Under the pieces are notes generated by a model. That model searched no databases. It worked only from the letters and a program-made list of their open reading frames with translations, and was not told the origin of the DNA. Below, in pieces: positions 1 through 64,000 of a DNA stretch of 64,000 nucleotides. Position 1 is the first letter of the stretch. Each line of letters begins with the position of its first letter. Position numbers and translations under genes: made by a program. The stretch lies in contig NZ_CP054932.1 in assembly GCF_013364275.1 (NCBI RefSeq), positions 7,440,001 through 7,504,000 on the forward strand, written 5' to 3'. The DNA comes from Actinomadura sp. NAK00032 (GTDB lineage: Bacteria; Actinomycetota; Actinomycetes; Streptosporangiales; Streptosporangiaceae).

Positions 1-2
1 TC

Positions 3-662
3 CTCGAAGGGCACTGGAGCGACCCCGACAACAGCCTGTGGGAGGTGCGCGGGGAGCGGCGCCACTTCGTCCACTCCAAGGTGCTCGCGTGGGCCGGCGT
101 CGACCGCATGGTGCAGGGCGTCGAGCGGTACGGCCTGGAAGGCCCGGTCGACAAGTGGAAGGCGCTGCGCGAGGAGATCCACGCCGACGTGTGCGCCAAC
201 GGCTTCGACGCCGACCGGGGCACGTTCACCCAGTTCTACGGCTCGCACGGGCTCGACGCGGCGCTGCTGCTGATCCCGCAGGTCGGGTTCCTGCCGTGGG
301 ACGACCCGCGGGTGATCGGCACGGTCGACGGGGTCCAGCGCGAGCTGTACCGGGACGGGTTCGTGCTCCGCTACGACACGGCCGCCGACGGCGGCGGCGT
401 GGACGGGCTGCCCGGCGACGAGGGCGCGTTCCTGGCGTGCACGTTCTGGCTGGCGGACGCGCTGCACGGCATCGGCCGCACCGGGCAGGCGACGGACCTG
501 TTCGAGCGGCTGCTCGGCCTGCGCAACGACCTCGGGCTGCTGAGCGAGGAGTACGACACCCGCGCGGGGCGGCAGATCGGCAACACCCCGCAGGCGTACT
601 CGCACGTCGGGCTCGTCAACACGGCGCGGCGGCTGAGCGGCGCCGACGGGCGCCGGTCCTGA
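3..662 (+). CDS. Glycoside hydrolase family 15 protein (3' part)
   Basis: The window opens inside this gene; about 219 C-terminal residues remain, ending at TGA 660-662. GH15 enzymes (glucoamylase, trehalase, dextranase types) hydrolyse alpha-glucosidic bonds with an (alpha/alpha)6 barrel. The piece shows the signatures of the second half of the barrel: a WEVRGERRHFVHSK segment near the start, GTFTQFYGSHGLDAALL with LPQ-type helices after it, and a final GNTPQAYSHVGLVNTA block. The upstream catalytic residues lie outside the window, so the substrate cannot be called. A dehydrogenase for glucose-like sugars follows after 28 bp on the same strand, which fits a shared transcript in sugar use. 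Confidence 0.88.
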   Translation, partial: LEGHWSDPDNSLWEVRGERRHFVHSKVLAWAGVDRMVQGVERYGLEGPVDKWKALREEIHADVCANGFDADRGTFTQFYGSHGLDAALLLIPQVGFLPWDDPRVIGTVDGVQRELYRDGFVLRYDTAADGGGVDGLPGDEGAFLACTFWLADALHGIGRTGQATDLFERLLGLRNDLGLLSEEYDTRAGRQIGNTPQAYSHVGLVNTARRLSGADGRRS

Positions 663-690
663 TCCTGGAACTCGCGGAAGGAGAAGCGCC

Positions 691-1743
691 ATGCGCGCCT
701 TGACCGTCCTGCCGGAGAAGTCCGGCTCGCTGGCCGTCACCGACGTCCCCGACCCCGAGCCCGGGGAGCGCGACCTGCTGGTCGACGGGCTCGCGGTCGG
801 GGTGTGCGGCACCGACCGGGAGATCGCCGCCGGCGACTACGGCTGGGCGCCGCCCGGCCGCGAGCGGCTGGTGATCGGGCACGAGTCGCTCGGCCGGGTG
901 CGGGAGGCCCCGTCCGGCAGCGGCTTCTCCCCCGGCGACCTGGTCGTCGGGGTGGTCCGGCGGCCCGACCCGGAGCCGTGCGGGGCGTGCGCGCACGGCG
1001 AGTTCGACATGTGCCGCAACGGCCGCTACACCGAGCGCGGCATCAAGGAGCTCGACGGGTTCGCGAGCCGGGCGTGGCGGGTCGAGTCCGACTACGCCGT
1101 CCGGCTGGACCCGCGGCTCGCCGAGGTCGGCGTGCTGATGGAGCCGGCCACGATCGTCGCCAAGGCGTGGGACCAGATCGAGAGGATCGGCGGGCGGGCC
1201 TGGTTCGAGCCGCGCCGGGTGCTGGTGACGGGCGCCGGGCCGATCGGACTGCTCGCCGCGCTGCTGGGCGTGCAGCGCGGGCTGGACGTGCACGTCCTCG
1301 ACCGGGTGCCGGACGGCCCGAAGCCGCGGCTCGTCGCCGACCTCGGCGCGACCTACCACCACGAGGGCCTCGCGGAGGCGGTGCGCGGCGGCGCGCCGGA
1401 CGTGGTGATCGAGGCGACCGGCGTGTCCCAGCTGGTGCTCGGCGCGATGGCGAACAACGCCCCGTACGGGATCGTGTGCCTGACCGGGGTGTCGCCGTCC
1501 GGGCGCCCGCTGGAGGTCGACGCGGGCGCGCTCAACCGCGACATCGTGCTGGAGAACGACGCGATCTTCGGGTCGGTGAACGCGAACCTGCGCCACTACG
1601 CGGCGGCGGCGCGGGCCCTGGCCGAAGCCGACCTCGGGTGGCTCGGGCGGCTGATCTCGCGGCGCGTCCCGCTGGAGGAGTACGAGGCGGCCTTCACCCC
1701 GCACCCCGACGACGTGAAGGTCGTGATCGACCTGGAGGGGTGA
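691..1743 (+). CDS. Zinc-dependent glucose 1-dehydrogenase (MDR family)
   Basis: This 350-aa medium-chain dehydrogenase/reductase probably oxidises glucose or a similar aldose to the lactone with NAD(P). The order of motifs is that of archaeal-type glucose dehydrogenases: Cys39 in GVCGTD (catalytic zinc), the GHES motif around residue 65, a structural-zinc loop with PCGACAHGEFDMC near residues 95-108, and a Rossmann dinucleotide site GAGPIGLL near residue 180. Length is normal for the family. ATG 691 is preceded by GGAAGGAGAAGC, a strong ribosome binding site. It lies 28 bp after the GH15 gene and may act on the glucose released by it, which is inference from position only. Confidence 0.85.
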   Translation: MRALTVLPEKSGSLAVTDVPDPEPGERDLLVDGLAVGVCGTDREIAAGDYGWAPPGRERLVIGHESLGRVREAPSGSGFSPGDLVVGVVRRPDPEPCGACAHGEFDMCRNGRYTERGIKELDGFASRAWRVESDYAVRLDPRLAEVGVLMEPATIVAKAWDQIERIGGRAWFEPRRVLVTGAGPIGLLAALLGVQRGLDVHVLDRVPDGPKPRLVADLGATYHHEGLAEAVRGGAPDVVIEATGVSQLVLGAMANNAPYGIVCLTGVSPSGRPLEVDAGALNRDIVLENDAIFGSVNANLRHYAAAARALAEADLGWLGRLISRRVPLEEYEAAFTPHPDDVKVVIDLEG

Positions 1744-1862
1744 CCGCCGGAGAAAAAACTGCGGACCGAAAGGCGGTTAATTCCGCATAAGGTCGGCGGG
1801 GTCGTCCGGCAATGCGGGAAAAGCCGTGCGGGGGCGGCGGCCGTCCGGTCAGGATGCGGGGC

Positions 1863-2819
1863 ATGGCCTTCGCGTTGCTGCGCGGGTACGACCACATCAA
1901 CGTGGTGGCCCGCCTCGATCCGGTCGCGGCGGTCCGCGACCGGGAACTCGGCGAGCGGATTCTGCGCTATCCGAAGATCTTTCCCGCCGGCGCCCCCGAC
2001 TTCGGGCACGCGGTGCAGCGCGGGGACGCGTGGCGCGTCGGCGCGCTCGGCTGCGACGACCCGGCCGCGGCCCGCTACGGCCTCGCCATGGACCTGCGGA
2101 CGGAGGCCGGCGCCGAACCGGACGCGCCGACCGCCGCGGCCATGCGGGCGGCGGCCGACCGGCTCGACCCGGAGGACGGCGAGCAGCTCGCCAAGGACGA
2201 GTGGGAGATCGGCGACCGCCGGTACCGGATCGTCCGGGTCGAGAAGTTCATCCAGTTCGGTGACCGGGTGCTGGAGCCGCCGCGGTCCACCGACGCCGAC
2301 CTCGCCGCGGACGGCCTGCTGCGCGACCACCCGATCGACCCGGCGGCGCCGTGCGGGCAGTGGGAGGCGCAGCTGCGGCTGAACCTGGTCGCGTTCATGC
2401 CGGTCGCCGGGTCGGTCCCGGACATCGTCCGGACGGAGGCGCGGCACGCGATCCAGGCGCATCCGGGGGTGGTGGTGCTGCCGCCCACGTTCATCGTGGT
2501 GGAGCTCGACGGCGACTCCTGGGCGCCGCTCACCGGCGGCGACGACCCCGACGAGGCGCGCGAGCGGCTGGCCGGGCACTTCACCGGCCTGCTGCCGCGG
2601 CTCCGGGAGTTCGGCGGCGACCCGGCGTCGGCGGCGGAGCTCGCCGAGTGGGAGGCGATGGCGGCGGGCGTCCGGGCCACGTCCGGCCACGCGTTCAGCG
2701 TCCGCGGCCGGGAGTTCCGCACGGTCCGGGTGTCGCGCATGCTCCGCCTCGGCCGGGACGGGCCCGAGTCCCCGCGCCCGTCCGACCAGGAGCGCTACGG
2801 CCTCACGGCCGACGCCTGA
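1863..2819 (+). CDS. DUF5954 family protein
   Basis: About 318 aa, cytoplasmic, no signal peptide or membrane segment. The layout matches DUF5954 proteins of streptomycetes and relatives: a PKIFPAGAPDFGHAVQRGD segment near the N-terminus and two copies of a YRIVRVEKFIQFG / FRTVRVSRMLRLG unit, each followed by an EPPRSTD or ESPRPSD motif, suggesting an internal duplication. The function is unknown in the family. ATG 1863 is favoured because AGGA lies 8 bases upstream; ATG 1812 and 1854 are in-frame alternatives without a better site. It is monocistronic and converges on the next gene across a GC-rich hairpin region. Confidence 0.7.
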   Translation: MAFALLRGYDHINVVARLDPVAAVRDRELGERILRYPKIFPAGAPDFGHAVQRGDAWRVGALGCDDPAAARYGLAMDLRTEAGAEPDAPTAAAMRAAADRLDPEDGEQLAKDEWEIGDRRYRIVRVEKFIQFGDRVLEPPRSTDADLAADGLLRDHPIDPAAPCGQWEAQLRLNLVAFMPVAGSVPDIVRTEARHAIQAHPGVVVLPPTFIVVELDGDSWAPLTGGDDPDEARERLAGHFTGLLPRLREFGGDPASAAELAEWEAMAAGVRATSGHAFSVRGREFRTVRVSRMLRLGRDGPESPRPSDQERYGLTADA

Positions 2820-2829
2820 CCGCCCCGCG

Positions 2830-2857
2830 CCGCCCGGGGCGGGCCGCCCGGGGCGGG
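2830..2857. terminator. Tandem GC-rich hairpin between convergent genes
   Basis: Two identical 14-bp copies of CCGCCCGGGGCGGG lie head to tail between the convergent stops at 2819 and 2867. Each copy is largely self-complementary and adjacent copies can also pair, so it probably works as a bidirectional terminator. There is no T-run, as is usual in high-GC actinomycetes. Confidence 0.5.
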
Positions 2858-2866
2858 CCGCGGCCG

Positions 2867-3250
2867 TCAGCCGATGTTCAGGTCTCCGTGCACGTCGCGG
2901 AGCTGGACCATCCTGCCCGCCTGTCCGTTGAGCACGTTGACCACGCCGTCGCCCGTCGCGGCGGCGTTCGTCTGCGCCTGGTTCCACAGGTCGCGCGCCT
3001 CCGCCTCGAACCCGGGGTCGTCGGCCATCAGGGCGGCGACGGCGGACGTGAGGACCGCGACCCGCTCCGGCGTCGGGTCGCCGGCGGCCCGCTCCAGGGC
3101 CGCCTCGTCGGACGGACGCCCCCGGAAGCGCTCGCGGACCCGCCGGGACAGCTCGGCGACGGCGGCCCGGACCGGCTCGCCGGCCACCTCGACGGCCTTC
3201 CCTGCCATGGCGGTGGCGATGGCGACGGTCATCGGATCTGTCACCCCCAC
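2867..3250 (-). CDS. Small helical protein with C-terminal amyloid-like motif (BELL-type candidate)
   Basis: A 127-aa protein. Residues 1-95 look all-helical: a small-residue-rich N-terminal helix (VAIATAMAGKAVEVAGEPV), a basic RRVRERFRGR segment, then two further helices. After a short linker the last 14 residues or so read MVQLRDVHGDLNIG, a beta-prone Q/G/D motif. The divergent neighbour, an NB-ARC ATPase, carries the related motif SVQAGSIAGGVHI at its N-terminus. That matched arrangement, with adjacent genes, is what has been described for bacterial amyloid signalling sequences (BASS) linking BELL-domain effectors to NLRs. Membrane disruption after templated aggregation is the proposed role for such effectors; here it is inference. 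The start is ATG 3250. Confidence 0.7.
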   Translation of the reverse strand: MGVTDPMTVAIATAMAGKAVEVAGEPVRAAVAELSRRVRERFRGRPSDEAALERAAGDPTPERVAVLTSAVAALMADDPGFEAEARDLWNQAQTNAAATGDGVVNVLNGQAGRMVQLRDVHGDLNIG

Positions 3251-3421
3251 AGTTCACCACGCCGTGACGGCACCGACAATCGCCATTCTGACTGACTCCC
3301 AATAAAAGGCATGACCAAAATAGCAAATACTGCCTGCCGTTATTTATAACCGGGCATTCAGGTACGTTAACCATAAAGCGGGGCGATCAACGCACCACTG
3401 AGGCAATGGGATGGATCGAAC
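3251..3421. promoter_or_regulatory. AT-rich divergent promoter region of the BELL/NLR pair
   Basis: The 171-bp gap between the divergent starts is strikingly AT-rich for this genome, especially 3295-3380. It contains a perfect 12-bp palindrome GTTATTTATAAC (3339-3350), which could be an operator or overlapping -10 elements for both directions. No confident -35 hexamer is visible. A shared control region would keep the effector-like and receptor-like genes co-regulated. Confidence 0.45.
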
Positions 3422-5548
3422 GTGCAGTCTCCCGACGAACGGGACCGGTGGACCAACGAACTGACGGGGAGGATAGCGGGTTCCAGCGTCCAGGCCGGGT
3501 CCATCGCGGGCGGCGTGCACATCACCGCGCCCGGCGCGGCGCCGCTGCCCGCCCCCGCCCAGCTGCCCCCGCCCGGCCTGTTCGCCAACCGGCGCGCCGA
3601 ACTGCGCCGCCTGGCGGCGTTCGCGGAGCGGCCGGGCTCGGGGCCCGTGGTCCTCACCGGCCCCGGCGGCGTCGGCAAGACCACGCTGGCGCTGCACTGG
3701 CTGCACGAGATCAAGGACGACTTCGAGGCGCAGCTGTTCATCGACCTGCGCGGCTTCTCCGGCGGCGAGCCGCTGCCGCCCGACGAACCGCTGGAGCGCT
3801 TCCTGCGCGCGCTCGGCGCGGCGCCCGAGCACATCCCGGCGGGCGCCGACGAGCAGTCCGCGCTGTTCCGCTCCATGACCGCGGGGCGCCGCCTGGTCAT
3901 CATGCTCGACAACGCCGTCTCGGCGGCGCAGGTCCGCCCGCTGCTGCCCGGGGCCGGGCCCGCGCTCGTCGTCGTCACCTCGCGCCACCGGCTGACCGGG
4001 CTCGTGGTGGACGGCGCGCGGTTCCTGGACGTCGATCCGCTCGGCGAGCCGGGGGCGCTGGAACTGCTGGAGCGGCTGATCGGCGCGGACCGGATCGGCG
4101 CGGAGCGCGACCATGCCCGCGACCTCGTCGCGCTGTGCGGCACGCTGCCGCTGGCGGTCTGCGCGTCCGGTGCCCGCCTGGCGGCGCGGCGGCGCTGGCC
4201 GATCGCCCGCGCCGTGGCCGAACTCGGCGACGAGGCGCGGCGGCTCGCCGCGCTGCGCACAGGGGAGGGCGACATCTCGGTGGGCGCGGTCTTCAACACC
4301 TCCTACCAGGCGCTCGACGCGGAGCAGGCGGCCGCCTACCGGCTGCTCGGCGTCCATCCGGGCCCCGATCTCGGCGCCGCCGCCGCGGCCGCCCTCATCG
4401 GCACGGACGAGGAGCACGCGGCGCGGCTGCTGGACGGCCTGGTGGACGCCAGCCTGCTCCAAGAGCGTCCGGAGGACCGGTACGGCTTCCACGACCTCGT
4501 CCGCCTGCACGCGCGGGACCCGTCCCTCGCGCCGGCGGCGGACCGCGCGGCCGGGTTCGCGCGCCTCGCCGACTGGTACCTGGCGACGGCCGTCGCCGCC
4601 GACCGCACCCTGATGCCGGGCCGCTGGCACCTCGGCGAGCGGTACGCGGCACCGCCGGACGACCGGTTCGCGTCCCGCACGAAGGCCCTGGACTGGCTCG
4701 ACCGGGAGCGCCCGAACCTGGCGGCCGTCGCGCAGGAGGCCCACGACACCGGGTTGCACGACGTCACCTGGCAGCTCGCCGAGGCGATGTGGCCGCTGTT
4801 CCTCCAGCGCAGGAACTACACGTCCTGGCTCCGGATGTACGAGTTGGGACGCGCCGCCGCCGCATCGTGCGGTGACATCAAGGCCCAGGCGCGGATGTTG
4901 GAGGGGCTCGGGGTCGCCCACCTCAACCTGCAGGAATTCGGCAGAGCGACCGACCACTACGAGACCGCGCTCGCCCTGGAGCGGCAGGCCGGCCACCGGC
5001 TCGGCGAGGGATCGGCGCTCGAAGGGCTCGGCGTCGCGGCACTCGCCACCGGCGACCCGTCCCGCGCGATCGAGCTGTTCTCCCAGGCCCGGGACGTGCA
5101 CGTCGGCCTCGGGCGCCCGCGCGGGATCGCGCTGATGGACCGGCACATCGGCGAGGCGCTCAGCATCGCCGGACGCCACGACGAGGCGGAAGCGACGCTG
5201 AGCGGCGTCCTGGAGAAGTTCGACCGGCACGACGAGCCGTACCACCACGCGCGGACGCTCACCTGCCTCGGCCAGGCCCGGCTGCGGGCCGGGCGCCACG
5301 CCGAGGCCGCCGCCGCCCTCCGCGAGTCGCATGAGGTCGCGCAGGAGATGGACGCCCCGCACGTCGAGGCGGGCGCGCTGCGCGAGCTGGCCCGGATCGC
5401 AGAGCAGCTGGACGACCCGGCGGCCGAGCGCCTGCTGCTGGAACAGGCGCTCGGTATCTACACCGCGCTGGGCTCGCCGCAGGCGGCGGAGGTCAGCGAG
5501 CGGCTCGCCGAACTCCCGGCCGCGCCGTCCGGCGATGCCGCACCCTGA
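3422..5548 (+). CDS. NLR-like NB-ARC/TPR ATPase with N-terminal amyloid-like motif
   Basis: A 708-aa STAND ATPase. Residues 18-35 hold IAGSSVQAGSIAGGVHI, followed by a Pro/Ala linker. The NB-ARC domain starts near residue 54 (LFANRRAEL). Its P-loop GPGGVGKTT is at 80-88, a Walker B-type LVIMLDNA lies near 160, a VVVTSRHRLTGL sensor near 182-193, the GTLPLAV (GLPLA-like) motif near 240, and an MHD-like YGFHDLVRLHAR near 356. TPR repeats fill the C-terminal 220 residues. No DNA-binding domain is present, unlike the AfsR-type protein at 8.6 kb. The start is GTG 3422 because an in-frame stop lies at 3374 and no other ATG/GTG/TTG intervenes. Probable role: ligand-sensing switch that oligomerises and seeds the partner encoded divergently. 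The last 56 bp overlap the convergent gene. Confidence 0.85.
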   Translation: MQSPDERDRWTNELTGRIAGSSVQAGSIAGGVHITAPGAAPLPAPAQLPPPGLFANRRAELRRLAAFAERPGSGPVVLTGPGGVGKTTLALHWLHEIKDDFEAQLFIDLRGFSGGEPLPPDEPLERFLRALGAAPEHIPAGADEQSALFRSMTAGRRLVIMLDNAVSAAQVRPLLPGAGPALVVVTSRHRLTGLVVDGARFLDVDPLGEPGALELLERLIGADRIGAERDHARDLVALCGTLPLAVCASGARLAARRRWPIARAVAELGDEARRLAALRTGEGDISVGAVFNTSYQALDAEQAAAYRLLGVHPGPDLGAAAAAALIGTDEEHAARLLDGLVDASLLQERPEDRYGFHDLVRLHARDPSLAPAADRAAGFARLADWYLATAVAADRTLMPGRWHLGERYAAPPDDRFASRTKALDWLDRERPNLAAVAQEAHDTGLHDVTWQLAEAMWPLFLQRRNYTSWLRMYELGRAAAASCGDIKAQARMLEGLGVAHLNLQEFGRATDHYETALALERQAGHRLGEGSALEGLGVAALATGDPSRAIELFSQARDVHVGLGRPRGIALMDRHIGEALSIAGRHDEAEATLSGVLEKFDRHDEPYHHARTLTCLGQARLRAGRHAEAAAALRESHEVAQEMDAPHVEAGALRELARIAEQLDDPAAERLLLEQALGIYTALGSPQAAEVSERLAELPAAPSGDAAP

Positions 5549-5987
5549 CCACCGTGACCGTGTTCTCGCGGACGAGGGCGAGCCGGGCGAGCGCGGCCGG
5601 AGACCCGCCCGTCACGAGCCAGGCGTGCACGGCGGACGCGAAGGCGGCCGCGTCGTCCACCGTGCACGTCCCGCCCAGAACCGGGTCGAGACGCGCCTGC
5701 ACGCCGCCGGCCGCCAGCAGGCAGCCTTGCTCGGTGACGGCCACCGCGACCAGGCATCCCGGATGTGCCGTCAGGAGTCGGGCGGGCTCCCCAGCCCTGG
5801 CGACGATCACGTCCGCAGCGGCCAGCCAGGCGGGCGAGGTCTCCTCCGGCCCGGCCACGAGATGCTCGTCGCACGGCGACGGGACCGGGCCGTCCCCGGC
5901 GGGGCGCCCCAGTGTGAACGCCCGCCCGCCGATGAGCACCCGCACCGGGCCTGGCACGTCGTCCCAGACCCGCACCACGGTGGCCAT
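5493..5987 (-). CDS. Small protein of GT-B-like operon, function unknown
   Basis: A 164-aa protein that I do not recognise. It starts at ATG 5987, sharing one base with the TGA of the upstream gene (TGATG), so it is translationally coupled as the last gene of a three-gene leftward operon. The sequence has alternating hydrophobic beta-like stretches (VRVLIGGRAFTLG, ADVIVARAGE, CLVAVAVTEQGCLLAAGG) and an alpha-helical AAAFASAVHAWLV segment, suggesting a small alpha/beta domain. The C-terminal 18 residues are Arg-rich and their codons overlap the 3' end of the convergent NB-ARC gene by 56 bp. No signal peptide or membrane segment. Confidence 0.6.
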   Translation of the reverse strand: MATVVRVWDDVPGPVRVLIGGRAFTLGRPAGDGPVPSPCDEHLVAGPEETSPAWLAAADVIVARAGEPARLLTAHPGCLVAVAVTEQGCLLAAGGVQARLDPVLGGTCTVDDAAAFASAVHAWLVTGGSPAALARLALVRENTVTVVRVRHRRTARPGVRRAAR

Positions 5988-7222
5988 CACGCCGCCCTCA
6001 GCCCGTGGGAGGCCGGCAGCGGCACCGGCTCGACGTCCGGCAGGCGGTCCCGGTCGGGCAGCCGCAGCAGCCGGTACATCTCCCCGCGGATGAGGCGGGC
6101 CGCCTCCCCCGGCCGGGAGGTGATGTCGCCCCGGATCGCGGCGTGGACCCGTCCGGTGAAGGCGTGCACCGCGTCCTCCACCTGCGGCGCCAGCGGCCGG
6201 CCCCAGTCGACGCGCGGCGCGAGCGCACCGAGCCGGGCGACGTGGGTCCCCGGCGCGACGGCGTCCTCCGGGAAGGCGCCCAGCAGCACCGGCACCCCGA
6301 TCGCCGCGCCGTAGCAGGTGACCGACCCGTGGTCGCCGATGAGGACGTCGGCGGCGACCAGACCCGCCCGCCATCCCTCCTCGGGCGGGAACAGCCGCAC
6401 GCCGAGCCGCAGGCAGTCCGCGTGCCAGGCGAGCACCTGGCGTTTCCCGTAGAAGGACCACACGTTCGGGTGCAGCGCCGCGACGACCTGGTACCTGTCG
6501 CGCGGGAGCCCGGCCGCGACGCGCAGCAGCAGGTCGGGATGGCGGCCGAACAGCGAGTCCTCGTTCCAGGTGGAACTGACGAACACGAGCTGCCGGCCGG
6601 GCCGCACGCCGAGCGCGCGGCGGTACTCCTCCCGGTAGGGCAGGCTCGCCAGCAGCCGGTCCAGGCAGGGGTCGCCGCCCGCGAACGCGACCGGGCGCGC
6701 CTCGGGGCACTCGCGTTCAAGCATCTCCAGATGCTTGTCGTGCGCCAGGACGATGGACGACGGCACGACCCGCCCGCCGACGACAAGCCGCTCCCTGATC
6801 AGGTCGCTGATCGCACGCGCGGCCGCCGGCCCGGAGCCGACGTTGCGGGGGTGGAGCTTGCCCGGCCCGGCACCGTGCGACACGGTCATGACGGGTCCGT
6901 GCAGCTTCTCCAGCATCCCGTGGCCCGCCGCCACGACGAGGTCCCACTTCGTGCTGATCGCCTGCCGCCAGGGCAGCACCAGCCCACCGAGATCACGCAG
7001 ATGCGTGTCCAGGCCACCGGTGTTGGCCGACGCCGGAGCAGCCGTGTACGCCACCGCCACCCGCCGGTCGGTCTCCAGCAGGGGCATGACGTCGGCGAGC
7101 CGGGTCGCCGCCGTCACGTGATGCGCGACGGCGAGGACTGTCCTGAGCGCCTGCACGGTCGAGCCCTTCAGAGCGTCGAGCCCGAACGGACCGGGCACCC
7201 AGCCGTCCACCGGGGGGTTCAT
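5987..7222 (-). CDS. GT-B-fold transferase (CDP-glycerol glycerophosphotransferase-like)
   Basis: 411 aa. The fold looks like a two-domain GT-B transferase: an N-terminal half ending in GPVMTVSHGAGPGK, and a C-terminal half with LHPNVWSFYG, a PEEGWRAGLVAADVLIGDHGSV segment and YGAAIGVPVLLGAF. The GDHGSV loop and the downstream Gly-rich region resemble the donor-binding part of CDP-glycerol glycerophosphotransferases and epimerase-like GT-B enzymes; no substrate can be named. ATG 7222 overlaps the upstream stop as ATGA, so translation is coupled. No signal or membrane segment, so it is cytosolic. Tandem genes of this type near regulators occur in actinomycetes, to my knowledge without assigned function. 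Confidence 0.65.
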   Translation of the reverse strand: MNPPVDGWVPGPFGLDALKGSTVQALRTVLAVAHHVTAATRLADVMPLLETDRRVAVAYTAAPASANTGGLDTHLRDLGGLVLPWRQAISTKWDLVVAAGHGMLEKLHGPVMTVSHGAGPGKLHPRNVGSGPAAARAISDLIRERLVVGGRVVPSSIVLAHDKHLEMLERECPEARPVAFAGGDPCLDRLLASLPYREEYRRALGVRPGRQLVFVSSTWNEDSLFGRHPDLLLRVAAGLPRDRYQVVAALHPNVWSFYGKRQVLAWHADCLRLGVRLFPPEEGWRAGLVAADVLIGDHGSVTCYGAAIGVPVLLGAFPEDAVAPGTHVARLGALAPRVDWGRPLAPQVEDAVHAFTGRVHAAIRGDITSRPGEAARLIRGEMYRLLRLPDRDRLPDVEPVPLPASHGLRAA

Positions 7223-8352
7223 CGCACTCCTCCCCGGCAGGTCTGCTCGGCCCGGCAGCCGATGCGGAAGGGCGGCGAGACCGGGTCCGCCACGGGGATC
7301 GTGGCCGGCTGCGGCAGCCGGAGCAGGCCGTACATCAGGCTGCGCATGTTGCGGTCGAACCGTCCCGGCTCGGACGTGATCCGCCCGAGGACGGGCCGGA
7401 CCCGCTCGGGCCGCCACCGCGCCGCGGCCTCGGTCAGCTGCGGGCGGATCGGCCGGTGCGCGGCGAGCCGGACGGCGAGGAGGCGCAGCGCGTCCCCCGG
7501 CGGCGGCCCGGTGATGAGCACCGGGACCCCGATGACCGTCCCGTACCGGGTGACCGGGCCCGGTGGCCCGAGGATCCAGTCGGCGGCGACGAGCGCGGCC
7601 CGCCAGTCCGCCTCCGGCGGCATGAGGCTCAGCCCCGCCCGCAGGTGGACGCCGAGGCCCGGTGGCCCGTTCGGGCACCGGTCGCCGCGCGGCTCCGGGA
7701 CGCCGAGGACGTGGTACCGGTCGGACGGCAGTTCGGTGAGCAGGCGGTGCACGATGTCCGGTGACCGGCGGCACGCGCACCCGCCGACGCCGCCGGTCGC
7801 GGGCAGGGCCACCACGACGAGGCCGCGCCGCCCGTCGACACCGAGGGCGCGGCGGTAGAAGTCGCGCAACGGCAGGCTCGCCACGAGCCTGTCATGGTCG
7901 GAGTCCCCCACCACGACGGCGCGGCCGGACTCGGCGTCCGGAGGGCGGTCCAGGTGATGGGCGTAGGTGAACACGGCCGGCGCGGGCCGGTGCGCGACCT
8001 CCGCCGGGATCGTGCCGGGCAGTGCGATGAGCGGCGCGCCCGGCGGCCGTGCCGGTACGCGGTGCGCGGTGACGACCAGGCCGACGTCGCCGTCCGCGAG
8101 TTCAGACCAGGGCAGCGGTGCCGCGCCGGCGTCTTTGAGCATCACCTCCACGGTGGCCGAGGACGGCCCGGGGGCCGCCGCGAAGAGCACGCGCAGCCGC
8201 GGGTCGGTCCCCGCGAACCGCGCCACGTCCAGTGCGGGCTGCCCCGGTACGGGCGAGCCCACCACAACCAGCACGGTGCGCCGGTCCCCCAGCCGTCCCC
8301 ACCAGCCGGGGTCGAACCCGGTCAGGGCCCGACGCCATTCGAAGCCGGTCAT
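7219..8352 (-). CDS. Degenerate GT-B-like paralogue, possible pseudoenzyme
   Basis: 377 aa and clearly a paralogue of the next gene. Both share DRLVASLP..FYRRALGV, a PPE..WRAALVAADW block, a YGTVIGVPVLI motif, and a C-terminal ITSEPGRF..MYGLLRLP segment. The conserved GDHGSV loop of the neighbour is here GPPGPV, losing Asp, His and Ser, and the SHGAG motif is replaced by LPGTIPA. I infer a non-catalytic or altered-specificity partner that may pair with the active copy. ATG 8352 is chosen from the homologous start. A TTG at 8361 has the better spacing to AAAGGGGG and could be the true start. First gene of the operon, divergent from the SARP regulator. Confidence 0.6.
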   Translation of the reverse strand: MTGFEWRRALTGFDPGWWGRLGDRRTVLVVVGSPVPGQPALDVARFAGTDPRLRVLFAAAPGPSSATVEVMLKDAGAAPLPWSELADGDVGLVVTAHRVPARPPGAPLIALPGTIPAEVAHRPAPAVFTYAHHLDRPPDAESGRAVVVGDSDHDRLVASLPLRDFYRRALGVDGRRGLVVVALPATGGVGGCACRRSPDIVHRLLTELPSDRYHVLGVPEPRGDRCPNGPPGLGVHLRAGLSLMPPEADWRAALVAADWILGPPGPVTRYGTVIGVPVLITGPPPGDALRLLAVRLAAHRPIRPQLTEAAARWRPERVRPVLGRITSEPGRFDRNMRSLMYGLLRLPQPATIPVADPVSPPFRIGCRAEQTCRGGVR

Positions 8353-8592
8353 TGCGGTCAACGAACCCCCTTTGACCTCGGATGCGAACATCCGTCTCTC
8401 CGTCGCAGATCGAATTGACCTGCCCTCCGGAATCGAGTGTCGATCGGGGAGCTTGACGAAAACTTGCAATCGTCCTGACTCGGAGAGTAGCGAGACAGCC
8501 GTCAAGCCGCGAGGAACACGGCGCCGCTCTGGCCATTCGGTACACGCGGTGCCAAAATCGGCTCAGGAGGAGATTTCCACAAAGGGGAACCG
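8353..8592. promoter_or_regulatory. Divergent control region between GT-B operon and AfsR-like gene
   Basis: This 240-bp region is less GC-rich than its surroundings. An 8-bp inverted repeat, GCTTGACG at 8451-8458 and CGTCAAGC at 8500-8507, is separated by 41 bp. TTGACG at 8453 could serve as a -35 element for the rightward gene, but no good -10 is seen at the right distance. An autoregulatory or operon-specific operator for the SARP regulator is plausible but unproven. Confidence 0.35.
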
Positions 8593-11500
8593 GTGGAGTT
8601 CCGCATCATAGGGCCCGTCGAGCTGTGGGTGAACGGCCGGCGGCGCGACCTTGGACCGTCCAAGGAACGCTGCGTGCTGGCCGTGCTCCTCCTCGCCCCG
8701 CGGCAGCCGGTGCCGGCGGAGACCATCATCCGCCGGGTGTGGGGCGACGACCCGCCGGCCAAGGCGCGGCAGGGGCTGCACGTCTACATGACGCGGCTGC
8801 GCCGAAGACTGGAGGACGTCGAGGGTGTCGCGCTGATCTCCCGTCAGGGGTCCTACCTGATCGATGTCGACGACGAATCGGTCGACCTGCACCGCTTCCG
8901 GCGGCTGCGCGACCAGGCCCGGGCGATCGCCGAGAGCGGCGACGACGAATACGCCCTCGACCACCATCGCCGAGCCGCGGAGTTGTGCCGCGCCGAACCG
9001 CTCGCCAACCTGTCGGGGAGTTGGGCCGAGCGCATCCGGCACGCTCTCGAACAGGAATTGCTGGCCGCCGCGTTTCTGCGGATCGATCTGGAACTGCGAC
9101 GCGGGAACCACGCCGACCTCGTCCGCGAACTCTACGACCTCACCGAACGCCATCCCCAGAACCAGTGGCCGGCCGAGCGGTTGATGGTCGCGCTCTACCG
9201 CTGCGGGCGCCAGGCCGAGGCACTGGATGTCTACCGGCGCACCCACGACCTCCTCGTGGCCGAGTCGGGAACCGATCCGGGCCCTGGGATGCGGCAGATC
9301 CAGCAACAGATCCTGCGGGGAGACCCGGAACTGCTCCGGGTTCCCGGTACTCAGTTGAGCGTCGACCGGCGCCCGCACACGCTGCCGCATGACGCGCGCG
9401 TCTTCGTCGGACGTGAGGACGAGTTACGGCAACTCATGGACATGGTGCCGATGGCCGCAGGCCCACCGGCCGGATCGGCCGTGACCGTGATCGCCCTGGA
9501 CGGCATGGCCGGCGTCGGCAAATCGATGCTCGCCGTCCACCTCGCACACCGGCTGGCGGCTCACTTTCCCGACGGCCAGATGTTCCTTCCGCTGCACGCG
9601 CATGACGCCCGGCAGAAGCCCGTGGATCCGGCGGACGCGCTCGACACACTGCTCCGCATGATCAACGTCCCGGTGACGCGGGTGCCGCGCGCGCTGGACG
9701 AGCGCGCCGCGCTGTGGCGGTCCGAGCTGGCGGGCAGCCGCGCGATCCTCGTCTTGGACGACGCCGCCGGGCACGACCAGGTCAGGCCGCTGCTCCCGGC
9801 GTCCGCCGGCTGCCTGGTGATCGTGACGAGCCGCCGCCGCCTGACCGGGCTGCACGACGCGTGGCCGCTCTCCTTGGAGACCTTGCCCGTCCGGGACGCG
9901 ATGGTGCTGTTCACGGGCATCGCGGGCGCCGGCCGCGCGGAGACCGACGCCGACGTCGCCGCAGTGGTGGAGTGCTGCGGACGGCTGCCGCTCGCGGTGA
10001 GCATGGCGGCGAGCCGGCTGCGCCACCGCCGCACCTGGGACACCGGCGACCTGCTGGCCCGGCTGTCCTCCGACGACCGGCGCCTGGACGAGCTGCGCGA
10101 CGAGGACCGCGAGATCACCACCGTCTTCGAGGTCTCCTACCGAGGTCTTCCGCCGCAACTGCGAGACGCATTCCGCGCATTCGGCCTGCACCCCGGCCCC
10201 GACCTGACGGCCGACGCGGGGGCCGCGGCGCTGGCGTGCCCGGTCCGGGAGGCCGAGCGGATCTTAGAGGAGTTGCTCGACCGCCACCTGATCACCGAAC
10301 CCGCCCGGGGCCGCTACCGCTTCCACGACCTCGTCCAGGACTACGCCCGCCGCGTCTCCCGCGAGACCGACACCGACGAGGAGCGCCGCCGGACCGTCCA
10401 CCGGATCCTCGACTTCTACCTCGCGGCGGCCGACCACGCGAACCACTTGCTCTCCCCACACCGCACGGGTGACACAGAGCCCGATGGGCCGCAGCAGCAC
10501 TCGCCGCCCCTTGAGAACGAGGCGGACGCAGCCGAATGGTTCGCCGCCGAACACGCCTGCCTCATGAACGCCGCAGCAGAGGCCGACCGCATCGGCTCAG
10601 CAGAACACGTCGCCCGCTTCTCCCGTGTACTCGCCGGCCATCTGGAGTCGCGCGGCCGCTGGGACGCCGCCGCACGCCTGCACACCAAGGCGGTCGAGGC
10701 GCTCCAGGGCTTGGACGACCATCCGAGAACCGCACGCGCCCTCGTCGACCTGAGCCACATCCGATTCCGTGTCGGCGACTACGACACCGCGATGGAAGAC
10801 GCGGAAAAGGCGCTGGATATCTACCGTTCGATCGGCGACCGCAGCGGAGAAGCACATATTCTCGGCCGCATAAGCCTCATCCACTGGCACCAGTCGCGTT
10901 TTCCCGAGGCATTGACCTGCTGCCGGGAGGCGGTGGAAATCCACCGCTCTCTCGGCGACCGGCGCGGAGAGGCGGAGAACCTCGATCGCACCGCGATCGT
11001 CTTGGAGTTCACCGGCGACTATCGCGAGGCCGAACGTCTCCGCCTCGAAGCACTCGCGATCCTCGACGAGATCGACGCCCCGGGCCTGCGGACGATGGCG
11101 CTCAACAACATGGGCGACCTGATGATCCGCAGGGGCGACGTCGACCGAGCCGCCGAGTACTACGCGCAGATCGCCGGCCTCCCCGAACTGAGCCGCCAGC
11201 ACGAGGCCATCGTGCTCATCAACGCGGCCCACGTCCACCGCCGTACCGGAGCTTACGAAACGGCCCTGGCCAATTACCGTGCGGCACTCGCGATAGCGAT
11301 GGAATTAGGCGACCGGCGAACCCAGGTCGACACCCTCATCGGCATCGGCGCCACTTTCCATAACACCGGCCGCTACGGCGAATCCATCATTCATCATGAA
11401 CGAGCCCTGGCCATTTCACGCTCCATCAACGAGCGTTACGAAGAGACAGTCGCCCTCCGTCATCTAGGCGAGGCGCTCACTACCTCCGGACGCTATCGAA

Positions 11501-11733
11501 CCGCCGTCGAGCACCTTCGACAGGCGTATGCTCTGTCCGCCGAAATAGGCGTTCCCGACGAGCAGGCGAAGGCCCTGGCAAGCCTGGGCGCCGCCCTCCT
11601 CCACGTCCAGGGCAGCGAAGCCGCCCGCCGCCCGTGGGAGGAGGCCCTCCGGCTCTTCACCACGCTGAACCTCCCCGAGGCGCAGGACTTGAGAGCCCGG
11701 CTCCAGTCCCTTGACCACGCCACCGGCACCTGA
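8593..11733 (+). CDS. AfsR-type SARP regulator with NB-ARC and TPR domains
   Basis: A 1046-aa transcriptional regulator. Residues 1-95 are an OmpR-like winged helix (MEFRIIGPVELWVNG, LGPSKERCVLAVLLL). Residues 100-245 are the BTAD domain with helices such as YALDHHRRAAELCR and a PQNQWPAERLMVALYRCGR motif. The NB-ARC ATPase starts near 275 (VFVGREDELRQL), with the P-loop GMAGVGKS at 304-311, a Walker B-like AILVLDDA near 385, LVIVTSRRRLTGL near 410 and RFHDLVQDYARR near 577. At least six TPRs fill 680-1040. GTG 8593 follows AAAGGGGAACC. Such proteins activate secondary-metabolite or developmental genes by binding direct repeats; the adjacent divergent GT-B operon is the obvious candidate target (inference). 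Confidence 0.9.
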   Translation: MEFRIIGPVELWVNGRRRDLGPSKERCVLAVLLLAPRQPVPAETIIRRVWGDDPPAKARQGLHVYMTRLRRRLEDVEGVALISRQGSYLIDVDDESVDLHRFRRLRDQARAIAESGDDEYALDHHRRAAELCRAEPLANLSGSWAERIRHALEQELLAAAFLRIDLELRRGNHADLVRELYDLTERHPQNQWPAERLMVALYRCGRQAEALDVYRRTHDLLVAESGTDPGPGMRQIQQQILRGDPELLRVPGTQLSVDRRPHTLPHDARVFVGREDELRQLMDMVPMAAGPPAGSAVTVIALDGMAGVGKSMLAVHLAHRLAAHFPDGQMFLPLHAHDARQKPVDPADALDTLLRMINVPVTRVPRALDERAALWRSELAGSRAILVLDDAAGHDQVRPLLPASAGCLVIVTSRRRLTGLHDAWPLSLETLPVRDAMVLFTGIAGAGRAETDADVAAVVECCGRLPLAVSMAASRLRHRRTWDTGDLLARLSSDDRRLDELRDEDREITTVFEVSYRGLPPQLRDAFRAFGLHPGPDLTADAGAAALACPVREAERILEELLDRHLITEPARGRYRFHDLVQDYARRVSRETDTDEERRRTVHRILDFYLAAADHANHLLSPHRTGDTEPDGPQQHSPPLENEADAAEWFAAEHACLMNAAAEADRIGSAEHVARFSRVLAGHLESRGRWDAAARLHTKAVEALQGLDDHPRTARALVDLSHIRFRVGDYDTAMEDAEKALDIYRSIGDRSGEAHILGRISLIHWHQSRFPEALTCCREAVEIHRSLGDRRGEAENLDRTAIVLEFTGDYREAERLRLEALAILDEIDAPGLRTMALNNMGDLMIRRGDVDRAAEYYAQIAGLPELSRQHEAIVLINAAHVHRRTGAYETALANYRAALAIAMELGDRRTQVDTLIGIGATFHNTGRYGESIIHHERALAISRSINERYEETVALRHLGEALTTSGRYRTAVEHLRQAYALSAEIGVPDEQAKALASLGAALLHVQGSEAARRPWEEALRLFTTLNLPEAQDLRARLQSLDHATGT

Positions 11734-11930
11734 CCTACACTAGAACCCATTCCATTCTCAGCCGGACGCCTTCCCCGAACACCGTCCTGCACAGCACCGA
11801 ACATCGCACAAGAAACCGGTTCTACTCTACTTACCCGCCGTGCGCACGTTCCACAGAACCGGACACATCGCCTCCGACAACTCCCATGCAATGCGGCATC
11901 TCGACCTGCCGGGCATGAGATTCGTGGAAG

Positions 11931-11960
11931 TTGCCACGCAGGACCATCCAGGCTTAGTAC
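11931..11960 (+). promoter_or_regulatory. Candidate promoter of the micropeptide gene
   Basis: TTGCCA at 11931-11936 matches five of six bases of the -35 consensus, and TAGTAC at 11955-11960 is a moderate -10 at 18-bp spacing. The predicted transcript would have a leader of about 50 bases before the GTG at 12021. It sits about 200 bp after the AfsR-like stop, so the downstream small gene need not rely on read-through. Confidence 0.35.
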
Positions 11961-12020
11961 TCTCTTCACCGGAAAGCCGCCCACACCGGGCTGTTCACTT
12001 CTCATCGGATGGAACTTTCC

Positions 12021-12113
12021 GTGGCCCGCTTCTTGAATAAAATTCTACCTGTCGCTCTGGTACTCACCGTGGCGCCCGCCGTCCTGGTGGCGTGCATCCA
12101 CATGACTGGATGA
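12021..12113 (+). CDS. 30-aa lipobox micropeptide (signal-peptide-only protein)
   Basis: A 30-codon reading frame from GTG 12021 to TGA 12111-12113. The product starts MARFLNKILPVALVL, continues with a hydrophobic stretch, and ends LVACIHMTG. It has a basic n-region, a hydrophobic core and a lipobox LVAC, leaving only six residues after the cysteine plus one (CIHMTG). GTG 12021 has GGA seven bases upstream; an in-frame ATG at 12009 lacks a ribosome site. A candidate promoter precedes it and a perfect hairpin terminator follows within 14 bp, so it has the layout of a complete transcription unit. Possible roles are a mini-lipoprotein or a peptide-signal precursor, as with pheromones cut from lipoprotein signal peptides in enterococci. 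It could also be chance. Confidence 0.45.
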   Translation: MARFLNKILPVALVLTVAPAVLVACIHMTG

Positions 12114-12126
12114 GTTCTTGATATTG

Positions 12127-12158
12127 GGCCGGGCGGGACGAGGGGGGCCCGCCCGGCC
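12127..12158 (+). terminator. Perfect 11-bp stem hairpin
   Basis: GGCCGGGCGGG at 12127-12137 pairs perfectly with CCCGCCCGGCC at 12148-12158 around a 10-base loop. It begins 13 bases after the stop of the 30-aa peptide gene and lacks a T-run. A factor-independent terminator of the GC-hairpin type is the simplest reading. Confidence 0.65.
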
Positions 12159-12350
12159 TACCACTCGCAGAGGCGTCGCATGTGCGGCGCCTCTGTTGCG
12201 TTGTCCAGCAGGAACCGCAGAGCGGGCCTGGAGCGCGGCCGAGGTACGGACACTGCCGCCGGCCGTGGTCACCGGGGCGCCCGACCCCAGCAAGGGGAAC
12301 AGGGTTGGGCATGATCAAACGGGCGTGTTAATCTAGCTCTACTTGGGTAG

Positions 12351-12356
12351 TACTAT
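12351..12356 (+). promoter_or_regulatory. -10 element giving a leaderless transcript
   Basis: TACTAT lies with only six bases between it and ATG 12363, so transcription is expected to start at or next to the A of the start codon. No ribosome binding site precedes that ATG. The overlapping sequence TACTTGGGTAGTA (12340-12352) is a short inverted repeat across the -10 element and could be an autoregulatory operator of the toxin/antitoxin-like pair. Confidence 0.5.
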
Positions 12357-12362
12357 CGCTAC

Positions 12363-12608
12363 ATGCCGGGAAAGCATACGCGGGCGGCCATCAAGGAGTT
12401 AGAGGACGCCGGCTGGAAGGTCACCTACACGAGCGGACGGGCGCACGCCTTTGCGAGGGCGTCCTGCCCTGGCGGCCCTGGCTGCTGCGCTCCTCCCTTC
12501 TCGATCAACGGAACCCCCGACGTTGACGAACATGAGGCACAGAAGATCCGGAGGCGGATGCGACAGCACAACGCCAAGGTGACCGAACGGCAGGAAGGAG
12601 AGGACTGA
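12363..12608 (+). CDS. HicA-like mRNA-interferase candidate (toxin)
   Basis: An 81-aa basic protein. Residues 7-31 read like a HicA fold: an amphipathic RAAIKELEDAGW helix, then VTYTSGRAHAFARA, placing His28 where HicA has its catalytic histidine in a G-S-H motif. Unlike classical HicA it has a Cys-rich insert (CPGGPGCC, residues 36-43) and a C-terminal basic helix EAQKIRRRMRQHN. HicA toxins cleave mRNA and are held by a HicB or HTH partner. The next gene overlaps by one base (TGATG), has an HTH domain and is a good antitoxin candidate. The transcript looks leaderless. Annotation as a toxin is by fold resemblance and context. Confidence 0.55.
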   Translation: MPGKHTRAAIKELEDAGWKVTYTSGRAHAFARASCPGGPGCCAPPFSINGTPDVDEHEAQKIRRRMRQHNAKVTERQEGED

Positions 12609-13141
12609 TGAGCACCTACTGGTTCGAGCTTGAGGTCGGTCCGGTGAGCGACCTTGAGGAGGCCGCGGAACGGCTTTACTCGCGTTGCGGTGACGGTCAA
12701 CTCTCCGGCGACGAGCACGGCGGCAGCATCCTGTTCTCACGCGAGGCGCGCAACGCGGTCGGGGCGATCCTGTCGGCCATCGACGACAGCGAGAGCAGCG
12801 GGCTGTCGGTGACCGGTGTCATGGAAGACCTGGTGACCATCGACGACATCGCCGAGAGGACCAGCAGGTCCGCTCCGGCGGTAGGGCACTGGACGACCGG
12901 TCAGCGCGGGCCTGGGGGTTTTCCCGCTCCGGTCATCCATCGCGGCAGTCGCGTCAAGCTCTACTCCTGGGCACAGGTGTCTCGCTGGCTTGCCGATGCC
13001 GGGCTCGGGAAGATCGACTCGGTTGCCGCGGAGGTCGCCGCCGCCACCGCCGATGTGGACGCCCTCTTGCGCGCCCGACAGGTGCTGCGCGACGCCCCCT
13101 CCGGCAAGCGGGAAGCCCTGATGAAGCTGGTTGAGGCTTAA
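12608..13141 (+). CDS. HTH-domain protein, antitoxin candidate
   Basis: 177 aa, coupled to the HicA-like gene through TGATG with GGAGAGGA upstream of ATG 12608. Residues 1-70 form an alpha/beta domain (YWFELEVGPVSDLEEAAERLY, SILFSREA) of unknown role that could bind the toxin. Residues 78-125 look like an AlpA/MerR-type helix-turn-helix: TIDDIAERTSRS, WTTGQRGPGGFPAP, then SWAQVSRWL. The C-terminal 50 residues are helical. I infer an antitoxin that represses its own promoter, whose -10 region carries an inverted repeat. It may alternatively be an unrelated DNA-binding regulator. Confidence 0.55.
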   Translation: MSTYWFELEVGPVSDLEEAAERLYSRCGDGQLSGDEHGGSILFSREARNAVGAILSAIDDSESSGLSVTGVMEDLVTIDDIAERTSRSAPAVGHWTTGQRGPGGFPAPVIHRGSRVKLYSWAQVSRWLADAGLGKIDSVAAEVAAATADVDALLRARQVLRDAPSGKREALMKLVEA

Positions 13142-13152
13142 ATGATCTGGAG

Positions 13153-13170
13153 CCGCACAGGCCTGTGCGG
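13153..13170 (+). terminator. Palindrome after the toxin/antitoxin-like pair
   Basis: CCGCACAGGCCTGTGCGG is a perfect 18-bp palindrome starting 11 bases after the TAA of the HTH gene. It would form a seven-pair stem with a four-base loop and is the likely transcription end. Confidence 0.5.
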
Positions 13171-13313
13171 GCGGCGGCGCGGGCTGGCATTTCCCGTGTT
13201 CTGAGCCCCGTCCAGGACGACGCTCAGTGTGGTCGCCGCCCGCCCTGCGGGCTGCGGGGGAAGCCCACCGAGCTGGGGGAACTGGTGGGACGCGTCCGCA
13301 GGGCGGGGGCAGT

Positions 13314-13817
13314 CTATGAGTGCAGCGGCGTGCGCGGCCTGTCGACGTGACTCAGTGCTCCGATGACCGGGCGCCCTGCCCTGCGTGCGGCGTCGAGCAT
13401 GTACCCGTGGTCGATGGCGATCCGCGCCCACACGGCCTTGCCCTCGCCGATCGCGAACCATCCGCAGCCGCCGGACGCGAACGCCTGGACCAGGATTAGA
13501 CCGCGTCCGGACGTGTCGAAGAGGTGGGGCTGCTGGATCACGGGCCGGCCGGGGTGGTCGTCCCACACGCACATTTCGACACCTTGGTCGATGCGGCTGG
13601 TCCACACGCGGATGCTCCTGCCCTTGCAGAGCCGGGCCGCGTTCGACGCGAGTTCGGTCATGATCTGGCAGGCGTCGCCCTCGAAGGCACCGAGCCCCCA
13701 GGAGGCGAGTGCACTGCGCACGAGCTCCCGCGCGAGATAGACGGTCTCCGGATAAGCCCGGAACGTCTCACTGAGCATGTTTTGTTGATCTATGTCCATG
13801 ATGGATATCGCGGCCAT
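13314..13817 (-). CDS. RsbW-like anti-sigma/ATP-binding protein (HATPase_c_2)
   Basis: 167 aa with the Bergerat ATP-binding fold of RsbW-type serine kinases. The N-box is IMTELASNAARL near residues 52-63, the G1 box is VWDDHPGRP near 83-91 and the G2 region is DTSGRGLILVQAFA near 100-113. ATG 13817 has GAGGAGGGC upstream. It is divergent from a WhiJ-type regulator and its DUF397 partner, the triad known from the abaA- and whiJ-like loci of streptomycetes, where such ATP-binding proteins help set development and secondary metabolism. A likely partner sigma or anti-anti-sigma factor is not in the window. Confidence 0.8.
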   Translation of the reverse strand: MAAISIMDIDQQNMLSETFRAYPETVYLARELVRSALASWGLGAFEGDACQIMTELASNAARLCKGRSIRVWTSRIDQGVEMCVWDDHPGRPVIQQPHLFDTSGRGLILVQAFASGGCGWFAIGEGKAVWARIAIDHGYMLDAARRAGRPVIGALSHVDRPRTPLHS

Positions 13818-13917
13818 CGACTGCCCTCCTCGCGGTCTCCGTTTCTGCCCACAGACTGACGTCAGCCGGTTACGCTTGTCTTCTTTCAGTCAGGAATATC
13901 AACATTAAGGATCTTGA

Positions 13918-14730
13918 ATGGGGAAGGCCGACCGGCTCGATCCGGACAACAACCCGTGGCACTGGCTGGCCGTTGACCTGCGAATATGGCGCCTCGAACG
14001 CAACCTGTCACAGGCCCAGCTCGCCGAGATCCTGGGCGTCGACGATTCCACGGTTTCGAACTATGAATCGGGCACATCAAAAGTCCCCGAACGCAAGGCC
14101 GAAATTCTTGACCAGCTTTGGCGCACTCGCGGCCATTTTGCCCGAATTCACCGACACGCGGAGACTGTTCATGATCCGAACTGGTTCGACCAGTACACGC
14201 GGTACGAGCAGAGGGCCGAGGCGATCAGCGCCTACTCCGCGCTCGTCATACACGCGCTCTTCCAGACCGAGGACTACGCGCGGGCTCTGATCGAAGGGGC
14301 GCAGGTCGTCGACAACGTCGAGGAGACCGTCGCGGCCCGGATGGAGCGGCGGCAGGTCTGGGAGGCCGCCCATGCCCCCGAGTTCCGTCTATTCGTACGC
14401 CAGTCGGTTCTAGAGGATCCTGTGGGCGGGCCCGAAGTGATGCGGGCACAACTTGGTCACTTGCTGGACTTGAGCCAACGCAAGGGAGTCGTGGTGAGGG
14501 CTCTCCCAAAGGCGAAGGCCGCCCATGCAGGGGTCGACGGTTCGTTCGCGATCTTGAGGATCGGCCAGGCGGAACATGCCTGGTCACCCGCCGTCAACGG
14601 CGGGCGCCTGGTATCTGATCCGACGAAGGTCAGGGCGTACCGACTACGGTGGGATTTGATAGGGGATGATGCCCTGTCTCGAGACTCGACCCGGAGTCTC
14701 CTGCGTGAGCTTATGGAGGCCATGAAGTGA
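13918..14730 (+). CDS. WhiJ-like XRE regulator with DUF5753
   Basis: 270 aa. Residues 15-70 are an XRE-type helix-turn-helix (RNLSQAQLAEILGVDDSTVSNYESG), and the remainder is DUF5753 with HALFQTEDYARALI near residue 117, a FRLFVRQSVLEDPVGG segment, and the ending typical of the family. AAGGA lies upstream of ATG 13918. These proteins work with a small DUF397 partner, encoded here in the next gene through a GTGA overlap, as in the WhiJ/WhiJ-partner and BldB-like systems controlling differentiation. It is divergent from the RsbW-like gene. A second, diverged set lies at 54.5-56.6 kb. Confidence 0.88.
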   Translation: MGKADRLDPDNNPWHWLAVDLRIWRLERNLSQAQLAEILGVDDSTVSNYESGTSKVPERKAEILDQLWRTRGHFARIHRHAETVHDPNWFDQYTRYEQRAEAISAYSALVIHALFQTEDYARALIEGAQVVDNVEETVAARMERRQVWEAAHAPEFRLFVRQSVLEDPVGGPEVMRAQLGHLLDLSQRKGVVVRALPKAKAAHAGVDGSFAILRIGQAEHAWSPAVNGGRLVSDPTKVRAYRLRWDLIGDDALSRDSTRSLLRELMEAMK

Positions 14731-14927
14731 ATCCACCTGTATGGCGCAAGTCCAGCCGCAGCGGGGGCAGCGCCGGCGGTGGCGATGGGTGCGTGGAACT
14801 GGCCGCTCTTACTGGCGTGATCGGTGTGCGTGACAGCAAGGCCCCCGACGCCGGACACATCACGCTCTCCGCAGAGAGCTTCGCCCAGCTCATCACCGCC
14901 CTCAAGCAGGGAGAACTGCACCTCTGA
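14727..14927 (+). CDS. DUF397 (BldB-like) protein
   Basis: 66 aa, complete DUF397 domain: PVWRKSSRSGG at the start, GDGCVELA, VGVRDSK-type strand (IGVRDSKAPD) and a C-terminal helix AESFAQLITALKQGEL. GTG 14727 overlaps the stop of the DUF5753 gene (GTGA), so the two are made in a fixed ratio. DUF397 proteins are small partners that antagonise or tune the upstream XRE regulator. A terminator hairpin follows at 14945. Confidence 0.88.
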   Translation: MNPPVWRKSSRSGGSAGGGDGCVELAALTGVIGVRDSKAPDAGHITLSAESFAQLITALKQGELHL

Positions 14928-14944
14928 CTCCTGGTATCGCGAAC

Positions 14945-14966
14945 GGCCTCGCCTTCTGGCGGGGCC
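14945..14966 (+). terminator. Hairpin after the WhiJ/DUF397 operon
   Basis: GGCCTCGCC (14945-14953) pairs with GGCGGGGCC (14958-14966) through a TTCT loop with one G-U pair. It starts 17 bases after the DUF397 stop and is the probable transcription end. Confidence 0.6.
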
Positions 14967-15167
14967 GCTGGCATGTCCGGGGACTCTCGGCGGGCCGGGC
15001 ACTGTCGCCTGCGACCTCGTCTCCTTGGCGCTCGTTCAAAACGTCCGGAACGGGCGAGCGAGTCCGAACCTCACAGGGCGGAGCAGCGATGGCGCCGAAA
15101 AGGGGCGCGGGGCACTGCGTCCTCTGACAGGGTTGGCTGCGGGGCGCGTTCTTCCGGATAGCGGCCC

Positions 15168-16031
15168 ATGCCCTTCCCTTTAGTGGAGGTGGAGCGGGTG
15201 CTGGGATCGCGGTTGGCCAGGCAGTTGCGTGGGGGGCCGACGCTCCTGCTGCGCGACATGCCTGAGGACGAATTGCTGGCGGCGGTCCGGCGGTACGATC
15301 CGTCCGCGGAACGCGTCAGCGGGAAGATCAAGCTTCGCGAGTTGCATCTCCTCGGCCCGATCGCGCTCGACCCCGGGCTGACCGCGAAGGCGCGACTGCC
15401 CATCGACCGCTCTACGGCCTACATCGTGAAAGACCTCCGTCCGCCGAGGGCGGCGGTCGGCAGATTCCGGACGGAGTTCGTGCTGCCGTTCACCCTGGGC
15501 ATGGCGCACGCCCTGGACGGCACGGGCGTCCTGGACGGCGCGGTCATGACCGATGACCGGTGGTTCGACCTCTGGTCGTTGCAGGTGGAGGACCCCTCGG
15601 ACCGTCCCGGCCAGGAGGACGCGCAGTGGGTCGATCACGTGGCCTCGGCGCTCCTTGAGGAACCGGTATCGGCGGAGGAGATGCACGAAGTCGTCATGCC
15701 GCTGGTGGGCGCCGCGGAGATCGAGCACGACGAGGACGAGGACGAGGGCTTCCAGCACTGGTCCTACCGCCCGAAGGACGACGGGCCGGTCACCGTCGAA
15801 TGCTCGTCCAGGCTGGCGTTCGATTTCGCCGCGGCCCCGCCGCTGGTGACCTGGTATCCCGCTCTGGAGTGCGGCATCGCGCTCGAAGACGGGACGCCGC
15901 CGATCCCGGACGAGCATCTCCACCAGGCGGGACGCATCGCCTTGGCGATCGCCGAACGGTTCGGCGGCGTCCCGCTCGACGCCTTCGGCTTCAAGATCGA
16001 GCGTCCCGAACACGTCCGGCTCCGCCCGTAG
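15168..16031 (+). CDS. Hypothetical protein, 287 aa
   Basis: I do not recognise this family. The protein is 287 aa, acidic in the middle (IEHDEDEDEGF near residues 185-195), soluble, with no signal peptide, membrane segment or repeats. It has several Trp/Tyr-rich segments (DDRWFDLWSLQVED, FQHWSYRP, VTWYPALECG) and ends in IERPEHVRLRP. Codon use matches the genome, which supports real coding, and the opposite-strand frame is its shadow. ATG 15168 has a weak GGATAG upstream. It stands alone between the WhiJ module and the methyltransferase gene, with 136 bp or more on each side. Confidence 0.65.
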   Translation: MPFPLVEVERVLGSRLARQLRGGPTLLLRDMPEDELLAAVRRYDPSAERVSGKIKLRELHLLGPIALDPGLTAKARLPIDRSTAYIVKDLRPPRAAVGRFRTEFVLPFTLGMAHALDGTGVLDGAVMTDDRWFDLWSLQVEDPSDRPGQEDAQWVDHVASALLEEPVSAEEMHEVVMPLVGAAEIEHDEDEDEGFQHWSYRPKDDGPVTVECSSRLAFDFAAAPPLVTWYPALECGIALEDGTPPIPDEHLHQAGRIALAIAERFGGVPLDAFGFKIERPEHVRLRP

Positions 16032-16211
16032 TCGTTCTCGGGGACGGCCGCGTCCGGTCGCCGGACTCGGACGACTGCCGCACGGCGCTGGAGGCCCTCG
16101 GGGCGGCGTCCACGGCCGCCCGCCTGCCGGTCACATTCAGGCTTTTGACCTGTATGAACGCGTCTCGCCTGGGGATGAGCGCTGCGGGTGACGGCCGGCA
16201 GGGGGCAGGAC

Positions 16212-17033
16212 ATGATCGAACGCGAGAAGGTGCGGCTGAGCGGGGTCGCGGAGACGACCTTGGCCACGCTGTACGGCAAGGCCGTAGCGAGTCGCGCGGC
16301 GGACCCGGTGCTGGTGGACCTGGACGCCGAGGGCGCCGTCGAACGTCTCGACTACGACTTCGCCCGGCTCGGCGTCTCCCGCGACTCCGCGCTGGCGATC
16401 GCGCTGCGCTCGGCCTACTTCGACCGCTGGACGCGCGAGGCGCTGTCCGACCACCCGGACGCGACCGTGCTGCATCTGGGATGCGGCCTGGACTGCCGCG
16501 CCCGGCGCGTGGATCCGCCGCCCGGCGTCCGCTGGTACGACGTCGACCGGCCGGAGGTCATCGAACTGCGCCGGCGGCTGTACGGGGAGCATCCCGGCCA
16601 CCACACGATCGGCGGCTCGGTCACCGACCCGCGATGGCTGGCACGAGTGCCCGCCGACCGTCCCGGCGTTGTCGTCGCCGAGGGCATGGTGCAGTACCTC
16701 ACCGAGGCCGAGGGAGTCGACCTGTTCACCAGAATCGTGGAACGGTTTCCCCGCGGCGTGGTCATGTTCGACGCGTGCAGTTCCCTGGCGATGCGGCTCG
16801 GCCGCCATCGAAAGGCGCTGCGGGCGACCGGGGCGAGGCCCGGAGGCTGGGGTATCGACGATCCCGCAACGGTCGAATCGCTGGTTCCAGGGCTGCGCCT
16901 CGGCAAGCAGCAGGCTTTCCTCGGCGTACCGGAGATGGCCCGTTTCGGCTGGCAGACGCGCCTGGCCGTCGCACTGACCAAACACTTTCCCGCCGCGCAA
17001 AAAACCGGACGCCTTGTACGTTACGACTTCTAG
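16212..17033 (+). CDS. LCM-type SAM-dependent O-methyltransferase
   Basis: 273 aa, class I methyltransferase of the leucine carboxyl methyltransferase family (COG3315 type). The SAM-binding motif I is VLHLGCGLDCRARRV, followed by WYDVDRPEVIELRR (motif II) and VVVAEGMVQYLTEAEG, all in the family order. Actinomycete relatives include O-methyltransferases of natural-product pathways. ATG 16212 is chosen for AGGGGGCAGG upstream; GTG 16188 is in frame but lacks a site. It is 169 bp upstream of a 52-aa peptide gene and two helical proteins on the same strand. A carboxyl methyltransferase would suit C-terminal capping of a peptide, though that link is only inference. Confidence 0.8.
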   Translation: MIEREKVRLSGVAETTLATLYGKAVASRAADPVLVDLDAEGAVERLDYDFARLGVSRDSALAIALRSAYFDRWTREALSDHPDATVLHLGCGLDCRARRVDPPPGVRWYDVDRPEVIELRRRLYGEHPGHHTIGGSVTDPRWLARVPADRPGVVVAEGMVQYLTEAEGVDLFTRIVERFPRGVVMFDACSSLAMRLGRHRKALRATGARPGGWGIDDPATVESLVPGLRLGKQQAFLGVPEMARFGWQTRLAVALTKHFPAAQKTGRLVRYDF

Positions 17034-17202
17034 CCTCGATCTTTTGTGACTCGGCCGTGGGATAGGCACCGGTCGCCGGGCGCAGCCTGCCTATTTTATA
17101 GAAATGCTTTAGGTGAGGCTCTGGAGAGGGCGGGTAGGAGGGCGGTCGGCCGTCCCTGATAAGGGGCGGCGCAACCAATCTCCGAATGGAAGGGAGCAGA
17201 GC

Positions 17203-17361
17203 ATGGAAATGACCATGGAGACGCCTCGGCCGCGGAAGACGGACCTGGCCGCCGAGGTGGAGCAGGCGACGGTCATGGCCGAGCTGATGCGCGGTGAAGC
17301 CCCGGTCAGCGGCGCCCCGCTCGAGGAGGAGCGGTGCGTGCCGCTCATCATCCTTCCTTGA
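17203..17361 (+). CDS. RiPP precursor-like peptide, 52 aa
   Basis: A 52-aa peptide with a strong ribosome site (AAGGGAGCAGAGC before ATG 17203). The N-terminal 44 residues are charged and Met-rich, with a helix AAEVEQATVMAELMRG, and resemble a leader. After GAPLEEER comes an abrupt hydrophobic end CVPLIILP, with the only cysteine of the peptide. The leader/core layout, size and place between a methyltransferase and two coupled helical proteins suggest a ribosomally made, modified peptide. No canonical lanthipeptide, lasso or thiopeptide enzyme is nearby. An AT-rich patch (TATTTTATAGA, 17092-17102) is the probable promoter. I know of no named family for it. Confidence 0.6.
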   Translation: MEMTMETPRPRKTDLAAEVEQATVMAELMRGEAPVSGAPLEEERCVPLIILP

Positions 17362-17383
17362 CCGACGAGGGAGCCGGCCGCCC

Positions 17384-18109
17384 ATGGCTGTGACGGGTCA
17401 CGCCCGAGCCGACTACGGGCGCGCGGCTGAGGAACTGGCCACCCGGGTTCCGCAGGTCCTGCACGGCCTGCGGGGCCCGGGCTGGCTGGCCGAGTTCGCC
17501 GCCGAGACGGCCGACCGCACGGCCGCGCTGGCGGCCGTGCGGATCCTGGACGTGGAGCTGCTGTCGGCGCATCTGCTCGGCGCTACTCCGCTGGGCGCGG
17601 CCGACACCGAGGTCTTGGAGCAGGCCTTGCACGTCTTCCCGCTGACCGGCGCGGACGGCGCGGCGGAGCGGCTGCGGCGCGCCCGGGACTGGGCGGTCGT
17701 GCGGCTGGCCGGTGACTGCGGCGCCGGCCTGGAGCCGGCCGCGCACATGGCCGGCCTGCCCCCGCCCGCCGCACCCGAGGAGGCGGAGGGCGGCGACTGG
17801 CACGCCTGGTCGTCGGCGCTGGCCGCGCTGGCGGCCCTGGCCGTCCCCGGTCTGGACAGCCCGCTGCACCGCGGCGCCGCCGCCGGCGGTCTCGCGATCG
17901 CCCGGGGCGCGACGCGGTCGGTGCTGCGCCGGGACCTTCCCGTCGCCGCCGCGCTGACCCGCTGGCTGGCACTGCCCGGCCACGACGCGCCGCCGCTGCG
18001 GACGGCGCTGCTGATCGAGCACATCACGGCATGCGACGGCACCCCGCGCACCGTCCTGCACCTGCGGATCGCCTCCCACCTGCTGGGCCGGACGGGAGGA
18101 CGGTCATGA
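17384..18109 (+). CDS. Helical protein of the peptide cluster, function unknown
   Basis: 241 aa, predicted mostly alpha-helical, Ala/Leu-rich without a signal peptide or clear membrane span. GAGGGAG precedes ATG 17384, 22 bp after the precursor-like gene, and the stop overlaps the next start as ATGA. Segments such as LEQALHVFPLTG, WAVVRLAGDCGAG and LTRWLALPGHD recall the helical-bundle layout of the downstream DUF6895-like protein, so the two may be distant paralogues forming a complex. I do not recognise a catalytic motif. Confidence 0.6.
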   Translation: MAVTGHARADYGRAAEELATRVPQVLHGLRGPGWLAEFAAETADRTAALAAVRILDVELLSAHLLGATPLGAADTEVLEQALHVFPLTGADGAAERLRRARDWAVVRLAGDCGAGLEPAAHMAGLPPPAAPEEAEGGDWHAWSSALAALAALAVPGLDSPLHRGAAAGGLAIARGATRSVLRRDLPVAAALTRWLALPGHDAPPLRTALLIEHITACDGTPRTVLHLRIASHLLGRTGGRS

Positions 18110-19017
18110 GGCGCGAGGCGGCCGCCACCGCACATCGGGTGCTGTGCGCGGGCCTCGGCTGGCTGCACAAGACCCGCACCGCGATGCCCGGAACGGAGCA
18201 CCTCGCGGACGGCCCGGCCTCGTTCCAGAAAGCGCTGGGCGAGATCGCGCTGTGCGCGTCCCTGGTGCGGCGCGAAGCGGTCACCGGTGCCGAGCAGACC
18301 CGGCAGGCCGGCGACCTGGTCGAGCACGCCTGGGCCCGGCTCGGCCACGGCGACCTGCTGTACGAGCGCGCGCTGCGCAATCCCCTGTTCACCGACCCGA
18401 TGGAGTCCTACGCCCACTTCGCCCGCGCGGGCCTGCGCCACGAGCGCCTGCGGGACCTGCTCGTCCACCAGTGCCGGCTCGGCATCTGGCAGACGGGCGA
18501 ACTCGTCCCCCACCACCGCTTGGCGGTCGCCAACGCGATGGAGACCCTCGCGCTGCCGCCCGACGGGCTGCCCCAGCCGCATTGGGCGTCGCTCACCGCG
18601 GCGACCTGGCTCGGCCAGACCCCGCCGCCCTGGGCCATCGACTGGGCCACCGCCTACGCCGTGACGCACACCGTCTTCCACGTCACCGACTGGGGCCGCG
18701 TTCCCGAGCGCATGCCAGCACCCGTGCGGGACTACCTGCGCGAATGGGTGCCGGTCTGGGTGCGGGTGTGGGCCGAGGTCGAGCAGTGGGACCTGGTCGC
18801 CGAACTCCTGGCCGCCGACGCCTGCCTGCACGAACCCGCCTGCCCGGCCGGGGACTGGGCCCTGCTGGCCGCCGCCCAGCAGGACGACGGAATGGTCCCC
18901 GCCGACGCCCGGACCTCGCATCACGACGATGACGAGCGGCATCTCCGGTCGCACCGGCACGCCACGATCGCCGGGGTGGTCGCCGCGACGCTCGCCCTGT
19001 CCCGCGCCCTGTCATGA
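18106..19017 (+). CDS. DUF6895-like helical protein
   Basis: 303 aa, translationally coupled to the preceding gene by ATGA. The sequence contains a THTVFHVTDWG motif near residue 186-196 that I associate with DUF6895 proteins of actinomycetes, together with HERLRDLLVHQCRLG and a run of amphipathic helices consistent with an alpha/alpha fold. The C-terminus has a His/Asp-rich stretch (SHHDDDERHLRSHRH), then a hydrophobic helix. Function is unknown; a role as maturase, cyclase or carrier for the upstream peptide is inference from the operon. The gene ends 18 bp from a convergent acetyltransferase. Confidence 0.6.
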   Translation: MRREAAATAHRVLCAGLGWLHKTRTAMPGTEHLADGPASFQKALGEIALCASLVRREAVTGAEQTRQAGDLVEHAWARLGHGDLLYERALRNPLFTDPMESYAHFARAGLRHERLRDLLVHQCRLGIWQTGELVPHHRLAVANAMETLALPPDGLPQPHWASLTAATWLGQTPPPWAIDWATAYAVTHTVFHVTDWGRVPERMPAPVRDYLREWVPVWVRVWAEVEQWDLVAELLAADACLHEPACPAGDWALLAAAQQDDGMVPADARTSHHDDDERHLRSHRHATIAGVVAATLALSRALS

Positions 19018-19035
19018 CGGCGGCGCCCGGCCGCC

Positions 19036-19596
19036 TCAGCCCGCGGTCGTCGCCGCCACGGCCGGCTCGCCCGCGGTGTCGGCGGCCTCGGGACGAAGGA
19101 TGCTGAACATCAGGCAATCGCGCCATTGGCCGGCCCGGAAGGTATAGCCGCGCAGCAGCCCTTCCTGGACGAAACCCATCTTCTCGCACACCCGCTGCGA
19201 GGCGATGTTGCCGACCTCGACGGCGGCTTCGATCCGGTGGACGGGGCTGCAGTCGAACAGGTAGCGGACCAGGAGGCCGAGGGTCTCGGCGGCGTAACCG
19301 CGACCTCGCGCGGCCGGGAGCGACAGACCCGCGATCCGCCAGCAGAACGCCGCCGGACTGGTCGGTACCCGCGTCCAGCTCACCATGCACAGCGGCCCGT
19401 CGTCGCCCTCCGCCATCAGGGCGCCCCGCTCGTCCGACATCAGGCCGTCGCGCTCCCATTCCCGCCGCAGCCGGTGCCGGTCCCGCCAGCCGTACCACTC
19501 GAACGGCGCCATGACCGCGGGATCGCTGATCGCCCTCTCCAACTCGGCGACGTCCTCGGCGTCGACCTGGCGCAGCCGCACCCGAGCAGTTGTCAC
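19036..19596 (-). CDS. GNAT-family N-acetyltransferase
   Basis: 186 aa, RimJ/RimL-like (Acetyltransf_3). It shows an LRQVDAEDVAELERAI start, the acetyl-CoA-binding region AARGRGYAAETLGLLVRYLF and the end IASQRVCEKMGFVQEGLLRGY typical of this family. GTG 19596 is preferred because GGGGG sits five bases upstream; longer in-frame starts lack one. It transfers an acetyl group to an amine, substrate unknown. Although convergent, its closeness (18 bp) to the peptide cluster leaves open a role in modification or self-protection. Confidence 0.8.
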   Translation of the reverse strand: MTTARVRLRQVDAEDVAELERAISDPAVMAPFEWYGWRDRHRLRREWERDGLMSDERGALMAEGDDGPLCMVSWTRVPTSPAAFCWRIAGLSLPAARGRGYAAETLGLLVRYLFDCSPVHRIEAAVEVGNIASQRVCEKMGFVQEGLLRGYTFRAGQWRDCLMFSILRPEAADTAGEPAVAATTAG

Positions 19597-19793
19597 CACA
19601 GCCCCCTTTCCTTCCCTCGCTTCCCCCTTACCCGCTGCCCGCATTTAATGACAGTCGGTAATTGACTAATCACCGGCCGCGCCTTCGCCTACACGTCACT
19701 TGCTCTTGAGTGAGTCTTCGCGTCCGGCGGGTGGGGGTTTCACCGGGGACGGGCCATGATCAGCGGGCTGGTCTTCCGTTGAGAGGGGCGTCG

Positions 19794-21083
19794 ATGCGCG
19801 GGTTCGTGGCCGGGATGATCGTGGTCGGACTGGTGGGGGCCGGGGCCGTCCCGGCGTTCGCGGCGCCGCCGCCGGGGCCGGTGGACGGGGCCGGGTCCGG
19901 GGAGCGGCCCGAGGCGCGGGCGCGGGCGCTGCCGTCCTCCGAGGTCGGGCCGGTGCGGTTCACCTCGTCGGAGCGGACCGCGCCCGGCGTGACCTTCCGG
20001 ACGTTCGAGACGTCCGGGACCGGCGGCCGCGTTCTGGGCGACCTGCTGGACGTCGACCTGCGCAGCCCGAAGGTCTCCGTCGGGCTGCTGCGTCCGCCCG
20101 TCGTCGCCGCGCGCCGGACGGTGTCGGAGATGGCGGGGGCACAGAAGGCGGTGGCCGGGGTGAACGGCGACTTCTTCAACATCAGCGAGACCCACCCCGG
20201 GGTGCCGGCGACCGGCTCGTCGTCCGGCCCGGCGGTGGACGGCGGCCGTCCGCTCAAGGGCGCGGTGCCGGACGGGCAGCGGTTCGGGCCGGGGCTGCCG
20301 CCCGGCACGTCCACCGAGGACGTCATCGGCGTCGGCCGCGACCGGCGCGGGCACGTCGCGCGGCTGCACCTGACCGGCACCGTCCGGTCGGGCAAGAAGT
20401 CCATCGACCTGCGCGGGCTCAACCAGTACGCGCTCCGCGTCGGTGGGGTGGGCGCGTTCGACTCGCGCTGGGGCGAGGTCTCGCGGCAGCGCGCCGTCTG
20501 CGGGACGGACGAGGTCCGCAGCGCCCCGTGCAGCACGAACACCGCCGAGGTGACCGTGCGGCGGGGCGTGGTGACGGGCGTGTCCGACACGGTCGGCGCG
20601 GGCGCGATCCCCGCCGGGACGACCGTGCTGGTCGGGCGGGAGAAGGGCGCCGACGCGCTGCGCCGGCTCCGGCCCGGCGACCGGGTGCGGGTGTCGTACC
20701 GGTTCACCGGCCCGGTCCGCTTCCGGTTCGCGGTCGGCGGGTTCCCGATCCTGCGGGACGGGGCGCCGCTGGACGGCCTGAGCCCGAACGGCCCGGCCCC
20801 GCGCACCGCCGCCGGGGTCAGCCGCGACGGCCGGCACCTGTACCTCGTCGTGGCGGACGGCAGGTCGGAGCGGAGCGGCGGCCTGACGGTCGCCGAACTC
20901 GCGTCCCTCCTGGACAAGGTCGGCGCCGACGACGCCGTCAACCTGGACGGCGGCGGCTCCTCGACGTTCGTCGCGCGCGCCCCCGGCGCCGCCTCGGTGA
21001 CCGTCCGCAACACCCCGTCCGACGGCACGGAACGCGCCGTGGCCAACGGCATCGGCGTCTTCGCCCCGAACGCCCGCGACTGA
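19794..21083 (+). CDS. Secreted phosphodiester glycosidase family protein (NAGPA/DUF2233)
   Basis: 429 aa with a Sec signal peptide (MRGFVAGMIVVGLVGAGAVPAFA). The mature part matches the phosphodiester glycosidase (NAGPA-like) fold: GVNGDFFN near residue 122, VGGFPILRDG near 320 and the signature VNLDGGGSSTF near 383. Family members remove GlcNAc from phosphodiester-linked glycans; bacterial ones act outside the cell on wall or exopolymer sugars. ATG 19794 follows GAGAGGGG. It is single and probably monocistronic. Confidence 0.85.
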   Translation: MRGFVAGMIVVGLVGAGAVPAFAAPPPGPVDGAGSGERPEARARALPSSEVGPVRFTSSERTAPGVTFRTFETSGTGGRVLGDLLDVDLRSPKVSVGLLRPPVVAARRTVSEMAGAQKAVAGVNGDFFNISETHPGVPATGSSSGPAVDGGRPLKGAVPDGQRFGPGLPPGTSTEDVIGVGRDRRGHVARLHLTGTVRSGKKSIDLRGLNQYALRVGGVGAFDSRWGEVSRQRAVCGTDEVRSAPCSTNTAEVTVRRGVVTGVSDTVGAGAIPAGTTVLVGREKGADALRRLRPGDRVRVSYRFTGPVRFRFAVGGFPILRDGAPLDGLSPNGPAPRTAAGVSRDGRHLYLVVADGRSERSGGLTVAELASLLDKVGADDAVNLDGGGSSTFVARAPGAASVTVRNTPSDGTERAVANGIGVFAPNARD

Positions 21084-21128
21084 CGCGAAGCGCCGCTCCC
21101 GCCGGCGGCTTCGCAATACGGTGCTCCC

Positions 21129-22040
21129 GTGGGTGATTCCAAGGAACGGGCACGGCGCATCGCCGAGAAGCTCGCAGCCGAGGCCGTGAAGTATCCCGAC
21201 GAGCGCGCGGAGATCCTGCTGGAGGCCGCCGGGCAGTGGGCCATGGCCGGCGAGCCCGACCGGGCACTGCGCATCTACGACGATGTCATCGCCAGGGACG
21301 GGGGCGAGGACGCGCAGTTCGCCACCGCGGAGCGGATCTCGCTGCTCACCGAACTCGGCCGGACCGCGGAGGCGGACGAGGAGCTGGCCCGGCTCGGCCG
21401 GGCACGCGTCCACCCGGGCCCGGCCGAGCTGGTCGCGGAGATGCTGGAGGAGCAGGGCCGCCTGGAGGAGGCTCTGACCTGGTTCAACATCGCCTGCCGC
21501 GACATCGTGGCGGACGGCGGCGAGGCGGAGCTCTTCGTCCGGCCCGGGCTGCGCGGACGGTCACGCGTCCGCCGGGCGCTCGGCCTCCCGGCCGACGCGC
21601 TCGACCAGCGCGCCGAGGACCGGCGGAGCGACCTGGCCGGGCTCATGGAACGGGCCGCGCAGCCGGCGCCGCCCGGCGCGGGCTCGTTCTTCGTCCGCTC
21701 GGACGTCGACCGAGCCTTCGCCGAGGGTCTGGTCCACGGCACGGTTCCGGCCGACGCCCCGTCCTACTTCCGCGATGTCGAACGGGGCTGGCGCGCCTCC
21801 TGCGACGAGGCCGGCGCGTCCAAGCTCCGCGTCCTCCCCACGCGGGTGGACGACCTGCTGGAGTACGCCGAGGCCCGGGGCCGCGACCCGAAGGACGAGC
21901 AGACCCGCGCCGACCACCTCATGGACCGCATCGGCGAGGGCGCCCGGACCCTCGCCTGGCCTCCGGAACGCAACGCGCCCTGCTGGTGCGGCTCGGGCCG
22001 CAAGTACAAGAAGTGCTGCGGCTCCCCCGGCGGCCGGTGA
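21129..22040 (+). CDS. TPR-like protein with C-terminal SEC-C zinc motif
   Basis: 303 aa. The first 120 residues form TPR-like helical pairs (ILLEAAGQWAMAGEPDRALRIYDDVI, LEEQGRLEEALTWFNIA). The last 20 residues carry a SEC-C metal-binding motif, CWCGSGRKYKKCCG, as found at the end of SecA and in many adaptor proteins. The middle is unassigned. It may bind zinc and ribosomes or partner proteins. GTG 21129 is the start; it lies 45 bp after the phosphodiester glycosidase gene. Confidence 0.75.
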   Translation: MGDSKERARRIAEKLAAEAVKYPDERAEILLEAAGQWAMAGEPDRALRIYDDVIARDGGEDAQFATAERISLLTELGRTAEADEELARLGRARVHPGPAELVAEMLEEQGRLEEALTWFNIACRDIVADGGEAELFVRPGLRGRSRVRRALGLPADALDQRAEDRRSDLAGLMERAAQPAPPGAGSFFVRSDVDRAFAEGLVHGTVPADAPSYFRDVERGWRASCDEAGASKLRVLPTRVDDLLEYAEARGRDPKDEQTRADHLMDRIGEGARTLAWPPERNAPCWCGSGRKYKKCCGSPGGR

Positions 22041-22043
22041 CGC

Positions 22044-22817
22044 TCAGGACTTCTTGTCCTGGTGGCGTTTGTCGCGGACGTACATGATGGCCGCCTTGCC
22101 GTCGCCGGGGCTGCGGCGCTCCAGGACGAACAGCGTCGTCGCGGTGATCAGCTCGCTCAGCTTGGCGTAGCCGTAGTTGCGGGAGTCGAACTCGGGGCGC
22201 TGCTTGGTGATGATGTGGCCGACGGACGCCAGCGGGGCCCATCCGTCCTCGTCGGAGGCCGCCTCGACGGCGTTGCGCAGCAGGTTGACGAGCGCGGTGT
22301 CCTGCTTGAGCTTGGCGGCCGGCGTCGGCGGCGCGGGCTTCAGCGCCGTCACGGTGGGCGCGGCCGAGCCCTGGTCGTAGGCGAGGTTCTCGATGTAGAT
22401 GAACTTGTCGCACGCCGCCACGAACGGTTTGGGCGTCTTGCGTTCCCCGAACCCGTAGACGGTGAGCCCGGACTCCCGGATCCGCGCCGCCAGCCGGGTG
22501 AAGTCGCTGTCGCTGGAGACGATGCAGAACCCGTCGAAGCGGTCGGAGTACAGCAGGTCCATCGCGTCGATGACCATCGCCGCGTCCGTGGCGTTCTTGC
22601 CGGAGGTGTAGGCGAACTGCTGGATCGGCTGGATCGACTGGTCGAGCAGGTGTTCCTTCCAGCCGCGCAGGTTCGTTCCCGTCCAGTCGCCGTAGGCGCG
22701 TTTGACGTGCGCGGTCCCGTACTTGGCGACCTCGGCCAGCAGTCCCTCGACGACTCCGGGCTGCGCGTTGTCGGCGTCGATGAGCACCGCCAGCCGGGCG
22801 GTGTTCTCGTTCACCAT
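22044..22817 (-). CDS. NYN/LabA-type PIN ribonuclease with OST-HTH domain
   Basis: 257 aa. The N-terminal 150 residues are a NYN domain: VLIDADNAQPG with the first acidic residues, KNATDAAMVIDAMDLLYSD and CIVSSDSDFTRLAARIRESG with the rest of the metal site. After a Pro-rich linker the C-terminal 80 residues resemble an OST-HTH/LOTUS RNA-binding domain (WAPLASVGHIITKQRPEFDSRNYGYAKLSELI). The set suggests an RNA-binding nuclease of small RNA or rRNA/tRNA processing type. ATG 22817 is the start. Convergent with the SEC-C gene, 3 bp apart. Confidence 0.85.
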   Translation of the reverse strand: MVNENTARLAVLIDADNAQPGVVEGLLAEVAKYGTAHVKRAYGDWTGTNLRGWKEHLLDQSIQPIQQFAYTSGKNATDAAMVIDAMDLLYSDRFDGFCIVSSDSDFTRLAARIRESGLTVYGFGERKTPKPFVAACDKFIYIENLAYDQGSAAPTVTALKPAPPTPAAKLKQDTALVNLLRNAVEAASDEDGWAPLASVGHIITKQRPEFDSRNYGYAKLSELITATTLFVLERRSPGDGKAAIMYVRDKRHQDKKS

Positions 22818-22865
22818 GCCGTGCGCCTCCCCAGGTCGTCCGTCGGCCGGAACCCGCCCAGTACA

Positions 22866-23585
22866 TCAGACGGCGCCGCTCGGGAGCAGGGTGCCGAGTG
22901 CGGCGGCGCCGTCGAGGAGGGCTCGGGAGCGAGCCTCGATGCCGGCGTCCCTGGCGTCCAGCGCGGCGGCGACGTCCTCCAGCCGCCGGGCGCTCCGCAG
23001 TTCCGGCATGAGGGCGCGGAGGGGTGTGATGCGGTAGCCGGCCTGGCGCAGTTGGTGGACGATCCGCGCGTCCCGCACCTGGGCCGGTGTGTACCGCCGC
23101 GTTGCTCCGGCGGGGGCGCGGTCGGGGACGACGAGGTCCTCCCTGTCCCAGTGCCGCAGCGTCGAGGGGCGCACGCCGAGCGCGGCGGCGAGTTCGGAGA
23201 TGCTCATGGAGTCCGAGGCGCGGACGTCGCCGAGCGGCTCGCTGGTGATCGTCCGGGCGGCCTCCCTGGCCAGCCGTACCTCCCCGCGCTCCGTGTGGAG
23301 GCGTGCGTGCACCGCGTCGAGCATGGCGAGCGCCTCCGACGCGGGGCCCTGGTGGACGGCCCGGACGATCCTCTTGGCCTCGACCGGGCCCGCGCCCGCC
23401 GCGAGGGCGCGGTAGGCCAGCGCGGAACGCACATGGACCTCCCCGTAGACGCGGTAGCCCGTGGCCGTGCGCGTCGCCGGCGGCAGGACGCCGTCGCGTT
23501 CGAGATTGCGCACCTGCTGGACGGAGTACCCGGCGCGCCGCGCGACGTCCACGGTGCGCATGCCGCGCGAGTTGAGACCTGACAC
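22866..23585 (-). CDS. MerR-family regulator with two HTH domains
   Basis: 239 aa. Unusually it has two MerR-type winged HTH segments. The first, residues 9-60, has RTVDVARRAGYSVQQVRNLERDG and ends GYRVY. The second, residues 125-180, reads SISELAAALGVRPSTLRHWDRE and ends RRYTPAQVRDARIV. The end is helical without a Cys-rich effector loop, so it probably does not sense metals. GTG 23585 is chosen for GAGGGG seven bases upstream; ATG 23561 is an alternative. It is divergent from the DUF6194 gene 63 bp away, its likely target. Confidence 0.8.
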   Translation of the reverse strand: MSGLNSRGMRTVDVARRAGYSVQQVRNLERDGVLPPATRTATGYRVYGEVHVRSALAYRALAAGAGPVEAKRIVRAVHQGPASEALAMLDAVHARLHTERGEVRLAREAARTITSEPLGDVRASDSMSISELAAALGVRPSTLRHWDREDLVVPDRAPAGATRRYTPAQVRDARIVHQLRQAGYRITPLRALMPELRSARRLEDVAAALDARDAGIEARSRALLDGAAALGTLLPSGAV

Positions 23586-23648
23586 CCCGAAGCCCCTCAG
23601 TACCGGTCCGAAAGTCTCCACAAGCACTTCAATGCCAGGCTAGAACAC

Positions 23649-24125
23649 ATGACGACGGACGAGATCATCGAATTCATGGCGGGCCTCGACGGCGTCCTGG
23701 CCTCCAGGCCGGGGCCGGGCGACGGGTCGCCGGAGATCAGCTGGGCCGACACGTTCTTCTACTACTCGCCCGACGGCGTCGTCCCGGCGAACACCCAGCC
23801 CTTCGCGACGCTCGTGACCAAGGACTATCCGGGCGACGACACATCGCGCCTGGACCGGCCGGGCGCCTTCCGCGTGAACGTCTCCGCCGGGAAGGAGGCG
23901 TTCATCCGGTGGACCGGCCACGCGCCGCGCGAGCCGGCCGGCGCGGAGGTCGACGCCGGCGCCGCCGACACCGTCATCGCCCATCCCGTCTACGGCACCG
24001 CCGGCTGGCTGGCGGTGGTGAACCCGGGCCCGCGCACTGAAGCCGCCGTCCGCGAACTGCTGGACGCGGCCTACCGTCTCGCACGTGCGCGCCATGAGCG
24101 GCGCGCTGGCTCGAACGAGGGCTGA
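23649..24125 (+). CDS. DUF6194 family protein
   Basis: 158 aa, matches DUF6194: a short N-terminal helix, DTFFYYSPDG, PFATLVTKDYPGDDTS, LDRPGAFRVNVSAG and a C-terminal helix. The fold resembles small MmcQ/YjbR-like proteins; function is unknown. It is transcribed away from the double-HTH MerR gene and probably controlled by it. No signal or membrane segment. Confidence 0.75.
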   Translation: MTTDEIIEFMAGLDGVLASRPGPGDGSPEISWADTFFYYSPDGVVPANTQPFATLVTKDYPGDDTSRLDRPGAFRVNVSAGKEAFIRWTGHAPREPAGAEVDAGAADTVIAHPVYGTAGWLAVVNPGPRTEAAVRELLDAAYRLARARHERRAGSNEG

Positions 24126-24131
24126 CCGGCG

Positions 24132-24953
24132 TCAGGCCGGCTTGCGGGCCATTCCGCCCCAGAGGGCCGCCGGGGCGGACGCCTCCAGGTCGGAGCGGGG
24201 GCGCCAGCGGGGGACCTCGACGACGCCGGGCTCGATGAGGTCCAGCCCGTGGAAGAACCCGGTGACCTGCTCGCGGTCGCGCAGCGTGACCTTCTCCGCC
24301 GAGTTCTCGTTCATGGCCCGCTCGAAGGCGGCCATCTCCTCGGGGAAGATGTCCTTCGCGGTGTGGGACACCACCAGGTGGCTGCCCGGCGGGACCGCGG
24401 CCATCAGGGTGTCGGTGAGCTTGTACGGGTCCGCCTCGTCGGAGACGAAGTGCAGCACGGCGATGAGCATGACCGCCACCGGCCGGCTGAAGTCCAGCGT
24501 GCGGGACGCCTCCTGGAGGATCGTGGCGGGGTCCCGCAGGTCGGCGTCGATGTAGTCGGTCGCGCCCGCCCCGCTGCTCTTCAGCAGCGCCTCGGCGTGG
24601 ACCAGCACGATCGGGTCGTTGTCGACGTAGACGATCCGGGATTCGGGCGCGATCGCCTGGGCGACCTCGTGGGTGTTGTTCGCCGACGGCAGGCCCGTGC
24701 CGATGTCGAGGAACTGGCGGATTCCGGCCTCGGCCACCAGGTACTCCACCGTCCGCGCCAGGAACGCGCGGTTGGCCCGGACGGACTTGACCGTGGACGG
24801 GAAAGCGTTCAGCCCGGCCTCGGCGGCGGCACGGTCGGCGGCGAAGTTGTCCTTCCCGCCGAGCCAGGCGTCATAGACGCGGGCGGGATGAGGGATGCTC
24901 GTGTTGACCCGGGCAAGCTTGTCCTGGCCCGACGTCTCTCCGTCCGATGCCAC
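24132..24953 (-). CDS. SAM-dependent methyltransferase, Methyltransf_19 (DUF574) family
   Basis: 273 aa. It has the family hallmarks: IPHPARVYDAWLGGKDNFAADR near residues 18-40, QFLDIGTGLPSANNTHEVAQ (SAM motif I), IVYVDNDPIVLVHA and DADLRDP. Such genes are numerous in streptomycetes and relatives, often next to regulatory loci, with unknown substrates. GTG 24953 with GAGGAGGG just upstream is the preferred start; the longer in-frame ATG at 24995 has no ribosome site. Convergent with DUF6194, 6 bp apart. Confidence 0.88.
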   Translation of the reverse strand: MASDGETSGQDKLARVNTSIPHPARVYDAWLGGKDNFAADRAAAEAGLNAFPSTVKSVRANRAFLARTVEYLVAEAGIRQFLDIGTGLPSANNTHEVAQAIAPESRIVYVDNDPIVLVHAEALLKSSGAGATDYIDADLRDPATILQEASRTLDFSRPVAVMLIAVLHFVSDEADPYKLTDTLMAAVPPGSHLVVSHTAKDIFPEEMAAFERAMNENSAEKVTLRDREQVTGFFHGLDLIEPGVVEVPRWRPRSDLEASAPAALWGGMARKPA

Positions 24954-25022
24954 GAACCCTCCTCGAATGCCGCCATTGATATTGGTCGACAGCATATAAG
25001 CGTCTTCTGACCGGTATATGGC

Positions 25023-26102
25023 TCATGCGAGGAGCGACAGGGAGTCCAGGTCGCGGGCGTGGTGGGCGTGGCGGGTGGTCATGGTGCGGAACATCTCGTC
25101 GCCGCGCGGGGTGCGTTCCACGAGCATCGAGGCGCCGATCGCCATGACGATGCCGTGGAAGGTGTGGTGGCGGTAGGCGGTCCAGCAGTCGTCCCAGGTC
25201 AGGGTGACGCCTCGCGATGTCAGCGTGTCGCAGTAGCGCTTGACCAGGGCCTTCTCGTGGGCGCGGCGGGCCTCGGTGGGGAGGCTGGAGCCCAGGAAGT
25301 AGGAGAGGTCGGCGAGGCCGGGGCCGTAGGCGCAGGTCTGCCAGTCCAGGACGGCGGTACGGGCTCCGCCGAACAGCAGGTTGTCGGCGCGGAAGTCGCC
25401 GTGGGACAGGGTCAGCGGCCCCTCGCGGGCGGTCAGGTAGGCCGGCAGCGAGGGCATGAAGTCTTCGATCAGGGTGATGACGTCGTGGCCCAGGTCGGCG
25501 GCGTAGCGGTCCTTGAAGCCGGTGTAGAGGTCGGTGACCATCGCGGCGGTGAAGGCGGTGGCGTCGGCGTCGTGGCGGTTCAGCCAGGGCAGGGCGGCCA
25601 GGCCGGGATCGTCCCAGCCCGCGGCGTGGAAGGCGGCCATCTCGCTGATCGCGGCGGCGGCGTCCTCGGGGGCGACGCCCGCGAGCTGGTCGCCGGGCTG
25701 CGCGGGGGCGAGGTCCGCCAGGAGGACGGTGTACTCGTCCTCCTCGGCGGCGTAGGCCGAGAAGTAGCAGGCGGGGATGCCCGCGTCGAGATCGCCCGCG
25801 AGTTCGGCGTAGAAGCTCGCCTCGACCTCGTAGGTGCGGATGGCGCGGGCGGCGGCGCGGCTCGACGGGTCGGCGGCCGGGACCTTGGCGACCATGGTGG
25901 GCGGCAGGGGCGTCTCGCCCGCGTAGGTGAGGTGCAGGCGGAGGCTGTCGGAGACCTGGCCGGTGCCCACCGGTTCGGTCCGGACGGCGGTCACCTTCGT
26001 TTCGAGGGCGTCCGACAGCCAGGACGCCGTCAGGCCCGCGGCGCCGGGGGCGGGGGTCATGCCGCCGGAGACCGGGCTCGTGCCGCCGGGGGCGGGGGTC
26101 AC
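25023..26102 (-). CDS. Aminoglycoside phosphotransferase/ecdysteroid kinase-like protein
   Basis: 359 aa of the APH-like kinase fold. The catalytic loop is LSHGDFRADNLLF (Brenner HxDxxxxN) near residue 234, and the metal-binding Asp lies in AVLDWQ. The N-terminal lobe has VAKVP with the ATP-contacting Lys. The first 20 residues are a low-complexity TPAPGG/SGGMTPAPG repeat. GTG 26102 overlaps the upstream stop as GTGA with GAGGAGACC before it. The pair with a DUF7064/CrtC-like gene is common in mycobacteria and relatives, where the kinase is thought to act on lipid or steroid alcohols; substrate unknown. Confidence 0.8.
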   Translation of the reverse strand: MTPAPGGTSPVSGGMTPAPGAAGLTASWLSDALETKVTAVRTEPVGTGQVSDSLRLHLTYAGETPLPPTMVAKVPAADPSSRAAARAIRTYEVEASFYAELAGDLDAGIPACYFSAYAAEEDEYTVLLADLAPAQPGDQLAGVAPEDAAAAISEMAAFHAAGWDDPGLAALPWLNRHDADATAFTAAMVTDLYTGFKDRYAADLGHDVITLIEDFMPSLPAYLTAREGPLTLSHGDFRADNLLFGGARTAVLDWQTCAYGPGLADLSYFLGSSLPTEARRAHEKALVKRYCDTLTSRGVTLTWDDCWTAYRHHTFHGIVMAIGASMLVERTPRGDEMFRTMTTRHAHHARDLDSLSLLA

Positions 26103-27058
26103 GCGGTCTCCTCGGCCAGGTGCGTCCAGCCGTGGTCCTGCCAGCCGGGGGGCTGGTGCCATTCCGTCCAGCCGTGGCCGGTGCGGCCGTCCTCGGTCTC
26201 GAAGCGGCACAGGGCGCGGGGGAAGCGGGCGTCCCGCCCGTCGGGGGACGTGACGGACACGGGGGCGAAGGCCACCGGGGTCACGGTCATGGGCGCGCCG
26301 GGGAAGCGCAGGTCGGAGCGGGCGGGCAGGCCGTCGGCGAAGGCCGTCTCGGCGGAGAAGCCGGCGCGGTGCTCGATCTCGCCGCCCGGCGGGACGGCGA
26401 AGCACGGCCACGGGAGGGGGAAGCCGATGTTGGCCTGCATGCCGTGGACGAACATGCCGTCGGAGAGGCGGCCGGACGTCCAGAGCCAGGAGACCTTCCA
26501 CCAGTCGCGCTCGCCCCAGCTGTGGTCGCGCTCCCCCGGCGCCTCGACGGCGATCTTCTCGCCGGCCACGCTGACCAGGCCGGTGACGGTGCACGGGATC
26601 TCGTAGCGCGGGATGTCCTTGTAGGGGTAGACGCCGCCGGCGGTGTCCCAGCGCAGGTCGAAGGAGAGCCCGGCGGTCCCGGTGGCGGGGCCGGCCGGGT
26701 CGGGATGGACGGACGCGGTCCCCTGCAGCGTGACCCGGGCCGGGCCGAACGGGTCGGGGATCCGCTGGGTCGCGGTGTAGGCATCGGCGTGGACGTCGGC
26801 CGTGCCGGGCTTGGGCAGCGGTGCGTTGTTGTCGGCGATGAGGAGCAGCGGGCGGCCGGGCCGCACCAGCGCGGCCCAGTACCAGGCGCGGTCCCAGTTC
26901 GGATACAGGCCGAGCCGCACGTAGCCGGCGACGGAGCCGTCCGGGGCGGCGAAGTCGAAGTAGTAGGACTCGTTCCACAGCAGTTCGGGGCCGGGTTCGT
27001 GCAGTCCCTCGTCCGCGGGCGTCAGGTTCCAGGTGCCGTGCTCGACGATCCTCGCCAT
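26099..27058 (-). CDS. DUF7064/DUF7065 (CrtC-like lipocalin) protein
   Basis: 319 aa, beta-rich. It shows WNESYYFDFAAPDGSVAGYVRLGLYPN near the N-terminus and the ERDHSWGERDWW motif in the middle, as in hydroxyneurosporene-synthase-like and DUF7064/7065 proteins. These bind hydrophobic ligands and may act as hydratases. ATG 27058 follows GGAGGGTCC. It is the first gene of a two-gene operon with the coupled phosphotransferase, implying work on one lipid substrate. Confidence 0.75.
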   Translation of the reverse strand: MARIVEHGTWNLTPADEGLHEPGPELLWNESYYFDFAAPDGSVAGYVRLGLYPNWDRAWYWAALVRPGRPLLLIADNNAPLPKPGTADVHADAYTATQRIPDPFGPARVTLQGTASVHPDPAGPATGTAGLSFDLRWDTAGGVYPYKDIPRYEIPCTVTGLVSVAGEKIAVEAPGERDHSWGERDWWKVSWLWTSGRLSDGMFVHGMQANIGFPLPWPCFAVPPGGEIEHRAGFSAETAFADGLPARSDLRFPGAPMTVTPVAFAPVSVTSPDGRDARFPRALCRFETEDGRTGHGWTEWHQPPGWQDHGWTHLAEETA

Positions 27059-27155
27059 GGACCCTCCGAAGGTTCCGAACGCGATTCTAGAGCGCCGATC
27101 CTAACCCTGGCGGCGGCACTTCCGACAGGGCCCGGCACGGCCTCGCCGGCGCTGG

Positions 27156-28742
27156 CTAGCGGCCGAAGGCGAGCAGGACCGGGCCCTTGTCGTTCGGGTA
27201 CGGGGTGAACATGTCGCCGGTCAGGACGTAGACCATGCCGTGCGCGACGACCGCGCCGCCTCCGCCGGAGAGGGAGCCGCCGCGTCCGGTGCCGCCGTTC
27301 ACGGTCGGGAAGTCGGCGATGGTGTCGAAGCTCCAGAGCACCTCGCCGGTACGGGACGAGTAGGCGCGCACCTTGCCGTCCATGCTGCCCTCCCAGACCA
27401 GGCCGGGGGTGGTGGTGACGGCGGGCGGGTGGCCGAGCCGGCAGATGCGCGGGTACTGGGACGCGCCGCCGGTCGTGCATCCGTCGGACGGGTTCGGGGT
27501 CTTCCAGATGACGTGGCCGTTGGCGGGGTCGAGCGCGAAGAGGGTGCCGGGGTTCGCCATGTAGGTCGCGACGTAGAGGCGGTGCCCGTCGTAGGACGAG
27601 CCCCACTGGATACCGCTGAGGCCGCCACCGGGCATGGGCGTGGAGAGCTGCCGCTGCCACACGATCCGGCCGGTGCGGGCGTCCAGGACGTGGTAGACGC
27701 CGACCTTCTGGCCGATGCCGATGAGGCGGCGCCCGCCCGCGGTGAAGATGTTGGGCGCGGCGCCGAGGTCGAAGTCGAGGGCGGTCCCGTCCGGCAGGTT
27801 GGGGCAGTACTGGTGGTCTTCCGGGGTCGGGCTGCTGCACTCTTGGCGCCAGGTGTCGACATCGGTCATCTTGCGCGTCCAGCGTGCGCGGCCGGTGCGG
27901 GTGTCCAGCGCGAGGACGGAATCGAAGTGCCCTCCGCTGCCGGTGTAGTTCTGCCCTGTGCCGACGTAGAGGGTGCGGGTCGCGGGGTCGATGGCGGGGG
28001 TGCTCCACACGCCGCCACCGGACGGCGCATAGCGTGGCACCCCGTTCGGCCAGGTTCCGTCCTGCTTCGGCTCAGGGACGGTGTAGTAGCGCCAGTCGAG
28101 CTTGCCCGTGTCGGCGTCCAGCGCGTCGACGTGGCCCCGGAACGTACAGCAGGCGTGTTCCTTGCCCAGGAGGTTCTCACCGCTGGACACACCGACGTAG
28201 ACGCGGCCTTGGAAGACGATGGGCGAACTCGTCACGATGGCGCTGACGGTGGTGTCGAGCCGGGTGACCCAGAGCAGCTTCCCCGTGTACTGGTTCAGCG
28301 CGTACAGGTAGCCGCGGGTGTCACCGAAGTACACCTTGCCGCGCGATACGGCGGCACCGTCCCGCACTTGGGCGAAACCCGTCCCGACCGTGCTGAGGTC
28401 GAACTCCCACCTGGGCGCGCCCGTCCTGGCGTCGCGCGCGCGGAAGCGGCCGTCGGGGCCGCCGAAGTAGATGGTGCGCCCGACGACGGCGGGCTGGCTG
28501 TGCGGGGCGCCGGTTCCCGCCGGGAACCCGAACGCCCATTTGAGCTTGAGGCCGCCGACGTTCGCGGGCGTGATGCGGCGTTCGGCCGGGTTGAAGCGGC
28601 TGCCGCGCAGATCCTTCTGCCAGGACGGCCAGTCGCCGAACCGCGGATGGGCGGACGCGGACGGCGCGGACGGCGCGGCCGCCCCGGCCAGGGCCAGGCA
28701 GGCGGCGGCGAGCACGGCCGCCGCCCTTCTCGTGGGACGCAT
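27156..28742 (-). CDS. Secreted PQQ-type beta-propeller protein
   Basis: 528 aa with a signal peptide (to about residue 31). The rest is an eight-bladed PQQ-like propeller with repeats of the form LDxxTGxxxW (ALNQYTGKLLW, ALDADTGKLDW, LDARTGRIVWQ). An adjacent Cys pair in HACCTF near residue 183 recalls the vicinal disulfide of quinoprotein alcohol dehydrogenases. It resembles polyvinyl-alcohol-dehydrogenase-like proteins, but a cytochrome c domain is absent. It lies 12 bp downstream of a LytTR regulator on the same strand and is the likely co-transcribed target. Confidence 0.8.
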   Translation of the reverse strand: MRPTRRAAAVLAAACLALAGAAAPSAPSASAHPRFGDWPSWQKDLRGSRFNPAERRITPANVGGLKLKWAFGFPAGTGAPHSQPAVVGRTIYFGGPDGRFRARDARTGAPRWEFDLSTVGTGFAQVRDGAAVSRGKVYFGDTRGYLYALNQYTGKLLWVTRLDTTVSAIVTSSPIVFQGRVYVGVSSGENLLGKEHACCTFRGHVDALDADTGKLDWRYYTVPEPKQDGTWPNGVPRYAPSGGGVWSTPAIDPATRTLYVGTGQNYTGSGGHFDSVLALDTRTGRARWTRKMTDVDTWRQECSSPTPEDHQYCPNLPDGTALDFDLGAAPNIFTAGGRRLIGIGQKVGVYHVLDARTGRIVWQRQLSTPMPGGGLSGIQWGSSYDGHRLYVATYMANPGTLFALDPANGHVIWKTPNPSDGCTTGGASQYPRICRLGHPPAVTTTPGLVWEGSMDGKVRAYSSRTGEVLWSFDTIADFPTVNGGTGRGGSLSGGGGAVVAHGMVYVLTGDMFTPYPNDKGPVLLAFGR

Positions 28743-28754
28743 GATCGTTCTCCC

Positions 28755-29270
28755 TCAGGGGGTGGGGGCGGCGCGGCGCCGGGCGGTCCGGTGCCGGGGG
28801 GCGCCGGGGAGGGCGCCGCGCACGAGCCGGTCGCGGAGCGCGCCGGTGTTGCGGCGGCTGACGGCCAGCCGGGCGCCGCCGACCCGCAGCGTGCACCGGC
28901 CCGACTCGATGACCAGTTCCTCGACGTGGGCCAGCGAGACCAGGTGCGACCGGTGGATCCGGACGAACCCGGCGTCCCGCCACGCCTCCTCCAGCACGGC
29001 CAGCGGCACCCGGACCAGGTGGCTGCCCGTGCCGGTGTGGAGGCGCGCGTAGTCGCCGCTGGCCTCGGCGTACCGGACGTCCGACCGCCGGACGAACCGG
29101 ACGGTCCGCCCCACCCCGACCGGGATCACCTCGTCGGCGCCGCCCGGCGGCACGACCATGACGACCACTGTGGTTCGGCTGGGCACTGTGGTTCGGCTGG
29201 GCACTGTGGTTCGGCTGCGCACCGTGGTTCGGCTGCGCACCGTGGTTCGGCTGGGCACTGTGGCTCGCAT
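28755..29270 (-). CDS. LytTR-domain DNA-binding protein with N-terminal repeat
   Basis: 171 aa. Residues 55-155 form a LytTR domain: VRFVRRSDVRYAEASGDYARLHT, LEEAWRDAGFVRIHRSHLVSLAHVEEL and LRVGGARLAVSRRN. No receiver domain is present; instead residues 2-33 are five to six copies of a TTVPSR/TTVRSR hexapeptide encoded by an 18-bp tandem repeat. The start is uncertain: ATG 29270 lies before the repeat without a good ribosome site, and translation might begin at Val/Met codons just after it. It precedes the PQQ propeller by 12 bp. Confidence 0.75.
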   Translation of the reverse strand: MRATVPSRTTVRSRTTVRSRTTVPSRTTVPSRTTVVVMVVPPGGADEVIPVGVGRTVRFVRRSDVRYAEASGDYARLHTGTGSHLVRVPLAVLEEAWRDAGFVRIHRSHLVSLAHVEELVIESGRCTLRVGGARLAVSRRNTGALRDRLVRGALPGAPRHRTARRRAAPTP

Positions 29271-29274
29271 GCGC
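29167..29274. repeat. 18-bp minisatellite, about six copies
   Basis: Six head-to-tail 18-bp units of the type ACTGTGGTTCGGCTGGGC, with single-base differences (C for T, C for G) and a degenerate last unit. They lie in frame in the N-terminus of the LytTR gene; the period is a multiple of three, so copy number can vary without a frameshift. Confidence 0.9.
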
Positions 29275-29364
29275 TCATGCAAACCGCGGGGCCGGTGACG
29301 ATCAAGGGCGGGGTGGGGCATCTGGCACGCCTGGCATAGACCGTGGCATTCCATAACAAAGCGG

Positions 29365-30981
29365 TCAGTGTGCGAACGGGGCGTACCGGTTCCAGAAGCG
29401 GCAGTGGTGCTGCCGCGAGATCTCGTGCGTGACCTGGCTGTCCCCCGCCGGGATGAGCGACAGCACGGCCGGGTCGCGGCGGGTGAAGCGCGGCCAGTAC
29501 GGCGTGCCGTCCACGGTCGGGTTCCCGGTGCGGGCGAAGCCCGTCCACTGCGCGGTCAGCTGCCTGCCGAACGCCTCCTGGTTCGGGGTCGGCTCCGCTC
29601 CGCCGGGCATCGGCGACAGGAACGGCGTCTCGCTGACGTGGTACGACCCGTTCGGCTTCGTCGGGTCGAGGAAGAACATCGGCGGCGCGTCCGCGTTGTC
29701 GGTCTGGTAGGCGAACACCTTGATGTGCCTGGCCAGCCGCTCGTCGATGAGGAGCGCCGGACACACCGAGTTGGAGTCGGCGACGATCGTCCGGTAGGCG
29801 ATGAACGCCGACGGCTCCGGGAACCGCTTCAGCGGATACAGCGCGAAGACCCGGTCGGCCAGCGGCCCGTACTGCCGCCGCACGAACTCCCGGTACTGCT
29901 CCGGTGTCTCGGCCGAGGGCAGCTGCACCTCGTCCCGGTCGACGCCGTGCATCAGCGTGACGTCGTTGACCTTCCCCTCGGCGAAGGCCTGGCCGGGCGA
30001 CATCGGGAGGATCTCGCCGTCCACGACCGGGCCCTGCGTACCGACGTCGGCGCCGATGCCCTCCCCGGCCTGCTCCAGCAGCTTCGCCACCGGCAGCGCG
30101 CGCAGGCAGGCGATGTCGGCGCAGCCCAGCGCGTCCGCGAACCGGGCGCCCGCCCGCTGCGCCTCCCGCTCGCTCGGCAGGGGGGCCTTGCAGTCCTGCG
30201 CCTGCCACTGGACGTCGACGCCGCGCAGCGAGTTGTACTCGCCGCTCTGCGCGATGCCCTTCTGGAACAGGCCCTTCGCCGCCGGGGACGCGGTGTTCGC
30301 GCACACGCTCGACCCGCCGGCGGACGCACCGTAGATCGTCACGTTGCGCGGGTCGCCGCCGAAGCGCGCGATGTTGCGCCGCACCCAGCGCAGCGCCGCC
30401 TGCTGGTCGCGCAGCGCGTAGTTGCCGGAGTGCGCGCCGAGCCCCGCGTGCGCCATGAACCCGAAGACGCCGAGCCGGTAGTGGACGCCGACGTTGATGA
30501 CGCCGCCCTCCTTGACCAGGTGCGTCCCGTCGGACGGCGCCCCGAGCCGGAACCCGCCGCCGTGCAGCTCCACCATCACCGGCAGCGGTTTCCCGCCGGG
30601 CTTCTCGGGCGCGACGACGTCCAGCTTCAGGCAGTCCTCGTCGGACGATCCGGGGCCGAGGCCGGGCGGCTGCGGGCACGGGCTGCTCGGCTCGGTCGCC
30701 TGGAGAGTGGACGTCCAGGCGGCGTGCGGCGCCGGCGGCGCCCACCGCAGGTCGCCGAGGGGCGCCGCCGCGTACGGGATGCCCCGCCACGCCCGCACGC
30801 CGTCCCCGGCCGTGCCGCACACCGCTCCCTCGCCGGTCTGGACGGTCGTCCCGTCCGCGCAGGCCGGCGCCTTCGCGCCCCGCGCCGCGGCCGGTAAGGG
30901 CGCCGACACCCCGATCGGCACCGCCAGCGCGAGCGCCGCCCCCGCCGGCGCGACCGCGAAGAACCCTCTCCTCCGCCGCAT
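29365..30981 (-). CDS. Secreted type-B carboxylesterase
   Basis: 538 aa, alpha/beta hydrolase of the carboxylesterase/lipase (COesterase) family, exported by an N-terminal signal after MRRRRGFFAVAP. Motifs in order: YAAAPLGDLRW, DEDCLKLDVV, ELHGGGFRLG (oxyanion hole), FGGDPRNVTIYGASAGG with the nucleophilic Ser, and YHVSETPFL with the likely catalytic His. ATG 30981 has AGGAGGGGCGG just upstream. It hydrolyses ester bonds outside the cell; substrate unknown. The opposite strand shows long shadow frames only. Confidence 0.88.
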   Translation of the reverse strand: MRRRRGFFAVAPAGAALALAVPIGVSAPLPAAARGAKAPACADGTTVQTGEGAVCGTAGDGVRAWRGIPYAAAPLGDLRWAPPAPHAAWTSTLQATEPSSPCPQPPGLGPGSSDEDCLKLDVVAPEKPGGKPLPVMVELHGGGFRLGAPSDGTHLVKEGGVINVGVHYRLGVFGFMAHAGLGAHSGNYALRDQQAALRWVRRNIARFGGDPRNVTIYGASAGGSSVCANTASPAAKGLFQKGIAQSGEYNSLRGVDVQWQAQDCKAPLPSEREAQRAGARFADALGCADIACLRALPVAKLLEQAGEGIGADVGTQGPVVDGEILPMSPGQAFAEGKVNDVTLMHGVDRDEVQLPSAETPEQYREFVRRQYGPLADRVFALYPLKRFPEPSAFIAYRTIVADSNSVCPALLIDERLARHIKVFAYQTDNADAPPMFFLDPTKPNGSYHVSETPFLSPMPGGAEPTPNQEAFGRQLTAQWTGFARTGNPTVDGTPYWPRFTRRDPAVLSLIPAGDSQVTHEISRQHHCRFWNRYAPFAH

Positions 30982-31121
30982 ACCGCCCCTCCTCACCGCC
31001 TCGTCCCGATGTACGGCCCGAACGTAGATCGGCGAGGAAGATCCGCAATAGGAGCGTTTTTCGCCCATGCGGGGAGCGGCGACGCCCGCGCGCCGAGCGG
31101 CGCGACGCCGCCGCCGAGCGG

Positions 31122-31544
31122 CTAGGACTCGATGGCGAGCTGCTCCCGCAGGCCCTCCATGTCGACGTTGAACCAGCTCTCGGCGATCCTCCCGTCCTGG
31201 AAGCGGTAGGTGACCTGGCCGGTGACCTCGAAGGTCCGGCCGGTGGGCGGCAGGCCCCGGTACTCGCCGACGTGCCGGCCCCGGACCGTGAACCGCTGCG
31301 CCACCAGCTCCCGCTCGGCGATCATGCTGTCCACGCGGTGGCGGAGCGCGAACGCGGCGGACAGCTCCCCGTAGTTCTCCCTGGCCTCGGCCAAGCCCAC
31401 CGACTCGTGGGGCATCGAGGGGTCGTGCTCGACGTAGTCCGCCGTGCACAGCTCGCCGTATTCCTGCACGCGGTCGCCGAGTTCGTCCTCTTCGATGAAG
31501 CGGCGGGCCGTCTCCTTGTGAGCGGTGGTCTGCTCGGTCACCAT
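31122..31544 (-). CDS. SnoaL-like polyketide cyclase family protein
   Basis: 140 aa, alpha+beta barrel of the NTF2/SnoaL type: TARRFIEEDELGD, CTADYVEHDPSMP, RGRHVGEYRGLPPTGRTFEVTGQVTYRFQDGRIAESW. Members act as ester cyclases, isomerases or carriers of small hydrophobic ligands. ATG 31544 is the start. It lies 140 bp upstream of the carboxylesterase on the same strand and may share its transcript. Confidence 0.8.
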   Translation of the reverse strand: MVTEQTTAHKETARRFIEEDELGDRVQEYGELCTADYVEHDPSMPHESVGLAEARENYGELSAAFALRHRVDSMIAERELVAQRFTVRGRHVGEYRGLPPTGRTFEVTGQVTYRFQDGRIAESWFNVDMEGLREQLAIES

Positions 31545-31744
31545 GCCCCCTCCCTGGTCGCGGTGGGGCCGGCCGGGAACCGTCCCGGCGCGGCCCGGTC
31601 TCCAGCGGCCTACCCCGTCCGCGGGGGGAAAGGTTTCGCCGAGGCGTCCGCCGGCTTTCGCCGCCCGTAACGGCCGGCGACGCGGTCCGGGGATCTCACT
31701 GGACGGGAGGGTGCGCGGGCGCCCGCCCGCGAAGCCGGTTACTC

Positions 31745-31764
31745 TACCAAACAGTTGTTAGAAA
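31745..31764. promoter_or_regulatory. Candidate TetR-type operator of the acyl-CoA dehydrogenase operon
   Basis: The segment CTACCAAACAGTTGTTAGAA is AT-rich for this genome and imperfectly symmetrical around its centre. It lies immediately before the ribosome site GAAAGAAGG of the first dehydrogenase. Its form is like that of fatty-acid and sterol repressors of the TetR family, but the match is only partial. Confidence 0.3.
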
Positions 31765-31774
31765 GAAGGTGCTC

Positions 31775-32905
31775 ATGGATCTTGAGTTCGGGACGGCGGA
31801 CGAGGCGTTCCGCGCCGAGGTGCGGGCGTGGCTGCGCGCGCACGTCCCGGCCGAGCCGCTGCCCTCGCTGGAGACCGAGGAGGGGTTCGCGGCCCACCGC
31901 GAGTGGGAGCGGACGCTCGGCGCGGCGCGCCTCGGGGTGGTGTCGTGGCCGGCGGAGTACGGCGGCCGGGGCGTGTCGGTCCTGCAGTGGCTGATCTTCG
32001 AGGAGGAGTACTACGCGGCGGGCGCGCCCGGCCGGGTCAGCCAGAACGGGATCAACCTGCTGGCGCCGACGCTGCTCAAGCACGGCACGCCGGAGCAGCT
32101 CGCGCGGATCCTGCCGCCGATGGCGGCCGGTGAGGTGATCTGGGCGCAGGCGTGGTCGGAGCCGGGCGCGGGCAGCGACCTCGCGGCGCTGCGCGCCACC
32201 GCGACGCGCACCGACGGCGGCTGGCTGCTGGACGGGCAGAAGACGTGGAGCTCCCGCGCGGCGTTCGCCGACCAGGGCTTCGGACTGTTCCGGTCGGACC
32301 CCGAATCGTCCCGCCACAAGGGCCTCACCTACGTGATGTTCCCGCTGGACGCCGAAGGCGTGACCGTGCGCCCGATCGGGCGGCTGGACGGCAAGCCCGC
32401 GTTCGCCGAGCTGTTCCTCGACAAGGTGTTCGTCCCCGACGCGGACGTCATCGGCGCGCCGGGCGACGGCTGGCGGGTCGCGATGGCGACGGCCGGCAAC
32501 GAGCGCGGCCTCACGCTGCGCAGCCCCGGCCGGTTCACGGCGGCGACCGAGCGGCTCGTCGAGCTGTGGAAGGAGCGCGCCGACCCGTCCGACACCGCGC
32601 TGCGGGACCGCGTCGCGGACGCCTGGATCAGGTCGCGCGCCTACCGGCTCAAGGGCTTCGAGACGATCTCGCGGAGCGACGACGTCGGCGCCGAGTCCAG
32701 CCTGAACAAGGTCTTCTGGTCGGAACTGGACGTGGCGCTGCACGAGACCGCGCTCGACCTGCTCGGCCCGGACGGCGAGATCGAGTCGGAGTGGCTGGAG
32801 AACTACGTGTTCTCGCTCGCCGGCCCGATCTACGCGGGCACCAACGAGATCCAGCGCAACGTGATCGCCGAGCGGCTGCTCGGCCTGCCGAGAGGATCAC
32901 GATGA
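31775..32905 (+). CDS. Acyl-CoA dehydrogenase (FadE-type), subunit 1
   Basis: 376 aa with the three-domain ACAD fold: VSWPAEYGGRGVS in the N-terminal helices, WAQAWSEPGAGSDLA and QKTWSSRA in the beta domain that holds FAD, and the end IYAGTNEIQRNVIAERLLGLPR. ATG 31775 is chosen for GAAAGAAGG upstream; GTG 31769 is in frame. It is coupled to the next dehydrogenase by ATGA. Such paired genes encode the heteromeric alpha2beta2 dehydrogenases that act on steroid CoA thioesters in actinomycetes. The substrate is unknown, but the FadD3-like gene next to it points to ring or side-chain intermediates. Confidence 0.85.
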   Translation: MDLEFGTADEAFRAEVRAWLRAHVPAEPLPSLETEEGFAAHREWERTLGAARLGVVSWPAEYGGRGVSVLQWLIFEEEYYAAGAPGRVSQNGINLLAPTLLKHGTPEQLARILPPMAAGEVIWAQAWSEPGAGSDLAALRATATRTDGGWLLDGQKTWSSRAAFADQGFGLFRSDPESSRHKGLTYVMFPLDAEGVTVRPIGRLDGKPAFAELFLDKVFVPDADVIGAPGDGWRVAMATAGNERGLTLRSPGRFTAATERLVELWKERADPSDTALRDRVADAWIRSRAYRLKGFETISRSDDVGAESSLNKVFWSELDVALHETALDLLGPDGEIESEWLENYVFSLAGPIYAGTNEIQRNVIAERLLGLPRGSR

Positions 32906-33801
32906 AGTTCGTTTTGGACGCCGAGCAGCGGATGTTCGGGGAGACGTTGCGGCGGCTGCTCGCGGACGCGGGTACCGCGAAGGTCGCGCGGGCGTGGGCG
33001 GCCGGGGACACCGGGCCGGGCCGGGAGCTGTGGACGGCGGTCGCGGAGGCCGGGGTGTTCGCGGTCGCGGTGCCGGAGGAGTTCGGCGGCGCCGGGCGGC
33101 TGCCGGTCGAGCTGGTCGTCGCGGCGGAGGAGCTGGGCCGCGCCGCCGCTCCGGGGCCGTACGTGGAGACGCTCGCGGCGGCGGAGCTGCTGGGCGAGTC
33201 GCCGTGGCTGCCGCGGATCGCGGAGGGCGAGGCGGTCGTGACGCTGGCCGTCCCGCACGCGTTGGACGCCGACGTCGCCGACCTCGTCCTGACCGCCGAC
33301 CGCGTGGAGCGCAAGGCCGGTGAGGCGCTCGCGTCGCTCGACCCGGCGCGGCGCCTGTTCCGCGTCGAAGGCGGCGGCGGGTACACCGACTTCGGCGTGC
33401 TGATGTGCGCGGCGCAGCAGATCGGGCTCGGCCAGGCGCTGCTGGACGTGTCCGTCGAGTACGCCAAGACGCGGCAGCAGTTCGGGCGCCCGATCGGCGA
33501 GTACCAGGCGATCAAGCACCACCTGGCGACCGCGATGGTCGAGCTGGAGTTCGCCCGTCCGCTCGTGTACGGGGCGGCCCTGGCGTACGGGACGCCGGAC
33601 TTCGCCCGGGACGTCTCGGCCGCGAAGGTCGCCGCGTCGGAGGCGTCCTACGGGCTGGCCAAGACGGCCCTTCAGGTGCACGGCGCGATCGGCTACACCG
33701 ACGAGTACGACCCGTCGCTGTGGATCCGCAAGGCGCGCGCACTGTACTCGGCCTGGGGCTCGGTGGCCGAGCACAGGGCCCGCGTCATCGCCGCTCTTTG
33801 A
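32902..33801 (+). CDS. Acyl-CoA dehydrogenase (FadE-type), short subunit 2
   Basis: 299 aa, shorter than normal ACADs (about 380): the middle beta domain is reduced between residues 115 and 150, with VTLAVPHALDADVADLVL and then directly GYTDFGVLMCAAQQIG. The C-terminal helices are intact (YAKTRQQFGRPIGEYQAIKHHLA, LQVHGAIGYTDEYD). That is the pattern of the degenerate subunit in heteromeric steroid-type dehydrogenases. It is coupled to subunit 1 by ATGA. The 3' end overlaps the convergent ligase by 17 bp. Confidence 0.82.
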   Translation: MKFVLDAEQRMFGETLRRLLADAGTAKVARAWAAGDTGPGRELWTAVAEAGVFAVAVPEEFGGAGRLPVELVVAAEELGRAAAPGPYVETLAAAELLGESPWLPRIAEGEAVVTLAVPHALDADVADLVLTADRVERKAGEALASLDPARRLFRVEGGGGYTDFGVLMCAAQQIGLGQALLDVSVEYAKTRQQFGRPIGEYQAIKHHLATAMVELEFARPLVYGAALAYGTPDFARDVSAAKVAASEASYGLAKTALQVHGAIGYTDEYDPSLWIRKARALYSAWGSVAEHRARVIAAL

Positions 33802-35356
33802 GGTCCTTGAGTTCGAGGCGGCGGACCTTGCCGGACGCGGTCTTCGGGAGGTCGTCCACGAAGACGACCTCCCGGGGGACCTTGAAGTTCGCGAGCCGCT
33901 CCCGGCAGTGCGCGACCAGCTCGTCCGCCGTGGCGCTCCTCCCGGGGCGGAGCCGGACGTAGGCGCGGGCGACCTCGCCCATCCGCTGGTCGGGGACGCC
34001 GATGACGCCCGACTCGGCGACGGCGTCGTGGCGGGCAAGGGCGTCCTCGACCTCGGCCGGGTACACGTTGAACCCGCCGACGACGAACATCTCCTTGCTC
34101 CGCCCGGTGATGGCGAGGTTGCCGCGCTCGTCGACGCGCCCCCGGTCGCCGGTGTCGAGCCAGCCGTCGCGGATCGTCTCGGCCGTCGCCTCCGGGTCGC
34201 CGAGGTAGCCCTTCATGACGTTGTAGCCGCGGACGAGGATCTCGCCGTCGGTGCCCGCCGGAACCTGCTCGCCCTTCTCGTCGACGATCTTGACTTCGAC
34301 GTCGTCGATGGCCCGGCCGGAGGTCGTCGCGATGATCTCGTCATCGTCGTCCACCGAGCAGGCGGTCACGGTGCCGGACGACTCGGTCAGCCCGTACGCG
34401 GTCACGACCTGCGGGAACAGCTCCGCCTTGATGCGCCGCACCAGCGCGACGGGCACGTCCCCCGCGCCGGTCACGGCCAGCCGGAGCGAGGACAGGTCGC
34501 GCTCCTCGCGGCCGGGAGCGTCCAGCAGCGAGGTGTAGATGGTCGGCGGGCCGGGCAGCACGGTGATCTTCTCCTGCTCGATCAGCCGCAGCGTCTCCGG
34601 GACGTCGAAGGTGCGCTGGAGCACCATCGCGGCGCCCTTCATCACGCACGCCAGCACGCCCGCCTTGTAGCCGAACGTGTGGAACATCGGGTTGACGATG
34701 AGGTACCGGTCGCCGGCCTTCAGGCCGGTCCGGCTCGTCCAGCCGCCGTAGGTGCGGACGTTCTGCTCGTGGGTGACCACGACGCCCTTGGCCCGGCCGG
34801 TCGTCCCGGAGGTGAACAGGATGTCGGCGACGTCGTCCGGCCGGACGGCCGCCGTCCGCGCGTCGGCCTCCGCCGCGGGCACGGCCCCGGCGGTGAACTG
34901 GTCCCAGGCGGCGACGCCCGGCCGCGCGGGGCCGTTGAACGTGACGATGCGCCGGAGCGCGGGCAGCCCGGGGACGGCGCCCGACGCGTCCAGGCCGAGC
35001 ATGCCGGGGTAGTCGATGCCGAGGAACCCGTCCTCCACGAAGAGGATCTTGACCTCGGCCTTGGTGAGCGGCCACCGGGCCTCGTCGCCCTTGTACCGGG
35101 TGTTCAGCGGGACGAGCGTCGCGCCCGCGCCCATGGCGCCGAGCACGGTGACGATCCAGCGCAGCCCGTTCGGCGCCCAGATCGCGATGCGGTCGCCCGG
35201 CTCGATCCCCGCGCCGATGAACGCGGCCGTCGCCTCCCGCACCCGCTCGCGCAGCTCCGCGTAGGTCACCCGGACGTCGCCGTCCACGACCGCCTCGGCG
35301 TCCGGAGAGTCCTGCGCGGCCCGCTCCAGCAGACCCGGAATCGTCAGCTCGCTCAT
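33785..35356 (-). CDS. FadD3-like acyl-CoA synthetase
   Basis: 523 aa, ANL superfamily. The P-loop is ILFTSGTTGRAKGV, the A5 motif AYGLTESSGT, the A7 motif WLDTGDRG and the catalytic Lys lies in PKTASGKVRR near the end. Segments such as NPMFHTFGYKAGVLAC and LPGPPTIYTSLLD are close to mycobacterial FadD3, which activates HIP, the indane-propionate left after sterol ring A/B cleavage. It adenylates a carboxylate and loads it on CoA. ATG 35356 is the start. The position opposite a heteromeric acyl-CoA dehydrogenase supports a sterol or related alicyclic acid pathway. Confidence 0.8.
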   Translation of the reverse strand: MSELTIPGLLERAAQDSPDAEAVVDGDVRVTYAELRERVREATAAFIGAGIEPGDRIAIWAPNGLRWIVTVLGAMGAGATLVPLNTRYKGDEARWPLTKAEVKILFVEDGFLGIDYPGMLGLDASGAVPGLPALRRIVTFNGPARPGVAAWDQFTAGAVPAAEADARTAAVRPDDVADILFTSGTTGRAKGVVVTHEQNVRTYGGWTSRTGLKAGDRYLIVNPMFHTFGYKAGVLACVMKGAAMVLQRTFDVPETLRLIEQEKITVLPGPPTIYTSLLDAPGREERDLSSLRLAVTGAGDVPVALVRRIKAELFPQVVTAYGLTESSGTVTACSVDDDDEIIATTSGRAIDDVEVKIVDEKGEQVPAGTDGEILVRGYNVMKGYLGDPEATAETIRDGWLDTGDRGRVDERGNLAITGRSKEMFVVGGFNVYPAEVEDALARHDAVAESGVIGVPDQRMGEVARAYVRLRPGRSATADELVAHCRERLANFKVPREVVFVDDLPKTASGKVRRLELKDLKERR

Positions 35357-35405
35357 AACCCTCCATGATGGGCGCGGCCGGGGTGATCAGGCCAGGGCAT
35401 CCCGC

Positions 35406-36782
35406 TCACCGGTACCGGGCCAGCTCCTCGCGCAGCCAGTGGTAGGACGCCTTGGGCGTGCGGCGCCGGGTGGCGTAGTCGACGTGGACGAGGCCGAAGC
35501 GCTGGTCGAAGCCCTCCGCCCACTCGAAGTTGTCGAGCAGCGACCAGACGAAGTAGCCGCGGACGTCCACGCCGTCGCCGATGGCGCGGTGCAGTGACCG
35601 GAGGTGGCCGTCCAGGTAGTCGATCCGGTCCTGGTCGGCGCGGCCGGGCTCGTCGGGCGCGGAGCAGCCGTTCTCGGTGATCAGGATCGGCGGCAGCGCG
35701 TCCGCGTAGGTGGCGCGGAGGCCGGTCAGCAGCTCGTGCAGGCCGTCCGGGACGACCGGCCAGCCGAACGCCGTGACCGGGTACCCGTCGATGGGGACGT
35801 CCTCGAAGGGCAGGCCCACCCCTTCGAGATGGCGCTCGACCTCGCGCAGCACCGACGCGCCGCCGGCGGCCGGTGCGTGCCCGTGCGGCGCGGCGACCTT
35901 CGTCGGGCTGTAGTAGTTGACGCCGAGCAGGTCGAGCGGCGCGGCGATCGCGGCGAGGTCGCCGTCCCGGACGAACGGGAGGTCGGCCACGCCGTACGCG
36001 CTCAGGTCCGGGTAGCGGCCCAGCAGGAGGGGGTCGGTGAACAGGCGGTTCTGGAGGGCGTCGAACGCGGCGGCTGCGGCCCGGTCGGCGGGCGTGTCGC
36101 TCGCGGCCCACACCGGGCTGTAGTTGTTGGTGATCGCGACCTGGCCGGACGTCCGCTCGCGCAGCGCCGGGACGGCGAGGCCGTGGCCGAGGAGCAGGTG
36201 GTGGGCGGCGGGAAGGGCGTCCAGGAGGAGCGCTTCGCCGGGCGCGTGGGTTCCGACGCCGTAGCCCTCGGTCATGTGGACGAACGGCTCGTTCAGCGTG
36301 ATCCAGGCGCCGACGCGGTCGCCGAGCCGGTCGGCGACGAGGGCGGTGTACTCGGCGAACCGGTGCGCGGTGTCGCGGTTCATCCAGCCGCCGGCGTCCT
36401 GGAGCGCCTGCGGCAGGTCCCAGTGGTAGAGGGTGAGCGCGGACAGGATGCCACGTTCGGCGAGGGCGTCCACGAGCCGGTCGTAGAAGTCGAGGCCCTT
36501 GGGGTTCGCGGGGCCGCGCCCGTCCGGCTGGACGCGCGGCCACGCCACCGAGAACCGGTAGGCGTTCACGCCGAGGCCGGCCATCAGCGCGACGTCCTCG
36601 GGCCAGCGGTGGTAGTGGTCGCACGCGATCTCGCCGGTGTCGCCGTTCTTGATCCGGCCGGGCTGGGCGCAGAAGGAGTCCCAGATGCTGGGGCCGCGCC
36701 CGTCCTCCTTGACGGCGCCCTCGATCTGGTACGCCGCCGTGGCCGTGCCCCACAGGAAGCCCTCGGGAAAGCGGGGAAGCAC
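35406..36782 (-). CDS. Family 1 glycoside hydrolase (beta-glucosidase)
   Basis: 458 aa, cytoplasmic GH1 (alpha/beta)8 barrel. The N-terminus FPEGFLWGTATAAYQIEG, the acid/base in TLNEPF near residue 170 and the nucleophile in ITENGC near 360 are all present. It hydrolyses terminal beta-glucosides or related glycosides. GTG 36782 is chosen for GGAGAGGAGG upstream; ATG 36803 is in frame but lies in the control region. It is divergent from the TetR gene; AACATGA half-sites cover its promoter, so it is probably in the same regulon as the dipeptidase-MFS-sulfatase operon. Confidence 0.9.
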   Translation of the reverse strand: MLPRFPEGFLWGTATAAYQIEGAVKEDGRGPSIWDSFCAQPGRIKNGDTGEIACDHYHRWPEDVALMAGLGVNAYRFSVAWPRVQPDGRGPANPKGLDFYDRLVDALAERGILSALTLYHWDLPQALQDAGGWMNRDTAHRFAEYTALVADRLGDRVGAWITLNEPFVHMTEGYGVGTHAPGEALLLDALPAAHHLLLGHGLAVPALRERTSGQVAITNNYSPVWAASDTPADRAAAAAFDALQNRLFTDPLLLGRYPDLSAYGVADLPFVRDGDLAAIAAPLDLLGVNYYSPTKVAAPHGHAPAAGGASVLREVERHLEGVGLPFEDVPIDGYPVTAFGWPVVPDGLHELLTGLRATYADALPPILITENGCSAPDEPGRADQDRIDYLDGHLRSLHRAIGDGVDVRGYFVWSLLDNFEWAEGFDQRFGLVHVDYATRRRTPKASYHWLREELARYR

Positions 36783-36798
36783 GCGCGCCTCCTCTCCT

Positions 36799-36842
36799 AA
36801 CATGAGTGGACGTCACATTAAAACATGAACATGTGTCATGTT
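36799..36842. promoter_or_regulatory. TetR operator region with AACATGA repeats
   Basis: AACATGA occurs at 36799-36805 and 36822-36828, and its complement TCATGTT at 36836-36842. The last two form a 7-7-7 inverted repeat. The set sits between the divergent GH1 gene and the TetR gene, and the same heptamer recurs at 37496 before the dipeptidase operon, so it is the likely binding site of this repressor. Confidence 0.65.
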
Positions 36843-36873
36843 CGGTCGGAGCGACCGGGGATCGGGAGGGGCG

Positions 36874-37497
36874 ATGACGGACGGGGTGCGCCGCAGGCCC
36901 ACGCAGCGCCGCAGCGCGGAGCGGTTCGAGCGGCTGCTCGACGCCTGCGCGGAACTGCTCACCGAGGCCGGGCACGACGCGCTGACCACCAGGGACGTCG
37001 CCCGCCGGGCGGGCGTCCCGATCGGCACGCTGTACCAGTTCTTCGACGGCAAGTCGGGGCTGCTGTACGAGCTGGCCATGCGGAACCTGGCGATCCTGAT
37101 CGGGCGGGTCCACGAGCGGCTCACGTCCGAGCCGGTGCGGACGTGGGCGGACGCGGCCGTGCTCGTCTACGACGAGAGCCTCGCGCTACGCCGCACCGTG
37201 CCGGGCTTCTTCATCGCCGACTTCCGCGACACCGGCGCCATCGACCAGGGCCTCGTCCGCCGGATCGACACCGAGATGGCCGCGCGCATGTACGAGCTGG
37301 GCACGCAGAAGGCGGGCCTGCCGCCGCTGCCCGACCACGAGCGCGTCCTCCTGGTCGCCATCACGGCGTCGGACGGCCTGCTGCGGCTCGCCTACCAGTC
37401 GGCGGAGGACGGCGACCCGGCCGTGGTCGCGCTCGGCGCCCGGCTGCTGCGCGCCTACTTCACCGACCTCGCGACGGATCCCGTGCCAGATCCATAA
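36874..37497 (+). CDS. TetR-family repressor
   Basis: 207 aa. The N-terminal HTH is LLTEAGHDALTTRDVARRAGVPIGTLYQFFDGKSGLLYELA; the C-terminal ligand domain (DLATD-type end) is variable. ATG 36874 follows GGGAGGGGCG; ATG 36838 is in frame but lies in the operator. It is divergent from GH1 and directly upstream of the hydrolase-transporter-sulfatase operon. Half-sites in both regions suggest it controls both and itself, with a sulfated or glycosylated compound as inducer (inference). Confidence 0.88.
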   Translation: MTDGVRRRPTQRRSAERFERLLDACAELLTEAGHDALTTRDVARRAGVPIGTLYQFFDGKSGLLYELAMRNLAILIGRVHERLTSEPVRTWADAAVLVYDESLALRRTVPGFFIADFRDTGAIDQGLVRRIDTEMAARMYELGTQKAGLPPLPDHERVLLVAITASDGLLRLAYQSAEDGDPAVVALGARLLRAYFTDLATDPVPDP

Positions 37498-37537
37498 CAT
37501 GAGCCTTGTTCACTTTTTCCTCGATCGGTGATATCAC
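37496..37537 (+). promoter_or_regulatory. Operator/promoter of the sulfatase operon
   Basis: AACATGA (37496-37502) and TTGTT (37506-37510) form an imperfect inverted repeat overlapping the TetR stop codon. TTGTTC (37506-37511) can act as -35 with TGATAT (37529-37534) as -10 at 17-bp spacing. GTGATATCAC (37528-37537) is a perfect palindrome over that -10. The arrangement would let a TetR dimer block the promoter. Confidence 0.5.
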
Positions 37538-37579
37538 TCACCTCAGATCCGCGGTCCCCCACCCCGGTCGAGGTGCCCC

Positions 37580-39247
37580 ATGCCGTTCCGACGCTCCCTC
37601 CGACGTACCGCCTGCATCCCGCTCGTCCTCGCCCTGCTCGCGGCGCTGCTCGCGGCGCTGCTCACGGCCCTGCTCGCCACGCCGGCCTCCGGGCTCGCCG
37701 CCGCGCCGGCCGCCCAGCCCGCGTCACCGGCCGCCGCCGGCGGTGAGGTGCGCGGCTACATCGACGCCCACAGCCACCTGATGTCGTACGAGGCGTTCGG
37801 CGGGCAGCTGCTGTGCGGCAAGCCGTTCGACCCGGACGGCATCCAGGCGGCGCTGCGCGACTGCCCCGACCACGCCGCCAACGGCGCGTTCGCCTGGTTC
37901 GAGAACTTCACCAGGCACGGCACCCCGTTCGGCACCCACGACCCCACCGGCTGGCCGACGTTCAAGGACTGGCCCGCCTGGGACTCCCGCACCCACCAGC
38001 AGGTCTACTACGCGTGGCTGGAACGGTCCTGGCGCGCCGGGCAGCGCGTCCTGGTCAACCAGCTCGTCGCCAACCGGCAGCTCTGCGAGATCTACCCGCT
38101 GAAGCGCAGCGCGTGCGACGAGATGGCGATCATCCGGCTCGAAGCGCGGCGGATGCGCGAGATGCAGTCCTACATCGACGGGCTGAGCGGCGGCCCCGGC
38201 AAGGGCTGGTTCCGGATCGTGCGCGACGCCGCCGAGGCCCGCACGGTGATCGAGCAGGGCAAGCTCGCCGTCGTCCTCGGCATCGAGACGTCCGAGCCGT
38301 TCGGCTGCCGCGTGATCGGCGGCGTCCCGCAGTGCACGCGCGCCGACATCGACAAGGGCCTGGACGAGATGAAGGAACTCGGCGTGTCCTCGATGTTCCT
38401 GTGCCACAAGTTCGACAACGCCCTGTGCGGGGTGCGGTTCGACGGCGGCGCGACCGGCGCCGTCATCAACGCGGGCAACTTCCTCGGCACCGGACGGTTC
38501 TGGCAGGCCGAGACGTGCACCGGCGCCGCCCACGACAACACCATCGCCCCGGCCGGCGCCGTGAACGGCCAGGTCGCCGAACTCCTGCGGCTGCTCGGGC
38601 AGGCCGGGATCACGCTTCCGCTGTATCCGGACGCACCGCACTGCAACCTGCTCGGGCTGACCGACCTCGGCGCCTACATGGTGGAGGGCCTGATGAAGCG
38701 GCACATGCTCGTCGAGATCGACCACATGAGCGTGAAGGCCGCCGACCAGACCCTGCGCCTGCTGGAGGACGCCGGATACTCGGGCGTCGTCTCGTCCCAC
38801 AGCTGGACGGACGAGACCTACATGCGGCGCGTCTACCGCCTCGGCGGGATGATCACCGGCTACGGGAGCCCCGCCGACCGCTTCGCGGCCGAGTGGCGGC
38901 GCAACAAGAGCGCGAGCGACCCGCGCTTCACCTTCGGCTACGGGTACGGGCTGGACGCCAACGGCATGGGCCCGCTGCCGTCGCCGCGCGCGGACGCGAA
39001 GGAGAACCCGCTGCGCTACCCGTTCACCTCGCCGATCGACCCGGCGGTGAAGCTCGACCGGCTCCGCACCGGCCTGCGCACCTGGGACCTGAACACCGAC
39101 GGCGTCGCCAACTACGGGCTCGTCGCCGACTGGATCGCCGACATGCGGAGCTACGGCGGGCAGGCGCTCGTCGACGACATGGCCCGCGGCGCGCAGGCGT
39201 ACCTGGAGATGTGGCGCCGCGCCGAGACCTGGACGGGAGGCGCGTGA
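37580..39247 (+). CDS. Exported dipeptidase-like metal-dependent hydrolase
   Basis: 555 aa with a long Leu/Ala signal peptide (LALLAALLAALLTALLATP). The mature part starts GYIDAHSHLMSYEAFGG, whose His-x-His is the first metal motif of amidohydrolase/M19-type enzymes; GIETSEPFGC, LVEIDHMSVKA and SHSWTDE supply further metal ligands. It is longer than renal-dipeptidase-type proteins because of inserts between residues 80 and 200. Probable role: external cleavage of an amide or peptide bond so that the product can be imported. Its stop overlaps the transporter start as GTGA. Confidence 0.75.
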   Translation: MPFRRSLRRTACIPLVLALLAALLAALLTALLATPASGLAAAPAAQPASPAAAGGEVRGYIDAHSHLMSYEAFGGQLLCGKPFDPDGIQAALRDCPDHAANGAFAWFENFTRHGTPFGTHDPTGWPTFKDWPAWDSRTHQQVYYAWLERSWRAGQRVLVNQLVANRQLCEIYPLKRSACDEMAIIRLEARRMREMQSYIDGLSGGPGKGWFRIVRDAAEARTVIEQGKLAVVLGIETSEPFGCRVIGGVPQCTRADIDKGLDEMKELGVSSMFLCHKFDNALCGVRFDGGATGAVINAGNFLGTGRFWQAETCTGAAHDNTIAPAGAVNGQVAELLRLLGQAGITLPLYPDAPHCNLLGLTDLGAYMVEGLMKRHMLVEIDHMSVKAADQTLRLLEDAGYSGVVSSHSWTDETYMRRVYRLGGMITGYGSPADRFAAEWRRNKSASDPRFTFGYGYGLDANGMGPLPSPRADAKENPLRYPFTSPIDPAVKLDRLRTGLRTWDLNTDGVANYGLVADWIADMRSYGGQALVDDMARGAQAYLEMWRRAETWTGGA

Positions 39248-40485
39248 ACGAACTGACCGCCGCCCGCCGCCCCGGCGAGCGCGGCGCCGCGCAGGTCGGG
39301 CGCAGCTGGCTGCTCGGCTACGCCGCCGCGTGGTTCGGGTACTGGCTGGTGATCCTGCTGCCGCCGCAGTTCATGACGCCGCACCTCATCGGCCGCATCG
39401 CGGCGGACGACAAGGTGGACGTGCTGTCCTACCTGCTGATCCAGAACTCCGTGGTGGTGGTGCTGTGCGTGCCGCTCGCCGGGATGGCCTGCGACCGCAC
39501 CCGGACCCGCTTCGGCCGCCGCCGCGTCTGGGCGCTCGGCGGGTTCGCGGTCGCGGCCGTCCCGTACGCCTTGATCGGCGCGCAGACGAGCTGGCCGGTC
39601 GTGGCGGGCCTGATGGTCGTCGTGTCGATGGGCGCGGCGGCGGTGCTCGCCGCGCTCAGCGCCGTGATCGCCGACCGGGTGCCGCACCACCAGCGGGGCG
39701 CCGCGTCCGCCGCGATGGGCGTCCCGCAGGTCGTCGCGCTCGTCGTCGGGATGGTGCTGGTGACGATGGTCGTCACGTCCGTCCCCGGGATGTGGGCGCT
39801 GATCGCGGTGCTGGCGGCCGTGTCGGCGCTGCCGTTCTTCCTCGTCCGGACGCGGACGCGCCCCGCCTTGCAGGAGGCGGGACCGGCGCCGGGCGCGGGC
39901 GGGCGGGTCCCGTTCCCGCATCCGCGCCGGCACCCGGACTACTACTGGGCGCTGCTGTCACGCGTGCTGATCAACGCCGGGAACCTGGCCGGGACGACGT
40001 ACCTGCTGTACTTCCTCACCGACGTCCTGCACCGGCGCGACCCCGACGGGTCGCTGCTGGTCCTCACGCTGATCTACCTGGTGTGCTGCGCGGCGACCGG
40101 CTGGCTCGGCGGGAGGGCGTCGGACGCGCTCGGCCGCCGCCGCGACCTCATCGCCGTCGCGGGCGCGCTCCAGGCGGGCGCGGCGGCGCTGCTCGCGATC
40201 GCGCCGACCTGGCCGTCCGCCATGGCGGGCGCGGTGCTGCTCGGGGCGGGCTACGGCGCGTTCCTGTCGGTCGACCAGGCGCTCGTCACCGACGTGCTCC
40301 CCGACCAGCGCAGCCGCGCCCGCGACCTCGGTGTCGTCAACGCGGCGCAGAACGTCCCGCTGGCCTTCGGCGTCGCCTGGTTCGTGCTCACCTTCGTGGG
40401 CGGCTACCGCGTGCTGTACGCGGTGTCCGCCGTGATCATGCTGCTGGGCTCCGCCTCCGTTTACCGGATCAGGAGTGTCCGTTGA
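39244..40485 (+). CDS. MFS transporter, GPH-like sugar importer
   Basis: 413 aa with 11-12 membrane segments. The cytoplasmic loop DRTRTRFGRRRVWALGG after helix 2 is the signature of the glycoside-pentoside-hexuronide (GPH, MFS_2) group, and a second copy GRASDALGRRRDLIAV follows helix 8. GTG 39244 overlaps the hydrolase stop and follows GGGAGGCGC. It lies between an exported hydrolase and a cytoplasmic sulfatase, so I infer import of a sulfated saccharide or similar small compound in symport with cations. Confidence 0.85.
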   Translation: MNELTAARRPGERGAAQVGRSWLLGYAAAWFGYWLVILLPPQFMTPHLIGRIAADDKVDVLSYLLIQNSVVVVLCVPLAGMACDRTRTRFGRRRVWALGGFAVAAVPYALIGAQTSWPVVAGLMVVVSMGAAAVLAALSAVIADRVPHHQRGAASAAMGVPQVVALVVGMVLVTMVVTSVPGMWALIAVLAAVSALPFFLVRTRTRPALQEAGPAPGAGGRVPFPHPRRHPDYYWALLSRVLINAGNLAGTTYLLYFLTDVLHRRDPDGSLLVLTLIYLVCCAATGWLGGRASDALGRRRDLIAVAGALQAGAAALLAIAPTWPSAMAGAVLLGAGYGAFLSVDQALVTDVLPDQRSRARDLGVVNAAQNVPLAFGVAWFVLTFVGGYRVLYAVSAVIMLLGSASVYRIRSVR

Positions 40486-40495
40486 AAGGGGTTTC

Positions 40496-42265
40496 GTGAA
40501 AGCGGTCATGGTCATGTTCGACACCCTCAACCGGCGCTTCCTGCCGCCGTACGGGGCATCGGACGTGCATGCCCCGAACTTCGCGCGGCTCGCCGAGCGC
40601 ACCGCGACGTTCGACAACTGCTACGGCGGGAGCATGCCGTGCATGCCGGCGCGGCGGGAGATGCACACCGGCCGCCACAACTTCCTGCACCGGGGCTGGG
40701 GGCCGCTTGAGCCCTTCGACGACTCCGTCCCGGAGATGCTGAAGGAGAACGGCGTCTACACCCATCTCGCCACCGACCACCAGCACTACTGGCTGGACGG
40801 CGGCGCGACCTACCACCCGCGCTACAACACCTTCGAGTTCTTCCGGGGGCAGGAGGGCGACGAGTGGAAGGGGCATGTCGCCGATCCCGAGGTGCCCGAC
40901 TCCGTCCCGCATACGGCGAACCCGCTGCGCCGCCAAGACTGGGTGAACCGCCTCTACATGAAGGACGAGGCCGACCATCCGCAGACGGGCACGTTCGACG
41001 CGGGCGTGCACTTCATCAAGACCAACCATGCCGAGGACAACTGGTTCCTCCAGATCGAGACGTTCGACCCGCACGAGCCCTTCTTCTCTTACGACCACTA
41101 CAAGAAGCTCTACCCGGACGACTACGACGGCCCGCATTTCGACTGGCCCGACTACCGGCGCGTGACGGAGACGCCCGAGCAGGTCGAGCACCTGCGGAAC
41201 CAGTACCTGGCGCTGCTGTCGATGTGCGACCGGTCGCTCGGACGCGTCCTGGACCTGATGGACGAACTGTCCCTGTGGGACGACACCCTCCTGATCGTCT
41301 GCACCGACCACGGCCTGCTGCTCGGCGAGCACGACTGGTGGGGGAAGAACGCACCGCCGTTCTGGGACGAGACCATCCACACCCCGCTGTTCATCTGGGA
41401 CCCGCGCAGCCGGGTCGCCGGGGAACGGCGGTCTAGCCTCGTCCAGACCATCGACTTCGGGCCGACGCTGCTGGAGTTCTTCGGCGTCGACCGCACCGCC
41501 GACATGCTGGGCGTCCCGCTGCGGGAGACCGTCGCGCGCGACTCCCCCGTCCGGGAGGCGGGCCTGTTCGGCTGCTTCGGCGGCCACGTCAGCGTCACCG
41601 ACGGCCGCCACGTCTACATGCGCGCCTGCGCGGAACCGGGGAACCGGCCGCTCGCCGAGTACACGCTCATGCCCACCCACATGCGCGGCCGCATGCCGGT
41701 GGAGACGCTCCGCGACGCCACCCTGGAATCCCCCTTCTCCTTCACGAAGGGCGTGCCGCCGCTACGCCTCCCCGGCTTCTCCTACACCGACCCGCACGCG
41801 TTCGGCACGCTCCTCTACGACCTGGCCGCCGACCCCGAGCAACTGTCACCGCTCATCGACGACGACCTGGAGCTGCGCATGGCCGCCTTGATGGTCGACT
41901 TGATGCGTGCGAACGACGCGCCTCCGGAGCAGTACGAGCGGCTCGGCCTTCCGGCGGACGGCCCGGTGGCATCCGGGCACCTGCTCGTCCGGCGGCAGTG
42001 GGAGCAGGTCGTGGCGTCGGAGCGCCCGCCGCTGACCGCCGCCGAGTTCCCCGCGTCCCGCCTGTCGGTGACGACCCCGACCCGGCTCCTGGTCGCCGAA
42101 CCGGCCGCCGAGGCGGTGCTGCGCAAGCACCTGGGCGCCCTCATGGACAGCCCGCTGCTGCCCGAGGCGATGCCGTTCTCCCTGCTGGAGATCGCGGGCC
42201 TGGCGGTCGGCGTCATCGACCGCGAGACCCTGCACGCGATCGCCGCCGACCTGGCGGCCCTGTGA
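40496..42265 (+). CDS. Cytoplasmic Cys-type sulfatase
   Basis: 589 aa, type I sulfatase. The formylglycine motif is CMPARREMHTGR near residues 54-65 (C-x-P-x-R), VMFDTLNRRFLPPYG holds a first metal site and LIVCTDHGLLLGEHDWWGK the second. No signal peptide, so desulfation happens in the cytosol after import. The C-terminal 120 residues are an extra helical region beyond the usual sulfatase core. GTG 40496 follows GAAAGGGG; the alternative at 40475 lies in the previous gene. The stop overlaps the FGE start (GTGA), so the enzyme and its activator are coupled. Confidence 0.88.
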   Translation: MKAVMVMFDTLNRRFLPPYGASDVHAPNFARLAERTATFDNCYGGSMPCMPARREMHTGRHNFLHRGWGPLEPFDDSVPEMLKENGVYTHLATDHQHYWLDGGATYHPRYNTFEFFRGQEGDEWKGHVADPEVPDSVPHTANPLRRQDWVNRLYMKDEADHPQTGTFDAGVHFIKTNHAEDNWFLQIETFDPHEPFFSYDHYKKLYPDDYDGPHFDWPDYRRVTETPEQVEHLRNQYLALLSMCDRSLGRVLDLMDELSLWDDTLLIVCTDHGLLLGEHDWWGKNAPPFWDETIHTPLFIWDPRSRVAGERRSSLVQTIDFGPTLLEFFGVDRTADMLGVPLRETVARDSPVREAGLFGCFGGHVSVTDGRHVYMRACAEPGNRPLAEYTLMPTHMRGRMPVETLRDATLESPFSFTKGVPPLRLPGFSYTDPHAFGTLLYDLAADPEQLSPLIDDDLELRMAALMVDLMRANDAPPEQYERLGLPADGPVASGHLLVRRQWEQVVASERPPLTAAEFPASRLSVTTPTRLLVAEPAAEAVLRKHLGALMDSPLLPEAMPFSLLEIAGLAVGVIDRETLHAIAADLAAL

Positions 42266-43104
42266 CCGTGCCGGAGCCTGGGACCGCGCCCAAGCCTGGG
42301 ACCGCGCCGGAGCCTGCGCTGAAACGCCTCCCCGGCGGGACGTTCCTGATGGGCGGCGACGACCCGGACGCCAACCCCGGCGACGGCGAGGGCCCGGTCC
42401 GCGAGGTCGCCGTGGCCCCGTTCGCGATCTCCCCGTACACCGTCACCAACGACGAGTTCGCCGCGTTCGCCGACGCGACCGGCCACCGCACCGACGCCGA
42501 GCGGTTCGGCTGGTCGCACGTCTTCGCGGGGTTCCTGCCGGGCCGGCTGCGCCGCGTCTCCCCCAGGGCCGGCCGCGCCCCGTGGTGGTGCGCCGTGCGC
42601 GGCGCGGACTGGCGGCACCCCGAAGGGCCCGGCTCGACCCTCGACGGACGGGCGGACCATCCCGTCGTCCACGTCTCCTGGAACGACGCCGCCGCGTTCT
42701 GCCGCTGGGCAGGCGTCCGGCTGCCGGCGGAAACCGAATGGGAGTACGCGGCCCGCGGCGGCCTGACCGGGAAACGCTACCCGTGGGGCGACGACCTCAC
42801 CCCGGACGGCGAGCACATGTGCAACATCTGGCAGGGCCATTTCCCCACCCGCAACACCGCCGAGGACGGCTACAAGGGCACGGCCCCCGTCACCGCCTTC
42901 CCGCCCAACGGCTACGGCCTGCACAACATGGCCGGAAACGTCTGGGAATGGTGCGCCGACGCCTGGGGCGACGGCAGGGCACTGCGCGGCGGCTCCTACC
43001 TGTGCCACGCGTCCTACTGCAACCGCTACCGCATCGCCGCCCGCACCGCCAACTCCCCCGACAGCTCCTCGGGCAACACCGGCTTCCGCTACGCCGCCGA
43101 CTGA
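42262..43104 (+). CDS. Formylglycine-generating enzyme (sulfatase activator)
   Basis: 280 aa, FGE-sulfatase family. After a repeated PGTAPKPGTAPEP leader come LPGGTFLMGGDD, VHVSWNDAAAFCRWAG, LPAETEWEYAARGG, NMAGNVWEWCAD and the copper-binding pair in GGSYLCHASYCNRYR, the two Cys seven residues from the family end being diagnostic of aerobic FGE. It oxidises the sulfatase Cys to formylglycine. GTG 42262 is coupled to the sulfatase. FGE genes are often shared by several sulfatases; a dedicated copy in the operon makes it self-contained. Confidence 0.92.
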   Translation: MTVPEPGTAPKPGTAPEPALKRLPGGTFLMGGDDPDANPGDGEGPVREVAVAPFAISPYTVTNDEFAAFADATGHRTDAERFGWSHVFAGFLPGRLRRVSPRAGRAPWWCAVRGADWRHPEGPGSTLDGRADHPVVHVSWNDAAAFCRWAGVRLPAETEWEYAARGGLTGKRYPWGDDLTPDGEHMCNIWQGHFPTRNTAEDGYKGTAPVTAFPPNGYGLHNMAGNVWEWCADAWGDGRALRGGSYLCHASYCNRYRIAARTANSPDSSSGNTGFRYAAD

Positions 43105-43117
43105 GCCGACCAGGCCG

Positions 43118-43711
43118 TCACGGCTGGAGGGACGCCCAGATACGGGACGGCAGGACGGCGGCGGCCTCGTCCAGGTCCACGGCGCTCGGATCGGACAGCC
43201 AGCGCCGCGCCGTCTCGGCGACCGGCCCGATCAGGAGCATCTCCATCATCACCGGCGACAGCCGCGCGACCCGGCCGCCCGCCACATGCGGCAGCATCCA
43301 CGCCACGAGCTTCGCGATGCGCGGCGTCTTCAGTTCCGCGATGACGGCCGCGTGCTCCGGCAGGAACGCCGCATAGGCCGAGGAATGGATGAACCGTGCC
43401 GCGTCACTGCGCTCGCGCGTGAAACCCAGGTAGGCCCGTGTCGCCGCCTCGACACCCGCTCGCGCGTCAGTGACGCCGGCCAACGCGTCCAACAGGGCGT
43501 CGAGCAGGTCGGCCATGCAGCGCGCGTAGAGGGCGGCGGCGAGGCCGTCGAACGATCCGAAATGGTGGTAGAGGCTGCCGCTGCTCATCCCGGTGGCGGC
43601 GATGACGGCCTTCATCGTGAAGCCCTCGTGCCCGCGCTCGGCGTGTACCCGGAGCGCCTCGGTCAGGATCCGCGCGACGGTCTCGTCCGTGCCCTGGTGC
43701 TTAGGCGACAT
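43118..43711 (-). CDS. TetR-family regulator
   Basis: 197 aa with the HTH EGFTMKAVIAATGMSSGSLYHHFGSFDGLAAALYARC and a C-terminal domain typical of AcrR-like repressors. ATG 43711 lies 5 bp after the stop of the SDR gene and the start region is part of a 16-bp tandem duplication that also covers the SDR 3' end. It probably represses the SDR-TetR operon. Convergent with FGE, 13 bp apart. Confidence 0.85.
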   Translation of the reverse strand: MSPKHQGTDETVARILTEALRVHAERGHEGFTMKAVIAATGMSSGSLYHHFGSFDGLAAALYARCMADLLDALLDALAGVTDARAGVEAATRAYLGFTRERSDAARFIHSSAYAAFLPEHAAVIAELKTPRIAKLVAWMLPHVAGGRVARLSPVMMEMLLIGPVAETARRWLSDPSAVDLDEAAAVLPSRIWASLQP

Positions 43712-43726
43712 GGTGCTTAGGCGACA
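43695..43726. repeat. 16-bp tandem duplication at the SDR/TetR junction
   Basis: TGGTGCTTAGGCGACA occurs twice in direct succession. On the minus strand one copy gives the SDR end GAT-GTC-GCC-TAA and the other the TetR start ATG-TCG-CCT-AAG, so the same bases are used in two frames. A slippage duplication that created or displaced one of the two gene ends is likely. Confidence 0.85.
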
Positions 43727-44496
43727 TCGAGCAGTTTCTCGGCGTCGTCCCAGAGCCTCGCCGCCAGCGGCGCGTCGAGCGCCTTCGCCTTCAACGGCGT
43801 CTCCTTCCGCACGTGGAAGTACCGGCCCGTTCCGTCGGCGGTGATCAGGTCGGCGACGGGCGGCCCGCTCTTCGACGCGGGTTTCAGCGTCCACTTGACC
43901 GTCTTCAGCAGGACGCCGAAGAGTCCCGTGCGCGCGCCGAGGTCCGTCCGGAGCACTCCGGGATGGACCGCGTCGATCGTCCCCCCGGCGTCCTTCCACC
44001 GTTCTGCGAACAGCGGGACCATCATCAGGTTCGCCAGCTTCGTGTTGGCATACGTGTGGACGGCATGGAAGTCGTCCCCGGTCGGCGTCCTGTCCGGGTC
44101 GACCCGCCCGGTGACGTACAGGCCCGCGCTGACCTGCACCACCCGCCGCAGCCGCTCCTCCAGCAGCCGGTTCAGCAGGAACGGCGCGAGGTGGTTGGTG
44201 AAGAACGCCTGCTCGAACCCGTCCTCGGTGAGCACCCGGCGGCTGGGCCAGACGCCCGCGTTGTGGACGAGCACGTCGACGTCGGCCAGCTCACCGGCCA
44301 GCTCCCGCACGGCCCGCACGGACGACAGGTCGCCCACGACCAGCTCCGCACCGACCTCGCGCGCGGCGGCCGCGCCCGCGTCCGGCCGCCGCGCCACGAT
44401 CACCACCCGGTGCCCCCGCCGGGCGGCCTCGCCCGCCACCGCGCGTCCCACACCCCGGTTCCCGCCGGTGACGGCGACCCGCAACGCCTCGCTCAT
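43717..44496 (-). CDS. Short-chain dehydrogenase/reductase
   Basis: 259 aa. The nucleotide site is TGGNRGVGRAV near residue 10, the NAG motif LVHNAGVW near 78, a catalytic Ser in VQVSAGLY and YANTKLANL with the active-site Tyr and Lys. It resembles retinol-dehydrogenase/WWOX-like SDRs; NADPH-dependent reduction or oxidation of a hydroxyl or keto group is expected. ATG 44496 is taken; a GTG/ATG nine bases upstream is possible. First gene of an operon with its TetR regulator. Confidence 0.85.
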   Translation of the reverse strand: MSEALRVAVTGGNRGVGRAVAGEAARRGHRVVIVARRPDAGAAAAREVGAELVVGDLSSVRAVRELAGELADVDVLVHNAGVWPSRRVLTEDGFEQAFFTNHLAPFLLNRLLEERLRRVVQVSAGLYVTGRVDPDRTPTGDDFHAVHTYANTKLANLMMVPLFAERWKDAGGTIDAVHPGVLRTDLGARTGLFGVLLKTVKWTLKPASKSGPPVADLITADGTGRYFHVRKETPLKAKALDAPLAARLWDDAEKLLDVA

Positions 44497-44680
44497 ACCG
44501 GGCACGGTAGCGAGCTCCAGAGACCTTCTCTAGAGAGAGTCTCCGATTTACCTCGCCCGTGGTACCGCCCGCCGCCCCGCTGCGCCGCCCGTCGTACGCG
44601 CGAAGCCGCCGCGCACGTGACGACACCCCCCGAACCCGACCGGCATCGTCATGGCAGACCGCACAGAAAGGACCGTGGAC

Positions 44681-45217
44681 ATGGCGATACAGGAACGCAC
44701 CCGCGCACGGCAGGACGGCCGCTTCCACCTCGGCAGGCGCTGGCGCAAGACGACGCTGATCGTCCACATCGTGTCGGCCGGGGCGTGGATCGGGATCGAC
44801 GTCATCGTGGCCGTCCTCGTCCTGACCGGCCGGTTCGGCACGAGCGACGACGTCCGCGGCCTCGCCTACCGGGCGCTGGCGACCTTCGTCGTGTGGCCGA
44901 TGCTGACGTCCGCGCTCATCTGCCTGGTCACCGGCGTGATCCTGGGCCTCGGCACCAAGTGGGGCCTGGTGCGCTACTGGTGGGTGGCGGTCAAGCTCGT
45001 CCTCAACCTGATCCTGTGCACCCTCATCCTGGTGGCCCTCCAGCCGGGCATGGCCGAGGTGAACGACTACGGCCGCACCTTCAACTCCGACGCGCCCGAA
45101 CCGGCCTTCATCTCGAACCTGTTCTTCCCGCCGGCGGTCTCCTTGACGGCCCTGACGTTCGCCACCGTCCTCGCCGTCGCCAAGCCCTGGGGCCGCCTCC
45201 GCCGCCGCTCCTCATGA
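44681..45217 (+). CDS. Four-helix membrane protein (DUF2269-like)
   Basis: 178 aa with four membrane segments: TTLIVHIVSAGAWIGIDVIVAVLVL, ALATFVVWPMLTSALICLVTGVILG, WVAVKLVLNLILCTLILVAL and FPPAVSLTALTFATVLAV. His at the start of helix 1 and Trp-rich loops resemble DUF2269-type small cytochrome-like membrane proteins. ATG 44681 lies eight bases after AAGGA; ATG 44651 is a weaker alternative. Function unknown. Divergent from the SDR gene. Confidence 0.7.
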   Translation: MAIQERTRARQDGRFHLGRRWRKTTLIVHIVSAGAWIGIDVIVAVLVLTGRFGTSDDVRGLAYRALATFVVWPMLTSALICLVTGVILGLGTKWGLVRYWWVAVKLVLNLILCTLILVALQPGMAEVNDYGRTFNSDAPEPAFISNLFFPPAVSLTALTFATVLAVAKPWGRLRRRSS

Positions 45218-45239
45218 TCACCCCTGCCAGACTGGCGGC

Positions 45240-45755
45240 GTGATGCGAGATGCCGGGATCGGATTGCTCGTCGCGTGGGCGGTGCACGACACCGAGGAGG
45301 TCGCGGCCGGGCCGCGCTGGATCCGGGCGCACCTGCCGGAACTGCGGGAGCGGTTCCCGCAGGCGCCCGCCGCCGTGTGGCGGTGGATGGAATCGGTGGA
45401 CGAGCGCGAGTTCGCCGTCGCCGTGGCCTTGATGGGGGCGCTCGTCGCGGGGGCGGCGGTCGACGGGCAGCGCACCGGCGGACGGTCCGCCACGTACCAG
45501 ACCGCGCTCGCCGGGTTCGGGCTGCACGGCCTGGTCCACCTCGGGCAGGCCGCCGCGCTGCGGCAGTACACGCCCGGCGCGGTCACCTCGGCCCTGGTGG
45601 TCGTCCCGTACACGGTGTGGGCCCGCGCCCGGCTGCGTCGCCAGGGCGTGCTGCGTCCCGCAAGGGCACGGGACGCCGCGCTGGGCCTGGCGTTCGCCGC
45701 CGCCGGCGTCGCCGGAGCACATCTGGCCGCCCGGCGGATCACCGGGCGACGCTAA
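45240..45755 (+). CDS. HXXEE-domain membrane protein
   Basis: 171 aa. The HXXEE motif is HDTEEV near residue 17 and a second metal-like HGLVHL motif lies near 100. Four to five hydrophobic segments span the membrane. The family is found widely in bacteria, with unknown enzymatic role. GTG 45240 or ATG 45243 is the start, 22 bp after the DUF2269-like gene, so both are probably co-transcribed. Its last four bases overlap the convergent HEAT protein gene. Confidence 0.75.
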   Translation: MMRDAGIGLLVAWAVHDTEEVAAGPRWIRAHLPELRERFPQAPAAVWRWMESVDEREFAVAVALMGALVAGAAVDGQRTGGRSATYQTALAGFGLHGLVHLGQAAALRQYTPGAVTSALVVVPYTVWARARLRRQGVLRPARARDAALGLAFAAAGVAGAHLAARRITGRR

Positions 45756-47935
45756 GACGTGAGGCCGGAGAGGACGGCGATGAGTTCGCGGCGCTCCTCC
45801 TCGTCCTGGCGGACCTGCCGGCCGTAGACGCCGATGCCTTGGATCGCGGCGTCGCCTTCGATCAGCTCGCGCAGTTCGGGGACGAGCGAGGCGGCGTCCG
45901 TGCCGAGTTCGCGCAGCGCGCCGATGAGCCAGGGACCGGCTCCCATGGTGGGGAGGTTGCGGCGGACGGCCTCCAGGAGCGGGGCCGGGTCACCGGTGAT
46001 GTTGCGGATAGCCCGCGCGGCGGCGATGTCGGAGTACCGGTCGCCGAGGAGCTCCCACAGGCGCGGGAGGAGGGGCTCGGCGTCCGGGCCGGCGAGCCCG
46101 GCGAGTTCGGCCGCGTCCGCGGTGAGGCGGCGCCTGTCGAGTGCGTCGGCGGCGGCCCGGAGCGCCGGGGCCTTGTCGCCGGTGCGCAGCAACAGGCGCG
46201 CCGCCTCCAGCCGGTCCCGGATGGCGGACGGGTCGTCTTCCGCAGGCGTCTCGCCGGCGAGGGCGCGCAGGGCGGGGAGGACGTCGTCGATGGACAGTTC
46301 GTGGTCGGTGGGCAGCTCGTGGTCGGTGGGCAGCTCGTGGTCGGTGGGCAGCTCGTGGTCGATGGCCGTCCGCGCCGCCAACACGGGGTCGGAGGCGGCG
46401 GCTTCGGCGATACAGGCGGTCAGCCGGCCGGTGTCGCCGGTGATCGCGGCGAGGGCCCGCGCGCAGTCGAGGCGCTGCCGCCAGGACGCCTCCGGGTCGT
46501 CGCGGGTCGAGGCCAGCGCGGGCACCGCCGCCGAGGCCGCGGGGCCGATCGCGGCCAGCGCGCGGACCGTCCACCAGGTGTCGTGCGGGACGAGCCGGAC
46601 GAGTTCGGGCACCGCCTCCGCCGCATCCGGACCCCACCGGTGCAGCAGCCGGGTCAGGCCGTTCACCTCGTTGTGCCGGCGCATCCTGCCGAGGTAGGCG
46701 TCGTATCCGCCGGATCCCTCAGGCTCCCCGAGAGGGATCGCCGCCAGCCGCCGCCGCACGGCCGCGAGCAGCTCCGCGTCGGCGGGCACGCCGGAGTCGA
46801 TGATCAGGCTCACGGCGTCGGTCGTCACCGCGCCCGCGCCGAGCGCGGCGATGAAGGGCCCGCGCCAGCGGGGGTCGCCGAGGTCGATCAGCGTCTCCAG
46901 AGCCGCGTCGAAGACCCGCGCTTCAAGCGAGTCGGCCTCCGAGGGCGGCTCGGCGACGAGGACGACAAGCGTGTCGACGGCCTCCACCGCCACCTCGCGC
47001 ACGTCGCGGATCGCGGTCGCGGCGGCGACGCGGACGCTGAGGTCGGAGTGCCGGAGGCCCGCCGCCAGCAGCGGCGCCGCCTCGGCACGGGCCGAACGCG
47101 ACCGTACGCAGCGCTGGTAGACGGCGTCGACGGCCGTCCGCGCGGACTCGGCGGGCCCCTGGGCGAGCAGGGTGCGGGCCACGTCGGCGAACGACGCGCC
47201 GTCGATGCGGCCGGCGATGTCGTCGAACGGGTCGTCCGCCCAGATCCAGCCCTTCAGCGGCTCGCCGTCCATCCAGCACCGGGCGACCACCTCCGAGGCG
47301 GCGTCCGGCCACGGGAGGCCGTTGGCGGCGATCGCCCACAGCGCTCCGGCGCGGACGGTGGCGGACCGTCCCGCGACCTCTTCGGCCAGCCACGCGGCGC
47401 TGCCCTGCGGGTCGAGCCGTCCGGCGGCGGCGAGCAGGCCCGCCAGCACGAGCGGCGAGCGCTCCTTCTTCCGCCGGGCCTTGACCGCGGGCAGCACCTC
47501 GGGGGCGCACGAGTCCGGGAGGTGGCCGAGCAGGTAGGTGGCGTAGTGCCGGATGTCGGCGTCCGGGTCGTCCAGCAGCGGGACCAGCAGCGGAGCCTCA
47601 CGGCCCAGGGCGGCGCGGACGTCCGCGAGGACCTGCGGGGTCGCGTCCTCGGTGGCGGCGATCGCGCTGAGCAGCGACACCAGCGCCTCGCGCCTGCGCG
47701 TCCCGGGGTCGGTGGCGAGGCGGACGACGAACGGCACCGCCCACGGCGTCGCCGTGTACAGCGTGCCCTGGTGGTAGACGCTGCTGAACAGGTGCTCGGT
47801 CGCGTCGCCGGCCAGTTCGTCGTCGTCACCGACCGCGTCGCGCAGCGTCTGAGGGAAGTCCTCCGCCGACCCGTAGGCGTGACCGAGCGAGGCCCAGTCG
47901 ATGTCGTCAATGCCCTCAAGGCCGGTCGCCGCCAT
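45752..47935 (-). CDS. HEAT-repeat protein, 727 aa
   Basis: A long alpha-solenoid made of HEAT-like repeats (LLDDPDADIRHYATYLLGHLPD, LRHSDLSVRVAAATAIRDVR, PELVRLVPHDTWWTVRALAAIGP). The N-terminal part has FSSVYHQGTLYTATPWAVPFV, seen in similar actinomycete proteins of unknown role. An acidic DHELPT repeat interrupts the solenoid near residues 523-544. No enzyme motif. ATG 47935 follows GGAGAACG. Likely a protein-binding scaffold. Confidence 0.8.
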   Translation of the reverse strand: MAATGLEGIDDIDWASLGHAYGSAEDFPQTLRDAVGDDDELAGDATEHLFSSVYHQGTLYTATPWAVPFVVRLATDPGTRRREALVSLLSAIAATEDATPQVLADVRAALGREAPLLVPLLDDPDADIRHYATYLLGHLPDSCAPEVLPAVKARRKKERSPLVLAGLLAAAGRLDPQGSAAWLAEEVAGRSATVRAGALWAIAANGLPWPDAASEVVARCWMDGEPLKGWIWADDPFDDIAGRIDGASFADVARTLLAQGPAESARTAVDAVYQRCVRSRSARAEAAPLLAAGLRHSDLSVRVAAATAIRDVREVAVEAVDTLVVLVAEPPSEADSLEARVFDAALETLIDLGDPRWRGPFIAALGAGAVTTDAVSLIIDSGVPADAELLAAVRRRLAAIPLGEPEGSGGYDAYLGRMRRHNEVNGLTRLLHRWGPDAAEAVPELVRLVPHDTWWTVRALAAIGPAASAAVPALASTRDDPEASWRQRLDCARALAAITGDTGRLTACIAEAAASDPVLAARTAIDHELPTDHELPTDHELPTDHELSIDDVLPALRALAGETPAEDDPSAIRDRLEAARLLLRTGDKAPALRAAADALDRRRLTADAAELAGLAGPDAEPLLPRLWELLGDRYSDIAAARAIRNITGDPAPLLEAVRRNLPTMGAGPWLIGALRELGTDAASLVPELRELIEGDAAIQGIGVYGRQVRQDEEERRELIAVLSGLTS
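46301..46363. repeat. 18-bp tandem repeat in the HEAT gene
   Basis: Three exact copies of GTGGTCGGTGGGCAGCTC (46301-46354) and a partial fourth encode DHELPT repeats on the minus strand. The unit is in frame, so copy-number change would only lengthen a loop between helical repeats. Confidence 0.9.
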
Positions 47936-48007
47936 CGTTCTCCCTGTCCGCCGTGTCTCTGCCGGTGAATCTAGGCCCCGGCAGAGACACCTGGGCGGCG
48001 GGACGGG

Positions 48008-48637
48008 TCAGCAGGTGCCGAGCATCGAGGTGAGCGCGCTCTTCTCGGCGCTGTCGACCGCCAGGTCGTAGTACCACTTCACCTGGATCCAGGCGCGGGC
48101 GTAGGTGCAGCGGAACGCGGTGCGCGGCGGCTGCCACTCGGCCGGGTCCTTGTCGCTCTTGCTCTGGTTGACGTTGTCGGTGACGGCCCACAGCTCGGGA
48201 CCGCCGAGGTCGTTGGCGTAGGTCTGGCGGCGGGACGTCGTCCAGGCCCAGGCACCGGACGCCCACGCCTCGGCCAGCGGCACCATGTGGTCGATGTCCA
48301 GGTCGGACGCGAGGGTCCAGGTGGCGCCGTCGTAGGGCGAGTACCAGCTGCCGGACGTCGGGTAGCAGGACGAGTCGGTCACGACGCCCGTGCCGTCCCG
48401 CTTGAGGACGGTCTCACGGGTGTTGCACGCGCCGGAGATCGTGATCCAGTGCGGGAACAGGTCGCGGTCGTAGGTGCTCTGGTGCGATTCGGCGGCGACG
48501 GTGAGCTCGGCGAGCCGGGTCGCGGCGGTGGCGGCGGACGGGATGTTCGGCGGGGTCGCGGACGCCGGCGCGTCCAGGACGGCGATCAGCGCCCCGGCCA
48601 AGAGGGCCGGGAGCAGGAACGACAGCAGTCGTCGCAT
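48008..48637 (-). CDS. Secreted HNH-family nuclease (DUF1524-like)
   Basis: 209-aa protein with a signal peptide cut after about residue 28 (ASA). The mature enzyme has RDLFPHWI, DLDIDHMVPLAEAWASGAW with the HNH-type catalytic His, and NVNQSKSDKDPAEWQPP with the Asn and following helix. Three or four cysteines could form disulfides outside the cell. Such proteins are extracellular nucleases for phosphate or DNA scavenging. ATG 48637 is the start; AAGGG lies about nine bases upstream. Confidence 0.85.
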   Translation of the reverse strand: MRRLLSFLLPALLAGALIAVLDAPASATPPNIPSAATAATRLAELTVAAESHQSTYDRDLFPHWITISGACNTRETVLKRDGTGVVTDSSCYPTSGSWYSPYDGATWTLASDLDIDHMVPLAEAWASGAWAWTTSRRQTYANDLGGPELWAVTDNVNQSKSDKDPAEWQPPRTAFRCTYARAWIQVKWYYDLAVDSAEKSALTSMLGTC

Positions 48638-49095
48638 GGGGGGAGCCCTTCCGCTGCCGCTCCCGGCCGGGGCGGGGGGGCGCCCCGAGGGGGATCGGGA
48701 ACGGCGGCACTGCGACGGTGACATTTCAGGCAATTACGGTTAAATGTCACGCTTTGCCCAGCCGCAGGCCCACCCTTGGTCGGATGCTGCCGTCACCACC
48801 CCGCCCCCACCCCCGCGACCTGCACGACCACGGCCGGTGAGCCTCCCGATACGGGCGCGGTACAGCGAATGAAGACTCCCTGAACGAACGCTCACCCGAA
48901 GCAGGCGAGGCCGACAAAGCGGCCGGTGCGCGGGCAGGCCACAGAGCGGGCACAGGTGTCCCCTACGCCGGCGGCGTGCACAGGCCGCGCATGATGGCGC
49001 GCGAAATGATCAGCGAAAAGTCCGGCCTGCCAGCGATGTCCTGGTTCTTACTGCTCGTGGCCGGGTGGGTTCGTTACCGGCCCGCTCAACCCCGG
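48638..49095. other. Intergenic region with a MaoC-like sequence remnant
   Basis: No gene is supported in this 458-bp gap. Positions 48966-49003 match, with four differences over about 38 bases, the codons around the IMHGLCT motif of the maoC gene at 56.65 kb. The rest has no visible homology to it. I take it as the trace of a third, lost copy or a chance-conserved fragment. Confidence 0.4.
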
Positions 49096-50199
49096 TTACG
49101 TCGCGACCGTCTGCGCGGCCGATTCGGCCAATGTCGGGTAGTCGATATAGCCGTTCTCGTCGCCGGTGTACATCAGGCCCTTGTCGCGGACGGGGTTGAG
49201 GGGTGCATCGATACGGAGCCGTTCCACGAGGTCTGGGTTGGCAAGGAACGCACGTCCGAACGAGACGAGGTCGGCTCCCGCCTCAATAAGACGTTCGCCC
49301 GCCGCCTTCCCGCCGTCGTCGGGGAGGCGGTCCAGCGGGAGCTTGGGGTTGGCGATGAGGGGCCGGTGCCAGGACGCGCGGATCGTATTGAACGTCGGGG
49401 TTCCGGGGTCGGCGAAGGCGACGTGGGCGTAGGCGAGGTCGAGCCCCTGAAGCGCGGCGAACAGCGTGTCGTAGATGTCCTCGGTGTCTGCTTCCTCGAT
49501 GCCGTTGGCAGTGCCGTAGGGGGAGACGCGAAATCCGACGTTCCCCGGGCCGATCGCCTCCGCGACGGACTTGATGACCTCGACGGCGAACCGGGTGCGG
49601 CCCTCGGCGTCACCGCCGTACCCGTCGGACCGGTGGTTGGTGTTGCCGGACATGAACTGGTGGATGAGGTACCCGTTCGCGCCGTGCACCTCGACGCCGT
49701 CGAATCCGGCGGCCATGGCGTTCCGTGCCCCTTGGGCGAAGTCGGCGACGGTCGCCGCGATGTCGTCGGCGGTCATCTCCCGCGGCATGACGGTGGGGCG
49801 GTGGCCGTTCGGGGTGACGATCGTGCCGGGCAGCGGGATCGGCGACGGCGCGAGCGGGATGTGGCCGCTGGTCTCGGGGTGGCCGACCCGGCCACCGTGC
49901 TGGATCTGCAGGAACATGCGGCCGCCTTCGGCGTGGACCGCGTCGGTCACCCGTCGCCAGCCCGCCACATGCTCCGGGCCGTAGATCGCGGTGATGTTCG
50001 GGTAGGTGCGGCCCACGACGTTCGGCGTGGCCGCCTCGGCGACGATCATCCCGGCGGACGCGCGCTGCGCGTAGTACGTCCTCATGATCGACCTGGGCAC
50101 TCCGTGCGCCGTGGCGCGGTTGCGCGTCAGCGGCGCCATCACCAGCCGGTTGCGCAGGGGCGTTGAGCCAAGCCGGGCGGGTTCGAGCAGAGCGGTCAT
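49096..50199 (-). CDS. Alkene reductase, old yellow enzyme family
   Basis: 367 aa, FMN-dependent TIM barrel. It starts ALLEPARLGSTPLRNRLVMAPLTRNRA and has IQHGGRVGH, FDGVEVHGANGYLIHQF with the His/Asn pair that binds substrate, RSDGYGG and GADLVSFGRAFLANPDLVERLR. Such enzymes reduce activated alkenes and nitro compounds with NAD(P)H (NemA-like). ATG 50199 is the start. Divergent from a TetR gene, the usual regulator arrangement. Confidence 0.92.
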   Translation of the reverse strand: MTALLEPARLGSTPLRNRLVMAPLTRNRATAHGVPRSIMRTYYAQRASAGMIVAEAATPNVVGRTYPNITAIYGPEHVAGWRRVTDAVHAEGGRMFLQIQHGGRVGHPETSGHIPLAPSPIPLPGTIVTPNGHRPTVMPREMTADDIAATVADFAQGARNAMAAGFDGVEVHGANGYLIHQFMSGNTNHRSDGYGGDAEGRTRFAVEVIKSVAEAIGPGNVGFRVSPYGTANGIEEADTEDIYDTLFAALQGLDLAYAHVAFADPGTPTFNTIRASWHRPLIANPKLPLDRLPDDGGKAAGERLIEAGADLVSFGRAFLANPDLVERLRIDAPLNPVRDKGLMYTGDENGYIDYPTLAESAAQTVAT

Positions 50200-50276
50200 G
50201 TCGGCCCCCGAAGCCTCGTTAACGGAACAGAAATCCCAGTAAGCTGTGAACGACCGTAGCAGACACAGGAGCGCTA

Positions 50277-50921
50277 ATGGAACAGCAGTCCCGTTTGCGG
50301 GAGGAGCCTTCCGCCCCTGACGGCTCGGCGAAGGGCCGGGCGCGCCCAGGGGGCCGGACCGCCCGGGTCCGCGCGGCCGTGCTGGCCGCCGTCATCGATG
50401 AGATCGCCGAGAACGGTTACGCCGCCCTCAACATGGACCGCGTCGCCGCCCGCGCCGGGGTCGGCCGCACCACCGTCTACCGCCGCTGGGGCACTCCTGA
50501 GGGGCTGGCCGCCGACCTGCTGGCCCTCATCGGCGAGGAGGCCATGCCGATGCCCGACACCGGCTCGCTGGAGGGGGACCTGCGCGCGTTCGCGGCCACC
50601 ACGCTGGCCGCTCACCAGGACGAACGGCTCCAGGCCGCGATCCAGGGGGTGATCTCCGCCGCGTCCCGCGAACCCGCCGCCGGCAACGCCCTGCAGACCT
50701 TCTACAACGACCGCAACCGCGAGGCCGCCGCCCTGATCGACCGCGCCGTCACCCGTGGCGAACTGCCCCCCGGAACCGACGGCGTCGAGTTCTTCCGAAT
50801 GTTCGCCGCCCCGTTCTGCTACCGCGCGACGATCACCCGCGAGCCGGTGGACGAGGGCGTCGCCGAACGAACCCTCGCCATGGTCCTCGCCGCCGCCCGG
50901 GCCGGGGTCTTCGTCCGATGA
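50277..50921 (+). CDS. TetR-family regulator of the old yellow enzyme gene
   Basis: 214 aa. HTH: IAENGYAALNMDRVAARAGVGRTTVYRRWGTPEGLAADLLALI, followed by the TetR_C-type helical domain. ATG 50277 follows CAGGAGCGC. The 77-bp divergent gap contains CGTTAACG (50217-50224), a short palindrome that may be the operator. Likely represses the reductase until an electrophilic inducer binds. Confidence 0.87.
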   Translation: MEQQSRLREEPSAPDGSAKGRARPGGRTARVRAAVLAAVIDEIAENGYAALNMDRVAARAGVGRTTVYRRWGTPEGLAADLLALIGEEAMPMPDTGSLEGDLRAFAATTLAAHQDERLQAAIQGVISAASREPAAGNALQTFYNDRNREAAALIDRAVTRGELPPGTDGVEFFRMFAAPFCYRATITREPVDEGVAERTLAMVLAAARAGVFVR

Positions 50922-51044
50922 CCCGGCCCGTGGGCGCCACCGGACGTGAATGAGAACGGGCGTCGCGGCGCAGGCAGCGATGGTGCCAGGACGTCGCCGC
51001 CCTTGCCGCGCCGGCCGCGTGCGCGCACGACGTGGGATCGGCGT

Positions 51045-51112
51045 TCACCGTGCCGTCCGCCTCACCGTGCCGTCCGCCTCACCGTGCCGTCCGCCTCACC
51101 GTGCCGTCCGCC
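51045..51112. repeat. 17-bp tandem repeat, four exact copies
   Basis: Four perfect copies of TCACCGTGCCGTCCGCC and a partial fifth lie in the gap after the TetR gene, just left of the maoC pseudogene. The 17-bp period is not a multiple of three and no supported gene covers it, so it is a noncoding minisatellite. Confidence 0.9.
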
Positions 51113-51149
51113 TCACCGGCCGATCGGGCACCGGCTCGGCATCACCGAA

Positions 51150-51872
51150 GTCAGGCGAAGCGGGCGAGGGCGGCGGAGATTACCGTGCGGTCGTCTGCGG
51201 TGGCCTCGAAGAGGGTTGCGCTGGCGTCGTCCTTCCAGGTCTCGATGCGTAGCGTGTCGCCTGGGAAGACCGGGGCGGCGAAGCGGCCCTCTAGTTCGCG
51301 TAGGTCGGCTGGGTGGGCGCCGCCAGTTGTGCACAGGCCGTGCATGATGGGGCGCGGCATCCCGGCCTTCTTCGCCGCCTCCGGGTCGATGCGAGGTGGT
51401 GCCGGTCGCCCAGGGGGCGGTGGAGGGCGGCCTGGTTCGTGGCCGTCCGGACGGTCAGCGAGTCGTCCGGGGTTGCCTCGGGGCGCTTGCAGACGGGCCC
51501 GGTGACCGCCGAAGGCGCCGCATCGTGGGGCGAACAGCGACCAGGTGGCCTCGAAGCGCTCGCTCTCCACGGCCACGTCGAAGACCGCCGCCGAGCCCTT
51601 GTCCCAGACCACCGCCACGCGGGCGTTCATCTCCACGGCTCCCGAACGCGGGAGGTCCTCCAGGACGCGGAGTCGCTGGGTGCCGTGGACGGCCGTCCGG
51701 ACGCCGAAGGCGCCTGCCGAGCCGAGTGTGTCCGGCGCCCACCGGGCGATTCCTCGAAGACGAGGTCGGGGTCGGCGTCATCCGCGCCGTCCGCCAGCAC
51801 ACAGAGGGTCGCTCGGGTCTCGCCATAGGTGACGGTCTGAGCTCCGAGGGCCTTGGCGATCCACTCACTCGT
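51150..51872 (-). pseudogene. Decayed duplicate of the maoC dehydratase gene
   Basis: The first 175 bp (51150-51325) are almost identical to 56654-56830, the 3' end of the intact maoC gene; further on similarity falls to perhaps 80-85 percent. About 30 bp that encode the segment after HGLCT are lost, as are about 45 bp in the N-terminal part, and several single-base shifts break the frame: pieces of the protein (EATADDRTVISAALARFA, PRPIMHGLCT, WDKGSAAVFDVAV, TYGETRATL) appear in different frames. No functional product is possible. Confidence 0.8.
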
Positions 51873-51930
51873 GTTTTCTGTGGATGGGCAACATCCCACA
51901 CCCTCCAGCTCGCTCCACTCGGTCAGTGGT

Positions 51931-52043
51931 CCGCTCCCGAGATCAGGCCGCTGGTCGGGATGCCGGTCCCGGCGGTGACCAGGACGTTGTGGACGTCGCG
52001 CGACCGGTTCGACGACCTGCCGCGCGGCAGCCGCACCGCCCTG
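51931..52043 (-). pseudogene. Fragment of an ltp2 duplicate
   Basis: About 37 codons matching the C-terminus of the intact ltp2 (DVHNVLVTAGTG, PTSGLI). It keeps its place upstream of the maoC pseudogene, with about 60 unrelated bases inserted at the junction. Similarity ends near 52043, 124 bp before the stop of the DUF222-HNH gene, which marks the edge of the duplicated segment. Confidence 0.75.
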
Positions 52044-52166
52044 AAGACGAGGCCACGCCCCAGGGCCTGCCGCACAGGCGGAGTACCGCCGAAAGCTGTC
52101 TCCACACTTTGAGGGGACTCGCAGAGCGGCAAGTGCCGAAGAGTAGCTGCTCCCAGACTGCTCGTG

Positions 52167-53501
52167 TTACGGCCCGGCTGTCTGGCGGCGGCTCTTGTGG
52201 GGGACGCGCCGGGTCTGGCGGGCCCGTGGCCGGACGTGGTGTGTGGTGGTCGTCCAAAGGTCGTTGGCTGAGGGTTGCCGCACCGGCGGTGTGTGGGTGC
52301 CGGGTGGGCCGTCGGGTGACAGGACGCGGTAGACGTAGCGTCCGGCATGGTCGTGAAGAATGGCGATTTGCTGGGGGTTGGTGTGTTTGAAGCGGTTGTG
52401 CCATCCGCAGGTGAGGGTGAGTTGGTCGATGTCGGTGGGGCTGTGGCCGAGGGCCCAGCCGTGGACGTGGTCGACTTCGCACAGCGTCCCGGGCACCTCG
52501 CACCCCGCGACGGCGCAGGTCGCGTAGAGGGCTTCCAGGACTTGGCGTTGTGCGGCGGTGGCGAACCGGACCCGATGCCCTAGGTAGAGCGGGGTGTTGC
52601 CGTGTCCCAGGATCAGGGGTGAGACTCCGGCGTTCAGGGCGATGCGCCGGGCCTGTTCTGCGGGGATGGGGGTGCCGTCGGTGAGCCGTGCCGGTGCGGT
52701 GCCGCCGGTGAGGGTGTCCAGGTCGCAGATGACGGTCACCTTGGTGGCCTTGTGCCCGCCCGCCAGCACGCTGGTCAATGCCGCTGCGGTGCGTTCGGAC
52801 AGGTCGCGGTGGTCGTCGGTTCCGGCGGGTTTGGCCAGCGGCCCCAGGGTGCCGTCCCAGATCGCTGCGTCTTCGGCGTTGAGCCAGCCTTTGATGTAGC
52901 GGCCGCCGTCCAGGGACCGGGTCGAGTCGATCCAGGACCGCTCGTACCCCCGCGCGGCGTCCTCGGGGGCCTGCTCGTGCCCGTCGCGTTCGGCGATGAG
53001 GTCGGTGATCTTGTTGCCGAACGCGGCGACCTTGCCCGCGGAGAATCCTTGCCCGGCCAGGTCGAGGAGGATGTGTTCGGCTGCGGTGCAGTCGGTGTCG
53101 TCCAGGCGTGCGACGGCGGCGCTGATGGTGCCGGCATAGCCGTAGGACAGTTCCCCGTCGATGAGGCGGCGGGTGACTTCGGGGAGGCGGTGGCGCTGGC
53201 GGGCCAGGTGCAGGCGTTCCCTGGCGCGGGCTTCGCGCATGCCCAGCCGGGTCCGCAGCCACGCCAGCGTGGAGGGCAGCCCCCACCGGCGCATCTCCCC
53301 GGAGGCGTCGACGCGGGCGATCCGAGCGGCCAGTGCGCTTTCGTGCTGGTCGGTGGCGCGGGCGAGGGTCTCGGCCTGGGCGAGGCAGGCGGCGGCCGAG
53401 GCGGGCGCGTCGCGGTGGGCGAGTTCGGCCGCGATCGCCGCCGCCGCGTCCACCAGCTCTGCGGTGGACATCGACGCGGTGTCGATCCAGCTCGAACACA
53501 T
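52167..53501 (-). CDS. DUF222/13E12-type HNH endonuclease
   Basis: 444 aa. Residues 25-330 are the DUF222 (13E12 repeat) domain: RLGMREARARERLHLARQ, SYGYAGTISAAVARLDD, ERTAAALTSVLAGG. A C-terminal HNH nuclease follows, CAVAGCEVPGTLCEVDHVHGWALGH with WHNRFKH. These proteins are repeated in actinobacterial genomes and behave like selfish or mobile-element-linked nucleases. ATG 53501 or 53471 is the start, neither with a strong ribosome site. It stands at the left edge of an island bracketed by the maoC/ltp2 repeats. Confidence 0.88.
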   Translation of the reverse strand: MCSSWIDTASMSTAELVDAAAAIAAELAHRDAPASAAACLAQAETLARATDQHESALAARIARVDASGEMRRWGLPSTLAWLRTRLGMREARARERLHLARQRHRLPEVTRRLIDGELSYGYAGTISAAVARLDDTDCTAAEHILLDLAGQGFSAGKVAAFGNKITDLIAERDGHEQAPEDAARGYERSWIDSTRSLDGGRYIKGWLNAEDAAIWDGTLGPLAKPAGTDDHRDLSERTAAALTSVLAGGHKATKVTVICDLDTLTGGTAPARLTDGTPIPAEQARRIALNAGVSPLILGHGNTPLYLGHRVRFATAAQRQVLEALYATCAVAGCEVPGTLCEVDHVHGWALGHSPTDIDQLTLTCGWHNRFKHTNPQQIAILHDHAGRYVYRVLSPDGPPGTHTPPVRQPSANDLWTTTTHHVRPRARQTRRVPHKSRRQTAGP

Positions 53502-54534
53502 GACTCAATGTTATCGAACACTCACGCAAGATCACCCGGTTTTGATAAAGAATCTTGTCGTCTTTACCGCCGAGCCGAATCGGGGAATATTTCGCCCACC
53601 CGGGCGCCGTAAACGGACCGGATCACCCAGCCGCGGTCTTTCGGGGCCGAAGGCCCCGGGTCCAGGGCAGCGGCCACGCACCGACCCGCAGCCGAACCAC
53701 CACACCCACGCCACCGAGCCCAGCCGAAGTGACTCCAGCCCACCACGACCGCAACGTCCACACCGACCCGCAGGGGCCACCGCAACCGGGCACCCGCAGC
53801 AACCACACTATTCCGGTAAAAGACCGCCGCAACCGGGACCAACAACAGAACCCCCGCCAATTCGGCTTTCCCCAAGCCGCCTCCACCACCGACGGCATCG
53901 AGTTGCCGAACCGCCAGCTGCACAAGGTCACAAGGCGGGCCCGGGGGTGGCAGGCCAACCGATCGTCGACCGGCGGTGTCTCGTGGCTGGCCAGCTTGTC
54001 GCAGACCAGACGCGCCCTCGGTCATCAACCCCGACGCCACATCCGCCCGATGGTGGACTCGCTCAGCCTGGTGCGTTCGGCCATCGAGGTCCGCACCAGT
54101 GCGAGGCGCCCAGCGGGGTCTGCTCGAAGTGAGTGCGGCCACACCCCCAAGGACGCCGAGGCTACCGTGGGCGACTTGGAAGCCTGGCGGGGCGCCGACG
54201 CCGAGGTGGTCGACTACTACGCCCGGCTTCTGGCCACGACATGGCTGGAGGCGTTCTGGACGCCCGCCCACCCGTGGGCCCGGGCAGTCGTCGATGCCGC
54301 CGTCCGGTGGGCCATGCACCGGCGCGACCGGCGCTGAACACGAGTAGGGCGCCCCCGTCCACCCAGAGGAGGGCGAGGGGCGTTCGCGGTGGGGCCCACG
54401 GTGTCTCGCTCAGGACACGCGGGACGCGGAACACGATGAGCAGCCAACCCTCGATCGCCGGGTCCGTCACCGACGTGAACCGGAAGGCGCGCGGGAGGTG
54501 CAGCCGAGCGAAGGTTGAAACCACTGATCCAGAC
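53502..54534. other. Gene-poor stretch in the HNH/WhiJ island
   Basis: About 1 kb with lower coding bias. Long frames exist on both strands but none has a ribosome site or recognisable domain. The only clear content is the IS630-type transposase remnant at 53990-54135. An in-frame helical stretch on the plus strand (54160-54337, VVDYYARLLATTWLEAFW) may be the end of a broken gene. Confidence 0.5.
53990..54135 (-). pseudogene. IS630-family transposase fragment, frameshifted
   Basis: On the minus strand THFEQTPLGASHW in one frame continues as RTSMAERTRLSESTIGRMWRR in the next. Together they match the HTH region of IS630/Tc1-like transposases (TPxxATHWSTRSMAxxTGxSxSTVxRIWR). A stop follows directly, and no catalytic DDE part or terminal repeats are visible. 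This is an old, inactive remnant. Confidence 0.6.
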
Positions 54535-54723
54535 CTAATCCAGGTCGTTGCGCTTCACACGCTCCAGGAGCCCGGCGAACGCCTCCCGGCCGAACGCCAG
54601 CCGCACCACGTCGGGATCCTTGGAGTCACGCACCAGAACCACCCGGCCGCCCAACTCGGCCAGTTCCACACACGCATCGTCGTTCCCACCGCCGCTGTAG
54701 GAACTCTTCCGCCAGGTGATCAT
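54535..54723 (-). CDS. DUF397 protein (second copy of the module, distal)
   Basis: 62 aa: MITWRKSSYSGGGNDD, ACVELAELGG, VVLVRDSKDPD and AFGREAFAGLLERVKRNDL. It closely resembles the DUF397 gene at 55068, both in protein and DNA, so the two are a recent tandem duplication. ATG 54723 has AAGGAC upstream. A hairpin terminator lies between the two, so this copy needs its own promoter, probably in the AT-richer part of 54724-54840. Confidence 0.8.
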   Translation of the reverse strand: MITWRKSSYSGGGNDDACVELAELGGRVVLVRDSKDPDVVRLAFGREAFAGLLERVKRNDLD

Positions 54724-54993
54724 TCGTACGTCCTTAACGTCTCTTCCATCAAGGCTCGCCAATCGACCCGAGCAGCACGAGTGCATCGATCTCTTAAAAA
54801 TGTACTTCGAGAAGAAGCGATTCGTCGCCCGCATCAATCAGGGGCCCGCGACCTGCGAAAACTCGGCCGCGAGCAGGCGGCGGCACGGAAGGTGAAGCAT
54901 CGTTGAATCATCAGCCTTGCGGCGGCCCCGGCCACGAGGCCAGTGCTCTTGATGAAGAGGACGCGCCGGCTCCGGCCACCGCCCCAGTCGTCC

Positions 54994-55023
54994 AGCCCGG
55001 GCGCTGGTACCAGCGCCCGGGCT
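54994..55023 (-). terminator. Perfect 30-bp palindrome
   Basis: AGCCCGGGCGCTGG and its complement flank a central TA, giving a 13-pair stem with a four-base loop. It begins 45 bases after the stop of the DUF397 gene at 55068 and is the best terminator in the window. The rest of the 344-bp gap 54724-55067 shows nothing else apart from an AT-rich patch near 54800. Confidence 0.75.
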
Positions 55024-55067
55024 CACGTCAGCGTGCTTACCGGGGGCTCACCACCCCGTTTTTCCCG

Positions 55068-55256
55068 CTAAAGGCTTAGGTCCCCGCGCTTCGCGCGCTC
55101 CAGGAGCCCGGCGAACGCCTCTCGCCCGAACGCCAGCCGCTCCCCGTCCGGATCCCTGGAGTCACGCACCCACACCCGGCCACCCGACTCCGCCAACTCC
55201 ACGCACGCAGGATCGCTGTCACCACCACTGTGGGTGCTCTTACGCCACTCGATCAT
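55068..55256 (-). CDS. DUF397 protein (second copy of the module, proximal)
   Basis: 62 aa: MIEWRKSTHSGGDSDPACVE, GGRVWVRDSRDPDGE and FGREAFAGLLERAKRGDL. Its start lies 17 bases inside the 3' end of the upstream XRE-DUF5753 gene, so it is translationally coupled to it. Probable partner or antagonist of that regulator. Confidence 0.85.
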   Translation of the reverse strand: MIEWRKSTHSGGDSDPACVELAESGGRVWVRDSRDPDGERLAFGREAFAGLLERAKRGDLSL

Positions 55257-56067
55257 TCGCGTATGTCCTCATCGTCTGCTCGATCAAGTTCCGAGAGTCA
55301 GCCTTCGAGAGCGCAACGGCACCGATCTGGGCGAATCGAATTGCAAGCTTGGCGATCTCGTCTCCGCCTTCAATGAGCCGCCCGCCGAGCTGCGCGCCCA
55401 CGTACGCCACCTCACGGGAGCCTACTCGAAGTATCTGGATCGCCCCATCATGACCGGGATGCCGACCTGCCGATCGAGGGACGATTCGGACGGCCGATCT
55501 CGGCGAACTGCCGACTTCTGCTAGATAGGAGAGTTGCTCCAGCATCACGTCGGGTCCACCAACGTGGGACTCCAACACCTCTTGATCGAGAAGAACCCAG
55601 AGATAGGGCGGCTCCTCCTTGGCCAGAATCTGCTGACGCTGCAAGCGCGCTTCAGTCTCCTTGACGACGTCCAACTTCTGGTCACTGTCAGCGACGAGTG
55701 CGCGGGTGTACGCCTCCGTTTGCAGGAGTGCCGGGACGGTCTTGCCGTGGTAGACCTCAATATTCGAGGCGCCCCGCTCGTACTGGAGGTACTGCTTGTA
55801 CCAGTCGGGGTCGTGGCCGCTGCAAGCAAACATGAACAGGCGCTCGAAGTGGCCGCCGGTGTTCCATGCCTCGTCCAGGCGCTTCATGTAGATGGCGCGC
55901 GGACGCAGACGTCCCGCTTCCCAGTTGGATACGGTCGCCCGGGTCACGTGGACGATCATGGCGGTCTGCGCGAGCGAGAGACCTCGCTGGGTGCGATGAA
56001 ACCACAGGTCAAAGGCCAGCCAGGCCCACAGTGAGGACGCCGGGTCGATCGACTCTCGAACACTCAT
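55240..56067 (-). CDS. XRE regulator with DUF5753 (WhiJ-like, second copy)
   Basis: 275 aa. HTH: RGLSLAQTAMIVHVTRATVSNWEAG; then DUF5753 with KTVPALLQTEAYTRALVA, YLWVLLDQEVLESHVGG and GAIQILRV. ATG 56067 follows GGGGAGCG. It is only distantly similar to the copy at 13.9 kb, so the two modules are not a recent duplication. Divergent from an RsbW-like gene, completing the usual triad. Confidence 0.88.
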   Translation of the reverse strand: MSVRESIDPASSLWAWLAFDLWFHRTQRGLSLAQTAMIVHVTRATVSNWEAGRLRPRAIYMKRLDEAWNTGGHFERLFMFACSGHDPDWYKQYLQYERGASNIEVYHGKTVPALLQTEAYTRALVADSDQKLDVVKETEARLQRQQILAKEEPPYLWVLLDQEVLESHVGGPDVMLEQLSYLAEVGSSPRSAVRIVPRSAGRHPGHDGAIQILRVGSREVAYVGAQLGGRLIEGGDEIAKLAIRFAQIGAVALSKADSRNLIEQTMRTYANDRVA

Positions 56068-56118
56068 CGCTCCCCCACGGGTGTATCGCGCCACCTCGAA
56101 ATCACTTCACGTTAAGTC

Positions 56119-56583
56119 ATGAACACCAAGAGTGAGGGCAGAATCCGCGAACTGGGGATGGTTCTCATGAATGGTCTTGGTCTCGTCACTCCGGCGTCTG
56201 GCGTCCCCGAGGTCCGGCTGACCTTGCTCGCCGTACCGTCAACCGTCGTGCTGGCTCGCGAACTCGTCCGCTACGCCCTGACGAACTGGGGATTCAGTCG
56301 CGAAGTGATCAACGACTCGACGCTCGTGATGAGCGAGATCGTCACCAACGCCGTCACGGCGGCGCGCGGCCGGGAGATCCGGCTCCGCTGCGCTCTCGAG
56401 GACGGGACGCCTCTCCTGGAGTGCTGGGACCCGTCCCCTGATCTACCGAACCCGGCCCCGCCGTCCCTCACGGCCGAGAATGGGCGCGGCCTCGCCATCG
56501 TCTCCGCCTACGCCAAGGAGACCGGCACGCGCCCCTCAGCCACCTGCGAAGGAAAGATCGTCTGGGCTCAGATGCCCGTCTGA
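56119..56583 (+). CDS. RsbW-like ATP-binding protein (HATPase_c_2), second copy
   Basis: 154 aa with LARELVRYALTNWG, the N-box LVMSEIVTNAVTAA, G1 LECWDPSPDLPNP and G2 AENGRGLAIVSAYA. The start may be ATG 56119 or a later in-frame Met. Only 51 bp separate it from the divergent XRE gene, so the promoters overlap. Role as for the copy at 13.3 kb. Confidence 0.82.
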   Translation: MNTKSEGRIRELGMVLMNGLGLVTPASGVPEVRLTLLAVPSTVVLARELVRYALTNWGFSREVINDSTLVMSEIVTNAVTAARGREIRLRCALEDGTPLLECWDPSPDLPNPAPPSLTAENGRGLAIVSAYAKETGTRPSATCEGKIVWAQMPV

Positions 56584-56653
56584 CCCCGTTTCAAGAGAGC
56601 GAGGGTATGTGGGAGGCACGGCGTGCCTCCCACACCCCCCGCAAAGATCGAAG

Positions 56654-57445
56654 TCAGGCGAAGCGGGCGAGGGCGGCGGAGATTACCGTGCGGTCGTCTG
56701 CGGTGGCCTCGAAGAGGGTTGCGCCGGCGTCGTCCTTCCAGGTCTCGATGCGTAGCGTGTCGCCTGGGAAGACCGGGGCGGCGAAGCGGCCCTCTAGTTC
56801 ACGTAGGTCGGCTGGGTGGGCGCCGACGGCCGAGGCGAGGGGCAGGGTGATCGCCGCCAGCGTGCACAGGCCGTGCATGATGGGGCGCGGCATCCCGGCC
56901 TTCTTCGCCGCCTCCGGGTCGATGTGCAGGTGGTGGCGGTCGCCCAGGAGGCGGTAGAGGGCCGCCTGGTTCGTGGCCGTCCGGATGTCGAGTGTGGCGG
57001 ACGGCGGTGTTTCTGGGCGGCGGCGGGCGGACGGGCCTCGGTCGCCGCCGAAGCCGCCCGCGCCCGGGGCGAACACCGACCATGTCGCCTCGAAGTACTC
57101 GCTCGCCACGGCCACGTCGAAGACCGCCGCCGAGCCCTTGTCCCAGACCTCCGCCACGCGGGCGCTCATCTCCACGGCGCCCGAGCGCGGCAGGTCCTTC
57201 AGCACGCGCAGGCGCTGGGTGCCGTGGACGGCCGTCCCGGTGTCGAACGCGCCCGCCGAACCGAGGGCGTCCAGGGCCCACTGGGCGAGGGTCAGCGCGA
57301 ACGTCGGGAGGACGCGGAGCTTCTCTTCGAAGACCAGGTCGAGGTCGGAGGCGTCCGCGCCGACCGCCAGCGCGTAGAGGATCGCCCGGGTCTCGTCATA
57401 GGTGATGGTCCGGGTGCCTAGGTCCTTGCCCTGCCATTCGTTCAC
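56654..57445 (-). CDS. MaoC-like enoyl-CoA hydratase (double hot-dog)
   Basis: 263 aa with two hot-dog halves as in hydratase-2 type enzymes. The C-terminal half has the motif DRHHLHIDPEAAKKAGMPRPIMHGLCT with Asp and His of the catalytic pair, and ends FPGDTLRIETW. GTG 57445 overlaps the ltp2 stop as GTGA, so it is the last gene of the sterol side-chain operon. Expected to hydrate an unsaturated acyl-CoA. A decayed copy lies at 51150-51872; its end is nearly identical to this one. Confidence 0.85.
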   Translation of the reverse strand: MNEWQGKDLGTRTITYDETRAILYALAVGADASDLDLVFEEKLRVLPTFALTLAQWALDALGSAGAFDTGTAVHGTQRLRVLKDLPRSGAVEMSARVAEVWDKGSAAVFDVAVASEYFEATWSVFAPGAGGFGGDRGPSARRRPETPPSATLDIRTATNQAALYRLLGDRHHLHIDPEAAKKAGMPRPIMHGLCTLAAITLPLASAVGAHPADLRELEGRFAAPVFPGDTLRIETWKDDAGATLFEATADDRTVISAALARFA

Positions 57446-58617
57446 GCGTCGGCTCCCAGGATCAGGCCGCTGGTCGGGACGCCGGTGCCGGCGGTGACCA
57501 GGACGTTGTGGACGTCGCCCGGCTGGTTCGAGGACGTTCCGCGCACCAGGCGGACGCCCTCGGCGATGCCGTTCATGCCGTGGATGTACGCCTCGCCGAG
57601 CTGCCCGCCGTGGGTGTTGAACGGGAGCCGGCCGCCGAGTTCGAGGTTGCCGTCCGCGACGAAGTCCTTGGCCTCGCCCTTGGCGCAGAAGCCGAGCTCT
57701 TCGAGCTGCGGCAGCACCAGCGGCGTGAAGTGGTCGTAGAGGATCGCGGCCTGGACGTCGGCCGGGGTGAGCCGCGACTGCGCGTACAGCTGCCGTCCCA
57801 CCAGGCCCATCTCGGGGATGCCGGTGATCTCGGAGCGGTAGTAGCTCGTCATCATGTGCTGGTCGTTGCCGGACCCCTGCGCGGCGCCCCAGATCAGCGC
57901 GGGGCGGTGCGGGAGGTCGCGGGCGCGCTCGGCGGACACGATGACCAGGGCCTGGCCCCCGTCGCTCTCCTGGCAGCAGTCGAGGAGCCGGAGCGGTTCG
58001 GCGATCCAGCGGGACGCCTGGTGGTCTTCGAGGGTGATCGGGCGGCCGTGGAACCACGCGGCCGGGTTCTTCGCGGCGTGCGCCCGGTCGACGACGGCGA
58101 CGCGGCCGAAGTCCTCGCTGGTCGCGCCGTACTCGTGCATGTAGCGGCGGGCGAACATCGCGACCCACTGGGCGGGCGTCGACAGGCCGAACGGGTTCAT
58201 CCACGCGTACGCGGCGCTGTCGGCGCTGACGTCCATCGGCCGGTTCGCCTGGCCGAGGCCGTAGCGGGTGCCCGAGCGCTCGTTGAACGCGCGGTAGCAG
58301 ACGACGACGTCGGCGACGCCGGTCGCGACGGCCATCGCGGCCTGCTGGACGGTGCCGCAGGCGGCGCCGCCGCCGTGCCCGATGCGGGAGAAGAACTTCA
58401 GCTCGCCGATGCCGAGGTTGCGGGCGATGTGGATCTCGGAGCTGGTGTCGGCGGTGAACGTCACCATCCCGTCCACGTCGGACGGCTGGAGGCCGGCGTC
58501 CACGATCGCGGCGAGCACGGCCTCGCAGGCGAGCCGCAGCTCGCTGCGCCCGGACTCCTTGGAGAACTCCGTGGCGCCGATCCCGGCGATCGCGGCCGCT
58601 CCCGGCAGCACGCTCAT
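57442..58617 (-). CDS. ltp2: Steroid side-chain aldolase Ltp2
   Basis: 391 aa, thiolase-fold protein closely resembling mycobacterial Ltp2: ATEFSKESGRSELRLA, GHGGGAACGTVQQAAMAVATGVADVVV, YRAFNERSG, RWIAEPLRLLDCCQESDG, LYDHFTPL and GGQLGEAYIHGMNGIAEGVRLVRG. Ltp2 with the DUF35 domain of ChsH2 catalyses the retro-aldol release of propionyl-CoA from 17-hydroxy-pregnenone-20-carboxyl-CoA, the last step of sterol side-chain loss. ATG 58617 overlaps the chsH1 stop as ATGA. Confidence 0.93.
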   Translation of the reverse strand: MSVLPGAAAIAGIGATEFSKESGRSELRLACEAVLAAIVDAGLQPSDVDGMVTFTADTSSEIHIARNLGIGELKFFSRIGHGGGAACGTVQQAAMAVATGVADVVVCYRAFNERSGTRYGLGQANRPMDVSADSAAYAWMNPFGLSTPAQWVAMFARRYMHEYGATSEDFGRVAVVDRAHAAKNPAAWFHGRPITLEDHQASRWIAEPLRLLDCCQESDGGQALVIVSAERARDLPHRPALIWGAAQGSGNDQHMMTSYYRSEITGIPEMGLVGRQLYAQSRLTPADVQAAILYDHFTPLVLPQLEELGFCAKGEAKDFVADGNLELGGRLPFNTHGGQLGEAYIHGMNGIAEGVRLVRGTSSNQPGDVHNVLVTAGTGVPTSGLILGADA

Positions 58618-59150
58618 GCCCCGCTCCCTTCCAGCTGGACGACGGGCAGTTGAACCACGACGGTGCCGGTGACGTGCGGGCCGATCGCGTTCACGCCGCG
58701 CACCTTGATCTCCACCCGGCCGCCGTCCCGCTTCTCGGTGACGGTGCCGGTCAGGACCATCGTGTCGCCCGGGTAGTTCGGCGCGCCGAGCCGGATCTTG
58801 ATGGCCTTGACCACGGCGGCGGGCCCGGCCCAGCTCGTGACGTACCGGTCGACGAGCCCGTTCGTCGTCAGGATGTTCATGAAGACGTCCTTGGAGCCGC
58901 GCTCGACCGCGAGCGACGGGTCGTGGTGGACGTCCTGGTAGTCGCGGCTCGCCAGCGCGGTCGCGACGATCATCGTGCGGGTCAGCGGGATGCGCAGCTC
59001 GGGGAGCTCCTCCCCCACCGCGACGTCGGCGTAGGCGCGGTTCACCTTGTCCCGGCTCACCTTGTCCCGGCTCACCTTGTCCCGGCTCACCTTGTCCCGG
59101 CTCACCTTGTCCCGGCTCACCTTGTCTCGGCTCACCTTGTCCCGGCTCAC
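58614..59150 (-). CDS. chsH1: Steroid enoyl-CoA hydratase ChsH1 with repeated start codons
   Basis: 143-178 aa depending on start. The core (TALASRDYQDVHHDPSLAVE, SKDVFMNILTTNGLV, YVTSWAGPAA, IRLGAPNYPGDT) is very close to mycobacterial ChsH1, the catalytic MaoC subunit that hydrates the C17 side-chain enoyl-CoA with ChsH2. Upstream of it lie seven in-frame copies of a 15-bp unit encoding SRDKV, so GTG codons occur at 59150, 59135, 59120, 59105, 59090, 59075, 59060 and 59045. The first overlaps the fadE28 stop (GTGA). Each unit carries GGGA five to six bases before the next GTG, a weak ribosome site. The mycobacterial length favours the last GTG. Confidence 0.9.
   Translation of the reverse strand: MSRDKVSRDKVSRDKVSRDKVSRDKVSRDKVSRDKVNRAYADVAVGEELPELRIPLTRTMIVATALASRDYQDVHHDPSLAVERGSKDVFMNILTTNGLVDRYVTSWAGPAAVVKAIKIRLGAPNYPGDTMVLTGTVTEKRDGGRVEIKVRGVNAIGPHVTGTVVVQLPVVQLEGSGA
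59041..59145. repeat. 15-bp minisatellite forming a GTG start-codon array
   Basis: Seven head-to-tail units of CTCACCTTGTCCCGG (plus strand), nearly perfect (TTC in the first and one T in the sixth). On the minus strand each reads GTG-AGC-CGG-GAC-AAG, that is a start codon and a weak GGGA ribosome site for the next unit. The period is five codons, so copy-number change keeps the frame. Confidence 0.92.
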
Positions 59151-60223
59151 AGGGCCGCCCCCAGCAGGTCGAGGTCGGCGGACGCGCCGCCGAGCGTCCC
59201 GGCGAGCTGCTTGCCCCACAGGAAGTGGCGGTGCACCGGGTAGTCGACGTCCACGCCGATGCCGCCGTGCAGGTGCTGGACGCGGTGGACGACGTTCAGC
59301 CCGCCCTCGTCCGACCACCACTTGGCGACCAGGACGGCGGTGTCGGCGTCCTCCCCGGCGGCGACCAGAGAGACCGCGTGCCAGAGGCAGACGCGGAGCG
59401 CGTCGATCTCGATGTAGCAGTCGGCGAGCTGGTGCTGCGCGGCCTGGAACGTGGCGAGCGGGCGGCCGAACTGCTCGCGGCCGGACAGGTAGTCGGCGGC
59501 CATCCGCAGCGCGCCCTCGGCCACGCCGACCTGGAGGGCGGCGACCGAGACGCGGGCGAGCCGCAGCGCCTCCGCCAGCGCGCCCTCGCCGAGGGCCTGC
59601 GCCGCGACGCCGTCCAGGGTGAGGTGGCCGGCCTTGTCGTGCGTGGTGGTCTCGGTCGCCTCCCAGAAGGCCCCGGCGGCGGACGTCTCGACCAGGAACA
59701 GCCCGGGGCCGTCCGGCGCGGACGCCGACACCAGCACGTGGCTGGTGCCGAACGGGGTGGGGACGACCGCCTTCGTGCCGGTCAGCAGCCACCCGTCGCC
59801 GTCGGGGACGGCGGCGCAGCGCGGCGCCGCCGGGTCGGACGGCCCGAACTCCTCCAGCGCGACCGTCAGCCGCGCGGACCCGTCCAGCACGGGCGGCAGG
59901 ATCTCCTGCTGCGCCGCCGACCCGTGCGCGGCCAGCGTCATCGCGGCGACGGCGGCCGGCCAGACCGGGACGGGCGCGACCGCGCGGCCCTGCTCCTCCA
60001 GCAGGACGGCCAGCCCGGCGGCGCCGAGCCCGGCCCCGCCCGCCTCCTCCGGCAGCGCGATGCCGAGCAGCCCCGCCGCGCCGAGTTCGGCCCACAGGCC
60101 CTCGTCCACGCCGCGCTCGGAGGATTCCGCGGCCTTGATCCGCGCCTGGGACGCCTGATCGGTGAAGATCTGGCGGGCCAGGTCCCGGACGGCCTCCAGC
60201 TCCTCGCCCAGGGTGAAGTCCAT
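59147..60223 (-). CDS. fadE28: Steroid acyl-CoA dehydrogenase subunit FadE28
   Basis: 358 aa, ACAD fold. The C-terminal part (SGREQFGRPLATFQAAQHQLADCYIE, VQHLHGGIGVDVDYPVHRHF, LGGASADLDLLGA) matches mycobacterial FadE28, one half of the FadE28-FadE29 alpha2beta2 dehydrogenase that desaturates 3-oxo-4-pregnene-20-carboxyl-CoA. ATG 60223 shares its first base with the chsH2 stop (TGATG). In Mycobacterium fadE28 lies before fadE29; here it follows chsH2. Confidence 0.88.
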   Translation of the reverse strand: MDFTLGEELEAVRDLARQIFTDQASQARIKAAESSERGVDEGLWAELGAAGLLGIALPEEAGGAGLGAAGLAVLLEEQGRAVAPVPVWPAAVAAMTLAAHGSAAQQEILPPVLDGSARLTVALEEFGPSDPAAPRCAAVPDGDGWLLTGTKAVVPTPFGTSHVLVSASAPDGPGLFLVETSAAGAFWEATETTTHDKAGHLTLDGVAAQALGEGALAEALRLARVSVAALQVGVAEGALRMAADYLSGREQFGRPLATFQAAQHQLADCYIEIDALRVCLWHAVSLVAAGEDADTAVLVAKWWSDEGGLNVVHRVQHLHGGIGVDVDYPVHRHFLWGKQLAGTLGGASADLDLLGAAL

Positions 60224-61200
60224 CAGCGCTCCTTAGCGTCTGCGTCGGCCGGGCGGAACGCCGGCAGGGACAGGTCGGGGTCCGGGTCGATCCAGTCGAG
60301 GACGACGGGCATGCCGATCTCGACGTCGTCCGGCGCGACCCCGGTCATGTTCGCGATCAGCCGGGTGCCCTCGGTCAGCTCGATCACCGCGACGACCAGC
60401 GGGTACTCGAAGGCGGGGTGGCGCGGGTGGTGGTTGACGACGTAGCTGTAGACGTGGCCGTTCCCCTGCGCCTCGACGGTGTCCCACTCGAACGAGCCGC
60501 ACTGCGGGCAGCACGGGCCGGGCGGGTGCCGCAGCGACTTGCAGTCGGCGCAGCGCTGGATGACGAGCCGGTGCTCGCGCGCCGCCTCGAACCAGAACGC
60601 GTTGTCGAGGTTGATCGGGGGCCGCGGGCGCAGCGCCTTCGGCTTCTCCTCCTCGGCCGCCGGCTTCTCCGGGGGGCGGAAGCGCAGCAGCCGCCACCCC
60701 TGCGTCGCGACGACCTCGCCGGACGCGTCGCGGTAGGTCCGCAGCGTGGAGATGAAGCGGCCGACGCCGAGCCCGGTCTTCTTCTCCGGGGAGATCGCCT
60801 GCACGACCTCCTCGACGCTGACGCGGTCGCCCGGCACCAGCTCCCGGACGAACTCGAACTCCGAGTCGGTGGCGACGACGGAGGTGTACCCGCCCTCGGC
60901 GAGCAGCGCCGTCAGCTCGTCGGAGCCCGTCGGCTCCGGGTCGGGGCGGACGGACGCCGCGTAGCCGCGCATCGTCCACGCCTGCACCATCGACGCGGGC
61001 GCCACGACGCCGTCGCGGCCGGTCTCCTTGGCGGCGTCCTCGTCCAGGTAGACGGGGTTCTCGTCCGCCATGGCCTCGACCCAGTGCCGGATCATGGGGA
61101 GGTTCACCGGGTCCTGCCCGAAGCGCCGGGTCAGCAGCTCGCGGCCGACCCAGGACTGCAGCCTCTCCTCGTAGTCGTCCATAACCGCGTAGTCGCTCAT
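60223..61200 (-). CDS. chsH2: Steroid enoyl-CoA hydratase subunit ChsH2 with DUF35 domain
   Basis: 325 aa. Residues 1-170 are a MaoC-like hot-dog half (MADENPVYLDEDAAKETG, APASMVQAWTMRGYA, LVPGDRVSVEEVV). Residues 190-310 are a DUF35 domain: a zinc ribbon CADCKSLRHPPGPCCPQCGS and an OB fold (GNGHVYSYVVNHHP, LVVAVIELTEGTRLIANM). This is the ChsH2 layout; it pairs with ChsH1 for hydration and with Ltp2 for the retro-aldol step. ATG 61200 overlaps the fadE29 stop as ATGA. Confidence 0.93.
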   Translation of the reverse strand: MSDYAVMDDYEERLQSWVGRELLTRRFGQDPVNLPMIRHWVEAMADENPVYLDEDAAKETGRDGVVAPASMVQAWTMRGYAASVRPDPEPTGSDELTALLAEGGYTSVVATDSEFEFVRELVPGDRVSVEEVVQAISPEKKTGLGVGRFISTLRTYRDASGEVVATQGWRLLRFRPPEKPAAEEEKPKALRPRPPINLDNAFWFEAAREHRLVIQRCADCKSLRHPPGPCCPQCGSFEWDTVEAQGNGHVYSYVVNHHPRHPAFEYPLVVAVIELTEGTRLIANMTGVAPDDVEIGMPVVLDWIDPDPDLSLPAFRPADADAKER

Positions 61201-62360
61201 GACCGCTTCACCCTCGGCAGGCCCAGGCCCTGGACGGCGACCATGTCGCGGAGCACCTCGTTGACGCCGCCGCCGAACGTGTTGACGATGCCCTGCCGGG
61301 ACAGCTGCTCGATCTGCCCGTGCAGCACCGCGCCCGGCGACTCGGGGCGGATCCGCCCGGCCGCGCCGAGCACCCCGGTCAGCGTCCGCTGGACGAAGAT
61401 GTGCGTCTCCGTCCCGTAGGTCTTGGTGGCCCCGGCCTGCGCGCCGGTGAGTTCCCCCGCCTCGACCGCCATGGTCATCTTCCAGTTCATCAGCCGCATC
61501 GCCTCAAGCCTCGCGTACGTGCGGGCGAGGTCGGTCCGGACCCACGGCAGGTCGATCACACCGTTGTCGCGGGCCCAGTCGCGGACGTCCTCCCACAGCC
61601 GGATCATCCGGCCGCCGAGCGCGGCGAGGCCGATGCGCTCGTGGTTGAGCTGGGTGGTGATCAGGCTCCAGCCGCCGTCGACGTCGCCGACGACCGAGGA
61701 CGCGGGCACCCGGACGCCGTTGTAGTACGTCGAGGTCACGACCATGCCGCCGACGGTCGGGATCGGGCTCCAGGAGAACCCGTCCGCGTCGGTCGGGACG
61801 ATCAGGATCGAGATGCCCTTGTGCTTGGGCGCGTCCGGGTTGGTCCGGGCGGCGAGCCAGATGTGGTCGGCGGTGTTGGCGCCGCTGGTGAACACCTTGC
61901 TGCCGTCGATGACGAACTCGTCGCCGTCCAGGACGGCCTTGGTGCGCAGCGACGCGAGGTCGGTGCCGGCGTCGGGCTCGGTGTAGCCGATCGCGAAGAC
62001 GATGTCGCCGGACAGGATGCCGGGCAGGTACTTCTTCTTCTGCTCGTCCGTGCCGAAGCGCATCAGCGTCGGGCCGACCGTGTTCACCGTGACGAACGGG
62101 AACGGCAGCCCGGCGCGCTGCACCTCGTCGAAGAACACGTACTGCTCGGCGATCGACTTGCCCTGCCCGCCGTACTCGGCCGGCCAGCCGTAGCCGAGCC
62201 AGCCGTCGTTGCCGAGCATCTTGACGATCTCGCGGAACCGGTCGCCGCCGACGCCCTGCTCGCCGGCGCGCCGGCGCACGTCCTCGGGCAGCAGGCCCGC
62301 GAAGTACGCCCTCAGTTCCGCGCGCAGTTCGCGATGCGCGTCGGACTCACGCAGATCCAT
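61197..62360 (-). CDS. fadE29: Steroid acyl-CoA dehydrogenase subunit FadE29
   Basis: 387 aa, the same length as mycobacterial FadE29. Motifs: YGWPAEYGGQGKS, FAIGYTEPDAGTDLASLRT, KVFTSGANTADHIWLAARTNPDAPKH, and NTFGGGVNEVLRDM near the end. Together with FadE28 it forms the heteromeric dehydrogenase acting on the C3 side chain. ATG 62360 is preferred for AAAGGGCAGG upstream; an in-frame start 15 bases earlier is weaker. It opens the tightly coupled run of five genes. Confidence 0.92.
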   Translation of the reverse strand: MDLRESDAHRELRAELRAYFAGLLPEDVRRRAGEQGVGGDRFREIVKMLGNDGWLGYGWPAEYGGQGKSIAEQYVFFDEVQRAGLPFPFVTVNTVGPTLMRFGTDEQKKKYLPGILSGDIVFAIGYTEPDAGTDLASLRTKAVLDGDEFVIDGSKVFTSGANTADHIWLAARTNPDAPKHKGISILIVPTDADGFSWSPIPTVGGMVVTSTYYNGVRVPASSVVGDVDGGWSLITTQLNHERIGLAALGGRMIRLWEDVRDWARDNGVIDLPWVRTDLARTYARLEAMRLMNWKMTMAVEAGELTGAQAGATKTYGTETHIFVQRTLTGVLGAAGRIRPESPGAVLHGQIEQLSRQGIVNTFGGGVNEVLRDMVAVQGLGLPRVKRS

Positions 62361-62393
62361 ACCTGCCCTTTCCACGGTTCACGGAGCCACAGT

Positions 62394-64000
62394 TCATGGG
62401 AGGAAGCGCACGCGTCCGGCGGCGATGAACTCGTCCCGGAGCGCGGCCTTGTCCGCCTCGGTCATCAGCGCGTACGCGGGGGCGCCGCGGCCGGCCCAGC
62501 GGTAGACGGGGTCGGACGTGCGCCAGCCGTCGAGCTGGAGCTCCTTCTTCTTGAGCTTGCCCGAGCCCGTCGTCGGCAGCGCGTGCGAGACGCGCACGAA
62601 CCGCGGGGCGCCCTTGGTGCCGAGGTCGTCCTGCGCGGCGAGGAACGCGGGGAGGTCCAGGTCCTCGAACGCGACGCCCTCGGGGATCTCGATCGCGGCC
62701 ATCACCTGGTCGCCGGAGCGCGGGTCGGGGACGCCGAACGCGACCGCGTCCACGATCCTCGGGTGGCGGCGCACGACGTTCTGGGTGAGCAGCGCGGAGA
62801 TGTTCTCCGAGTCGACCCGGATCCAGTCGCCGGACCGGCCGCCGAAGTACAGGAACCCGTCGCCGTCGATGTAGCCGAGGTCGCCCGTCCAGTACCAGCC
62901 GTGCCGGACGCGCTCGGCGTCCGCCTCCGGGTTCTTGTAGTAGCCCTCGAACTTCGCGGCGCCGTGCACGTCGACGATCTCGCCGACGGCGGCCTCGGCG
63001 TTGGTGACGCGGCCGTGCTCGTCCAGGACGGCGCGGACGCAGGTCTCGCGCGTCTCCGGGTTGACGATGCGGACGCCGTCGTGGGCGGGCCGGCCGAACG
63101 CGGTCGGCGGCGCGGCCGGGTCCCGCTTGATCATGCCGGCGCTCTCGCTGGAGCCGTAGCCCTCCACGAGCCGCGCGCCGAACCGGCGCAGGAACGCGGC
63201 CTTGTCCTCGGGGGACGCCTCGGTGCCGAAGCCGTGGGTGAGCGTGTTGTCGCCGTCGTCCGGCCGCTCCGGCGTGGCGAGGACGTAGCCGATCGCCTTG
63301 CCGACGTAGTTGAAGAACGTCGCGCCGTAGTACCGGACGTCCGGCAGGAACCCGGACGCGGAGAACTTCGGCGCGAGCACGACGGCCGCGCCGACCGCGA
63401 GCGACGGCGCCCACAGCGCCATCAGCGCGTTGCCGTGGAACAGCGGCATCGAGCAGTAGCTGATGTCCTCGCGCTTGATGTCGTACTTGGCGCTGTTGTT
63501 GCGGCCCAGCTCGGCGAGGCGGCCCTGCGAGCAGCGCGCCGCCTTCGACGCGCCCGTGGTCCCGGACGTGAACAGCAGCAGGATCTGCGTCTCGGGCGTC
63601 ACGGAGGCGTCCACCCAGGGTTCGCAGGCGTGGGCCTCGACCCGGGCCGCGTAGTCCTCGTCGTCGATCAGGACGAACCGGTCGCGGGGGACGCCGATGT
63701 CGAGGCCGTCCAGCAGCTTCAGCCCGGCCTGGTCGGTGACGAGGAGTTGCAGGTCGGTGTGCCGGACCTCCTGCTCCAGGTAGGCGCCGGTCCGGGTCGA
63801 GTTGATGCCGACGATCGTCGCGCCGCTCAGCGCCGCCGCGCCCAGCCACAGGACGTACTCCGGGACGTTCTCCAGCAGCACCCCGATGTGGAACGGTCCG
63901 TCCTGCCGCAGCCCGCGGGCCAGCGACGCGCGCGCGGCGCTCTCCCGGACGACCTCGTCCCAGGTCCACGTCCGCTCGCGGCTGCGCAGGCCGTGCCGGG
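62394..64000 (-). CDS. FadD17-like acyl-CoA synthetase (5' end outside window)
   Basis: At least 534 residues; the frame is open to the right end, so the N-terminus is missing. ANL motifs: LLFTSGTTGASKAARCS, YGSSESAG, WTGDLGY and the Lys region TTGSGKLKKKEL. CSMPLFHGNALMALWAPSLAVGAAVVLAPKFSASGFLPDVRYYGATFFNYVGK-type segments resemble mycobacterial FadD17, which activates sterol side-chain acids. It ends 33 bp before fadE29 and is thus the first known gene of the operon: CoA loading, then dehydrogenation, hydration and aldol cleavage. Confidence 0.85.
   Translation of the reverse strand, partial: RHGLRSRERTWTWDEVVRESAARASLARGLRQDGPFHIGVLLENVPEYVLWLGAAALSGATIVGINSTRTGAYLEQEVRHTDLQLLVTDQAGLKLLDGLDIGVPRDRFVLIDDEDYAARVEAHACEPWVDASVTPETQILLLFTSGTTGASKAARCSQGRLAELGRNNSAKYDIKREDISYCSMPLFHGNALMALWAPSLAVGAAVVLAPKFSASGFLPDVRYYGATFFNYVGKAIGYVLATPERPDDGDNTLTHGFGTEASPEDKAAFLRRFGARLVEGYGSSESAGMIKRDPAAPPTAFGRPAHDGVRIVNPETRETCVRAVLDEHGRVTNAEAAVGEIVDVHGAAKFEGYYKNPEADAERVRHGWYWTGDLGYIDGDGFLYFGGRSGDWIRVDSENISALLTQNVVRRHPRIVDAVAFGVPDPRSGDQVMAAIEIPEGVAFEDLDLPAFLAAQDDLGTKGAPRFVRVSHALPTTGSGKLKKKELQLDGWRTSDPVYRWAGRGAPAYALMTEADKAALRDEFIAAGRVRFLP

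Follow-up and report, generated by a model that had tools for sequence, protein, structure and literature searches.

A pared-down, divergent version of a common actinobacterial gene cassette in Actinomadura sp. NAK00032, with a candidate peptide precursor and a DUF6895 protein

The window analysed here, a stretch of 64,000 nucleotides from Actinomadura sp. NAK00032, raises the question of what might be made by a row of four plus-strand genes at 16212-19017 (genome 7,456,212-7,459,017). The row opens with an LCM-type SAM methyltransferase (16212-17033; PF04072 LCM, E 9.8e-15), a proposed tailoring enzyme, followed by a putative 52-aa precursor peptide (17203-17361), by protein B (17384-18109), a 241-aa, all-helical member of a nameless family, and by a DUF6895 protein (18106-19017; PF21836, E 1.3e-71) with an alpha/alpha-toroid model, a proposed peptide epimerase for which B would be the partner. 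The stop of the peptide and the start of B are 22 bases apart, and B and the DUF6895 gene overlap by ATGA. A ribosome-binding-site-like GGAAGGGAG (17188-17196, plus strand) is placed 6 bases 5' of the precursor ATG, identically in KC216, the nearest relative of the window row; the promoter scan found no sigma-70-type promoter, and two weak terminator-like sites lie at 17077-17092. This is the gene row that the first-pass annotation had laid out, with all of its elements present; its DUF6895-like call is borne out by a Pfam match of 241.8 bits over residues 17-295 (gathering score 23.8 bits), and the GNAT gene that it had placed 18 bp away is a convergent acetyltransferase gene (19036-19599, minus strand; Acetyltransf_3, E 5.5e-17), the stop of which at 19036 leaves an 18-base gap from the DUF6895 end at 19017. 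A GNAT gene adjoins DUF6895 in KC216 too, and the GNAT copy of locus L009 has 80% identity over 117 aa; a part for GNAT in the pathway is not supported.

On sequence grounds, the short ORF of the window is beyond chance: against a precursor profile built from other loci, with the window and KC216 excluded, it is the top-ranked six-frame segment of a 12-kb stretch (E 7.8e-4; next-best segment E 0.075). For its setting, we assembled 146 non-identical B loci, removing those with identical first 300 bases of B, and scored the 142 that have upstream DNA (L029-L032 have none). In all but one of these, 141 loci, B has a short ORF ahead of it (136 by profile, 5 by eye) and DUF6895 after it, a count of loci that are not independent events, since those remaining may still be close relatives. 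Although both strands were scanned, each of the 136 loci matching the two precursor profiles has its match on the coding strand, immediately 5' of B; 92 of these loci seeded the profiles and 44 did not; the ORF upstream of B in the five further loci is divergent, and L101 has B without a precursor. The conservation of the short ORF beside DUF6895 genes, on which the first-pass annotation had staked its proposal, is thus what we find, and together with the leave-out match of the window it gives the pattern general to RiPP pathways, in which genes for modifying enzymes keep a small precursor gene next to them. For S. fungicidicus p1 and K. fiedleri plasmid 2, the RefSeq annotation includes the short ORF as a CDS labelled 'hypothetical'.

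A search with the DUF6895 protein alone gave 8 loci, and in every one of them the short ORF, B and DUF6895 are consecutive; depending on the cassette, DUF6895 is present as one copy or two in tandem. As to spread, DUF6895 is encoded by at least 151 of 343 sampled genomes (about 44%) of one genus, which we take to be Streptomyces, and protein B by at least 36 of 297 sampled genomes of another family; both counts are lower bounds, because just the best few candidates (5, 6 or 8) were scored per genome. DUF6895-selected loci of the former genus have B in 98 of 104 cases, the six others being L048 and L094, which are cut upstream, L084, where B is split over two frames, and L103, L218 and L219, which carry another DUF6895 subfamily. 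Judged by these comparisons of gene order and sequence, the window row is a divergent and reduced member of a widespread actinobacterial cassette and not a private oddity.

What, then, does the usual cassette contain in addition? An S12 (beta-lactamase-fold) hydrolase follows DUF6895 in 80 of the 82 loci, out of 141, that have more than 3.3 kb downstream; among the shorter loci 26 have S12 and 33, KC216 included, do not. The SxxK, YSN and H-[SG]-G motifs are kept in 7 of 7 aligned copies, and for one of the cassette enzymes ClbP and alkaline D-peptidase are among the related structures in the PDB. The S12 superfamily includes D-residue-specific peptidases, but such specificity is a superfamily trait and not a finding for the cassette enzyme, since the NCBIfam families nearest to it, AmpH and class C beta-lactamases, all match well under their cut-offs. 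The hydrolase is absent from the window row, and the genome of the window has distant S12 genes only (best E 8.2e-27, 95.6 bits, profile A3); cassette copies match a related profile at E 6e-32 (a partial copy) to 1e-174. KC216 is likewise without an adjacent S12, as its GNAT gene stands 21 bases after its DUF6895. The first-pass proposal of an undescribed RiPP cluster stands as to a RiPP-like cassette with a conserved short ORF, having missed the S12 hydrolase of its usual form.

Of the 84 B loci whose upstream DNA extends to 1.2 kb or more, 2 have an LCM-type methyltransferase, namely the window and KC216, both of which lack S12 and the charged tail seen in most precursors. The methyltransferase ORF of the window is open from a GTG at 16188 and ends at 17033; the ATG at 16212 is favoured as the start because of the likeness to KC216 (MIEREKVRLSG versus MMEREKVRLSG). 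The LCM match scores 55.4 bits (gathering score 22.3 bits), and the TIGR00027 match of 56.2 bits is under its cut-off of 93.55. Methylation of the peptide would be a guess from the family name, for a gene seen in the row of two genomes. The loss of S12 and tail might alternatively mean that the window copy is decaying and its product no longer made, with an S12 missing from the row, just distant S12 genes in its own genome and a precursor that is diverging fast. We regard this as quite improbable: between the window and KC216 the methyltransferase (207/281 identical), B and DUF6895 are under purifying selection (dN/dS 0.29, 0.40 and 0.44, respectively), both have retained the row, and the DUF6895 of the window still has the polar residues that are invariant in its family.

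The precursors themselves share a motif centred on Glu and a Leu-rich stretch, and most also carry a charged tail rich in Pro. The window peptide is MEMTMETPRPRKTDLAAEVEQATVMAELMRGEAPVSGAPLEEERCVPLIILP; its residues 32-40, EAPVSGAPL (17296-17322), align with EAPVSDAPLY-like stretches in other precursors and by inference could form a recognition or junction motif. In type I precursors (59 distinct) a Glu-centred motif ending S-D-A-P, the Leu-rich stretch and Pro residues are conserved, and in type II (69 distinct) the C-terminus LLLSPPTPRPKKG is near-invariant (residue counts in the tail columns: P69, P68, R68, P67, K68). Median precursor dN/dS is 0.56 for type I and 0.51 for type II over pairs with 0.1 < pS < 0.7 and pN < 0.5 (1374/1711 and 2231/2346 pairs kept, respectively), a signature of purifying selection on the family. 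The tail is absent from the window peptide, which ends ..PLIILP. The first-pass annotation had seen a 'Cys-hydrophobic core' in its C-terminus CVPLIILP (17335-17358), which may still be the core; a conserved Cys-x-Pro core is rejected, since the KC216 precursor, ending ..EEKQSPQLIVP, has no Cys, and what the type I precursors keep instead are the Glu-centred motif, the Leu-rich stretch and the Pro residues. As to its further point of whether tail residues evolve freely, tails are conserved across the family, but the window and KC216 precursors are identical at just 23/51 positions with a dN/dS of 0.81. That fast evolution of the window precursor goes against the RiPP reading, as do the type II C-termini, which are near-invariant where most RiPPs have a core that varies.

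The PQQ and mycofactocin pathways each make one nearly fixed molecule. The cassette could likewise make a single near-fixed peptide-derived signal or cofactor, and not an antibiotic, with the tail as part of the product, an idea with which the almost invariant type II C-terminus accords, as does the scarcity of partners: the ORFs of at least 100 aa that flank 85 cassettes include no other family present in over 20 loci. We nevertheless hold it unlikely, because type I tails and hydrophobic stretches are more variable, the window and KC216 lack a tail altogether, and a conserved tail is equally expected of a follower recognized by enzymes.

Could the row instead belong to a known RiPP class? 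The first-pass annotation had noted that standard maturases were missing, and the genome agrees in having no lasso-B2-type, LanC-type or YcaO gene within 1.4 Mb of the row: lasso B2 (PF13471) matches just at 3,473,492 and 5,746,954, none within 1.7 Mb of the row; the nearest LanC-like gene (PF05147) is at 5,984,851, about 1.47 Mb off; and the single YcaO match, at 3,804,959, is far from the row. A Pfam scan of 15 window proteins, one of them the peptide, shows neither an Asn-synthetase-like lasso cyclase C nor a radical SAM protein. DUF6895 does occur elsewhere inside a lasso-type cluster (L033) and at a distance of about 6 kb from the gene of a LanB dehydratase (L034), and a protein sharing PF21836 with that of the window is named a lasso-peptide epimerase in the title of Shi et al. 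(ACS Catal. 2026, 16, 1757; cited in PMC13352647). Set beside that system, as its title presents it, the window row has no nearby lasso B2 and has the partner B and, in relatives, the S12 hydrolase. A lasso cluster with its remaining genes elsewhere, to which this setting of DUF6895 might point, is accordingly highly improbable, given the distance of any B2-type gene and the same lack of a further family around the 85 cassettes. The first-pass annotation, in suggesting that the helical pair may be new modifying enzymes, had missed this 2026 title.

The DUF6895 sequences conserve a small set of polar residues: H188 and D229 in 216/216, E233 in 215/216, H285 in 212/216 and H192 in 212/216; at the last of these positions the lasso-type DUF6895 has Tyr and the LanB-type has Ala, which counts against the epimerase reading (211 of the 216 sequences come from B-matched loci, the other five from L048 (two), L084, L094 and L219). 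The structure model (pLDDT 82.7) has no Foldseek match below E 0.05 and gives VIA-align Z 13.6-17.5 among the 50 matches listed, where Z 14-17 is just somewhat above the chance level for helical models. These include the alpha/alpha toroids of cellobiose 2-epimerase (5zig; Z 16.6, 276 aligned, rmsd 3.8) and GlcNAc 2-epimerase (1fp3; Z 15.3, 270 aligned, rmsd 3.8), which are, however, sugar enzymes with 9-10% identity to DUF6895, and polysaccharide lyases, glycoside hydrolases and terpene cyclases score equally. The predicted epimerase assignment thus draws on the published title and on a modeled fold common to unrelated enzymes. No LanC structure is among the matches listed for the DUF6895 or B model, which does not imply exclusion of a LanC-like fold. 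Protein B matches nothing in Pfam or NCBIfam at E 1; its model gives a best Foldseek E of 0.54 and a best VIA-align Z of 8.4 to a GH154 toroid (225 aligned, rmsd 4.6), within chance for helical models. That B is a relative of DUF6895 is unsupported (hhalign probability 0.1, both for 9 rows of each and for an alignment of 140 B sequences compared with one of 216 DUF6895 sequences and 4 further rows), as is a defence role, with no PADLOC match at E 0.1 for five proteins.

An alpha/alpha toroid would also suit a B-DUF6895 complex acting on, for example, a terpene, sugar or cell-wall substrate, with the short protein as its small stable subunit or regulator rather than its substrate, given that epimerases are no nearer to the DUF6895 model than polysaccharide lyases, glycoside hydrolases and terpene cyclases are. 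This we find distinctly unlikely in view of the recurrence of DUF6895 in the lasso-type cluster and in the neighbourhood of LanB, the title that calls it a peptide epimerase, and the likeness of the precursor, where a hydrophobic stretch comes after the conserved motif, to a leader-core architecture.

We consider it probable that the window holds a divergent, reduced version of a widespread RiPP cassette, in which DUF6895 inverts core residues with B as its partner and, elsewhere, S12 acts at the resulting D-residue. Briefly, we infer that the precursor is the substrate of the cassette enzymes. DUF6895, a toroid with an invariant His and Asp, would act on the hydrophobic C-terminal part of this precursor and invert at least one residue there at the alpha-carbon, with B binding the precursor or steadying DUF6895. 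In the common form, S12 would then act at the new D-residue such that the Pro-rich tail is cut off or a ring closed. Since the precursor gene of the window encodes no tail to begin with, an S12 would be superfluous there, and the site that the methyltransferase methylates is probably the free C-terminus or some other position. A more specific version, which we offer tentatively as a possibility of somewhat lesser weight, is that stereo-inversion gates processing: S12, an enzyme of the DD-peptidase fold, would recognize one or more D-residues that DUF6895 with B had made in the Leu-rich stretch and would cut or cyclize past a Pro-rich follower, the window being a shortcut that lost follower and S12 together and gained the methyltransferase.

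Parts of this scheme have precedents. PBP-type thioesterases such as SurE, of S12 fold, close the rings of nonribosomal peptides at a D-residue; ring closure of this kind is a possible model for the cassette S12, though its peptide is ribosomal and SurE substrates are nonribosomal. MslH, the epimerase of the lasso peptide MS-271, has a calcineurin-like fold. It is described as metal-dependent and as epimerizing a RiPP precursor residue (PMC10406935), the reaction proposed for DUF6895; metal dependence and fold set it apart. ClbP and other D-Asn prodrug peptidases are S12 serine peptidases needing a D-residue in a maturing natural product (PMC9889268); ClbP differs in being membrane-anchored and acting on precolibactin, which is no ribosomal peptide, and the window row has no S12 gene.

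Limited full-text searches of the literature returned no description of the cassette, of the tail string SPPTPRPK or of a RiPP with an S12 family, and the best reading is an uncharacterised, apparently unnamed RiPP class. If this reading holds, about 44% of the sampled genomes of the presumed Streptomyces genus and at least 36/297 of another family would carry an unread 3-to-5-gene peptide pathway. If true, it would furnish a small system for D-amino-acid peptides and a substrate rule for DUF6895, along with a D-residue-gated S12 processing that may be rebuilt in E. coli.

The gene row proposed by the first-pass annotation is borne out by ORF coordinates and Pfam matches: on the forward strand, an LCM-type methyltransferase (ATG at 16212, stop at 17033; Pfam LCM, 9.8e-15) is followed by the 52-aa short ORF encoding a putative precursor (17203-17361), by protein B (17384-18109) and by a second helical protein (18106-19017) whose suggested DUF6895-like identity is confirmed by a match to PF21836 at 1.3e-71. 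An ATGA overlap joins the B and DUF6895 genes; GGAAGGGAG, which resembles a ribosome-binding site, lies 6 bases 5' of the short ORF both in the window and in its nearest relative, Actinomadura sp. KC216; and the GNAT gene said to end nearby is indeed convergent with the row across a gap of 18 bases. Protein B has no match in Pfam or NCBIfam at E 1. The surroundings further include an XRE-type regulator with DUF5753 5' of the row (13918-14730) and, on the reverse strand, an OST-HTH/LOTUS domain fused to a NYN nuclease-like domain (22044-22817).

When GTDB genomes were scanned with the DUF6895 protein, eight loci were recovered (Actinomadura sp. KC216, five Saccharothrix, one Lentzea and one Streptomyces), all eight with a B homologue immediately 5' of DUF6895 and a short ORF 5' of B; the encoded peptide is METNTKMSQVQEQQAAAVPVEASPAAVLAELVLEEAPVSGAPREEKQSPQLIVP in KC216 and resembles MSAQTVVRPVATPEEQAVLHELMAEPEAAISDAPLYSPQSAGLLLLGLLLSPEVPKEPKDK in the other seven. 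Genome counts from larger searches are lower bounds, because scoring there was limited to each genome's few best candidates. The Pfam model detected DUF6895 in 5 of 59 relatives and at least 7 of 396 genomes of a phylum sample (6 above the family cut-off), the window's own genome counted in both, and in at least 151 of 343 genomes (149 above cut-off) from the genus of genome G389, which we take to be Streptomyces. For the window's genus, apparently Actinomadura, a search with alignment A2 found it in 6 of 65 genomes (own genome included); protein B occurs in at least 36 of 297 genomes from the family of the Lentzea genome. A row matching the cassette, i.e., precursor, B, DUF6895 and usually an S12 hydrolase, is also present in plasmid p1 of S. 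fungicidicus.

The short ORF claimed to sit beside DUF6895 proved to be conserved. The comparison covered 146 loci whose protein B genes are non-identical. For the 142 that include upstream DNA, both strands from -600 to +250 were scanned with two precursor profiles, seeded by simple patterns from 92 of these loci. A profile match was recovered in 136 of the 142 (44 of them outside the seed set), every one on the coding strand directly 5' of B, and a divergent ORF was recognised by eye in five further loci (L110, L202, L203, L208 and L210); L101 is the sole case among the 142 in which the precursor is absent. Both L101 and L084 (2373-3117) appear to be decaying cassettes, with the precursor lost in the former and B in two frames in the latter. 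When a type I profile built without the window and KC216 was run against six-frame segments of a 12-kb stretch, the window short ORF ranked first (E 7.8e-4; next window segment 0.075), and the KC216 segment scored 0.0061. Selection on the precursor is purifying, with a median dN/dS in filtered pairs of 0.56 for type I and 0.51 for type II; between the window and KC216 the values are 0.29 for the methyltransferase, 0.40 for B, 0.44 for DUF6895 and 0.81 for the precursor, the last from just 37 synonymous sites. In the RefSeq records of two plasmids (S. fungicidicus p1 and K. fiedleri plasmid 2), the short ORF is already annotated, as a hypothetical CDS.

The precursors fall into two main forms. 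Type I (61 loci by profile) accompanies one DUF6895 gene and ends like ALMAEPEAPVSDAPLYTPEAAGFLLALLLLSPKEPKEPRGK, with near-fixed columns across 59 distinct peptides: a Glu (59/59), the Pro after SDA (57/59) and a tail Pro (59/59). Type II (75 loci by profile) mostly accompanies two tandem DUF6895 genes and ends like IEAALDPAEPDGVFRDSRECAALALLSADTKLLLSPPTPRPKKG; across 69 distinct peptides its columns are G69, R69, D67, C62, S66 and P66, followed in the tail by P69, P68, R68, P67 and K68. In a third, rarer form the C-terminus is longer (L084, L110, L207, L208 and L210). The window peptide combines a type I leader (AELMRGEAPVSGAPL) with a short C-terminus devoid of the Pro-rich charged tail. 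The Cys-hydrophobic core once ascribed to it is not supported, the window Cys being missing in KC216; Cys is frequent in type II (62/69), and we saw no evidence that it corresponds to the window's Cys position.

In the common form of the cassette, the next gene in the row encodes an S12 serine hydrolase (PF00144 at 1.3e-57 and 2.6e-53 for two copies). The motifs of such hydrolases, SxxK, YSN and H-[SG]-G, are intact in all seven aligned cassette copies. Where the DNA extends over 3.3 kb past B (82 loci), this gene is present in 80, the exceptions being the window and L216; it was seen in 26 of the 59 loci with shorter downstream DNA. KC216 belongs to the latter, and its GNAT gene lies 21 bases after DUF6895; hence it, too, has no adjacent S12 gene. 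The S12 genes of the window's genome are all distant from the cassette type (best E 8.2e-27). Of the 84 loci whose upstream DNA reaches 1.2 kb or more, two were found to have the methyltransferase beside B, namely the window and KC216. Thus, in this branch the S12 hydrolase and the tail are jointly absent and the methyltransferase is present, probably reflecting a single event in two relatives; L216, with no S12 and a Pro/Ala-rich ending, is perhaps a second such event. The pattern is suggestive of a link rather than proof of one. Genome G802, from the window's genus, retains both the S12 gene and an acidic tail. In the neighborhoods of 85 cassettes (ORFs of at least 100 aa) no other family exceeds 20 loci. 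The most frequent extra neighbor is a secreted protease of the alpha-lytic type, encoded convergently to the row in 20 of 45 type II loci, and it may belong to the pathway. Examples convergent with the S12 gene are L144 6217-7602 (with CBM5/12) and L223 5947-7317.

The predicted DUF6895 model is an alpha/alpha toroid (pLDDT 82.7; two of five models poor). Foldseek gave it no match below E 0.05, and VIA-align aligned it with a polysaccharide lyase (Z 17.5), cellobiose 2-epimerase (Z 16.6), squalene-hopene cyclase (Z 16.3) and GlcNAc 2-epimerase (Z 15.3). This predicted fold is common and would be compatible with acid-base chemistry, yet it is not diagnostic. Conservation was scored over 216 distinct sequences, 211 of which come from B-containing loci: H188 and D229 are present in every one, E46 and E233 each in 215, and H285 in 212. 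All five residues recur in four further DUF6895 proteins, of which one is lasso-type, two are LanB-type and one is of another kind. Protein B, described earlier as all-helical, is so in its predicted model (pLDDT 83.6), with A51, R53, R182, R193 and W194 invariant in 140 distinct sequences; neither Foldseek nor VIA-align found a convincing resemblance to solved structures.

DUF6895 also occurs outside the cassette. In L033 (9637-13263, genome G036) it lies within a lasso-type cluster, with a B2-like protein (Transglut_core3, 1.3e-10; NCBIfam 32.5 bits against a cut-off of 33) and with an Asn-synthetase-like ORF and a small B1-like ORF, both named by eye. In L034 (8799-19890, G006) a full LanB dehydratase (Pfam 6e-155) is encoded at a distance of about 6 kb, an arrangement repeated in L035 (G019), the Pfam test of LanB covering L034 only; in both loci, from the window's own genus, a 236-aa helical-looking protein with no Pfam match adjoins DUF6895. 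A separate subfamily (L103, L218 and L219) follows a protein of 65-87 aa that bears ..RKAL[DE]FL[RQ]TSGLV.L..PLE.., in loci with neither B nor S12 matches. A DUF6895-like gene with 28.9% identity to the window protein is present on a plasmid of the betaproteobacterium Cupriavidus oxalaticus (NZ_CP038636.1; L225 5099-6897); no likeness was seen between the 125-aa ORF in front of it and the actinobacterial precursors.

The title of a 2026 paper, as cited in PMC13352647, names a DUF6895 protein a lasso-peptide epimerase. Most simply, DUF6895 would invert residues in unrelated RiPP precursors, with B as a cassette-specific partner. An S12 enzyme next to an epimerase is telling because some S12 peptidases require a D-residue: ClbP is described as having high specificity for D-asparagine (PMC9889268), and PDB relatives of one cassette S12 copy include alkaline D-peptidase and DD-carboxypeptidases, though class C beta-lactamases score higher. 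Hence, we propose epimerisation followed by D-gated processing; what is shown is the genetics, and the chemical steps are all inferred. In the common form, DUF6895 would first epimerise the precursor, and a D-gated S12 enzyme would then remove the tail or close a ring; in the window, epimerisation would instead be combined with methylation. In keeping with the first-pass annotation, gene-content tests for the standard maturation genes B2 (lasso), LanC (lanthipeptide) and YcaO were negative. The open full-text literature, with subscription journals mostly outside its coverage, yielded no description of the DUF6895 cassette, and the epimerase family has already been reported; we therefore regard the cassette as an apparently undescribed RiPP class built around a reported epimerase family.
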